DNA of 42,544 bases, taken from positions 7,294 to 49,837 of the forward strand of contig MFJM01000012.1 of assembly GCA_001779205.1 (NCBI GenBank). Direction: 5' to 3'. Of this stretch, positions 1 through 42,544 are shown in pieces (position 1 is the stretch's first letter; each line of letters opens with the position of its first letter). This DNA comes from Candidatus Gottesmanbacteria bacterium RIFCSPHIGHO2_02_FULL_39_14. GTDB lineage: Bacteria; Patescibacteriota; Microgenomatia; 2-02-FULL-39-11. The notes beneath the pieces were generated by a model. It was not told where the DNA came from and did no database searches. It worked only from the letters and a program-made list of their open reading frames with translations. Made by a program: the position numbers and the translations under genes.

Positions 1-1222
1 CAACATTTACCCATTTTCTTTGATTATACAGGTAATTAGAGAGTCTTTTGACCTTTATTAATTTTTTTCTGATCCTTTTTAATGACCTAATAAAATCGGC
101 GGAATTAAAATCGAATAGCAAATCTTTAGCATTCAATTTAACTTTAATCAATCCTTCCCGGAAATCTGGACTTTGGAAATATCCGGATAAATTACGCGAC
201 AGTAGAAACGGTTTTTTATACGATAAAGCAAATGATAACGGCCCCGAAGAGGAAATAAACAGCCGATAAGGCAAGATAACCAGATCAGAGGCGACAAAAT
301 AAGTACCAATATCCTTTTCAGGCAAAAAACCTGTTAATTTTATTTCCGGTGTCACGGCGACTTTTTCGAGAATTTTCTGGGTAAACTTCCTATAATACCT
401 ATCCTGATGGTGAATATTACTGACTCCTCCGGCCATAATAAGATGGATTTTTCTTTTTCTAAAAGGCAAACCGGTGATAAATTTTTGGAAAATATCTACA
501 ATCAGGTCGCTACCTTTATACCAATTGATAAATCCGAAATTCAATATGACGAAAGATTTATTATCTATTTCTAATTTTTTTCTGGCAGAAGTTTTAGATA
601 TATGAGATGTCCGGGAATCAACCCCGTGAGGAATAAAACTGGCTTTGTCTGACCGGTAATATGAATTAATAAGATCAGCGAAATATTTTTCCAAAACTAT
701 AACTTTGGTAGATAGTGAAATAATTGCCCAATAAAATAATTTGATACCGATATTAAGTAATCTGCTGGTTAAACTTTTTTTTTCTAGCCCCAGTTGGGGG
801 GAAAGCTTCATGAAATCAACGGCAATTCCATGCATTACTATGGTTATATCTTTTCTTAAAATTTTAAGGAATAAAAGATAAAAAGGCCATAAAGCCAAAA
901 TCAGAGGATTTCGTCCAAAGAAGCCCCATTCAAGTTCTATTAATATTTTTTGATATGATTTATTTATTAATACTTCACGAATGAGCGGTATATAGGTCAA
1001 GATATTGTTCCTGCTCCACACCCGAGACACCTTGACATTTTTACTTTTCCAGTCCTTCCCTTGTGGAATCCGGTCGGCTAACACCAATACTTTTAAATTT
1101 TTCTTCTTGTTAATTAAAGACTCAATTGTATTTTTAGCAAAAGAAGCCAGGGCACTATATTGATTATCATAAATACCTCTTTTCGACGGAAATGGAGAGA
1201 TGAGTAACAGTTTTTCGGGCAT
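1..1222 (-). CDS. Glycosyltransferase (GT4/GT1-like), partial, 3' end runs off the window
   Basis: Hand translation of minus strand from ATG at 1222: MPEKLLLISPFPSKRGIYDNQYSALASFAKNTIESL... SFIPHGVDSR... NFGFINWYKGSDLIVDIF... LTGFLPEKDIGTYFVASDLVILPYRLFISSSGPLSFALSYKKPFL; GT-B glycosyltransferase-like pattern. Missing from the ORF track because it has no stop in the window. Confidence 0.8.
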   Translation of the reverse strand, partial: MPEKLLLISPFPSKRGIYDNQYSALASFAKNTIESLINKKKNLKVLVLADRIPQGKDWKSKNVKVSRVWSRNNILTYIPLIREVLINKSYQKILIELEWGFFGRNPLILALWPFYLLFLKILRKDITIVMHGIAVDFMKLSPQLGLEKKSLTSRLLNIGIKLFYWAIISLSTKVIVLEKYFADLINSYYRSDKASFIPHGVDSRTSHISKTSARKKLEIDNKSFVILNFGFINWYKGSDLIVDIFQKFITGLPFRKRKIHLIMAGGVSNIHHQDRYYRKFTQKILEKVAVTPEIKLTGFLPEKDIGTYFVASDLVILPYRLFISSSGPLSFALSYKKPFLLSRNLSGYFQSPDFREGLIKVKLNAKDLLFDFNSADFIRSLKRIRKKLIKVKRLSNYLYNQRKWVNV

Positions 1223-1238
1223 GATTTTTAAATATTAA

Positions 1239-2027
1239 TTATAAGATAGAATAAGATACTGAAGGAATCTTAGGAACTGAGGCGGTGGAATAATTCCTGA
1301 AAGTCCAGTTATGCCTTATGGAAATCATTTCCTTGACTGATCTCATAATATCCCTTAACAGTTTGACTTTGCTCCCTAATTCCTGGTGAGACCAGACTAC
1401 CGGTATCTCGAAGTTTGTAAAACCCAATTTTTTAGCCAGAAAAATAACCTCCATGTCAAATCCCCAGCGGTCAACAGTCAATTGGGGAAAAACTTCACGA
1501 ATGAGCTTTTTGGAAAAAATTTTAAAACCCCCCTGGTAATCCCAGGCGAAAACTCCAAGAACTAAAGAGGCTATAAAACTATGACTGTAACCGACTATTT
1601 TTCTGATAAAACTTCTGGGAATAAGAGCTTGAGAACCAGGCTTTTTTTTACTGCCAAAAATAAGGTCATAATTTTCTCTTATTAATGGCAGAGCTTTATT
1701 CAGATTAGATATGGGAATCGACATGTCAGCATCCGTATATAAAACATAATCGCTTCGGGAGATAAGTGTGGCAAACCTGATAGCGTGACCCCTGCCTTTA
1801 TTTGGTTGATAGGTTATCAGCTTGACTTGGCAATTAAGATTTTTGGACAACCTTTTTTTGTGACGGATTATTTTAGCAACTGTCTTATCTGTTGAGCCAT
1901 CGTCTACAAAAATTAGAGTGTCCAGTTTTAAACCACTAAACTCAAATCCTTTCTCAAGGATTTGAAGTGTTCTATCAATTCTGCCATCCTCGTTATAAAG
2001 AGGAATGACGATAGACAGTGTTTTCAT
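1239..2027 (-). CDS. Family 2 glycosyltransferase (dolichyl-phosphate glucosyl/mannosyltransferase-like)
   Basis: SIVIPLYNEDGRIDRTL, FVDDGSTDKT, YTDADMSIP, DYQGGFKIFSKK motifs of GT2. Confidence 0.9.
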   Translation of the reverse strand: MKTLSIVIPLYNEDGRIDRTLQILEKGFEFSGLKLDTLIFVDDGSTDKTVAKIIRHKKRLSKNLNCQVKLITYQPNKGRGHAIRFATLISRSDYVLYTDADMSIPISNLNKALPLIRENYDLIFGSKKKPGSQALIPRSFIRKIVGYSHSFIASLVLGVFAWDYQGGFKIFSKKLIREVFPQLTVDRWGFDMEVIFLAKKLGFTNFEIPVVWSHQELGSKVKLLRDIMRSVKEMISIRHNWTFRNYSTASVPKIPSVSYSIL

Positions 2028-2030
2028 ACT

Positions 2031-2270
2031 TTACTTGGTCTCAGTGACGGTATAACCCATCTGGGCCATACAATCTTTGTAAGCAGCCATGTTGGGGGTA
2101 GTTGATTTGGTATTGTCTTCCGGATAGGAGTATTCCTCATAACCGGCTTTAATACATTCCCCCATGGCATGCTGTCTTAAAAATTTGTTAGACTGAATAA
2201 AAGCAACTACGACTAAAGCAATAGCGCTGACAGCTACAAATACTGCTGCCATATTTTTTTGAGCTTCCAT
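2031..2270 (-). CDS. Small single-TM hypothetical protein
   Basis: 79 aa ORF with N-terminal hydrophobic helix; purine-rich AAGGTGGTG upstream of ATG; 3 nt from the GT2 gene. Confidence 0.55.
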   Translation of the reverse strand: MEAQKNMAAVFVAVSAIALVVVAFIQSNKFLRQHAMGECIKAGYEEYSYPEDNTKSTTPNMAAYKDCMAQMGYTVTETK

Positions 2271-2485
2271 AAATTATCACCACCTTTCAAAAAACCCTTT
2301 CCTTACTCTTAATAAATAGAGCGTCAGAAAGGGCAGTTAAACGTTATATTTTAATAAATTAACCTATAGTTGTCAATCCTATAGTGTTGGCTGGCTATTC
2401 CTTTTCTCAAAATAAGAAAACGAACAGACATACAAGTATGGTATACTTTTGACAAACTTTGACAAACTTTGCTATATTTATACAT

Positions 2486-2773
2486 ATGAGTACAGTGAAT
2501 ATCTCTATCCCTCAAGAACAGCTTAATTTTATCGATAAACTTGTTAACAATTATGGTTTTGCCAACCGCAGTGAATTTATCAGAGCTCTGATCCGTTTAT
2601 TGGCGTTTAAACCTGAACTAATTAATCAAACTGCTCTTTTCCCCTTCTCCGTTCCATCTTCAAGGTCAAGGGTAAAAATTATCGCTGATTTCAGAAAATC
2701 AGGAAAATATTCCAAATCTTTTATAAAAGATTTGGAAGAAGGCTTAAAAACAAGCGACTTTTTTACGGATTAA
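2486..2773 (+). CDS. Ribbon-helix-helix antitoxin (CopG/ParD-like)
   Basis: MSTVNISIPQEQLNFIDKLVNNYGFANRSEFIRALIRLL is typical RHH; ATG at 2486 is a better start than the track start at 2459. Confidence 0.8.
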   Translation: MSTVNISIPQEQLNFIDKLVNNYGFANRSEFIRALIRLLAFKPELINQTALFPFSVPSSRSRVKIIADFRKSGKYSKSFIKDLEEGLKTSDFFTD

Positions 2774-2774
2774 A

Positions 2775-3029
2775 GTGATTACTATCTTGCCTCTAAATGA
2801 TCCACTCAAAAAGAAACTGCAAAAACACTCATTAAAGAAAAAATTCGATAAAAAATTAACATATTTATCCTCAAACCCGACACATCCAGGATTGCATGTT
2901 GAACTTCTCGAGCCTAAAAATTATGGTGTTTACAGTTTCCGCATTGACCGGAAATTCCAGGCATTATTTATTTTCAGACCAGATCTATCGGCAATCGAAA
3001 TTCTGAATATTACAATTCACTATCAATAA
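2775..3029 (+). CDS. RelE/ParE/YafQ-like toxin
   Basis: 84 aa, KFDKKLTYLSSNPTHPGLHVELLEPKNYGVYSFRIDRKFQALFIF pattern of the RelE/ParE fold; 1 nt after the RHH gene. Confidence 0.8.
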   Translation: MITILPLNDPLKKKLQKHSLKKKFDKKLTYLSSNPTHPGLHVELLEPKNYGVYSFRIDRKFQALFIFRPDLSAIEILNITIHYQ

Positions 3030-3033
3030 CTTT

Positions 3034-3104
3034 TCAAGGTGCGAATAGTCCTTTTAAATGTCAAAGCCTTTGGCTTTGGCACTTAAAAGGTACCAGAAAT
3101 GCAG
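3034..3104 (+). repeat. Structured repeat R1: TCAAGGTGCGAA - 19-bp hairpin - TACCAGAAATGCAG
   Basis: CCTTTTAAATGTCAAAGCC (3050-3068) pairs with GGCTTTGGCACTTAAAAGG (3072-3090) with a single mismatch; flanking blocks recur at 3684-3805. Confidence 0.8.
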
Positions 3105-3141
3105 AAAAATTAATTATGAGATCTTATGCTAGACTGGACTT

Positions 3142-3582
3142 ATGAGGATAGAAATCGACCAGTCGGGGAAAGTAGAAGCTACGGCAATAAAAACTGTTAT
3201 TGCCGATTCCAAAGGACACTATATTACATTTTCCGCTGTAGATAAACAATCACTGCAACATATATATAGATTAGCGAATAGACCCCGAATGTTTGTTTAT
3301 GAAGTATTTTCTGTTCTAGTAGCAATTATAATTAAACAGACATATTCTCCGGAAAATTCATACACTATTGATACTGAATATCTTCATCAAGACGATCTGA
3401 TTATTAACTTAATCCTTCAATATCTGAAGAAAATGAAAATTTATCCTGATAAAGATTACGTTTCCATTTCTCAAATCGGTAAAAAATCAGAAGCACACAA
3501 ACTGGCATATTTAAAATATAAAACGCGAGGTCACCCAAAAAAGATAAAAATAGATAAAATACTAAAAATTCTACTCCAATAA
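3142..3582 (+). CDS. Hypothetical protein (146 aa)
   Basis: Open frame between repeats R1 and R2; no recognised family. Confidence 0.55.
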   Translation: MRIEIDQSGKVEATAIKTVIADSKGHYITFSAVDKQSLQHIYRLANRPRMFVYEVFSVLVAIIIKQTYSPENSYTIDTEYLHQDDLIINLILQYLKKMKIYPDKDYVSISQIGKKSEAHKLAYLKYKTRGHPKKIKIDKILKILLQ

Positions 3583-3585
3583 AAA

Positions 3586-3652
3586 TGGATCGAGTTATGG
3601 TGAATGCTTAAGCGCCGAATGATTACGACGGTGCGGCATCCAACCCGATCCA
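3586..3652. other. Compact 67-nt nested stem-loop (structured RNA, terminator or element end)
   Basis: TGGATCGAGTT/AACCCGATCCA outer stem, GAATGC/GCATCC middle, GCGCCG/CGGTGC inner stem around AATGATTACGA. Confidence 0.6.
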
Positions 3653-3683
3653 CTCATTAGTGTACTTCAATCATATTCAGTTG

Positions 3684-3805
3684 TCAAGGTGCGAAACCCC
3701 TTTTAAATGTCAAACGAATCGGTTGTAAGTTGTAGGTTATAAGTTGTAAGTTACTGCCTACAAACTTCTAATAGGTTTGGCATTTAAAAGGTACCAGAAA
3801 TGCAG
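3684..3805 (+). repeat. Structured repeat R2, longer copy of R1 with an expanded loop
   Basis: Same TCAAGGTGCGAA and TACCAGAAATGCAG blocks; stem CCTTTTAAATGTCAAAC (3699-3715) / GTTTGGCATTTAAAAGG (3775-3791); loop has degenerate GTTGTAAGTTGTAGGTTATAAGTTGTAAGTT repeats. Confidence 0.8.
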
Positions 3806-3892
3806 AAAAAATTAGTTGAGGACTCGAAACGAGCCAGCGAATCACCGCGGAGCGGTGAAAACTGACAGGTAGAGCCTGTATACTAATTTTTT
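3806..3892. other. Multibranch structured element (outer stem enclosing three hairpins)
   Basis: AAAAAATTAGT (3806-3816)/ACTAATTTTTT (3882-3892) encloses CTCGaaaCGAG, CACCGCggaGCGGTG and CAGGtagagCCTG. Confidence 0.6.
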
Positions 3893-4166
3893 CTTTGTAC
3901 CTTTGGCAGATGTGAGCTTCCTGCTCACTTTGACTTTTGACCCCATTGGTCATAAGTCCAAGCTCTCTGCGGAGCTTTTTGCAGATGTCAACCATAAGGC
4001 TGACTTTAGAACAGAGCCAACTGCATGTGGCTATTTTTTTCCTACCCGATGGGCGAGGTCCGTCTCACGCAAAACGCGTGTATTACGGCGGACCCCGTCC
4101 AAACGAGCAGAGATTACCGCTCATAGCCACCTCCTTTTTCAGGTGGGGGTGGTGATTGAGAGCGGG

Positions 4167-5447
4167 TTACGGATCGACGACTTCGCAAGGCCTCAGACGA
4201 GCTGCCTCCCCTCCACCAGAAAATCCGGGGGGGAAAGAGGTCTTGGGGTCGCTCTGGCCAGGGCGCAGTTCTCCAGGTTCAGCCCGATAGCCATCCTGCC
4301 AGCAGGAAGAGGTATTCGTAATACTAAAGAACGTGCCAGCCGTGAATGGCCGGACGTCCCAACAATTCTCTTCGTCGCTACAGGGGGTAACACTGGCGTT
4401 GGACAGGTGGAAAGTCGCCACGACCTCGTCAACTGTGGTCCATCCAGACGTAAAGGTGGCTGGATCGGGAGTAGGCATTCCGTTTTGGCACGGCCTGATG
4501 ACGATCTCTTCGACCAGGATGTTTTGGCTATTGGGGGGTACGCTGATTTTAGGTGCGTCCTCTTCCTGCTCGTACCCTGGTCGAACCTCGCCTCCTATCC
4601 ACCGGTATCCGTCCATCCAGCAATTGGTCGGATTACTCGCATTGAAGGGCACACCTTTCACTTTGGAGCGAAAGATAAAACAGTGCCCCTCGCCGCAAGC
4701 CCAGAGCTCGGCATTTTCCAGGTCAACCGAGAACATCAGGGCGGCCTCCTCGCCGGAGGTGGGGAACCCTTCGATCGAAGACTCTATCTCCTGGTCCAAA
4801 GCCAGAGGGCCAGGCGTCGGCGCAGCTGCCGCAGCAGAGCAGGATCGAATCGTTACCCCACTGTCAACCAGGATTTCCTCGCTGTGGGGCGGAATTCCGC
4901 TCAGTTCAGGCCGATTGTAGTTTCCAGGCCGGAGTTCACCTGCGTTGTGGCGGAATCCCTCTAGCCAACAATCCAGCGGGTTCGAGATGGTGAAGGGAGA
5001 AATCTTTACTTCCCAACACTCGGGTTCAACCCCTCCCTGCCCATCGGGGCAAGGCTGGATATCACCTTCGCGAACTCCAACCAGTTTGAAGGCTCTGATG
5101 ACCTCACTGGCCGTTGCGGGAAAGCCTGTGTAAACGACCTGGGTTTCAGCGAGCGGCATCGGGGTTCCTTCGGCAGGAACCTCATCGGTCACGATTACGG
5201 TCTGGACGACTTCCTGGGTTTCAATCACGATCTCCTTCCCACCAGGAACCTCGACCGTCTTGATAACTTCTTGCGTTACGATCACTGTCCGCTCAGGACC
5301 TGGAACATTGACCGTCTTGGTCGGTCCCAGAATCCAGAGGGCGAAAAGCAAACCAAGGACGATCAGCCCGAGGAGAATCAATCCGCCTCTGCGAACCCAC
5401 GGTCTTTGAAAAAAATTCTGCTGTTGTGCAACAGGGGGAGTAGTCAT
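4167..5447 (-). CDS. Membrane-anchored protein with three ~90-aa tandem Cys-containing repeats, GC-rich and probably horizontally acquired
   Basis: 426 aa; N-terminal TM (GGLILLGLIVLGLLFALWILG); three repeats with CWLEGFRHNAGELRPG / CWMDGYRWIGGEVRPG / CWQDGYRAEPGELRPG; clearly higher GC than the flanks. Confidence 0.75.
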   Translation of the reverse strand: MTTPPVAQQQNFFQRPWVRRGGLILLGLIVLGLLFALWILGPTKTVNVPGPERTVIVTQEVIKTVEVPGGKEIVIETQEVVQTVIVTDEVPAEGTPMPLAETQVVYTGFPATASEVIRAFKLVGVREGDIQPCPDGQGGVEPECWEVKISPFTISNPLDCWLEGFRHNAGELRPGNYNRPELSGIPPHSEEILVDSGVTIRSCSAAAAAPTPGPLALDQEIESSIEGFPTSGEEAALMFSVDLENAELWACGEGHCFIFRSKVKGVPFNASNPTNCWMDGYRWIGGEVRPGYEQEEDAPKISVPPNSQNILVEEIVIRPCQNGMPTPDPATFTSGWTTVDEVVATFHLSNASVTPCSDEENCWDVRPFTAGTFFSITNTSSCWQDGYRAEPGELRPGQSDPKTSFPPGFSGGGEAARLRPCEVVDP

Positions 5448-5833
5448 CTCACACCTCCAGTGGAGATTTCTTATCTTGATAGTTCGGATTCTCCAAAGCT
5501 CTCCAGAAGCTTTAGAACATCTTGCTTATCCAGATCCGGCTTATAGGTGAGTGCATAAAAAAGCCACTCGCCGCTGCCCGAAACCCTGCCTTTCTCAGGG
5601 CCGCCTTTTTTAAGGCTAATTGATCCAGATACCGGAGAAGCTGCGATTAAGAATTTTCCGACTACTTCACCTCGGAGGTGTATTTTTTTAATCGCAAATT
5701 TTCCGGTACCTAAAGATCAACGCCTGTGAGAAAGGAAATTTTGTTTTAGGTACAAAAGAATATATTTGTCCTCCTACGCTCAAATTCGCCTCGTGGTTTA
5801 CATCCACGCAGTCGAATGTTCGCTTCGGAAGGA

Positions 5834-5867
5834 CAGTTGCGAGTAATCTGATCCTTCAGATCAGAAA
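5834..5867. other. Strong stem-loop in the leader of the GC-rich island
   Basis: GCGAGT..TCTGATC cttca GATCAGA.ACTCGC. Confidence 0.65.
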
Positions 5868-5886
5868 CTCGCTACTGCATTTCTGG

Positions 5887-5899
5887 TTGTTAAAGAGCA
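5887..5899 (-). promoter_or_regulatory. boxA-like antitermination motif
   Basis: Minus strand TGCTCTTTAACAA, matching the rrn boxA consensus TGCTCTTTAACA; directly upstream of CCAGAAATGCAG and the structured leader. Confidence 0.45.
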
Positions 5900-6036
5900 A
5901 TCAATCAATAAGCATTGCAGTCGCGAATTTGACTGTTTAGCTTGTTTGATTGTGCCTGAATTTTTATATCCAGGATAAAATACTTTGACTTCACTAAGTA
6001 CTTAACTCTGAATATAAGGAATGTTATGATTAATTT

Positions 6037-6390
6037 ATGATCCTAAAAGTAGATGATTATCAAAAAATTCCCGTAATACTTTCAAAAAATACCTGGTATA
6101 AAAAACTATTGGATCCAATTTTTGGACATCCTGAAGTTAAACCGTTCCTTCCTGAAATAAAAGAAACAATAATCAATCCTCAATATATCTTCCGAAGTAT
6201 TAGAGATCCAAGATCAAAGTTATTTATTACCGTAATTAAAACCGAAAAATTCGCTTCTTATTTCCTGGTCGTTGTGATAAAATATGTAAAAGATGATGAT
6301 TCCACTACTGGATATATTTCAACAGTGATGATCAATCGCAAATTACCAAAATATAGTACTAAATTATGGGAAAGAAAAATTTTAACCTAA
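6037..6390 (+). CDS. BECR/PBECR-like putative nuclease toxin
   Basis: PQYIFRSIRDPRSKLFITVIK...YFLVVVIKYVKDDDSTTGYISTVMI resembles the phage Barnase-EndoU-ColicinE5/D-RelE-like (PBECR) pattern; followed by an overlapping DUF2283-like gene. Confidence 0.5.
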   Translation: MILKVDDYQKIPVILSKNTWYKKLLDPIFGHPEVKPFLPEIKETIINPQYIFRSIRDPRSKLFITVIKTEKFASYFLVVVIKYVKDDDSTTGYISTVMINRKLPKYSTKLWERKILT

Positions 6391-6587
6391 AATACGATCC
6401 AAAGACAGATATACTTCATATTGCTTTTGGTAAAGCAAAGGAATCAGTTTCAGTCGAACAAGAACCAGAAGTATTTGTCCGTCTTGATCCCAAATCCAAA
6501 GAAATCGTCGGATTGACAGTACTTGGTTTTAAAAACAGTTTTCTTTCCAAAAAACAGGATATCACACTAATTCCCTCTTTTTCTTAA
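6366..6587 (+). CDS. DUF2283-like protein, putative antitoxin
   Basis: NLKYDPKTDILHIAFGKAKESVSVEQEPEVFVRLDPKSKEIVGLTVLGFK matches the DUF2283 pattern; overlaps the upstream gene by 25 nt. Confidence 0.7.
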   Translation: MGKKNFNLKYDPKTDILHIAFGKAKESVSVEQEPEVFVRLDPKSKEIVGLTVLGFKNSFLSKKQDITLIPSFS

Positions 6588-6839
6588 TTATGAATTTTAA
6601 AAGAAAACGCCCTAAAGAGAGAAGAGCGGGTTGCCTTTTATGCAAACCCTGGAAATTTATGGGTAATAGAAAAAACGCAAAGAAAATCCAAGATTTAAGA
6701 ACCCTCTCTTTCGTTCTTCAGTAATATTTGTATTCTGTTTTGATTGTTTTGCTAAATATTAGAAACCTCTTCGGAAAAAATTTTCTTTTAAAGAAAAAAT
6801 CTTCTAATTAATATTAAATTTTCAAAGAGCCAGTTTTCT

Positions 6840-7574
6840 TCAAACTAAGAACCAGAAATAGGATTTGTTGCTGTCAAAAGGTAAATAGGGATGCGTAACT
6901 AGGATTAACGCCTTATCTTTCAATTTAGATATGTCGTAATCTTCGCCTTCCCAGCTCATGTATGAATAGTTTTCCAGACTGTCTATTTTCCAGGATGACG
7001 GTAAATCTATCTTTCCCTTATAAATAAAATGGGAAATCAAACCCATAATTTTTAAAATACCGTATTTAGTCTTGGCAATAAGAGTATGATTTTTAACATT
7101 TTTATAACTTCTTATTTTTTTGATACCCCTTTCTCTGGCAATTTTTTCAACGATTTCAGCTATAGGAGACAGAGCATGGACATGTTCGTGAGAGTCAAGA
7201 ATCGTTACTTTTATTCCGTTATCTTCGAGATGCGTGATTTGTTTATTAATTTCTCTTTCGATATGATTTTCGTCAATCATTTTTAAAACCAGTTTTAAGA
7301 AAAATTTGGGCAAACCTAAAAGATTATTTTTCCTATCTACCAAACTAGGTATGTATTTATTGTTATAAAGACTTTTGCCTTCTATGAGATTAATATGGAG
7401 GCCTATCTTTACATTATTTGAAGAATTAACCATTTTGACCAATCTCTTTAGATTTTTACGTTCAACCATATTGGAAATTACGGAAACGCTCTTCAGATTA
7501 CCCTTAGCAATAAGCTGGATAATTTTATTATCCGTATAGTTTTTATACCCAAAATCGTCACTATGTATAATCAT
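6840..7574 (-). CDS. YdjC/ChbG-like carbohydrate deacetylase
   Basis: IIHSDDFGYKNYTD, VKIGLHINLIEG, ILDSHEHVHALSPI motifs. Confidence 0.88.
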   Translation of the reverse strand: MIIHSDDFGYKNYTDNKIIQLIAKGNLKSVSVISNMVERKNLKRLVKMVNSSNNVKIGLHINLIEGKSLYNNKYIPSLVDRKNNLLGLPKFFLKLVLKMIDENHIEREINKQITHLEDNGIKVTILDSHEHVHALSPIAEIVEKIARERGIKKIRSYKNVKNHTLIAKTKYGILKIMGLISHFIYKGKIDLPSSWKIDSLENYSYMSWEGEDYDISKLKDKALILVTHPYLPFDSNKSYFWFLV

Positions 7575-7588
7575 AAAAATACCGTTTA

Positions 7589-7658
7589 TCCGCCTAAGCT
7601 TACTTTGAGCCTTTTCACTACTATTCGTAGACGGCTCAAAGAGCGCTTGAGCGGCGGA
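7589..7658. repeat. Structured ~70-nt element, copy 1
   Basis: TCCGCC...GGCGGA outer stem; core GCCTTTTCA..CTATTCG...ACGGCTCAAAGAGCG shared with 15465-15535. Confidence 0.65.
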
Positions 7659-7659
7659 T

Positions 7660-7700
7660 TATGTAAGAGTAAAGCTCATAAATTCGCTAACTCTTACATA
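7660..7700. terminator. Stem-loop, terminator-like
   Basis: TATGTAAGAGT (7660-7670)/ACTCTTACATA (7690-7700). Confidence 0.45.
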
Positions 7701-7719
7701 AAAAATCCCCTTTATCTCG

Positions 7720-7765
7720 GGCAAAAAGAGTCAAGAGGAAAAATTGTTTCCTGGCTCTTTTTGCC
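7720..7765. terminator. Strong stem-loop, possible bidirectional terminator
   Basis: GGCAAAAAGAG (7720-7730)/CTCTTTTTGCC (7755-7765) with nested AGGAAA/TTTCCT. Confidence 0.5.
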
Positions 7766-7776
7766 AGGGATTATTT

Positions 7777-8523
7777 TTAACCTTTATAAGATATGCGTCG
7801 AATTATTAGACCGCCTATTAAAGATGAAGTTATAGATAATGAAGTAATTAACCATAGACTGGGACCAGCACTGGGCACTTGTGGAATTTCAATCTTTTTT
7901 TCAATACAAAATTGACTTTCATCACGATCAGAGCGATCCGGAGCATTAGCTTCTACTACATTAACCGGACAAATAACTTCCTTGTCTTCAGGTAATATTG
8001 ACTCATGAGAGACTCTAGCTTTGATTTCAAAAAGTTCTGAATTGCCACCATCAAGGTTTTTTACTGTCCAAGAAAGTTGACGATTATCGGCATCATAGGT
8101 TCCCGGACCAGACATAAAATCAAGAAAATCAGGTAAAGAATCAACGACTGCAATATTTTCAAGAGTTTCCTCACCGGGATTTTGAACTCTGACTTGGAAG
8201 GTAATGATTTGAAGCGGTCTATAACGAGGGTCTGTTGGTCCAAGATGATCTACAAATATACCGGATGCAGGATTCTTTACCATTTTTTCCAAGAGAATAT
8301 CACCTTCTCTAGGAGAAATAACCCCACCGCCGTAAACCGGTTCTCCGCCGTAAACTGGAACTCCTCCTTTGGTTTGTTCCTCTAATTCTTCTTTGGGAGT
8401 CGGAGTCGGAGTCGGTTTTTCGTCTCCGGCAGCATAGGATTGAGATGTTAAAGATAATGATAAACTTACTGATATTAGAGTTAGGACCAAAAAAAAGACT
8501 GCCCGGTCAAGCAAATTTTTCAT
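7777..8523 (-). CDS. Secreted DUF11-like repeat protein with C-terminal anchor
   Basis: Signal peptide; FQVRVQNPGEETLENIAVVDSLPDFLDFMSGPGTYDADNRQLSWTVKNLDGGNSELFEIKARV (conserved repeat domain); C-terminal VPSAGPSLW + TM + RRISYKG, sorting-signal-like. Confidence 0.75.
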   Translation of the reverse strand: MKNLLDRAVFFLVLTLISVSLSLSLTSQSYAAGDEKPTPTPTPKEELEEQTKGGVPVYGGEPVYGGGVISPREGDILLEKMVKNPASGIFVDHLGPTDPRYRPLQIITFQVRVQNPGEETLENIAVVDSLPDFLDFMSGPGTYDADNRQLSWTVKNLDGGNSELFEIKARVSHESILPEDKEVICPVNVVEANAPDRSDRDESQFCIEKKIEIPQVPSAGPSLWLITSLSITSSLIGGLIIRRISYKG

Positions 8524-8615
8524 AATTGAATAAATTTTTGGGCAGTTATTAAGGTTGCGGTGGATTATAACAGACTAAATATATGGTGTCAAGTACTATA
8601 GGTTAGGAGGCGGAT

Positions 8616-9443
8616 TTAGAGTGCTTTTAACTCGGTTAGCAATTTTTGCCGATCTTCCGGGGTGAGTTTTAACAAATCGATATACATCTGGTTATCCAAA
8701 AGATCACGGCAGAGAACGATATTATTTTCCAGCAATATTTTCTTATGATTATAGGTTAAGTTGATTAGACAGGTAACCGGAAAAAGCTTTTCGATTTCAA
8801 TTAAATCCTGGAGATTACCCTTTTCCGGATAACCCCAACTGATAATTTTCATACCCATACATTGGGCGTAGACGATAGCCTCCTGGGAGGCTTTGGTATT
8901 GGTAACCAACCAGACTTCATTAAACCTGGTAGCATTAGAACGGCCTATCCACCCGGCAGTAAGATCCTGATAACGGGCAAAAACGTAAAGAGCGACTTTG
9001 ACGTCAGTGCGGTTACCGATATTATTGTGGAATTTACATTCAATCATAATTTTCTGATTATTTTTTTGAGCAACAACATCTATTTCGTGAGCAATGCATA
9101 AACCGTAAATTACGACATCGGTATCCACTTTATAATCCTGTTTTTGAAGAATACTGGCTATGAATTTCTCAAAAGGAAAACCGGTCGGACCTAAATCAAT
9201 GATGGCTTGTTTGAGCCTATATCTGGCTTGAGAGTGGGGTGAGGGCGACTGACCAAGGTATTCAAGTATATGCTTATATATTTCCGAGGTATGAATTTCC
9301 GGATAAAGAATGTTTTTTACGTGGGAGAGAGCGGCATCATGAAGTTCGAGAGGTACACCGGCTCTTTTTATCGAATTTCTTAATTTTTCCTCGCTGAAAG
9401 CCTCTTTTTCACCGGTGGCTTTAATGACGGTAATAGTATCCAT
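8616..9443 (-). CDS. ATP-cone domain fused to Mrr-like restriction endonuclease domain
   Basis: N-term ITVIKATGEKEAFSEEKLRNSIKRAG (ATP cone); GFPFEKFIASILQKQDYKVDTDVVIYGLCIAHEIDVVAQKNNQKIMIECKFHN (Mrr-like D..ECK). Confidence 0.8.
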   Translation of the reverse strand: MDTITVIKATGEKEAFSEEKLRNSIKRAGVPLELHDAALSHVKNILYPEIHTSEIYKHILEYLGQSPSPHSQARYRLKQAIIDLGPTGFPFEKFIASILQKQDYKVDTDVVIYGLCIAHEIDVVAQKNNQKIMIECKFHNNIGNRTDVKVALYVFARYQDLTAGWIGRSNATRFNEVWLVTNTKASQEAIVYAQCMGMKIISWGYPEKGNLQDLIEIEKLFPVTCLINLTYNHKKILLENNIVLCRDLLDNQMYIDLLKLTPEDRQKLLTELKAL

Positions 9444-9446
9444 AAT

Positions 9447-10058
9447 TTATATTCTGGTTTTATATAACTCCAATACCAATGGAAAATTAGTAAATCCAGC
9501 TTCAATATTTAAATGTTTTCCTCCTTTTATGACTATTGTAGAACTGTCAAGCTTTTGGGCAAATTCCAGAGAATATTTCTTGTCGACATAAGGATCATTA
9601 TCCGAATAGAGAACGTAAGATAAGGGGATCTGCTTTTTTAACAAATCAAAGTCGAAATCACTTTTATAAAAAGAGGTGTTGACATGGTCAAACTGCCAGA
9701 GATCCCGCCTATTTAGAGCTGTCATAAAAGGAATAACAAAAATGGCGCAATCCAATTTAAGTTTATATTTAGCTACTAGATGAAGAATAAAAACAGGACC
9801 AAGCGAATGGCCGATAAAAACAAGCTTGTTATTATTTTTTATCTCCTGGTAAATAGGCTCAAATTTTTTCAGCCAATTTGTCAAAATCTGATTTTTAGGC
9901 GGAATTTGAGGACCATTTTTGGATATTGTTTCCCAATTATCCACCGGAAATTGCGGAGCCAGTACTTTCTGACCTAAAGATTCCAAATTTTCTTTTAACT
10001 GAGGAAACCAGTTTTCTTCGGGACTTCCGAAGGCTCCATGAAAGATAACGAAAGTCAT
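9447..10058 (-). CDS. RBBP9/YdeN-like serine hydrolase
   Basis: VIFHGAFGSPEENWFPQLKENLESLGQKVLAPQFP; FIGHSLGPVFILHLV; SDNDPYVD; KGGKHLN. Confidence 0.85.
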   Translation of the reverse strand: MTFVIFHGAFGSPEENWFPQLKENLESLGQKVLAPQFPVDNWETISKNGPQIPPKNQILTNWLKKFEPIYQEIKNNNKLVFIGHSLGPVFILHLVAKYKLKLDCAIFVIPFMTALNRRDLWQFDHVNTSFYKSDFDFDLLKKQIPLSYVLYSDNDPYVDKKYSLEFAQKLDSSTIVIKGGKHLNIEAGFTNFPLVLELYKTRI

Positions 10059-10110
10059 AGGTCGAATAAAATGATTATGACATACAAAGATAAAATATGG
10101 TAGGATAGCC

Positions 10111-10860
10111 TTGATGTTGGGCTATATCATAATATTTACCATCATCGGCAGTATTTTGTCTTTAATCGGAGGTGTTTTACTTCTTTTTAAAAAACATTTG
10201 TCGGAAACTCTGGTTCTTGATCTGACGAGTTTTGCCGCGGGGGTACTATTGGCAACAGCATTTATAGATCTCTTTCCTGAGGCTATAAGTGGGACGGAAA
10301 ACCATGCCAAAATATTTGTCTATGCACTATCAGGTATGATTGTTTTTTTTACCCTGGAAAGATTTTTCCTGTGGTTTCATCATCACCATGAGACCACAAA
10401 AGAAATAAGGCCTTCTGTTTTATTAATTACCATAGGTGACAGCATCCATAATTTCATAGACGGGGTGGCGATTACTTCTTCTTTTTTAGTCAGTTTCCCT
10501 CTTGGTGTGACGACAGCCCTGGCGGTAGCTGCTCACGAAATACCGCAGGAAATTGCCGACTTTTCCGTCCTGTTAAGCCAAAAAGTATCAAAGTTTAAAA
10601 CCCTGGCATTCAACGGTCTGTCTGCTCTCACTTCACTTTTGGGGGCAATTATTACCTATTACCTTGCGGAGCGGATAACTGTTCTTCTACCCTATATTAT
10701 TTCTTTTACAGCCGGTATGTTTATCTATATAGCAGCCAGCGATCTTATACCGGAACTTCACCGGTCCAGTATCAAAAAAACCAATGCCTGGCATCAGACG
10801 GCAACTCTTCTATTTGGAATTTTCCTGGTATCTATCATAAAATCTCTAATTAATGAATGA
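10111..10860 (+). CDS. ZIP family metal transporter
   Basis: Multi-TM; histidine loop WFHHHHETT; GDSIHNFIDGVAI; AAHEIPQEIADFSVLL. Confidence 0.9.
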   Translation: MMLGYIIIFTIIGSILSLIGGVLLLFKKHLSETLVLDLTSFAAGVLLATAFIDLFPEAISGTENHAKIFVYALSGMIVFFTLERFFLWFHHHHETTKEIRPSVLLITIGDSIHNFIDGVAITSSFLVSFPLGVTTALAVAAHEIPQEIADFSVLLSQKVSKFKTLAFNGLSALTSLLGAIITYYLAERITVLLPYIISFTAGMFIYIAASDLIPELHRSSIKKTNAWHQTATLLFGIFLVSIIKSLINE

Positions 10861-12346
10861 GCAGGATATTGCACAACAGGATTTAGCAGATGATTTTGAA
10901 GAACTGATCTATCTTCTTGACAATAACTTAGGAAACCTCCATAGATTTTACTCCGATATAAAAAAAGTCAGGAAATATATTATCGGGGAAAGTTATAAAT
11001 TAATTATCAATAATCTGGAGAGGAGTATTTATAAAAATACAGCTTATAAAAATGGAATAATTAAGATAAAACGGCAAATTGGAGCTGAAAATAATGAAAA
11101 AATACGGGCGGAAAAACACCAATATCAGGATTTGGTAAGAATAATAACCAAATTGAGCGCTGCCCTGATCACGGCAACTGATTGGCAATCACCCTCTTTT
11201 GACTTTTCTCTGGCACCTGCCGCCGGAAGACAGACCGGCAAAATCAGCGGTACAGTCAATGATTATAAACGTGACGTCCACCTGGATGAAAAGTATTATG
11301 AAGAGGCTTATGTGCGCGAATATATAGATGCCAAATACAAATTTTTCCTGAAAGCGTATCTGACCAATAGCGGACAGGCGGCCTTCCAGACCATCTTAAC
11401 CTATTTATCTTCCGAAAATAAGATTGCCGGAAAAGTAATGGTCGGACGATCTTCTTATTTCCAATATAAACAAATATTAAAAGGGACATTCGGCTGGAAG
11501 ACTATTTTGATTCCGGAAATGAACAATAAAGTGATCATGGAAAGAATAAGAAAGGAAAAACCGGGAGTCATATTTATTGATTCATTAACCAACAGTGCTG
11601 AAATAGCCGTGCCTGACTTAAATTCAATATTAGACTATATTTACAGAACGGCGGAAAAAGATATTTATATTATTATCGACAATACTTGTCTGGCAGTTTC
11701 TTGCCAGCCATTTTTGCTACGCAAGACAAATAAGAAAGTGCATCTGATAACATTTGAGAGTCTTAATAAATATTACCAGTTCGGTCTTGATCTGGTGACA
11801 GCCGGAGTAATCATCTGTGATAACAGGGAGGCGGGAGGCATATTTGAATACAGGAAACATGCGGGGACAAATATCAGCGATACTTCTGTTTATGCACTGT
11901 CAAAGCCTAACAGGAAATTATTGAAAAAGAGGCTAAACAGGCATCAGAGGAATGCCCGGGAATTAGCTAAGTATTTATCGGAGACGGACAGGCAGGGTGA
12001 CAAAATTGAAAAAATAATTTATCCCGGACTTGACAACCATCCGGCCTATGATTGGAGTAAAGAGCTGGAATTTAAAGGCAGCTTTTTAAATATCAAATTT
12101 AAAGAGCAATACGACAACCCAAAATATATGAAGAAACTGATGGATTTGGTCATCAAAACCGGCCGTCAAAAAGAAGTTAACATTATCGGAGGGACGAGTT
12201 TCGGCCTGAATACCACCCGCATATACCTGACTTCTTTGTGGACAAAATTCGGCAAACCCTTTTTAAGGGTTTCTCTAGGAACGGAAGATTATCTGACACT
12301 TACGAAAATCAAGGCTGTTTTTGGGAAAGTAATTGAGAAATTCTAA
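10853..12346 (+). CDS. PLP-dependent (Cys/Met metabolism-like) transferase
   Basis: VMVGRSSYFQYKQIL..., IYIIIDNTCLAV, HLITFESLNKYYQFGLDLVTAGVII (candidate PLP Lys), C-terminal FLRVSLGTEDYLTLTKIKAVF; start overlaps the ZIP gene end. Confidence 0.65.
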   Translation: MNEQDIAQQDLADDFEELIYLLDNNLGNLHRFYSDIKKVRKYIIGESYKLIINNLERSIYKNTAYKNGIIKIKRQIGAENNEKIRAEKHQYQDLVRIITKLSAALITATDWQSPSFDFSLAPAAGRQTGKISGTVNDYKRDVHLDEKYYEEAYVREYIDAKYKFFLKAYLTNSGQAAFQTILTYLSSENKIAGKVMVGRSSYFQYKQILKGTFGWKTILIPEMNNKVIMERIRKEKPGVIFIDSLTNSAEIAVPDLNSILDYIYRTAEKDIYIIIDNTCLAVSCQPFLLRKTNKKVHLITFESLNKYYQFGLDLVTAGVIICDNREAGGIFEYRKHAGTNISDTSVYALSKPNRKLLKKRLNRHQRNARELAKYLSETDRQGDKIEKIIYPGLDNHPAYDWSKELEFKGSFLNIKFKEQYDNPKYMKKLMDLVIKTGRQKEVNIIGGTSFGLNTTRIYLTSLWTKFGKPFLRVSLGTEDYLTLTKIKAVFGKVIEKF

Positions 12347-12363
12347 TAGGTATTTCATTAGAA

Positions 12364-13545
12364 CTAAAATACTACCGGTGATAAAAATCCTTGTTTTTCT
12401 TGAAATCTCTTTGAGACTACAGAAGATTGAGATATCCCAAGCTCAGATGATAATACTAAAAGCCTGGAGAGATCTTGTTGAGTTCCGGTTAACTTTATCT
12501 CAAACGCCGTATCCCTATCTAAAATTGCATCAACTTCGGCAGTATTACGTTTGTTATAAAAACTCACCTTACCATAACTAGATAATTGATTAATAACAGC
12601 ATTTTCAAATATTTGCGCTTCACTTACTTTTCCAATCAAATTTAAAAGCCCTGTATCGGCAAAATAAACTTTTTTCCCTCCAGCTACAGCTCGATCAATA
12701 CTTTTACTAAACCTTGGCAGAAGTCTGATAAAAAATGTTCCTTGTAAGAATTCAAGAAACCTATAGACTTTTACTCTATCTATACCAAGTTCACTTGACA
12801 GGCGCGTTACATCAAGCATTGACCCAACGCGAGGTACTAAAAGCAAAATCATATCGCGAAGTTCGCGAATATCTGAGTAGTCAGATAATATCTTAATATC
12901 TTTCTCAAAAAAAGAGGCAAAGATATTTTTTAAAACCATTATTTTAGTATCCTTATCTTCTGTAGTTATTACCTCAGGAAAACCACCATACGTTAGAAAA
13001 TCCTCATACTCAGCAATACGCGCTTTATGAGTAAAAGTATTATTTTTCTTATAGGCATCTTGAAAAGTAAAGTTCTGAACTTCTTTCAATGAAACCACAT
13101 CCTTAAAATAAAGATATTCTTGGAAACTCAAAGGAGGAAGTTCATATAAGAATTTACGACCGGATAATGATTCAGGAAATAGATTTTTGAGATAAAAATT
13201 GGAAGACCCTGTTAAATAAAATTTAACACTATGATGGTCAATAAGATATTTAATGACTTTAGTAATTTCAGGGAAATTTTGAATTTCGTCAATAAATACT
13301 GACAATCTCCCCAATTTTTTCCCCATATCGATGAGTCTTTTATAGATTACCTTGTAATCTTCATCTTCGAAGACTTTTTGATCGAGCGGATTGTCGAAAT
13401 CAAACCACAGTTTTGGCTCTTTTATTTCCTCATAAACCTGACGCATAAGTGTCGTTTTTCCAACCTGCCTCATTCCAGTAATAAGCAATGAGTTTTTGTG
13501 ATTGAGATATTTTACTAATTCGTTATACAAAAGCCTCTTTTTCAT
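12364..13545 (-). CDS. AAA ATPase with DUF4143-type C-terminal domain
   Basis: LLITGMRQVGKTTLMRQVYEEIK (Walker A), LSVFIDEIQNFPEITKVIKYLID (Walker B), YLTGSSNFYLKNLFPESLSGR, KKVYFADTGLLN. Confidence 0.9.
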   Translation of the reverse strand: MKKRLLYNELVKYLNHKNSLLITGMRQVGKTTLMRQVYEEIKEPKLWFDFDNPLDQKVFEDEDYKVIYKRLIDMGKKLGRLSVFIDEIQNFPEITKVIKYLIDHHSVKFYLTGSSNFYLKNLFPESLSGRKFLYELPPLSFQEYLYFKDVVSLKEVQNFTFQDAYKKNNTFTHKARIAEYEDFLTYGGFPEVITTEDKDTKIMVLKNIFASFFEKDIKILSDYSDIRELRDMILLLVPRVGSMLDVTRLSSELGIDRVKVYRFLEFLQGTFFIRLLPRFSKSIDRAVAGGKKVYFADTGLLNLIGKVSEAQIFENAVINQLSSYGKVSFYNKRNTAEVDAILDRDTAFEIKLTGTQQDLSRLLVLSSELGISQSSVVSKRFQEKQGFLSPVVF

Positions 13546-13724
13546 AGTGTAAATATATTATTACAAATTTGCGTAAATTTGTAAATACTACTCTACAACT
13601 AGAAATGAACGGGTGTGAAATTGTAACACTCAATAGCCTTATTGAAGGAAAAGGTACCAGTTCTTCTCTAATTGATGTTGTTACAAGTATTGCGAAAAAA
13701 AATATCAGAATTTCTCAGGTAGGA

Positions 13725-13783
13725 AGATTATCTGACGCTTACGAAAATCAAGGCTGTTTTTGCTGAAGTGATTAAGAGATTCT
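13725..13783 (+). pseudogene. 3'-terminal remnant duplicated from the PLP gene at 10853-12346
   Basis: Encodes EDYLTLTKIKAVFAEVIKRF* versus EDYLTLTKIKAVFGKVIEKF*; frame disrupted immediately upstream. Confidence 0.75.
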
Positions 13784-13901
13784 AACAGGCGTTCATTACC
13801 CGTAGTCGGGGTAATGACATTTTCTGAACTGTCATCCGAATAGGGAACCACATAAAACCAATCTTTTGTCTATTGTTATAGTTAGATATTAATTTGTAGC
13901 T

Positions 13902-15254
13902 TTATTTGAATATATTTTTTCCAATCTGGACCGGTCTCCCGCCTTTAGGAACAAATTTTATTACCTGATGCAAGGATTGAAATGGTTCAAGTATATACTT
14001 TTGATTAGCAATTTCTCCATTTGGCCAGATATGATAACCTGGCATACAATTTGCATTATCTTCATCATTCTCTTCTTTATGATTTTCTGCTGCTCTTCCA
14101 GAAAAATGACTTACCTTACCTAAACCTTCTTTTGTCCAGGCAGGCTGTCCTTCTTTTTTAAGCCATTCTTTAAGAGGGTTAATCACTTTATTTTTAAACT
14201 CATCATCAGATTGATTACCAGGATCACTTATCAGCAAAACTTCCGGTATCATTTCTTTTAAAGCTAAAATGGTTGCTTTCATATCTTCCAAATATTCATC
14301 CAGATTCCTTTCAGCCCGGCGTTCTGATTTATTCACACTAATCCTGGGGTGATAAAAATACGCTGGATTTTGTTTATATAATTCAACTATTTTCTTTGCA
14401 GCACGCTCTGCAATTTTATTTCCTCTTACCCATCCTGCAGTAGTGATGTGAATAGGTCTTATTTCTGAAGCTAAAGCACGACATACGTCTCCATAATCTG
14501 CCGGAGTGCCATCCTCATGAATCATACTAGTTGATACATAATCAAAGGAATCACTATCATAGTAATTTGTTAAATATCCTTTTTTACCTACATCACCCAC
14601 AAAAGGAGTCCGTCCATACAGGGGAATGAACGGTCCGATTGGTGCTCTATCAAAAAATAAATCCTGTCTAAGTAATCTACTTAAAGGATGTGTGGAGAAC
14701 ATTTCTCCTATATCCGATGGTATATCTTTTAACATTACTGCCGGAATATATATCACTCCCCCATCTTTCCTAAGTGGCGGATCAATATCAAGACCTTTTT
14801 GGTTTTTTACCATCTGTACCCAGGAAGCCCATTCCTTTAAAACTTCTGTTTCGTATGCTTTTTTTGTTTCTGCAATTTTTAGAACACCAGCAAACGGCAT
14901 AACTTCAACTTTATGACTTGCTGCAAGCGAGCAATAATTACAATTATGACTACAGCCTTTTGTTACTTGAACATCAGCTAGGTCCGGTCCTAATAAAGAT
15001 GGAACTTCATCTGGAGATAATTTAAGCTCTGCAAATAAATCAAGGTGTGGATTTTCTATAGTCGGGAGGGAAACTTCTAAATCTACTAAAGCAGATATGT
15101 TCTTTTCTTCGACAGCTTGTTTAACAGATTGTCTTAAGTTTTTCCCTTTTGCACTTAATGGGTATCCCTGATTTATAAAACTTCTGGCTTTTAAAGCCAA
15201 AATATCCTTTCCTCTCTCAATTACATAAGAATCACTAGTAACCTGTGTCTCCAT
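13902..15254 (-). CDS. Radical SAM domain protein
   Basis: ADVQVTKGCSHNCNYCSLAASHKVEVMPF (CX3CX2C); rest of family unassigned. Confidence 0.75.
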   Translation of the reverse strand: METQVTSDSYVIERGKDILALKARSFINQGYPLSAKGKNLRQSVKQAVEEKNISALVDLEVSLPTIENPHLDLFAELKLSPDEVPSLLGPDLADVQVTKGCSHNCNYCSLAASHKVEVMPFAGVLKIAETKKAYETEVLKEWASWVQMVKNQKGLDIDPPLRKDGGVIYIPAVMLKDIPSDIGEMFSTHPLSRLLRQDLFFDRAPIGPFIPLYGRTPFVGDVGKKGYLTNYYDSDSFDYVSTSMIHEDGTPADYGDVCRALASEIRPIHITTAGWVRGNKIAERAAKKIVELYKQNPAYFYHPRISVNKSERRAERNLDEYLEDMKATILALKEMIPEVLLISDPGNQSDDEFKNKVINPLKEWLKKEGQPAWTKEGLGKVSHFSGRAAENHKEENDEDNANCMPGYHIWPNGEIANQKYILEPFQSLHQVIKFVPKGGRPVQIGKNIFK

Positions 15255-15464
15255 TTTACTTATTATTAATTATAAACCATATGGTAACGGGTGGTTATTG
15301 AAGGGGCTTACAGAAATTAAATGATAAATAACAATTCCCGAAATTATCCATTTTTTGCGAGGCTGGAAAATTATAATTTTGTGGTACTGAAAATGGTGAT
15401 TTAGATCGTCAGATTACGCTGGAAGCTCGGGGTAATGACATTTTTTATATTTTTTTCCTGATCC

Positions 15465-15535
15465 GTCCTCCTATCCTTACTTTTCGCCTTTTCAATTCTA
15501 TTCGAATACGGCTCAAAGAGCGGATTTAGGAGGAC
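15465..15535. repeat. Structured ~70-nt element, copy 2
   Basis: GTCCTCCTA...TAGGAGGAC outer stem; core matches 7589-7658. Confidence 0.65.
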
Positions 15536-15541
15536 TCCGCT

Positions 15542-18274
15542 TTATCCTTTGTGATATGGGGCATTAATCATTCCACACTTTTTATATTTATATGGTCTTC
15601 TTGTTTCCGGATTAATCGCTCCGCACGGGCAGGGGTCGTTGCGGCCGAGTTTTTTCTTTGTTTGGGATGTGGAAGCTGCCGGGCTGACAGTTTGCTGACG
15701 CTGCCTTTCTCTTTGGGCTTCACCTGAAATTTTCGTCTGCTGCTCTCGCCTGACTGCAGAAAGCTGATCGGGAGATAATTGCACCTGAACTTTAAAAATG
15801 CGGTGGGCAATTTCGTAATCGATTGAGGAAACCAGCCTTTCAAACATGGAGAAGGCCTCGTTTTTATATTCAACCAAGGGATCCAACTGGCCGTATCCAC
15901 GAAGCCCAATACCTTCCCTTAAATCATCAATGGCATCCAAATGATCCATCCAAAAATTGTCGACAACAGAAAGACAGACCCATCTTTCTACCTGACGAAT
16001 GACAGGTTCCGACAATTGTTTTTCCCGTGCCTGATAGGTATCGCTGATTATTTTTGATAATAATTGAGTGATCTTATCCGGAGTTTTGGCAGTTATTAAA
16101 TGCTTCTGGATTTCCTGCCGGGAGGAGGGATCAAAAGGGATAATATCTGAAAATTCAGCCACTACTTTGGTCAGTTCATCTTGGGAATAACCTTCGGCGG
16201 CGTAGGTATTGGCGATATTTTCGATTTGGAACTTAATTTTTTCCACAATCATATCTTTCAAATTGTCACCCTCAACTACTTCATGTCTCAGACCATAGAT
16301 GATTTCCCTTTGTTTATTTAAAACATCGTCATATTCGACCAGGTGTTTACGGGTATCAAAATGAAATCCCTCTACCTTAACCTGGGCTTGTTCGATGGCT
16401 CTGGTGACCATGCCGTGTTCGAGGGGAACATCTTCGGGGAGCTTAAAAACCGTCATAAGTTTTGCTACCTGTTCACCGCCAAATAACCTCATAATGTCAT
16501 CGTCAAGGGCAACATAAAAACGACTGGTGCCGGGATCACCCTGACGGCCGCTCCGACCCCTTAACTGATTATCAATGCGTCTTGATTCATGCCTTTCAGT
16601 TCCTATAACAAACAATCCACTCAGTTTGACTACTTCCTTATGACTTTTTTCCCAATCGGAATGTAATTGGTTAAATTCTTTTTGGGAAATTTTATCTTCC
16701 AAAAGATATTTATTAGGAGGAGCACCGCCTAATATAATATCTACTCCGCGGCCGGCCATATTGGTGGCTACAGTAACAGCGCCTTTTTTACCGGCATCGG
16801 TTATAATGGTTGCCTCCCTTTCATGATTTTTGGCATTAAGAAGTTCATGCGGAACACCATTCCTTTGGAGCAATTCTGATAAAAGTTCGTTCTTTTCTAT
16901 TGAAGTGGTACCGACAAGTATAGGCTGCCCTGTTTTATGTATTTCTGAGATTGCCTGGGCTACCGCATTAAATTTTCCCCGTGGCGTTTTATAGACCAAA
17001 TCAGGTAAATCATGCCTTATCATCGGTTGATTGGTAGGGATGACAACCACATCAAGATTATAGATTTTATGGAGTTCCTCGGCTTCGGTAGCGGCCGTTC
17101 CGGTCATGCCGGCTAATTTCTGATACATACGGAAATAATTCTGCAGAGAGACGGTGGCCAGCGTTTTTGATTCCTGCTGGATAGTCACACCTTCTTTGGC
17201 TTCAATCGCCTGGTGCAACCCTTCTGAAAAACGGCGACCCTGAAGAAGACGGCCGGTAAACTCGTCAACAATAATAACTTGATCATCTTTAACAACGTAT
17301 TCCTTGTCACTCTTAAAGAGAGTTTTGGCTTTAAGGGCAGCTTCCAGGTGATGAACGGTTGCAAATTCCTTCTCGTAGAGATTGGGTACACCCATTATTT
17401 TTTCTATTTGGCCAATACCACTTTCAGTAAAATGAGCAGTATGGAGTTTTTCGTCAATGACAAAATCGGTTTCCGCAGACAATCTTTCAACTATTTTGGC
17501 ATAATCATAATATCTTCTAGTCGGTTCGGTATCGGGAGCAGAAATAATATGGGGTGTTCTGGCTTCGTCAATTAAAACCGAATCGACCTCATCAACTATG
17601 GCGTAATGAAAACCGCGCTGAACTAATTGGGAAACATCCGAGACCATGTTATCCCTTAAATAATCAAAACCGAATTCACTATTTATACCGTATGTGACAT
17701 CAGTCAGATAGGCCTCTTTTCTTGCTGCTGGACGCAAATTCCTCAAACGCCAATCGGTAGCACTCTTATCGATATAATCGGGATCATAGATGAAAGATTG
17801 GTCGTGGATCATGGCCGAAACCGATAAACCGAGAAGGTGGAAAATTGGACCCATCCAACCGCAATCACGTCTGGCCAGATAATCATTAACAGTGACCAAA
17901 TGCGTTCCTTTTCCGGTGAGGGCATTAAGATATAAAGCAGGAATGGCAGAAAGGGTTTTACCTTCGCCTGTTTTCTGTTCGGCAACAGCCCCGCGGTGTA
18001 AAGTTAAGGCTGCCATCATTTGGACATCATAAGGTTTTTCCCCAATAGTGCGGCTGGCCGCTTCCCTAACCAGGGCAAAAGCATAGGACAGCAGGTCATC
18101 CAATGCTTGACCTTCAGATAAGCGGCTTTTTAAGATAGCAGTTTCTTCCTTAAAATTTTCGTCTTTGAGTTTGACGACTTTTTCTTCCTCCTGATTGATT
18201 TGAGTCACTAAGACGGATAATCTGTTTATCTCCTTCTGATTGGAGTCAAAAAGTTTGCCCAGAAATTTAAGCAT
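15542..18274 (-). CDS. secA: Preprotein translocase subunit SecA
   Basis: MMAALTLHRGAVAEQKTGEGKTLSAIPALYLNAL, NDYLARRDCGWMGPI, YGINSEFGFDYLRDNM, RGRSGRQGDPGTSRF, C-terminal GRNDPCPCG zinc motif. Confidence 0.98.
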   Translation of the reverse strand: MLKFLGKLFDSNQKEINRLSVLVTQINQEEEKVVKLKDENFKEETAILKSRLSEGQALDDLLSYAFALVREAASRTIGEKPYDVQMMAALTLHRGAVAEQKTGEGKTLSAIPALYLNALTGKGTHLVTVNDYLARRDCGWMGPIFHLLGLSVSAMIHDQSFIYDPDYIDKSATDWRLRNLRPAARKEAYLTDVTYGINSEFGFDYLRDNMVSDVSQLVQRGFHYAIVDEVDSVLIDEARTPHIISAPDTEPTRRYYDYAKIVERLSAETDFVIDEKLHTAHFTESGIGQIEKIMGVPNLYEKEFATVHHLEAALKAKTLFKSDKEYVVKDDQVIIVDEFTGRLLQGRRFSEGLHQAIEAKEGVTIQQESKTLATVSLQNYFRMYQKLAGMTGTAATEAEELHKIYNLDVVVIPTNQPMIRHDLPDLVYKTPRGKFNAVAQAISEIHKTGQPILVGTTSIEKNELLSELLQRNGVPHELLNAKNHEREATIITDAGKKGAVTVATNMAGRGVDIILGGAPPNKYLLEDKISQKEFNQLHSDWEKSHKEVVKLSGLFVIGTERHESRRIDNQLRGRSGRQGDPGTSRFYVALDDDIMRLFGGEQVAKLMTVFKLPEDVPLEHGMVTRAIEQAQVKVEGFHFDTRKHLVEYDDVLNKQREIIYGLRHEVVEGDNLKDMIVEKIKFQIENIANTYAAEGYSQDELTKVVAEFSDIIPFDPSSRQEIQKHLITAKTPDKITQLLSKIISDTYQAREKQLSEPVIRQVERWVCLSVVDNFWMDHLDAIDDLREGIGLRGYGQLDPLVEYKNEAFSMFERLVSSIDYEIAHRIFKVQVQLSPDQLSAVRREQQTKISGEAQRERQRQQTVSPAASTSQTKKKLGRNDPCPCGAINPETRRPYKYKKCGMINAPYHKG

Positions 18275-18324
18275 AGAGGTCTTTATTGTACCATGCTTTA
18301 AGCTGAAAAATCAGGTATTTATGG

Positions 18325-18996
18325 CTATTTCAGAAGAAGTATTTTGCTGTACGGGTAATTGATAATTATCTCGACTGTGGAAAAAATCTGTGTACACAGG
18401 TTATGAAATTCTTCGAATTCATTATTAAAATCGGAATGATAATGACTGTTAAATAGAATCAATCCGTTCTTTTGACGACTTTTTTGCAGCAAGTTCAAAA
18501 ATCTTGGACTTCTGAATTTTTGCGGATTTTTATAGCCAATAAACAGATCAACCACGATAAGCGAAAATTTTTCCCTGTTTAAAAGAAGATAATATAGAGC
18601 GTCATGATTATGGATCTTTAAGTTACTTGAGTTTCTAATACCAAATAAATCACGGGCGATTTTAATCATAACCGGATCTATATCAACGGCGGTAACTTTA
18701 ATTTGCGAATCTACCCGGTGAAGAAGCCTGATAATATCACCGCCTCCCAGACCTAAAACTAGGGCGTTTTGGACATTTGACATTTGTCCCGCCGCTTGCG
18801 GGATCCCGCTGAGGCGGGAACTTTTGACATTTGACAGAGCTTTTTGCCACATGCCGGTGATGGTCCCCCCTGTCTGTTCGGCTCCATCCACATAAATCAC
18901 TTTTCGGCCTCTTTTTTGGACAACCTGAATATTTTTATTAATATCGGATTTAAAATCGGCGATAATTTTCGGAAAAAAAATTGATGAAAATTTCAT
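18325..18996 (-). CDS. Spermidine synthase-like methyltransferase with an in-frame palindromic insert
   Basis: NALVLGLGGGDIIRLLHRVDSQIKVTAVDIDPVMIKIARDLF; LIVVDLFIGY. Confidence 0.82.
   Translation of the reverse strand: MKFSSIFFPKIIADFKSDINKNIQVVQKRGRKVIYVDGAEQTGGTITGMWQKALSNVKSSRLSGIPQAAGQMSNVQNALVLGLGGGDIIRLLHRVDSQIKVTAVDIDPVMIKIARDLFGIRNSSNLKIHNHDALYYLLLNREKFSLIVVDLFIGYKNPQKFRSPRFLNLLQKSRQKNGLILFNSHYHSDFNNEFEEFHNLCTQIFSTVEIIINYPYSKILLLK
18772..18836. repeat. GC-rich double palindrome flanked by GACATTTGACA direct repeats
   Basis: GACATTTGACA at 18772-18782 and 18826-18836 (54-nt period) flank CCCGCcgcttGCGGG atCCCGCtgagGCGGG. Confidence 0.75.
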
Positions 18997-19150
18997 TTTT
19001 TTTAAAAAGCAGAATTAATTAAAATCCTTATATAAAGCTCCGGTTTAAAAATAAACTTGACAAATATGGTAAAAATAATGTTATGTATAAATAACCATTA
19101 TTTATGACTTATTATAATAAATTAAAATACCTAATTTTTACAGATATAAC

Positions 19151-20617
19151 ATGAAATATCCTGCCGGGATAGCTTCGCCTTCGACAATTACCGATTTCCC
19201 ACAATTAGAAAAAATTTCTGAACCAAAATCGAAACTTTCGAGAATTAAAGTTAATGGGGTGGCTAAAATTTCCGCCCAGGTTAAAGATTTCGGCATTCAG
19301 GTGGTTGTCAACAATAAAATTTTCCGTTTAAGATATCCCCCTTCAATATGGAACCGTTTTCCCAAAACACACAGAAAGATACTCACTCAGAATATTGCTT
19401 TCTCTATGACTTACCACTTGCCATACCTTTTTGACTCTCTTAAGAAAATGCAGTATAACCTGCCGGTTCCATTGTCGGAAGCATTTTTTTATAAAGGCTT
19501 TTCCCAGGCATTACCCTCTACAGCGGTCATGCAGGACGGAGGAGATTTCCGGGTAACCTCCAATCTTTTAAGAAGGCTATATGATGTGGAATACGTTTAT
19601 TCCAATAAAAAAACAGACATTCCTCCTTATAACCGGACCAGTTATGAGGATTGTGCTGTCATGCCGTTTACCTTCGGCAAAGATTCACTGTTAACTTTTG
19701 CCATTGCAAGGGATTTGAATTTGACCATTCATCCGATTTTTATCGCCGAACCTTATTCACCTTATGAGGAAGTAATAAAAAAACTTTTAGCAGAAGGATT
19801 TAAAAAAGAATTCCGGACGCGAATATCTTTTTTAAGAAACAGCATAGGCGTATTACGGGAGCCGGACGACGGCTGGATAGGATGGGAAATGCAACTTACC
19901 CAGTACTCACTGATGTTGCTGCCATACGTCTACTACAGCCGGGCAGGCTATATCCTTTTTTCCAACGAACAAAGCTGTAATGATACAGTAGTTGACAGTG
20001 ACGGGTTTAGATACAATCCGGTTTTTGAGCAGTCGCATTCCTGGCTGCTGCAAAATTCCCTGATGACCTCCATCATCGGAGGCAACTCATTATCCATCGG
20101 ATCTCTATTGGAACCCATTCATGAGATTGCCATTGAACGAATACTCCACAGAAGATATCCCAGTATTGCAAAATACCAAAGTTCCTGCGACCTTCAGCAT
20201 AAGCCGGAACACACCGGCCGATGGTGTGAGTCATGTTCCAAATGTGCCAGGATATACATCTTTCTTTTAGCTAATGACATTTCTCCCAAAACGGTCGGTT
20301 TTAAAAGAAATCTGTTAAGGGACAAATATCATCCTTTATACTCAATATTTAATTCCAATAAGATTAAGGATTTCGGGTATGATCAGAGTCAGGCAGGACG
20401 CGAAGAACAAATATTGGCCATGTTTATGGCATACAGAAATAACCATAAAGGACCGGTAATGACTTCCTTTGCCCGAAAATACCTCAATTTTGCCAGAAAA
20501 AATGAAAGGAGATTAAGGCAAAAATATTTCGGCATTCACTCAACCAAAACCATACCTTCGGAATTAAAAACCCGAGTTGTCAATATTTACCGGCATGAAC
20601 TGCGGAAAGTAATCTGA
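19151..20617 (+). CDS. PP-loop (adenine nucleotide alpha-hydrolase-like) protein, paralog A
   Basis: PFTFGKDSLLTFAIARDLNLTIHPIFIAEPYSPYE (PP-loop variant) and GRWCESCSKCARIYIFLL. Confidence 0.6.
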   Translation: MKYPAGIASPSTITDFPQLEKISEPKSKLSRIKVNGVAKISAQVKDFGIQVVVNNKIFRLRYPPSIWNRFPKTHRKILTQNIAFSMTYHLPYLFDSLKKMQYNLPVPLSEAFFYKGFSQALPSTAVMQDGGDFRVTSNLLRRLYDVEYVYSNKKTDIPPYNRTSYEDCAVMPFTFGKDSLLTFAIARDLNLTIHPIFIAEPYSPYEEVIKKLLAEGFKKEFRTRISFLRNSIGVLREPDDGWIGWEMQLTQYSLMLLPYVYYSRAGYILFSNEQSCNDTVVDSDGFRYNPVFEQSHSWLLQNSLMTSIIGGNSLSIGSLLEPIHEIAIERILHRRYPSIAKYQSSCDLQHKPEHTGRWCESCSKCARIYIFLLANDISPKTVGFKRNLLRDKYHPLYSIFNSNKIKDFGYDQSQAGREEQILAMFMAYRNNHKGPVMTSFARKYLNFARKNERRLRQKYFGIHSTKTIPSELKTRVVNIYRHELRKVI

Positions 20618-21968
20618 TCTCCTTTTTGAGATTTTCCAGCTCGGATTTATAGATTGGGAGCAGTCTATTTTTTAATTCCCCGGGAACGCTCTCGGTTGAA
20701 TACAGACGAAGAACTTTACCCATCAATAATTTTATGTTTTTTTCCACCCTGAATAGATACTTTTTTCTGAATATGATCATAAGCTCGCCGTTATTCCCCC
20801 GAAGATAGGCTAAATAAAAAGCCAATAATATTTCGGCATTACTATTCAGAAATTGAGGCCAATCAGAAATCCTGTTCTTCTCAAACAAGTTACCATAATA
20901 TTTACTTTTATCCTTTTTAAGTAAATTTTCATAAAATCCGACAAATTCGGGATCGATGCCGAAAGAAAGGAGAAAAAGATACATTCTGGTGCAGGCAAAA
21001 CAAACACCGCACCAACGCTTTACGGCTGATTTTTCATCATCTCCGCAGCAGGATAGATGATAGCGGGCAAAAGCGGGATAACGGTGATGGAGAATATAAA
21101 CGGCTAAAAATTCATATAAGGGTTCTATCAGGCTGGAGGCATGCGCTTTTGAGGCAAAAAGACGCAATAAATGATTGAGGTTAAGAGTCCATTGGGATGA
21201 CTGCTCGTAACGGTAGTAGGTTAAAAAACCTTCCTTATCCGTCTCGATTTCATCATTATTATGTTCATTAGAAATAAAAAAATAAGCCGCGCGGCTGTAC
21301 CTGATAAAGGGTAATAACAGCAGAAGGTATTCCATAATAATCAGATCCCAACCCCACATCTGGCCACCAAATTGGCGAAGATTCCCAACTTCCAGATTGA
21401 TAATGTTTAATTTTGTTTTAAACTGACGGCTAAATTCACCTTTAAATTTATCCCTGGCCTGTAGTTCATAAGGGCTTTGGGGTTCGTCCATAAAAAAAAG
21501 TTCCGATTTCAAGCCCAATTCTTCCGTTAAAGCCAGGGTAAGAAGACTGTCTTTACCGAAAGTAAAAAGGATAACCGCCTTTTTTTTATCCGGATCATCA
21601 ATTTTTATTTGCGGATAGCAATGGGGAACCCCGGTGAAGGATAAACTAAAACTGCTGTTAAATGATTTTTTGAGAGCAGAAACGGTAGATTTTTTATAGC
21701 AGGAAACTTCCAGAAGAGAATAGACCAATCCGTGAACGTAAAGTGAATAAGCTGCAGGCGGCGGAAAACGGTAGTCTAATTTTACTTTTTGAAAGGCAGG
21801 TAAATTATGGGTGAAAAAATAAGCTGCCGTTTCCGCCAACGGCAATTTCAATAAGTTTGGGTAATTTTGCCAGATTTTAAAAGGATAACAGTGGTTATAT
21901 TTCTGCATATTGAGAAGGATGCTAAATCCGTCATTGTTGACTTTGGCCGAAACGCTTATTTTTTTCAT
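20580..21968 (-). CDS. PP-loop (adenine nucleotide alpha-hydrolase-like) protein, paralog B
   Basis: LFTFGKDSLLTLALTEELGLKSELFFMDEPQSPYE and KRWCGVCFACTRMYLFLL, collinear with paralog A. Confidence 0.6.
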   Translation of the reverse strand: MKKISVSAKVNNDGFSILLNMQKYNHCYPFKIWQNYPNLLKLPLAETAAYFFTHNLPAFQKVKLDYRFPPPAAYSLYVHGLVYSLLEVSCYKKSTVSALKKSFNSSFSLSFTGVPHCYPQIKIDDPDKKKAVILFTFGKDSLLTLALTEELGLKSELFFMDEPQSPYELQARDKFKGEFSRQFKTKLNIINLEVGNLRQFGGQMWGWDLIIMEYLLLLLPFIRYSRAAYFFISNEHNNDEIETDKEGFLTYYRYEQSSQWTLNLNHLLRLFASKAHASSLIEPLYEFLAVYILHHRYPAFARYHLSCCGDDEKSAVKRWCGVCFACTRMYLFLLSFGIDPEFVGFYENLLKKDKSKYYGNLFEKNRISDWPQFLNSNAEILLAFYLAYLRGNNGELMIIFRKKYLFRVEKNIKLLMGKVLRLYSTESVPGELKNRLLPIYKSELENLKKEIRLLSAVHAGKY

Positions 21969-21987
21969 CCGAACTCAAAGGAACAGC

Positions 21988-22548
21988 TTATAATCCTAAT
22001 TCCGAACTTATTGACTGCATTGCTTTTAAGGCAAGATCTATAAAATCTGGCAGTTTCAGATTTAATTTTTCCTGACACATTTCTATTTGGATGCGGTTGA
22101 CTCCGGCGGCAAAGTGTTTAACCGGGAACTTATGAAGGACGGAGTCAACCGTGACATTCTTCAGTTTCCTGCCTTTAACCAGGGCAACAGCTACAATCAG
22201 ACCGGTCAATTCATCACAGCAGAAAAGTGCCCACTCAAGATTGTTATGAGGCGGGTTTTGTCCGGTATGGGAGTAATTGTGAGAAAGAATAGCGCTTAAC
22301 AATTCTTTATTTGCTTCTCCTGCCTCCTTTAACCACCCGGCCATTTTAATTGTATGAAGTTCAGGATTTTCTTTGACTTCCTCATAATCACCGTCATGAA
22401 GGAGTCCGACAATTCCCCAGAGTTCTTCATCCTCCCCAAAATGTTTGGCCAATGCTCTCATTACTGCTTCAACGGAATAACAGTGACGCCGCAGATTGGC
22501 ATTTTGCATATGCGTATGAAGCAATTCAAGAGCTTGTTGTCTGGTCAT
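21988..22548 (-). CDS. HD domain phosphohydrolase
   Basis: NLRRHCYSVEAVMRALAKHFGEDEELWGIVGLLHDGDYEE...HTIKMA...ILSHNYSHTG. Confidence 0.88.
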   Translation of the reverse strand: MTRQQALELLHTHMQNANLRRHCYSVEAVMRALAKHFGEDEELWGIVGLLHDGDYEEVKENPELHTIKMAGWLKEAGEANKELLSAILSHNYSHTGQNPPHNNLEWALFCCDELTGLIVAVALVKGRKLKNVTVDSVLHKFPVKHFAAGVNRIQIEMCQEKLNLKLPDFIDLALKAMQSISSELGL

Positions 22549-22558
22549 AAAGAACCTT

Positions 22559-25204
22559 TTATTTATACAGTTTCAAATCCCGAGTCAAGAATGCTAAATC
22601 CTTGGTTTTTCCCGCTAATAGCACGGCATGGTAAACAAGATCTTTTTCTTTTATCTTGGAAAGCGCTTGTGTTAAATCTTCATCGGTGCCCGTATCAAAC
22701 ATCACCTCCGGATAATCCACACAAAAAATTCCCATATTTTTTGCCTTTACGACAATATTTTTTATTTGTGCAGATGTGGCTCCCAGAATAACAAACGGGT
22801 ATTTTGATATACCTTGATGGACATTTCCATCTGCATCTTTTAAGAGAGGATCCCCCATCCATGACTGATCCAAATACCTGCCAGCAGACAGAGACATATG
22901 ACCCAGGGCATTTGATGCCCTCCCTTTATCCAAATCGCGATTTATAACTGCTACTATTTTTCTTTGCCTGTAATCATACTTTACATCCGATTTAATGAAT
23001 TTACTGATTTTTAACTTTCTCCCGTCCGCCGTAATTATACCGGCATCGGTTACTTCCCCTCCGCAATATTTTGTAATTGTGTCAATTGCTTCTTCTAGGG
23101 ATTTATTCACCATTTTTTCATCTATATCGTAAATTCCATCAACGTTAAGAATTATGTTTTTCGTTTTATCGGTTATTTTTGTTCTTTCTGCATCCCGATA
23201 ATTATAATCCAGATTATAGGGGCCTATTTGATCGCTATAAATTACTTCTCCTTTTTGTATTTGAGTAGCCCCTTCAACTCCTAAAAGATCTATAGTTTCT
23301 CCGTGCTGAGCAACTTTTACCATAACCGGCAAAACCATTTTATCCAAATCAAAAGCGCCTAAACTCACCCGGTTTTTTATGACAATTAAGTTATAGGCAT
23401 CTACACATGTATTAACCGTATACAATCCTTTCGCCTGAGCGATTCTGCGAAGCAACGCTTCCGGACTCGGACGCCGGGAATGCAAATCCACATTCATCTT
23501 TTGATACATTTGCCGGTAACTTTGAATTTCAGGAAAGGTATCGATCTTCTCCTGGGTCAGATTTTTATTTAATTTCAAGACAGTATTTTTTTCGTCTTCG
23601 AGTGAATCATCTTTTTTCCTGACAGTAATATTACGTATTACAGCATATCCAATACACGCGGACGGATATTGTGAAGTAAATTGCGGATCAAGAGAAATGA
23701 CTTCACCTGTAACAGGTGCGGCAGTTTTTCTGATAATTGCTTTTTGTTCCGGTTTAAGGGTCGGAAAAGGTATGACTTCTTTAATAGACGGAGTGTTAGT
23801 GAGAAGCATAACAACCCGATCCATACCTATACCCAAACCGCAAGCCGGGGGAAAACCGTGTTCGATAGCTTCCAAATAATCATAATCAGTCTGATGTGCT
23901 TCTTCAAAACCGGCCTCTTCTCTCTTTTTTTCTTCAATAAACCGCTGTTTAAGGTCGACGGGGTTATTAAGTTCCGTATAGTTATTTCCTATTTCTAATC
24001 CGTTGATAAACATTTCAAACCTTTGAGTAAAGCGGGGATCCTCGCATTTTTTGGCCAATGGGGAAACTTCTATCGGATAATCATATATTATTGTTGGCTG
24101 AATAAGCTGTTTTTCAACAAAAACTTCAAAGGCAAATGCCATGACTTCACCCAGACTCCGCATTTTATTCATTTCAGCGGTTAATTCGTCGGAAATTTTA
24201 TTTCCGAGAACTGCTTTTTTAGCTTCATTAACCGTTTTCCATTGCATCGGGTCCAGAGGTGTATATTTTTTCACTGCTTCTACAAGACGATAGCGTTTCC
24301 ACGGCCGGGCAAAATTCAATACCTTATCCTGGTATATTACTTTTAGTTTGCCCAGAACATTTTGGGTTACATATTCCAACAATTCTTCCACTATATCCAT
24401 ACCGTAGTGATAATCTTCATAGGCAATTTGAGCTTCAAACATTGTAAATTCCGGATTATGTTCATGGTCGACACCTTCGTTACGGAATACTTTGGTAATC
24501 TCATAGACTTTTTCAAATCCGCCTACTATCAACCGTTTCAAATACATTTCATCGGAAATACGCAGGTAAAAGTCCGCATCGAGTGCGTTATGGTGAGTTA
24601 TAAAAGGCCGGGCAAAGCCTCCGCCGTAAACCGGCTGTAATGTAGGTGTTTCAACTTCAAGATAATTTTTATTATTAAAAAAATCACGAAAAGCCTGAAC
24701 TGTTTTACTTCTCACTTCCAGTCTTTTACTGACATCAGCGTTAAGAATCATATCAAGATATCTTTTCCGGTAGCGTTCTTCAATATCTTTTAATCCATAC
24801 CATTTATCAGGCAAGGGTCTTACTGATTTGGCTATTATTTGAAAATTATAGGCAAAAACGGATATTTCACCAGAGGCTGTCTTATCAACTTTCCCCTGAA
24901 CAGCGATAAAGTCCCCGATATCAATAAGAGGTATGAGATTAATTAAATTAATATCCAGGATATCAGCTTTTAAAACTGTTTGAATTTTCCCGCTGCCGTC
25001 AATAATATCTAAAAAGGCAATTTTCCCCTGATGACGGTAAGCAATAATTCTTCCTATAACTTTAGCTTCCTTTCCGATTCTATTACGGGCATCTGCGATC
25101 TTATCTTTTCTTTCGACTGTAGACGGAAATGGATCTATTTCCAGCGATCTAAGCTTGTCCAATTTATCCAACCTGGTCTTTATTAAAATATCTAAGGTTG
25201 CCAT
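22559..25204 (-). CDS. lysS: Class II lysyl-tRNA synthetase fused to a B3/4 domain and a DUF2000-like domain
   Basis: LysRS motifs (RSKTVQAFRDFFNNKNYLEVETPTLQPVYGG; FRNEGVDHEHNPEFTMFEAQIAY; GLGIGMDRVVMLLTNTPSIKEVIPFP); then YRQMYQKMNVDLHSRRPSPEALLRRIAQAKGLYTVNTCVDAYNLIVI...GAFDLDKM (B3/4); then KIVAVINRDLDKGRASNALGHMSLSAGRYLD...DADGNVHQGISKYPFVILGAT (DUF2000-like). Confidence 0.9.
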   Translation of the reverse strand: MATLDILIKTRLDKLDKLRSLEIDPFPSTVERKDKIADARNRIGKEAKVIGRIIAYRHQGKIAFLDIIDGSGKIQTVLKADILDINLINLIPLIDIGDFIAVQGKVDKTASGEISVFAYNFQIIAKSVRPLPDKWYGLKDIEERYRKRYLDMILNADVSKRLEVRSKTVQAFRDFFNNKNYLEVETPTLQPVYGGGFARPFITHHNALDADFYLRISDEMYLKRLIVGGFEKVYEITKVFRNEGVDHEHNPEFTMFEAQIAYEDYHYGMDIVEELLEYVTQNVLGKLKVIYQDKVLNFARPWKRYRLVEAVKKYTPLDPMQWKTVNEAKKAVLGNKISDELTAEMNKMRSLGEVMAFAFEVFVEKQLIQPTIIYDYPIEVSPLAKKCEDPRFTQRFEMFINGLEIGNNYTELNNPVDLKQRFIEEKKREEAGFEEAHQTDYDYLEAIEHGFPPACGLGIGMDRVVMLLTNTPSIKEVIPFPTLKPEQKAIIRKTAAPVTGEVISLDPQFTSQYPSACIGYAVIRNITVRKKDDSLEDEKNTVLKLNKNLTQEKIDTFPEIQSYRQMYQKMNVDLHSRRPSPEALLRRIAQAKGLYTVNTCVDAYNLIVIKNRVSLGAFDLDKMVLPVMVKVAQHGETIDLLGVEGATQIQKGEVIYSDQIGPYNLDYNYRDAERTKITDKTKNIILNVDGIYDIDEKMVNKSLEEAIDTITKYCGGEVTDAGIITADGRKLKISKFIKSDVKYDYRQRKIVAVINRDLDKGRASNALGHMSLSAGRYLDQSWMGDPLLKDADGNVHQGISKYPFVILGATSAQIKNIVVKAKNMGIFCVDYPEVMFDTGTDEDLTQALSKIKEKDLVYHAVLLAGKTKDLAFLTRDLKLYK

Positions 25205-25269
25205 AATAAATATAAATTGAATACTCTTACATTAATATAATTTGTATAATAATTATATTCTAGTATTAA

Positions 25270-25295
25270 AAAAGCCGGCTTGCGCCGGCATATTT
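25270..25295 (-). terminator. Rho-independent terminator after greA
   Basis: Minus strand GCCGGCgcaaGCCGGCTTTTTT downstream of the greA stop. Confidence 0.85.
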
Positions 25296-25313
25296 ATGAT
25301 TATTTTAGATCTA

Positions 25314-25778
25314 TTAGTCAATGTGGAGAATTTTATAAAAAATCTTGCCGGCTGGGGCTTCCACTTCAACTTTATCACCGGGTTTTTTACCCAATAAGGC
25401 TTTACCTAAAGGAGAACTATGGGAAATTTTTTTCTGCAAAGGATCAGCTTCCCACTCACCAACTATGGTAAATATTTCTCTTTTTCCGTTGACATGAAGA
25501 GTAACTTTGCAGCCTACATCCACTTTTTTCCTGGAGTGCGAGTTGACAATTTTAGCCTCAGAAATGATTAGTTTTAGCTCGGCTATACGGCCGTCGATGA
25601 AGGCTAAATCCTGTTTAGCAGCAGTATACTCGCTGTTTTCAGTCAGATCTCCTTCGCTTCGGGCATTACTTAAGCGTACTACAGCCTCAGGTCTCTTGCC
25701 TTCAAGCAATTGCTGATATTCTTCCTTAAGCTCTTTAAGGCCGTCCTTGGTTAACAATATTTTCTTATTAGGTATCAT
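25314..25778 (-). CDS. greA: Transcription elongation factor GreA
   Basis: LTKDGLKELKEEYQQLLEGKRPEAVVRLSNARSEGDLTENSEYTAAKQDLAFIDGRIAEL; SHSSPLGKALLGKKPGDKVEVEAPAG. Confidence 0.97.
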   Translation of the reverse strand: MIPNKKILLTKDGLKELKEEYQQLLEGKRPEAVVRLSNARSEGDLTENSEYTAAKQDLAFIDGRIAELKLIISEAKIVNSHSRKKVDVGCKVTLHVNGKREIFTIVGEWEADPLQKKISHSSPLGKALLGKKPGDKVEVEAPAGKIFYKILHID

Positions 25779-25917
25779 AGCTTCAGGTGTAAATCAAAAA
25801 AATCCCCCGCAGTGATAAATAATTTGGGGAATTAATGTTTGAATTGCTAAACTATACTCCTTGCTGAGGCTATTGTCAATATCTCAAAAGGGCAAGTATA
25901 ATAGAAAAAACATATTT

Positions 25918-25994
25918 GCCGCCATCGTCTAGTGGCTTAGGACGTCAGGTTCTCAACCTGAAAATCGCGGGTTCGATTCCCGCTGGCGGTACCA
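25918..25994 (+). tRNA. tRNA-Glu (anticodon CTC), CCA encoded
   Basis: Cloverleaf: GCCGCCA..TGGCGGT acceptor (one G-U), anticodon arm TCAGG TTCTCAA CCTGA, T arm GCGGG TTCGATT CCCGC, then ACCA. Confidence 0.93.
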
Positions 25995-27495
25995 AGTTCC
26001 GACTTGTCGGGGCCGCCCGCAGGGCGGCCCATGGATTTAGCGCCGCGCCACGGACTTTTTTGTTGGAAAGGTAAAGGTTCGAACCGAAGATTTTTTTAAG
26101 TAATACCTTTTTCTTTGAGAGATCATTACCCCTTGCGATATTTGCAGCATCAGCTGCTTCTATAACCCATGTTCTCATGGGTCCGAGCCAAGCATTTTGC
26201 GTTTGTTCAAATGTATTAATTTTTTCTTCGAATGTCTTTTTTTGAGATAACAATTCAGCCTTCTTATTTAAGTAAGTATTGCGGTCAATAATCTGATCAA
26301 GATATGAATCTAAAAGGCGCTGGAGCTTTAGGTTTATAGCTTCAACCTCAATTTTTTTCATTTGAACAAACGCAGCACAGGATTGGGAAGAATCTTTTTC
26401 TTCTATTTTTAGATTATTTAAAATTTTATATTTCCAATCCTGTGGTAAAGAAACTTTTTGAATTAAATCTGATAATTGGCTGTTTAAGGCTTCTTCACGG
26501 ATATAACTTTGTCTGCAATCCTGAATCTGGGACTTTTTAGAACAACGGTAATAAATGTAGGTAGCGGAATGATTGGTTTCCTTATAAAACTTTGTCTTAA
26601 TTTCAGCTGTTATCATCATTCCGCATTCGCCACAGTGAAGAAGCCTGGTAAAAGCCTTTGGAATTCTGCCGTTTTCCTTGATATGAACAGGCTTACTTCT
26701 GTCTTTTAACACCATTTGCACCTTATCAAAAAGTTTCTTTGAAATGATTGGTTTGTGGATTCCCTCATGCAATTCACCACTGAATCTAAAAAGTCCCGTA
26801 TAGATCGGATCTGAAAGAATGTATTTAATTCTGTCCCTTTTAAGTTTTTTATTACCTCTTGAGAAAATACCATTTCGAGCCAAAAAGTTTGAAATATCTT
26901 CAAGTCTTGATTCATTTTGGGAATAAATACCAAAGGCAAGAGCTAAAATTGGACCTTTTTTCTTATCAATATCGATTTTCTTGGTTAATTTATTATTTAA
27001 ATAGCCAATTGGAGCAATTCCGGGGCGCTCACCCCTTCTAACTTTTTGGCGAAGTCCTCTTTTGGTATTTTCAGAGAGGGAATCCACATAATATTTGCTT
27101 TGCCCAAACGCCAAATTAAGAATAAACTTTCCCTGGGGTGTGGGCTCAAACCAGAATGTCGGGAATTTGAGAAATCTGATTTTACCTGTATCAATTAGAT
27201 ATATTATTCTTCCTCCATCAACACTATTGCGAGCAAGTCTGTCCGGATTCCAAGCTAAAATACCGGAAGCTTGACCTTTTTCAATTTTCTCAATCATTGA
27301 ATTGAAAATAGGTCTTCCAGGTATTTTGGCTGATTGTTTTTCAATAAATTCCTCTTGAATTGAAATACCTTCTTTAGTAGCAAATTCACGAATTTCAATA
27401 AGCTGATCTTCAATAGACCGCACTTGTTTATCTTCTACGTCTGTAGACTTGCGAGCATATAAAAAGAATTTTTGAGGGATACTAATAGTTTGCAT
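25945..27495 (-). CDS. Serine recombinase (resolvase N-terminus, recombinase domain, zinc ribbon); annotated C-terminus runs antisense through tRNA-Glu
   Basis: FFLYARKSTDVEDKQVRSIEDQLIEIREFATKEGI; GILAWNPDRLARNSVDGGRIIYLID; RLLHCGECGMMITAEIKTKFYK. Terminal VPPAGIEPAIFRLRT is antisense tRNA. Confidence 0.92.
   Translation of the reverse strand: MQTISIPQKFFLYARKSTDVEDKQVRSIEDQLIEIREFATKEGISIQEEFIEKQSAKIPGRPIFNSMIEKIEKGQASGILAWNPDRLARNSVDGGRIIYLIDTGKIRFLKFPTFWFEPTPQGKFILNLAFGQSKYYVDSLSENTKRGLRQKVRRGERPGIAPIGYLNNKLTKKIDIDKKKGPILALAFGIYSQNESRLEDISNFLARNGIFSRGNKKLKRDRIKYILSDPIYTGLFRFSGELHEGIHKPIISKKLFDKVQMVLKDRSKPVHIKENGRIPKAFTRLLHCGECGMMITAEIKTKFYKETNHSATYIYYRCSKKSQIQDCRQSYIREEALNSQLSDLIQKVSLPQDWKYKILNNLKIEEKDSSQSCAAFVQMKKIEVEAINLKLQRLLDSYLDQIIDRNTYLNKKAELLSQKKTFEEKINTFEQTQNAWLGPMRTWVIEAADAANIARGNDLSKKKVLLKKIFGSNLYLSNKKVRGAALNPWAALRAAPTSRNLVPPAGIEPAIFRLRT
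25989..26066 (+). repeat. Left inverted repeat bounding the serine recombinase
   Basis: GTACCAAGTTCCGACTTGTCGGGGCCGCCCGCAGGGCGGCCCATGGATTTAGCGCC... matches the reverse complement of 27737-27814. Confidence 0.88.
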
Positions 27496-27501
27496 AATTT
27501 A

Positions 27502-27580
27502 AACGGCCGCTCCGGTGTACTCAAACCCTTGCGGATCTGTCCGAAACGGCCGTTAAAAAACCGCAAGATTGTTTGAGTAC
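27502..27580. promoter_or_regulatory. Interlocking inverted repeats upstream of the recombinase gene
   Basis: AACGGCCG (27502-27509)/CGGCCGTT (27547-27554); GTACTCAAAC (27517-27526)/GTTTGAGTAC (27571-27580); TTGCGG (27529-27534)/CCGCAA (27561-27566). Confidence 0.55.
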
Positions 27581-27736
27581 ATCCTTAATATATAGAGTAG
27601 GAAAATATTATCAAGATGATTGTCTAAAACAAACTGTGGCAAAAATTCTTTTTCGTTTGGGCAAAGTTCCCTCTGCGGCCGGAGAGGGATTTTTTATATC
27701 GCAAGGGGTCACTTAAATCTTCGGCTCTTTTTTCTT

Positions 27737-27814
27737 CCCAACAAAAAAGTACGTGGTGAGGCGCTAAATCCATGGGCCGCCCTGCGGGCGGCCCCGACAA
27801 GTCGGAACTTGGTA
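27737..27814 (-). repeat. Right inverted repeat; 3' remnant of a second recombinase copy in opposite orientation
   Basis: Encodes IARGHLNLRLFFLPNKKVRGEALNPWAALRAAPTSRNLV in the plus direction, mirroring the recombinase C-terminus. Confidence 0.8.
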
Positions 27815-27864
27815 CAAGTCCAAAACACGGCTCGGAATCACTTCATCAATAATGCCTAATAAAT

Positions 27865-27911
27865 AATGTAGCAAGAAAAAGAGGTATGAGGGGAAAATGA
27901 ATTGCTACATT
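27865..27911. repeat. Inverted repeat / stem-loop
   Basis: AATGTAGCAA (27865-27874)/TTGCTACATT (27902-27911). Confidence 0.5.
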
Positions 27912-28139
27912 ACAACAAATGTTGCTCACCCCGCCTGACGGCGGGGTTTCCACCAGAGGAGGACAGGCGCATTGTATTAGCTCACCCGCTTCGCGGGTTC
28001 GCTTCTTCAATCTTCTTTTGAGAAATTTTCGCCGCTTTATTTACCAAAATCATATTATTGAACAAATAAATATATATTTCATTCAAACGAACAAACTAAT
28101 TGCTCAATAGATTTTATTTATTTGTTTATGATCAACTAT

Positions 28140-29426
28140 CTACTCAAAAAACCAGTCCCAAGTAGGGTTTTCTACCTCTAAAATTTTACTTTTGAACATT
28201 TTATAAACTCCATCTTCTTTGATAGTTTGCCAGATTCCTTCGTAAAAGTGCATTTCTGCTTCCCCGTCCACCCAGTTTTTAGTTGAGAATTTCACAAAGG
28301 CGGTATCGTTAGTATTTTCAAATTTCTCGGACTTGATAACGTCAACATCTAATATATCGGTAAATCGATTTGTCCATTCTTCGAAGTTGGTTTTTTTAAG
28401 GTACTCTTCACTTAACAAGTTAAAGCCGTCTTCCATTCTCCTGGCTTTGAGATACGTATAAAAAGCTTTGACTGCTTCTTCCGGCGAAACAGATGGGTCA
28501 ACTTCGATTTTTGTAATATTCTGGTCGGTAAAATCAGGTATTACCGTTTTTGCCCAGTCTGCATTGATAAATAGTGACAATCCGGCAAGACTAATGGTAT
28601 TAATTCCAACTACACTACCGCATTGATCTACTAGCGGGCCACCACTCATGCCTTTAACAAGGCTAATATCGGTTTGAATGTAGCCAATGGGCATTTGCTT
28701 GGACTTTCTAAAATCAATAAACCTTCCCTTAAGAGTTGTTGCCTTGCCGGTTAAATCCGTTCCCAAAGCATAGCCAGTGGCAACAAGTGGCTCATCTGCG
28801 CGAAATGCGATTCTATCCGGTAGCGGCAACACTAGATCGTGGTGTGGTTTTTCGGTAAACAGAATCGCCAAGTCAACCTCTTTATTTCCGAGAATTTTCA
28901 CTGGTGTTACAAAATTACCATCAGGAAAAATAATCTTCGGACTAGGCTCATCGGCGATAACATGGAAGTTGGTTATCACTTGGTCGGGAGCAACAAAAAA
29001 GCCTGTCCCCTCCGAATAACCGCCAACCACGCGAACGACTGAATTTATCATTTTATCCCGCACCCCAAATGAACAAAGGAACTTACCGATATAGCCATAT
29101 TGGTTGGTCAAATAATCAGCAATCACAAAAAGCGAAGCAACTAGATAAATGAAGATTCCGAGAATAAAAATTGACTTTAAAAAGTTTTTAAGACTTTTGA
29201 AGGGAAAAATAAATGTTTCAAAAATCAGGCCGATAAAGGCAAATATAAACTTGATTAAAAACTTAACCAGATAATAAGCGGTATAGGTAACAAGTTTTAT
29301 AGGAAAAAGATACAAGGGAAAAAGAAGGCGCTTGAAATAAGCGCCTAGCCCTTTAAGAAGTGTACTCGATCTCTCTTTAATCTTCTTCGCCAACCTATCA
29401 AATTGTCTTTCAAGTATATTTATCAT
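28140..29426 (-). CDS. Membrane-anchored trypsin-like (S1C/HtrA-like) serine protease
   Basis: Hydrophobic N-terminus; VVGGYSEGTGFFVAPDQVITNFHVIAD (His), EVDLAILFTE (Asp), DISLVKGMSGGPLVDQCGSVVGIN (Ser). Confidence 0.88.
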   Translation of the reverse strand: MINILERQFDRLAKKIKERSSTLLKGLGAYFKRLLFPLYLFPIKLVTYTAYYLVKFLIKFIFAFIGLIFETFIFPFKSLKNFLKSIFILGIFIYLVASLFVIADYLTNQYGYIGKFLCSFGVRDKMINSVVRVVGGYSEGTGFFVAPDQVITNFHVIADEPSPKIIFPDGNFVTPVKILGNKEVDLAILFTEKPHHDLVLPLPDRIAFRADEPLVATGYALGTDLTGKATTLKGRFIDFRKSKQMPIGYIQTDISLVKGMSGGPLVDQCGSVVGINTISLAGLSLFINADWAKTVIPDFTDQNITKIEVDPSVSPEEAVKAFYTYLKARRMEDGFNLLSEEYLKKTNFEEWTNRFTDILDVDVIKSEKFENTNDTAFVKFSTKNWVDGEAEMHFYEGIWQTIKEDGVYKMFKSKILEVENPTWDWFFE

Positions 29427-29428
29427 GC

Positions 29429-30316
29429 TTAGTCTCTAGATGGCAGCATAATTTGCAAATCTTTATGTATACTGGCTGATAAATTTTGATCAAAATTATA
29501 AATATTTCCAACAATAAAAGTTGTATGTGTCATTGGAATATCAGTCTTAAACCCAGTAAGGCAAGACAAACAATAAAGTATTAAACAGGGTTCGTCGTTA
29601 CATATTTTTCTAATCATAGCTAAGTTATTTTGATAAAATTGGCTAAGCAAAGCATTCAGAAAAGCTAGAGCTGATTGTTCATCTTTACTGTCAAGGATCA
29701 AATCGTCTCCTAATATGATTTGTTCAAGTGATAAAGCCATGGTTGGAATACCAACAGAATTTTGCGTTTTTCTCAGTTGTTTTAAGGCTTTTCTAATATT
29801 CTTTTCTAGAGACTTCATCGAATATGGTCTTTTACACTCGATGTTATAAGTAAAGTTAGTTGTTGAAAGCTGTAAATCCGGATTGGATCTTCCAAGCTTA
29901 ACTCGTAGATTCCTAGCATAGAAAAAAGAAAATAAACTAAGTTCAAAAGTTGTATCCCTAGCTTGCGTGTTATTGATATCTTCCTCTGAAAGTAGGTAGG
30001 TTCCCTTAGCCAAATGTGTTAGTTTCACTTTTAGGATGTTATTATCTATTTTGGTATTTTGAAGAGCGTCGATTATCTTGCATATCTCAAGTACATAGAA
30101 CTGGCTATAGTAATACTTCGCTTTATTTTTCTGGATTAACACATGAAACTTGTCTTTATCCAGATTTCTCGATTTTTCGATTTCTCCTAAATATTTAAAA
30201 TATTTACTTATCCTATTAGAATCATCGAAATTTAGCCCAAGATTGCTATACAAATCCTTGATTTTCTTCTTATAAAGTAATAAGTCTGAATACTTATATT
30301 TATTCATTTTTCGCAC
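29429..30316 (-). CDS. Putative PD-(D/E)XK-like nuclease
   Basis: TTFELSLFSFFYARNLRVKLGRSNPDLQLSTTNFTYNIECKRPYS shows E...PD...ECK spacing of the fold; 2 nt from the protease gene. Confidence 0.55.
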   Translation of the reverse strand: MRKMNKYKYSDLLLYKKKIKDLYSNLGLNFDDSNRISKYFKYLGEIEKSRNLDKDKFHVLIQKNKAKYYYSQFYVLEICKIIDALQNTKIDNNILKVKLTHLAKGTYLLSEEDINNTQARDTTFELSLFSFFYARNLRVKLGRSNPDLQLSTTNFTYNIECKRPYSMKSLEKNIRKALKQLRKTQNSVGIPTMALSLEQIILGDDLILDSKDEQSALAFLNALLSQFYQNNLAMIRKICNDEPCLILYCLSCLTGFKTDIPMTHTTFIVGNIYNFDQNLSASIHKDLQIMLPSRD

Positions 30317-30322
30317 CTTAAG

Positions 30323-30955
30323 CTACTTTTCGTTGTTAATCCATCCCTTTGTAAAAGCTACCTGCCAATCATCAGGCACGGGAGTTAATGATTCGTAGCC
30401 TGATTGAGTTAAAAGCAATTGATACTTTATTACTAGCTTCTCTATTTGACCAATCGCTTCTTTTATTTTCGTGTAGCTGATGTTAGAGGTAAACTTACCG
30501 CTATTGTCTTTGTGCCCAACTTGTTTATGGCGAAATTCTTTAATTTCCTTTGTGGAATCCTTTAAGCTTTGTATATCTTCACATACAAGATTGAGGTCAA
30601 GATTATCTCCCTTTCCGAATTCTTCTTCAAAAGTTGAAGACGACAACGCATTGGAGCCTTGTGAAACCCACCAGCTTTTAGTAATAACTCTATGATTAGT
30701 CAATAAATCCTTAAGTAAGTTTATTAGACTAAGTGATCGTGTATCCTCATCTATCTGATGCCAAATTTTTGAAACAATAAAGTAAGTATAGTTCAGTTTA
30801 TAATGCTCCCAAAAAGAACTAATATTTTGTTGCACAAATGGGTTTGCTCTAATTATTTTTTCTAATTCCTCGGCCTGGTACTTGCTATAAAGTAAATCTT
30901 CAACATCGCCAGTAATTACTTCAATTTCTTTTTGCCACTTTTTTACTTTGTCCAT
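30323..30955 (-). CDS. AbiU2/HEPN-like protein
   Basis: KIWHQIDEDTRSLSLINLLKDLL and IKEFRHKQVGHKDNSGKF (R...H motif), AbiU2-like layout. Confidence 0.55.
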   Translation of the reverse strand: MDKVKKWQKEIEVITGDVEDLLYSKYQAEELEKIIRANPFVQQNISSFWEHYKLNYTYFIVSKIWHQIDEDTRSLSLINLLKDLLTNHRVITKSWWVSQGSNALSSSTFEEEFGKGDNLDLNLVCEDIQSLKDSTKEIKEFRHKQVGHKDNSGKFTSNISYTKIKEAIGQIEKLVIKYQLLLTQSGYESLTPVPDDWQVAFTKGWINNEK

Positions 30956-30957
30956 AG

Positions 30958-31524
30958 CTAGAATTTGCTTCTTAAAACCCGCATTTGTCCATAATCCAAG
31001 CTAACAATTTGATCGTATCTCTTTTTAAATATTTCCCTTAAGCTTTCGTTTCTGTCTAATTCTTCTTCGTAATCTTTGAGTGCACTTTTTGTATATTCAT
31101 AAAAATCTGGAATGTTTAAGAAAAGAATTTCTTCATTTTCAGTTTTAACCTTTTTTAGGAAGTAACTATCTTGAAAATTCATATCAATGGCCAATGCTTT
31201 GGGAGACCATTGATGAGATAAACCATGCCTAAAAACGGTATAAAATAGTTTAGAGAAGTTTCAATCCTTGAAACTATCAAAATATTTAGAAAAATACTCG
31301 GTTAAAAAGTCAGCCACAGTATCGCTATTTGTATCTTTTCCTTTGTAATAACCTGAGCACATCTCAATAACAGACAATATCGTCAGACAGGCAGTAAAGT
31401 TTAGACCGCCCTTAAAACGAGTGTCACCGGCTTGTTTAAGTTTTGATACTGACAAACAACTCTCTAAGTCGTCGCAGAAAAATTCCCATATGTGTTGTTT
31501 GAAAACATCCTTGTGTAATGTCAT
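30958..31524 (-). CDS. HEPN-like protein interrupted by one in-frame TGA (31261-31263); listed as two ORFs in the track
   Basis: Frame continues MTLHKD...FSKYFDSFKD-TGA-NFSKLFYTVFRHGLSHQWSPKALAIDMNFQDSY...VLRSKF; RHGLSH is a HEPN-type Rx4H motif located after the TGA. Confidence 0.65.
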
Positions 31525-31530
31525 AAGACT

Positions 31531-32136
31531 TTATTTTGTTGGAACTTTTAGGGCTGTTATTTTAATCGTTATCTCTTGGGTCGTACTTATTTTTAGGCTA
31601 TCATCTAACACCGTTTGCTCCGGATTATCGTTTAGATTATCAAGGTTGCCTCCAATTCGCTCTAAAATTCTTTTCAATAAAAAATACTCCTCTGTCGGTA
31701 AACCATAAACATTATTAAAAATACAATGCGAAAGCCTTTCCACTAACCTATAATTACTAAAATGAACTTTATTTTCAAACCTTTGTATTGTGAATTCGGA
31801 TAACTCAGACATTACATTAGCAAATGTCTCTACTATAGCCAGACTCGCAAACATATCAGTGCTCTCGGTATACGGTTCAAAGGGTTTTTCAGGTACACCA
31901 ACCAGTCCGAATTGTTGTGCAAGCTCGGAAATAACTGCATCCAAATCTGAGGGTTTTGTTGAATTAAATCTAATACGAATATTTGTATTTTCGAATAGAT
32001 AGAACCATTTATTGATAAGCGTTTGCCTTTTCAAAGCATAAATAAGTTTTGCAATTTTTTGCAATGTCATTTTAGCGCTTCCCTCTATTTTAAAATCTAT
32101 TTGATACCAATTATTGAGTTTATTTAAAGTTGCCAT
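31531..32136 (-). CDS. 201-aa protein of the defence-like operon; weak similarity to the thiopeptide/lantibiotic dehydratase C-terminal domain
   Basis: NWYQIDFKIEGSAKMTLQKIAKLIYALKRQTLINKWFYLFENTNIRIRFNS; speculative family call. Confidence 0.4.
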   Translation of the reverse strand: MATLNKLNNWYQIDFKIEGSAKMTLQKIAKLIYALKRQTLINKWFYLFENTNIRIRFNSTKPSDLDAVISELAQQFGLVGVPEKPFEPYTESTDMFASLAIVETFANVMSELSEFTIQRFENKVHFSNYRLVERLSHCIFNNVYGLPTEEYFLLKRILERIGGNLDNLNDNPEQTVLDDSLKISTTQEITIKITALKVPTK

Positions 32137-32143
32137 ATTATCT

Positions 32144-35100
32144 TCAGTTTCGTTTTCCCTCTACAATATTAATTTCCTCCGGTGTTAGGCCGTAGAGTTT
32201 ATAAACCAACTGATCTATTTGTTGTTCATAGTCTTTAACTTTTGCCTGTTTCTCTGAACTGGCGAGATAATCACTTGTGTTTGTATTAGTAAGAATCTTG
32301 TCAACTATTTCGATAAATGGTTTCTGATTAAGAATAGAGGTTGTTTTGATCGGAATTTCAGATAATGGTTTTGCATAAAGTTCAAGACTATCACCTTTTC
32401 TTTTTCCACGATAATATAACCAACAGTAATATAATTTTGAATTTAAGAGTGCTAAGACATATTTTAAAGATATATCATTAAACTTTTTAGTTATAAAATA
32501 TACGTCCTTACTAGCAAAATATTCATCTTTACTATAAGCAAAAACATTAATAATAGATCTTTGGGGACAAATTATTTTTTCCGAAACGAAAATTTGTTTA
32601 TTTTTGGCTACAAAAACAACCCACCACTTACCTAGCTTTAATGCAGCCTGAATTTCACCTCTATCTGACGCTCTATTATTTATTAATGTATTATATTTCT
32701 TCAAATGCTGAAAGATATTTGGATACTCTTTAATGTTAAGATCTCTTGTTGCATATATTAAGAACTTATCTGTTTCTTTCGGAATGTAATATTGTTTTAT
32801 GTCTGAATTTTTAAACCACGGTTTAATAATTTGATTTTCTTTATTATTAAGCCCAATTTTACTTAACTCATCTTTATTCAATATATATACGCCGTTATTT
32901 AAATGGTTTTTCCCAATCAAACTTTTTTCAATATGTTTATTTGTAACTTTATCTATACCTGTTTGAATACCAGAATCAATATTACAAATATTACCTAATA
33001 GCCAGTTATTTATTTTTAATTTCTCAAATATCTTGTTCATATAATTATCATCTTTTCCAGCGCCTTCTAATCTTATATAACATTCATCGCCATCATAAAT
33101 ATCACTTTGCTTAACTTTATAATAATTTGTATTTGATGCTTTAGAAGTTAAAATTTGTTGTAATAAATCATGCGTAGCTAATCCTTTTTGTTGGGTCACA
33201 CAGGTATATACTGAAGTATAATCAGCAATTTTTTTAGTAAAAATAATTATCATATTATGTTGGCCCATTGCTGATTCAAATATTTTTAATTCATTAAAAT
33301 TGATCATTTTATTTAATATACTTCTTGTTTTTAAATCTCTCCTAAGTTTATCTGCATTTGTTGCAGTTATGAAATAGTTTGTAGTGATAAAAGAACTAAC
33401 TCCATTCTCATTTAATAAATCAAGTGCTAAATGAATAAAAAAATAATACATATCCATTCTTTTTTGGTAATATTTTTTATATGTTGACTTTTTAATTTCT
33501 TGAAATAACTCTTTTTTACGTTTTTCTCCAACATATGGTGGATTAGCAATAATGATATTAAATCCATCTTTTATTCCAAACATCCATTCCGGATCAAACC
33601 ATTCTGCTGATTTATGTGAGAAGGGTTCCCAGCTAGAAAGTTTATGAGTAAGTTCAGCTTTAAATAAACTCATGTACCCATGTTCTGAAACCAAGTCAAA
33701 AATTAATTGTTTTTGAGTTTCTATAAATTCCGATTTAAGTTGTTCACGCTCTATTCCAGATGCTGTGAAATATTGTTCACGAATAGCTTTCAATTCTTCA
33801 ATTTTTTCTCTATCATCGAACATTTCCGTTTGTTTTGGTTTATCCGAAGAATTATTTAGTTGAGGTAATCCAATTAAACTATTTGCAGTTACGAATTTAA
33901 AATCTAGATTCGGTAAAGGTTCGATTCCTCTATTATCAGATGAATCATCTACTTTTTGATCAACAACAAGAGTTAAGAAACATCTTAATCTTGAGATTTC
34001 TGTAGCGATTGGCTGGATATCTATACCGTAAATATTTTCTCTTATAATTCCCAATTTTCTTATATAATCAAAATTTTGATTTTCAAATTCGCGTTGTATT
34101 ATTCTTCTAATTTCAGGAGAAGTTTTTAATTGTTGTTTTTTAAACCACAATTTTCCATCCGGATCTATTTGTTGTAATATAAAAACGATCTTTTGAAGAG
34201 CACCTATTGGAAAAGCTCCTGAACCACAAGCAGGATCAAGCAATTTGAGACTCTCAAGAGAGTTTATAATTTGCTCTTTTTCTTCTAAGGAATAGGTGAA
34301 ATTTGAATCATCTACTAAATCATAAGTTATCATTGCCTTTAGTTTATTTTCTTTAACTTTAGTTTGTTGTTTTAAATACAAAAGAATACTTTCATCCACC
34401 ATATAATCTACGATCACACGAGGTGTATAATAGCTTCCGGTGCTCTTCCGAGCTGACTCGCCAGTTTCTGGGTTAATTTCAGCAAGTAAATTTTCAAAAA
34501 TTCTCCCTAACATCTCCGGATCAATGGAAAGCTCTTCATCATAGCTTGTGTTTTCATCAATAGTGAAATTGTATGTTTCAAGAATTTTAAAAAAGTCCTT
34601 AAACCAATTATCAGGAATTACTAGAGTATTGCGATATTGTGATTGATAATCTCCATTATTGCGTTTGTAGAAGTCATCATTTTGTGGATAAAATAAACCA
34701 CCATTAAGATACGGTACAGAAGAAAATGAGTTTTTGGAAAAATCATCAATTCGGGATTTAACCGGTTTATTTAGAACTTCAAAAAAGATCGGTTCCAGAA
34801 TCGTATGATAAAAATTTTCATTACTCTTAACTGCTTCTAAAGATAACAATTCTTTAGGTATTAAAGATAGTCCGACTTGGCTTTTTTTCTCTCGCAAAAA
34901 CCAACAGAATAATATTCTTCCGATAAGTCGGACAGCAAATTCTAAACACGCTTGTGACTTATCAATTATAGAAGGTAATTTTAATAATGATTTAAAATCA
35001 GTTTTCTTTTTCCCGATATTGATTGTTCCTCCAACTAACTTTATAAATAATAGTGAAATTTCTTTATAAAATTCTTTATTGACTACTTCGATTGAAAATC

Positions 35101-35572
35101 TCTTTTTGAGATCATTAAAATCCATTATTTTATCTTTACTTATGAGAAATTTGGTTGGGGTATTTACTTTTGCGTCTGGACCTAGGAAGAAAGAGAATCT
35201 TCTTGGATTAGAAAATTCTTTTTCAATTTTTGTTCCTGATTCCCATTTTGATCCAAATGTAATTAACGAAAAGCGGTAATTTAATGATTTTTTATTTTTA
35301 AAGATTATAAGAGCTCTATGCACTCCATAATCTTTAATCAATGCGAATGATTCTTTTGATAAAGTTACTCTTGGATCATGTTCATTTTCATGTTCCAACT
35401 CATAGAGGTTTAAATCTAATGCCTCGCTTTTCCCAATTTTTGTGATCTTTCTAATAAGTGAGTAAGTTCTATTTGGGATAATTTCTTCAGTTTTAATTAC
35501 TGTATCGGGGATGAACCATTTTAAGAAAGTTTCAAAATCAATTCGATCATATGGTTTCTTAAAATCAATCAT
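32144..35572 (-). CDS. Eco57I/PglX-like N6-adenine DNA methyltransferase
   Basis: LGRIFENLLAEINPETGESARKSTGSYYTPRVIVDYMV; LKLLDPACGSGAFPIGALQKIVFILQ; FNIIIANPPYVGEKRKKELFQ (NPPY); C-terminal target-recognition-like region. Confidence 0.92.
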   Translation of the reverse strand: MIDFKKPYDRIDFETFLKWFIPDTVIKTEEIIPNRTYSLIRKITKIGKSEALDLNLYELEHENEHDPRVTLSKESFALIKDYGVHRALIIFKNKKSLNYRFSLITFGSKWESGTKIEKEFSNPRRFSFFLGPDAKVNTPTKFLISKDKIMDFNDLKKRFSIEVVNKEFYKEISLLFIKLVGGTINIGKKKTDFKSLLKLPSIIDKSQACLEFAVRLIGRILFCWFLREKKSQVGLSLIPKELLSLEAVKSNENFYHTILEPIFFEVLNKPVKSRIDDFSKNSFSSVPYLNGGLFYPQNDDFYKRNNGDYQSQYRNTLVIPDNWFKDFFKILETYNFTIDENTSYDEELSIDPEMLGRIFENLLAEINPETGESARKSTGSYYTPRVIVDYMVDESILLYLKQQTKVKENKLKAMITYDLVDDSNFTYSLEEKEQIINSLESLKLLDPACGSGAFPIGALQKIVFILQQIDPDGKLWFKKQQLKTSPEIRRIIQREFENQNFDYIRKLGIIRENIYGIDIQPIATEISRLRCFLTLVVDQKVDDSSDNRGIEPLPNLDFKFVTANSLIGLPQLNNSSDKPKQTEMFDDREKIEELKAIREQYFTASGIEREQLKSEFIETQKQLIFDLVSEHGYMSLFKAELTHKLSSWEPFSHKSAEWFDPEWMFGIKDGFNIIIANPPYVGEKRKKELFQEIKKSTYKKYYQKRMDMYYFFIHLALDLLNENGVSSFITTNYFITATNADKLRRDLKTRSILNKMINFNELKIFESAMGQHNMIIIFTKKIADYTSVYTCVTQQKGLATHDLLQQILTSKASNTNYYKVKQSDIYDGDECYIRLEGAGKDDNYMNKIFEKLKINNWLLGNICNIDSGIQTGIDKVTNKHIEKSLIGKNHLNNGVYILNKDELSKIGLNNKENQIIKPWFKNSDIKQYYIPKETDKFLIYATRDLNIKEYPNIFQHLKKYNTLINNRASDRGEIQAALKLGKWWVVFVAKNKQIFVSEKIICPQRSIINVFAYSKDEYFASKDVYFITKKFNDISLKYVLALLNSKLYYCWLYYRGKRKGDSLELYAKPLSEIPIKTTSILNQKPFIEIVDKILTNTNTSDYLASSEKQAKVKDYEQQIDQLVYKLYGLTPEEINIVEGKRN

Positions 35573-38500
35573 AGCTCCTCAGCTAGAATCAGTGATTCTT
35601 CACCTTCTTCTATTGAATCAGCTTCCTGAATAATTTTTTGAAGGTAATCGTGTGGTACTTCGTTGATTAAAGCCTTAACCTCTTCATATAAGTTTTCTTT
35701 TCTTATAGCTCTAATAGTTTTTGCAAATTTCGCTGGTAAGTCTCCTAATTCATTTAAAACATATTCAAGATCTTCAAAATAATCTTTATGATCAGGTACG
35801 AGTTCTTTTAGTAAATGCACTTTCTCTATTGCTTCTATCAATCCTCTATCTTTAGGAATCTCTGATTTTCTAATAAACAAGTTATTTTTCGTATATTCAT
35901 ATATGCTAAAAAATGTGTCCGATATCTTTTGGGGAATTTCACTACTATCCGATTCAAAAAGTCTTAGTGCTTCAGCTGCTGTAATTGCGAGCGTTTCTTT
36001 ATCTGATATTCCAAGTTTGAAAGCATAGTCCATTCCTTTCTTTCCAAAAACCAACACACCTCGTTCTATAAATGATTTCAGTCTTTTTATTTTTGTTCTC
36101 ATTGGAATTTTATGCGCTTCTTTTAGTTCGGGGGAATCCTTTAGTGAAAGTATTAAATTTTTATATTTTGTATCCCAGGACATATCCTCTGTTCTATTCA
36201 TTTCATCATTAAATTTCTCATCATATGATTTCACTAGTTCATCAACAGAAAGATATTTAGTGTCATCTCCAAGAAGAGCTTTTATTATGTCTATTTTTAG
36301 AGTTGAGATACGGCGAATTCCAGTTTCTTCCTCGCCAGTAGGTGAAGGGAAGAAATTATATATATGCAGTTCATCATAAACCTTTTTATTTACACGATTT
36401 ATTCTTCCTACTCTTTGAATGACTCTTGTCGGATTATAGGGGATATCATAGTTGAAGATAATTCCAGCATTGTGAAGATTATACCCTTCAGAAATAGCAT
36501 CCGTAGCTATAAGAATGTCGAAGTTATTTTTCTGATTAATGTATCCTGCATCAAAATTTTCTCTAATGATATTTCTATTTTCTACAGTTGAATCTTCTGA
36601 TGAATATTTAAATATTCTAAAATAATCTTTAATTAGACTATATAGATAATTTACTGTATCTGAATATATACTAAATATTACTAATTTCCTTTTGGGATTT
36701 TCATTCAGATTGTTAGTAATTAATTCTTTTATTTTTGCAACCTTCGGATCTGTAGACGGATCAAAGTTTTTCCACATTGATTGAATCTGAATCAATATAT
36801 TCATATCGGAGTAAAGGTCATTAACATAATTAGGTTCAAGATCTGCTGTATTTACCAATTCAAATCCTTTTTCCCCTAAATCACCGTAAATCTCGCTTAT
36901 TTTTTGCCAAATTTCATCACCGTCTTCGTCAGGAAAATCGTCGATGTCAGGTAGGTCGCCCTTTTTATAAATCGGTACAAATCCTCGCTTATACCACTCT
37001 TCAATTCTTTTGTGCGACAAGATCATTTTATCTAAAGTCTTTCTGAAAGCCTCAATAGAACTTTCAAATCTGTGGACAAGAAGCCTTTTCATAAACTGAG
37101 CTAAAAACTTTTGAGAGTTTTTAATAAGTCTTGAATCTATATTTAATCTTTTAGCTACTTCTTCTAACTTTTTGTCGTCTTTGATATATCCAACAACGTT
37201 ATACCTTGCTCCTTTAAATCCATATTCTTTCTCACCTGGTACTATAAACTGAAGAGTTTTTACATATAAATCATTTAATTTACCAAAGTCATACTCAATA
37301 TGTTTTGGAGGTTTAACTACTGGAAATTCTATTCCCTGAAGTTTTAGATCATCGTTATACACTTTTATATTTTGCAGGTCTAATCTTGAACGCCTAATTA
37401 GTAACGGACTAATAAGATCTCTAATTTGAGCTGCTAATGTATTTATTTCATTTTTTATTTCTTGGCCGTCTTCGTCTACTTTTTTCAGTTTTTTAATACG
37501 ATTGTAATGTTTTACTAATTCCTTAAATCTCAAACTGAGATTGTCTATAGTTTGAATGGTAGATTTTGCCGGAATCTGAAATAGTTTTACTAAAGCAAAA
37601 ATATCTTTAGGATTATTATTAAAAGGAGTCGCAGTAAGAAGTATTACTTTATTACCTTTACATAACCTATGTAGATTGGCATAAATTGATTTTTCTTCAT
37701 TTCTAAACTTGTGAGCTTCATCAACAATAATAAGTCGTGGATGTCCGTCGTTGTTTTCATTAATTGCGTTAAGTACAGATCCAGACCCATAAACTTTTGC
37801 ATCAAACCTAAATTCAAACCTATAATCTTCCCATTGTTGTTTCAAATGAGGAGGAGTAATGATTATAGTTTGTAGATCTAGATTTTTTGCTATGCAAGAG
37901 GCGACTATACTTTTACCCAATCCTACTACATCGGCAACTATTGCCCCGCCATGTTTATTAATTATATTCAAAGCCTGGCGAATTGCATCAACCTGATAAC
38001 GTAAGTTTATCTTGTCTTTAGTAATTTTAGCCGGGGTAATAATATCTTTGTCCTCAATCAACGAAAAATATTCGTCTAATACTCTCAAATAAATATGATA
38101 TGGTTTAGGAAGCTGATTAACCCAGACTTTATTTAAAACTTCCTTTTCAAAAATTGGTAAGTTTTCCTTATCGACTAAAGGAATAGATGTTTCCCATAGT
38201 TCAAAAAACTTACTCTTATATAAATTGTAATAATCATTTTCTTTAAATATTTCATTATCTTCATTTTGACCTCTTAGACCTGATAAAGTAAGATTACTAG
38301 AACCTTTAATAACTGAACCTAAATATATTCCATTTTGATTATTATTAGCAGAATTTTCAAATACATAAACTTTGGAATGATCAGGATCAACAGTTTTCCT
38401 GATTTCTAGAGATCCATCAAGAATTTTTTGTTTAAATACTTGGTATGCTTCGACCGTTTCCTTATTGTCAACTTCATTTACATCGTTGAAAACTTTGACT

Positions 38501-38766
38501 AAAGACTCATAATACTCTTTTCGTACTATACTTTTCGGTTTATGATTAAGATTATTGTAAGAAAGTTCGTTAATTATCCCGCCTAAACCTCTCTGAATAT
38601 CTTTGCCCACAAGTATCTTTAGGTTCTTATTTTTGAGATTCTTATAAATCTCTTTATAACCTGAGAAGAAAAAGTAGCCTGTTCTGAAAAATAAATTATC
38701 GGCAAATGGAATAATGTTATTGATTACATCGGCCATTTTAATTGTTTTGTTATCGATTATTTGCAT
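35569..38766 (-). CDS. SNF2-family helicase with N-terminal phospholipase D-like domain
   Basis: DHSKVYVFENSANNNQNGIYLGSVIKGSSNLTLSGLRGQNEDNE (PLD-like HxK...GSSNLT); IVADVVGLGKSIVASCIAKNL; LIIVDEAHKFRN; ILIATDAISEGYNLHNAGIIFNYDIPYNPTRVIQRVGRINR. Confidence 0.92.
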   Translation of the reverse strand: MQIIDNKTIKMADVINNIIPFADNLFFRTGYFFFSGYKEIYKNLKNKNLKILVGKDIQRGLGGIINELSYNNLNHKPKSIVRKEYYESLVKVFNDVNEVDNKETVEAYQVFKQKILDGSLEIRKTVDPDHSKVYVFENSANNNQNGIYLGSVIKGSSNLTLSGLRGQNEDNEIFKENDYYNLYKSKFFELWETSIPLVDKENLPIFEKEVLNKVWVNQLPKPYHIYLRVLDEYFSLIEDKDIITPAKITKDKINLRYQVDAIRQALNIINKHGGAIVADVVGLGKSIVASCIAKNLDLQTIIITPPHLKQQWEDYRFEFRFDAKVYGSGSVLNAINENNDGHPRLIIVDEAHKFRNEEKSIYANLHRLCKGNKVILLTATPFNNNPKDIFALVKLFQIPAKSTIQTIDNLSLRFKELVKHYNRIKKLKKVDEDGQEIKNEINTLAAQIRDLISPLLIRRSRLDLQNIKVYNDDLKLQGIEFPVVKPPKHIEYDFGKLNDLYVKTLQFIVPGEKEYGFKGARYNVVGYIKDDKKLEEVAKRLNIDSRLIKNSQKFLAQFMKRLLVHRFESSIEAFRKTLDKMILSHKRIEEWYKRGFVPIYKKGDLPDIDDFPDEDGDEIWQKISEIYGDLGEKGFELVNTADLEPNYVNDLYSDMNILIQIQSMWKNFDPSTDPKVAKIKELITNNLNENPKRKLVIFSIYSDTVNYLYSLIKDYFRIFKYSSEDSTVENRNIIRENFDAGYINQKNNFDILIATDAISEGYNLHNAGIIFNYDIPYNPTRVIQRVGRINRVNKKVYDELHIYNFFPSPTGEEETGIRRISTLKIDIIKALLGDDTKYLSVDELVKSYDEKFNDEMNRTEDMSWDTKYKNLILSLKDSPELKEAHKIPMRTKIKRLKSFIERGVLVFGKKGMDYAFKLGISDKETLAITAAEALRLFESDSSEIPQKISDTFFSIYEYTKNNLFIRKSEIPKDRGLIEAIEKVHLLKELVPDHKDYFEDLEYVLNELGDLPAKFAKTIRAIRKENLYEEVKALINEVPHDYLQKIIQEADSIEEGEESLILAEEL

Positions 38767-38854
38767 AAGCTGATTTTATCACTTTAGATTGGTATAAACG
38801 AGGATAAGCTAAAAGACGACAAGTCGGAAAACAATCTTTGAAAATTAAGTGAGA

Positions 38855-39127
38855 TTACTTAATCCACTTCGCAAAACTTAATTTATACATAGACTCAAGA
38901 AAATCTGACCCTGCGTACCCTGCGAGAAAAGCCAATTTCCAACTTGTTTCGACAAGGATTCCGGAAATCATACCTAAAACTGCTGCGGTAAATACAGTAA
39001 CCCAGAAATAGAATGGTTTGTATTCCCATTTCTTTTGTTGAAATGACTGTGATTTAACAAGACCAACTAAAGCTCTTAGTAACCCACCTGCCATTCCGGA
39101 TAATAAAAAGATTGTCCACTCGGGCAT
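38855..39127 (-). CDS. Small membrane protein
   Basis: 90 aa with two or three hydrophobic segments; no recognised family. Confidence 0.5.
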   Translation of the reverse strand: MPEWTIFLLSGMAGGLLRALVGLVKSQSFQQKKWEYKPFYFWVTVFTAAVLGMISGILVETSWKLAFLAGYAGSDFLESMYKLSFAKWIK

Positions 39128-39142
39128 AAGTTCACCTCCAAA

Positions 39143-39562
39143 CTATTTAAAGGCGATAAATAATCCAATAATGACAATAATAAGGCCAATAAAGAATTTA
39201 AAAGTAAGAGTTTCGCCAAGTAAAAAATAACCAGCTATTCCTCCAAAAAGTGGAATGAGTGCCCAAAACATATTAATCTGCCAAATTGGTAAATATGTAA
39301 AAGATTTAACTAATAAATAGTAACCGACTGCATTGGTAATTCCCGCTAAAATTAATAAATATAAATTTTGTTTGTGACTTAAAATATCTTGAAAAGATTT
39401 GGAGAATATAAAAAAAGGCAATATTACTAACCAGAGAACTGCTACTTGAATAATTATTGTTGCAAAAGGATTAAATCCTGCTTTTTTAAGAATGGGATTT
39501 CCAACAGCATATGCAAGCATTGAAATTGTCATTAAAATTATTCCAATTACTGTTTTATCCAT
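39143..39562 (-). CDS. EamA/SMR-like half-size transporter
   Basis: 139 aa, four predicted TMs, MLAYAVGNPILKKAG...ALIPLFGGIAGYFLLGETLTFKFFIGLIIVIIGLFIA. Confidence 0.75.
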   Translation of the reverse strand: MDKTVIGIILMTISMLAYAVGNPILKKAGFNPFATIIIQVAVLWLVILPFFIFSKSFQDILSHKQNLYLLILAGITNAVGYYLLVKSFTYLPIWQINMFWALIPLFGGIAGYFLLGETLTFKFFIGLIIVIIGLFIAFK

Positions 39563-39583
39563 AAAATTAGTTTCTTTTAATAT

Positions 39584-40486
39584 CTATTGTTTTCTTCTTT
39601 TAATGAATTCATAAGTAGTTGACAGGAAAACACCCAAAAATACAAGACTACCACCAAATACAAATCCGTGAGTTAAAGCTCCGCTTAATAACAATATTTC
39701 TAATATAGCTGTAAAAATTGGCTGCAAATAGGAAATAATGCTTGTAGTTAATGCACTAAGTTTACTAAGTGCATACTGATATAGATAAAAATTAATTAAG
39801 GTTCCAAAAATTCCGATGAATAGGACTGCATATAAATTAGTTGAGGTGAGAATGACTGGTTCTTTCAAAATTAAATTTCCATATATTAAAATCGGAATTG
39901 AGAAAATAGCCGAAACAATTATTGAAATACCTGTCGTATCAAATGCAGTAAAAATTTTTAGAAGTCTCTTAGTCCATAAAAGATAAGCTGTTGAACATAT
40001 AACAGCAACAAATATAACAACATTCCCGATAAATCCCCCGCTTAGAGTTGACTCTTTTTCAATTCTGGAAAGATTTATAATAATTAAAATACCAATTAAG
40101 CCTAATATTACCCCTAGTAATCTGCCGAATTTATATTTTTCAGTCTTGAAATAAACTCCATATAAAATTATTAATATAGGAGCAAGTGAATATAACAAAT
40201 GACTGGCTGAAGCACTTGTATATTTAATGCCGAATGAAAATAAGGACATATTCAACATAAAGAGAATTGAGACTTTTAAAAGTTCAGGAAAATGGGTATG
40301 CGTCCAAATTCTTTTTTTTATAAAAAATGGGAATATTATAATTGCCGGAATAATTAATCTTAAAAAAAGTAAAGTAAAGGGATTTATTTCATTTACTATT
40401 GAACGATTGAATATTACGGAAAACGACCAAAAAACAGTAGCGATGAGTAAAGCCAGAATGGCATTTAATTTTTCATTCATTATCAA
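39584..40486 (-). CDS. EamA family (DMT) transporter
   Basis: 300 aa, ~10 TMs, two EamA repeats. Confidence 0.88.
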   Translation of the reverse strand: MIMNEKLNAILALLIATVFWSFSVIFNRSIVNEINPFTLLFLRLIIPAIIIFPFFIKKRIWTHTHFPELLKVSILFMLNMSLFSFGIKYTSASASHLLYSLAPILIILYGVYFKTEKYKFGRLLGVILGLIGILIIINLSRIEKESTLSGGFIGNVVIFVAVICSTAYLLWTKRLLKIFTAFDTTGISIIVSAIFSIPILIYGNLILKEPVILTSTNLYAVLFIGIFGTLINFYLYQYALSKLSALTTSIISYLQPIFTAILEILLLSGALTHGFVFGGSLVFLGVFLSTTYEFIKRRKQ

Positions 40487-40537
40487 AAAATAGAGATGAA
40501 TTTTTCCGGTATTTTTAAGTGATTAATTAGGTTTCAT

Positions 40538-41092
40538 TTAATCATCATCTTCCAATAAGTTTATTTTATTTCTCTTTGCCTGGTTTTGAGCGCTTAATAG
40601 TTCCTGCTGGTAAATAAAGGGTTTTCTTTTTTCGTAGATTGTTACTTTTGCAAGTCCTCTTTTAACTAATTCTATAGCTAGATTTTTATCATTAATAATC
40701 ACATAAGCCAGTATTCTTCCGAATCTGTCTGATTTATAAGAGTCGTATTCAAGATTTACTTTCCTACCTTCAATAAGATTTTTAGTATATTCAGTTGCCT
40801 GTTCTTCATACTTTTCATTGTTATTTGGAGCATTTACTCCGACAAGTCGGACTATTTGGCTATTATTTAATTCAATTGTATCTCCGTCAATTACTCTTTT
40901 AACTTTGGCTTCTTTGGGAAATTCTAAAACTTGGTTATTTACTATTACTGGCTCATTTTCGATAGTATCTTTAATTTGTTTTTCATATTTAGTACCAACA
41001 AGAAAAGACGACAAAGAAAGTAAAACAGCAAGAGGAACTAAAACATATTTGTTTTTGGATGATTTTTGATTTGTTTGATTTTTCTTTTTCAT
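40538..41092 (-). CDS. Staphylococcal nuclease-like thermonuclease, membrane-anchored
   Basis: AKVKRVIDGDTIELNNSQIVRLVGVNAPNNNEKYEEQATEYTKNLIEG...YDSYKSDRFGRILAYVIINDKNLAIELVKRGLAKV. Confidence 0.93.
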   Translation of the reverse strand: MKKKNQTNQKSSKNKYVLVPLAVLLSLSSFLVGTKYEKQIKDTIENEPVIVNNQVLEFPKEAKVKRVIDGDTIELNNSQIVRLVGVNAPNNNEKYEEQATEYTKNLIEGRKVNLEYDSYKSDRFGRILAYVIINDKNLAIELVKRGLAKVTIYEKRKPFIYQQELLSAQNQAKRNKINLLEDDD

Positions 41093-42405
41093 AATAGACT
41101 GTATTTAGTATATTTGCTTTTGCCTTCTTTTTTAAGTCTTCCGTTATTAACAAGCTGTGAAAGATAAGTTGTTGCTGTACTTTGGGAAACATGGAGTAAA
41201 TCTCGAATATCAAGATTATTAAATTTAGAATTATTTGAAGCAAACGATAAAATTTTATCAAGAGAAGCAGCTACTCTTTCAGCTTTTACTCTATTTGCAA
41301 GATTTCTTCTGTCTGTCTGTTCTCTTAATAACCTGTCTTGAATTTGTTTATCTACTTCTTCCTGATTAACAACCGGAACTTCTTTAACTACTTCCTTTAT
41401 TACTTCAACTGGCTTTTCAACTATTTTCTCAATGACCTTTTCTATAACTTGAGGTGGAGGGGGAGTTGGATTAGTTTGATTACTAGAATCTGTTTGCTGT
41501 TGAACTTGCGGTGGTGGATTAGGTTGTTGAGGTGCTAGTTGTGTTTGTTGGACAGTTTCTTGAGGATTATCTTTGATTTCAAAAAGATCTTCAGGAATAT
41601 TTGCTCTATCGTCATGAGTTTCTTTAATCAGATCACCAAAAGAAAAAGGCTTAACTGATTCAGAAGTTTGAGGCTGGATTTCAGGCTTATTCTCTTGATG
41701 AAGCAGCTCTCCAAATGATTTTTGATTATTTTCTGATAATTTTTCATCGGCCAATGGTGCTTCTTTTGGACTTTCCAGAGGCTCCGGTTTGATTTCGGCC
41801 GATGAAGTTGAGTTTTGTTCAGTATTAATATTAGAAGCATTGTCTGATGAACTGGATTGCACTTGGGAAGCTTGATTATCTGGTGGCTTGATATCTGCAT
41901 CATCCTTCGATAAAACTTCCTCCTTCACTAAAGTTTCGGCGGATAAATCGACAATCGGATCAATTTTTTCAGGAACTGTTTCAACTGGTTTTTCTTCGGC
42001 CACGACGATATTTTCTGTTTGAGCTGATGCTGTAGCTTCGCCTTGATTATCGGCCAATTCCGGAATTTCCTGCTTTTGTATTTCAGTTGAATTTGATTCT
42101 TCTAAAACTTCTTTTTTAGTTTCATTAGCCAATTTGGGAGAATCTGGCCGTTGCTCTTCTGAAGTTTGAGATTGATCTAAACTGGCTGATTCCGTTGATT
42201 CTTTTTCATCGGCCAAAATGGGCGGTTCTGGCCGATGGGCACTTGATGACGCTTCGGATTGATCGGATAAATCTGGAGTTGGAACTTGAACTGGTGGAGT
42301 TAAGGTTGATGAATCAACCGGAGGAATAGTCTGATCGGTCACTGGCTGGGACTGGTTATCGGCCATATTTAAATCAGCATAGCATAATTTATTTTCATCG
42401 GCCAA
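41089..42405 (-). CDS. Low-complexity acidic/Pro-rich protein with C-terminal winged-helix-like domain
   Basis: Repeated LADE/LAN/ADN segments, then KVIEKIVEKPVEVIKEVVKEVP coil, then FNNLDIRDLLHVSQSTATTYLSQLVNNGRLKKEGKSKYTKYSLL (HTH). Start site uncertain. Confidence 0.6.
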   Translation of the reverse strand: MADENKLCYADLNMADNQSQPVTDQTIPPVDSSTLTPPVQVPTPDLSDQSEASSSAHRPEPPILADEKESTESASLDQSQTSEEQRPDSPKLANETKKEVLEESNSTEIQKQEIPELADNQGEATASAQTENIVVAEEKPVETVPEKIDPIVDLSAETLVKEEVLSKDDADIKPPDNQASQVQSSSSDNASNINTEQNSTSSAEIKPEPLESPKEAPLADEKLSENNQKSFGELLHQENKPEIQPQTSESVKPFSFGDLIKETHDDRANIPEDLFEIKDNPQETVQQTQLAPQQPNPPPQVQQQTDSSNQTNPTPPPPQVIEKVIEKIVEKPVEVIKEVVKEVPVVNQEEVDKQIQDRLLREQTDRRNLANRVKAERVAASLDKILSFASNNSKFNNLDIRDLLHVSQSTATTYLSQLVNNGRLKKEGKSKYTKYSLL

Positions 42406-42475
42406 AATGGGCGAAATTGGCCAAGTCTTAAATATGGCGGCTTCCGCTATCCCTCGCCCCCTCTGGATATAACCT

Positions 42476-42540
42476 CCCTAAAAGGAGAGCCGCCGACAAA
42501 GAAACTATTAAACCTAAATAGCAGATTGAAGAGGCGGCTC
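42476..42540. repeat. Stem-loop at window end
   Basis: GAGCCGCC (near 42487)/GGCGGCTC (near 42533); a further GGCGGCT lies near 42437. Confidence 0.45.
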
Positions 42541-42544
42541 GACT

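Follow-up and report, generated by a model that had tools for sequence, protein, structure and literature searches.

A GC-rich island of Candidatus Gottesmanbacteria as a probable member of a family of rRNA-style mRNA units

Introduction

Antitermination of the rRNA type and a closing leader-trailer helix are regarded as features of rRNA synthesis. Other large structured RNAs include OLE, GOLLD, ROOL, HEARO and the group I and group II introns, the latter two with an internal ORF. In Escherichia coli, boxA is both necessary and sufficient for recruiting the rrn antitermination complex, and the leader-trailer helix, for which more than 17 bp are needed, is essential for 30S formation (PMC10250234). 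One model sees boxA as an anchor that holds the 5' strand near the polymerase until the trailer emerges (PMC10250234). In the open literature, a scope outside which subscription papers mostly fall, we found no description of mRNAs that combine boxA and a closing helix.

Here we follow up a GC-rich island within a window of 42,544 nucleotides from Candidatus Gottesmanbacteria bacterium RIFCSPHIGHO2_02_FULL_39_14 (contig MFJM01000012.1; genome of 1.44 Mb in 72 contigs). With a rough probability of 0.6, we propose that it belongs to a family of mRNA units of rRNA style that Ca. Gottesmanbacteria share with related Microgenomates; such units would combine boxA antitermination and closure by a terminal helix with protection and/or release by RNase III.

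Results

The first-pass annotation of the window had described a GC-rich island on the minus strand with a boxA, dense stem-loops around a 426-aa ORF and complementary ends of 12 nt. Every sequence it quoted is present at its position, GC content is 50-58% inside the island against about 30-37% in the flanks, and the ends proved to be slightly longer, namely 13 nt at 100% complementarity (3793-3805 and 5875-5887) with 2069 nt between them. Absent from that annotation were a strong Shine-Dalgarno sequence, a long hairpin (3699-3791) and a repeat of the trailer, which lies at 3050-3109. From 5' to 3' along the minus strand, the parts are:

6056-6085, minus strand: possible sigma-70-type promoter, TTGAAA - 18 nt - GATAAT; weak (10 of 12 matches in a consensus scan that finds as many such sites in the region as in shuffles)
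5887-5899, minus strand: boxA, TGCTCTTTAACAA; its core also precedes SSU and LSU rRNA genes of the family
5875-5887, minus strand: 5' arm, ACCAGAAATGCAG, immediately after boxA
5839-5872, minus strand: 5' UTR hairpin, GCGAGTttCTGATC/GATCAGattACTCGC; the stem sequence differs in the matching hairpin of G005
5767-5837, minus strand: 5' UTR stem-loop, TGTCCTtCC/GGAGGACA
5627-5711, minus strand: long 5' UTR stem (27 nt, 81%) that encloses the next feature
5668-5680, minus strand: palindrome CACCTCCGAGGTG, a fragment similar to a dispersed palindromic repeat
5452-5458, minus strand: strong Shine-Dalgarno sequence, GGAGGTG
4167-5447, minus strand: ORF of 426 aa with N-terminal TM segment; GC 57%, GC3 0.60
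3806-4166, minus strand: structured 3' UTR, mean z -3.5; its final stretch shares 82% identity with G005 over 131 nt
3793-3805, minus strand: 3' arm, CTGCATTTCTGGT, complement of the 5' arm
3699-3791, minus strand: hairpin that follows the 3' arm at once and has arms of 17 nt (94%)
3677-3692, minus strand: GCACCTTGACAACTGA, ambiguous, boxA-like or equally a -35 box (TTGACA...TACACT)
3050-3109, minus strand: second trailer copy, 3' arm and compact hairpin, then GCACCTTGAAAAG

The trailer copies (3050-3109 and 3699-3810) lie 701 bp apart and have an opposite-strand 146-aa ORF and a GC-rich hairpin between them. Near the unit, at 2459-3029, there is a toxin-antitoxin-like pair consisting of an RHH antitoxin and a weak HigB-like toxin match.

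Both untranslated regions are long (about 430 nt at the 5' and about 360 nt at the 3' end) and fold, relative to shuffled sequence, at a mean z of about -3.5, as opposed to -0.8 in the near-neutral ORF and -0.3 in the 400 nt upstream. UTRs of most units in the family reach z values of -3.5 to -5.6 against shuffled sequence, and the hairpin 3' of the 3' arm averages -3.6 (below -2 in 8 of 12) compared with -0.4 in controls. Rfam searches gave no family match in the window island or in other units, and no rRNA match in the window; low-scoring hits to RAGATH-22 and snoRNA in the window island were rejected, their scores being far below gathering.

The 426-aa protein combines its N-terminal TM segment with a V/T-rich stalk and a Cys/Trp domain that is repeated three times, and the predicted product is a membrane-anchored protein. 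It has no match in Pfam, PHROGs or PDB sequences, and a protein look-up in genome contigs found no relative; a weak relative from G091 aligns with the N-terminal 37 residues alone, and AlphaFold2, run on a two-sequence alignment, returned an unusable model (mean pLDDT 48.5). Most units carry a single GC-rich ORF with a strong Shine-Dalgarno sequence, and most of these ORFs start with a signal, lipoprotein or TM-like segment as judged from sequence; nearly all unit-encoded proteins look exported or membrane-anchored. Proteins of different units are unrelated, except for those of G000 (the window's genome) and G005, which share 39% identity over 107 aa.

This lack of relatedness, along with a GC3 of 0.56-0.73 in unit ORFs versus 0.23-0.41 in the window's neighbouring genes, would suit a scenario in which GC-rich genes were imported from high-GC bacteria and are expressed from ordinary operons, and the RNA features are incidental. 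Since the ORFs are unstructured beyond their own composition, RNA structure cannot account for their high GC3, which is left unexplained by an rRNA-style mRNA model and for which import and selection may both be candidates. Import does not, however, explain boxA, covarying arms (see below), fixed spacing or structured UTRs; as an account of the whole arrangement it is therefore highly unlikely to our minds, although the coding cassettes may still have come from such import.

Homologous islands, which the first-pass annotation had wished to see sought elsewhere, exist in other genomes. In G005, G010 and G014, a GC-rich island sits in a neighbourhood that matches the window's, next to genes for a ChbG-like deacetylase and glycosyltransferases (names read from sequence, as is a HicB-like toxin-antitoxin-type pair near the G010 unit at L038 6545-6861). 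Each of the three has a boxA, an arm, an ORF and then the perfect complement of the arm. The 5' arm is ACCAGAAATGCAG in G000 and G005, ACTAGGACGAGAA in G010 and ATAGGTATATCAGGTT in G014, and the exact complements follow 1.25-2.07 kb downstream in all four. Outside the arms, similarity is considerable: the 5' UTRs of G005 and G010 are 78% identical over 248 nt despite unrelated arms, the leaders of G010 and G014 are 77% identical over 197 nt, and the 3' ends of G000 and G005 are 82% identical over 131 nt. Because homologous UTRs surround unrelated ORFs, it is the frame of leader, boxA and UTRs that is kept, and the arms and the coding cassette that are exchanged. Such exchange, if real, may take place through homologous recombination within conserved flanking sequence.

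Nine further genomes of the family contain 33 copies of the boxA core GCWCTTTRACAA, compared with 5 occurrences of a reversed control pattern. Exact complementary arms of 12 bp or more were found at 11 of 35 oriented family boxA sites (10 units and one 16S), at 1.24% of 1372 random positions in the same loci and at none of 9 boxA sites from four families elsewhere in the class. Exact arms were used here because gapped local alignment is too permissive. At a minimum arm length of 11 bp, the Ca. Gottesmanbacteria family has eleven boxA-led mRNA units, spread over eight genomes. Their order is leader, boxA, 5' arm, structured 5' UTR, Shine-Dalgarno sequence, usually one ORF, structured 3' UTR, 3' arm and, usually, a hairpin. 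The 5' arm starts directly after boxA or overlaps its last bases: a search of offsets +8 to +39, counted from the first boxA base, put its start at +9 to +14 in all eleven units. Arms measure 11-16 bp and enclose loops of 0.7-2.1 kb.

A 20-nt motif of boxA plus arm, allowing up to 2 mismatches in 382 genomes of the class, retrieved only G000, G005 and three further hits, the latter of which appear to be chance matches within coding sequence. Since arms differ between units, this search was poor while the boxA core alone worked. Outside the window's family, L169 (another Microgenomates family) has a unit with a 12-bp arm and L171, from yet another family of the class, has an arm with one bulge (read by eye), so the boxA-arm arrangement extends beyond the family with at least one further unit. 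Right after the L169 unit and ahead of a glycosyltransferase gene, L169 2777-2810 holds a hammerhead-like ribozyme core, CTGATGAGTCCAAAAGGACGAA, that scores 17.8 bits with Rfam RF00008, under the gathering score. Other boxA-led GC-rich islands have no clean exact arm at boxA (G000:C70, G007:C4, G006:C129, G004:C89); in G000:C70 the arms TCGCACAAGACAA/TTGTCTTGTGCGA, read by eye, lie farther in. At G007:C4 (about 106-117 kb, L087/L089), GC-rich genes that encode TM and lipoprotein-like proteins form a tandem run, in which the boxA-like sequences GCWCTTTAACAGTTGAATGATAACGG or GCACCTTAAAA lead several of the genes; the run adjoins a gene for a TrwB/TraD-like coupling ATPase.

Could the complementary ends of the window have arisen by chance or through a chimeric assembly? 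Somewhere in 42 kb, an inverted repeat of 12-13 bp could indeed arise. Islands at corresponding places in separate assemblies of other species, with similar neighbourhoods, argue against a chimera, and the enrichment of arms over random positions plus the recurrence of covarying arm pairs refute both options, whose probability we consider practically nil.

The eleven units have ten distinct arm pairs, each of them internally complementary, and pairing of at least 10 bp between the 5' and 3' arms of different units is confined to the homologous G000/G005 pair. Arm pairs that differ and yet stay complementary amount to covariation, and therefore speak for an RNA helix rather than transposon ends. 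This bears on the two alternatives that the first-pass annotation had offered, a large and structured RNA that contains an ORF, organised like pre-rRNA, or a mobile element with inverted ends. The former gains support from recurrence in several genera, compensatory change in the arms and family rRNA genes with the same boxA and similar arms. As for the latter, a mobile element with inverted terminal repeats would fit the 13-bp perfect inverted ends, a content that varies among related genomes, the duplicated trailer at 3050-3109 and the palindromic repeats in UTRs. Related elements should share their ends, however, and units with homologous UTRs (G005, G010) have unrelated arms; moreover, boxA is found at a constant distance outside the arms, the unit keeps its position from genus to genus, and it contains no transposase or integrase. 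The island's sole long minus-strand ORF, without a Pfam or PHROG match, gives no sign of a transposase, with which non-autonomous elements remain compatible, and no empty site was found, the anchor neighbour gene being absent from other family genomes. All in all, we hold a mobile element to be very improbable indeed, and that half of the earlier proposal is not supported.

The GC-rich palindrome CACCTCGGANGGTGGCGAAGCAACGACTTCGACTCCTCCGAGGTG, some 45 nt long, is inserted within open frames of 398-818 aa on six Microgenomates contigs (L049, L050, L052, L057, L059, L062), where the reading frame varies, as well as in the 5' UTRs of L005 and L038, with a fragment at 5668-5680 of the window. Viral contigs yielded no copy. 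Rickettsia palindromic elements behave in much the same way. A conserved 5' UTR motif that had been considered as a signature of the units was rejected, as it is this dispersed palindrome.

The boxA of the units also leads rRNA genes of the family, both SSU (L123, L131, L137, L083, L080) and LSU (L127, L133, L147); this comparison uses family relatives, the window's own assembly being without a 16S gene. Complementary arms, for instance CAAAATGTGGTAGGA/TCCTACCACATTTTG, are present in SSU leaders of the family as well, where they reach 15 bp; compared with the mRNA units, these 16S arms begin farther from boxA. All seven family genomes tested (7/7), the window's included, have genes for NusB and RNase III. 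The nusB gene adjoins that for RNase III at G000:C53, G004:C36, G005:C13, G007:C16, G009:C13, G010:C2 and G014:C35. Inside the LSU rRNA gene of G003, a Group I intron (RF00028) occupies L127 1806-1995.

Discussion

Our best reading of these sequences is that the units may be mRNAs which are transcribed, and possibly processed, like pre-rRNA and which would serve as swappable expression slots for exported proteins. Mechanistically, boxA would act as it does in rrn operons: it would recruit the NusB/S10 antitermination complex and so let RNA polymerase pass through a long structured message without premature termination. The 5' arm, anchored by boxA and kept near the polymerase, would pair with the 3' arm as this emerges and thereby close the message co-transcriptionally in a terminal helix. 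Together with the flanking hairpin, that helix may protect the mRNA and/or be cut by RNase III to give a discrete message, the outcome being that one surface protein is expressed at a high and lasting level, while leader, boxA and UTRs would stay and arms and coding cassette be swapped between lineages. What the sequences show is the anatomy of the units, their recurrence, covarying arms, a signal in common with rRNA genes and the genes for NusB and RNase III; antitermination, helix formation in vivo, cleavage and high expression we infer.

The main weakness of this parallel is that the arms are shorter than the helix required in E. coli (above). Lengths of 11-16 bp are modest both for the closure of loops of 0.7-2.1 kb and for a classical RNase III site. 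Arm distance in 16S leaders and the boxA islands without a clean exact arm at boxA also count against an rRNA-style model. One may ask if boxA antitermination alone matters, with arms and hairpins that merely stabilise the mRNA or terminate transcription and without any rRNA-like late pairing or RNase III processing. The shortness of the arms would agree with this, hairpins beside mRNA 3' ends are common, and boxA is known upstream of non-rRNA transcripts, namely CRISPR arrays, from what PMC7862264 relates of them. What such a scenario leaves aside is that the arms start right at boxA in every unit, that they covary and that they are joined to the boxA of rRNA leaders. We regard it as unlikely, albeit with an appreciable chance of being right.

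Returning to the rRNA-style reading, a broader proposal is that Microgenomates may have extended the pathway of rRNA transcription and maturation to multi-copy messages for often-exchanged exported proteins, a new mRNA class with boxA antitermination, a boxA-anchored closing helix and perhaps RNase III release that would provide rRNA-type expression slots for the cell surface. To this we would give even odds. If true, the pre-rRNA pathway can act as a general expression system, the units are many natural variants in which boxA-anchored late pairing could be tested apart from ribosome assembly, and they point to specific exported proteins that are possibly abundant in ultra-small bacteria.

How do the units compare with described systems? 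With large structured RNAs and introns, the window unit shares size and many stems and, with introns, an internal ORF, but it differs from them in that Rfam has no match and that no reverse transcriptase or endonuclease domain was found in its ORF. A second comparison is with boxA-led CRISPR arrays (Stringer et al., in PMC7862264), whose transcripts, as that source presents them, are likewise non-rRNA, bear a boxA and stay untranslated over long stretches; a closing helix is not part of that presentation, whereas the units encode protein and their arms covary. There is a further likeness to rrn pre-rRNA (Warner et al. 2023, PMC10250234): the units have a boxA of the same core sequence, their 5' arm downstream of boxA complements a trailer after the product, the transcript is highly structured, and the genomes that bear them encode NusB and RNase III. 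Unlike pre-rRNA, their product is an mRNA with Shine-Dalgarno sequence and ORF, the arms have 11-16 bp rather than 25-40 bp, a hairpin usually comes after the 3' arm, and the 5' arm starts directly at boxA, the tightest form of the anchoring logic. We rate the units as a known architecture of transcription and processing, described for rRNA, that is here found on a new class of RNA, protein-coding messages.
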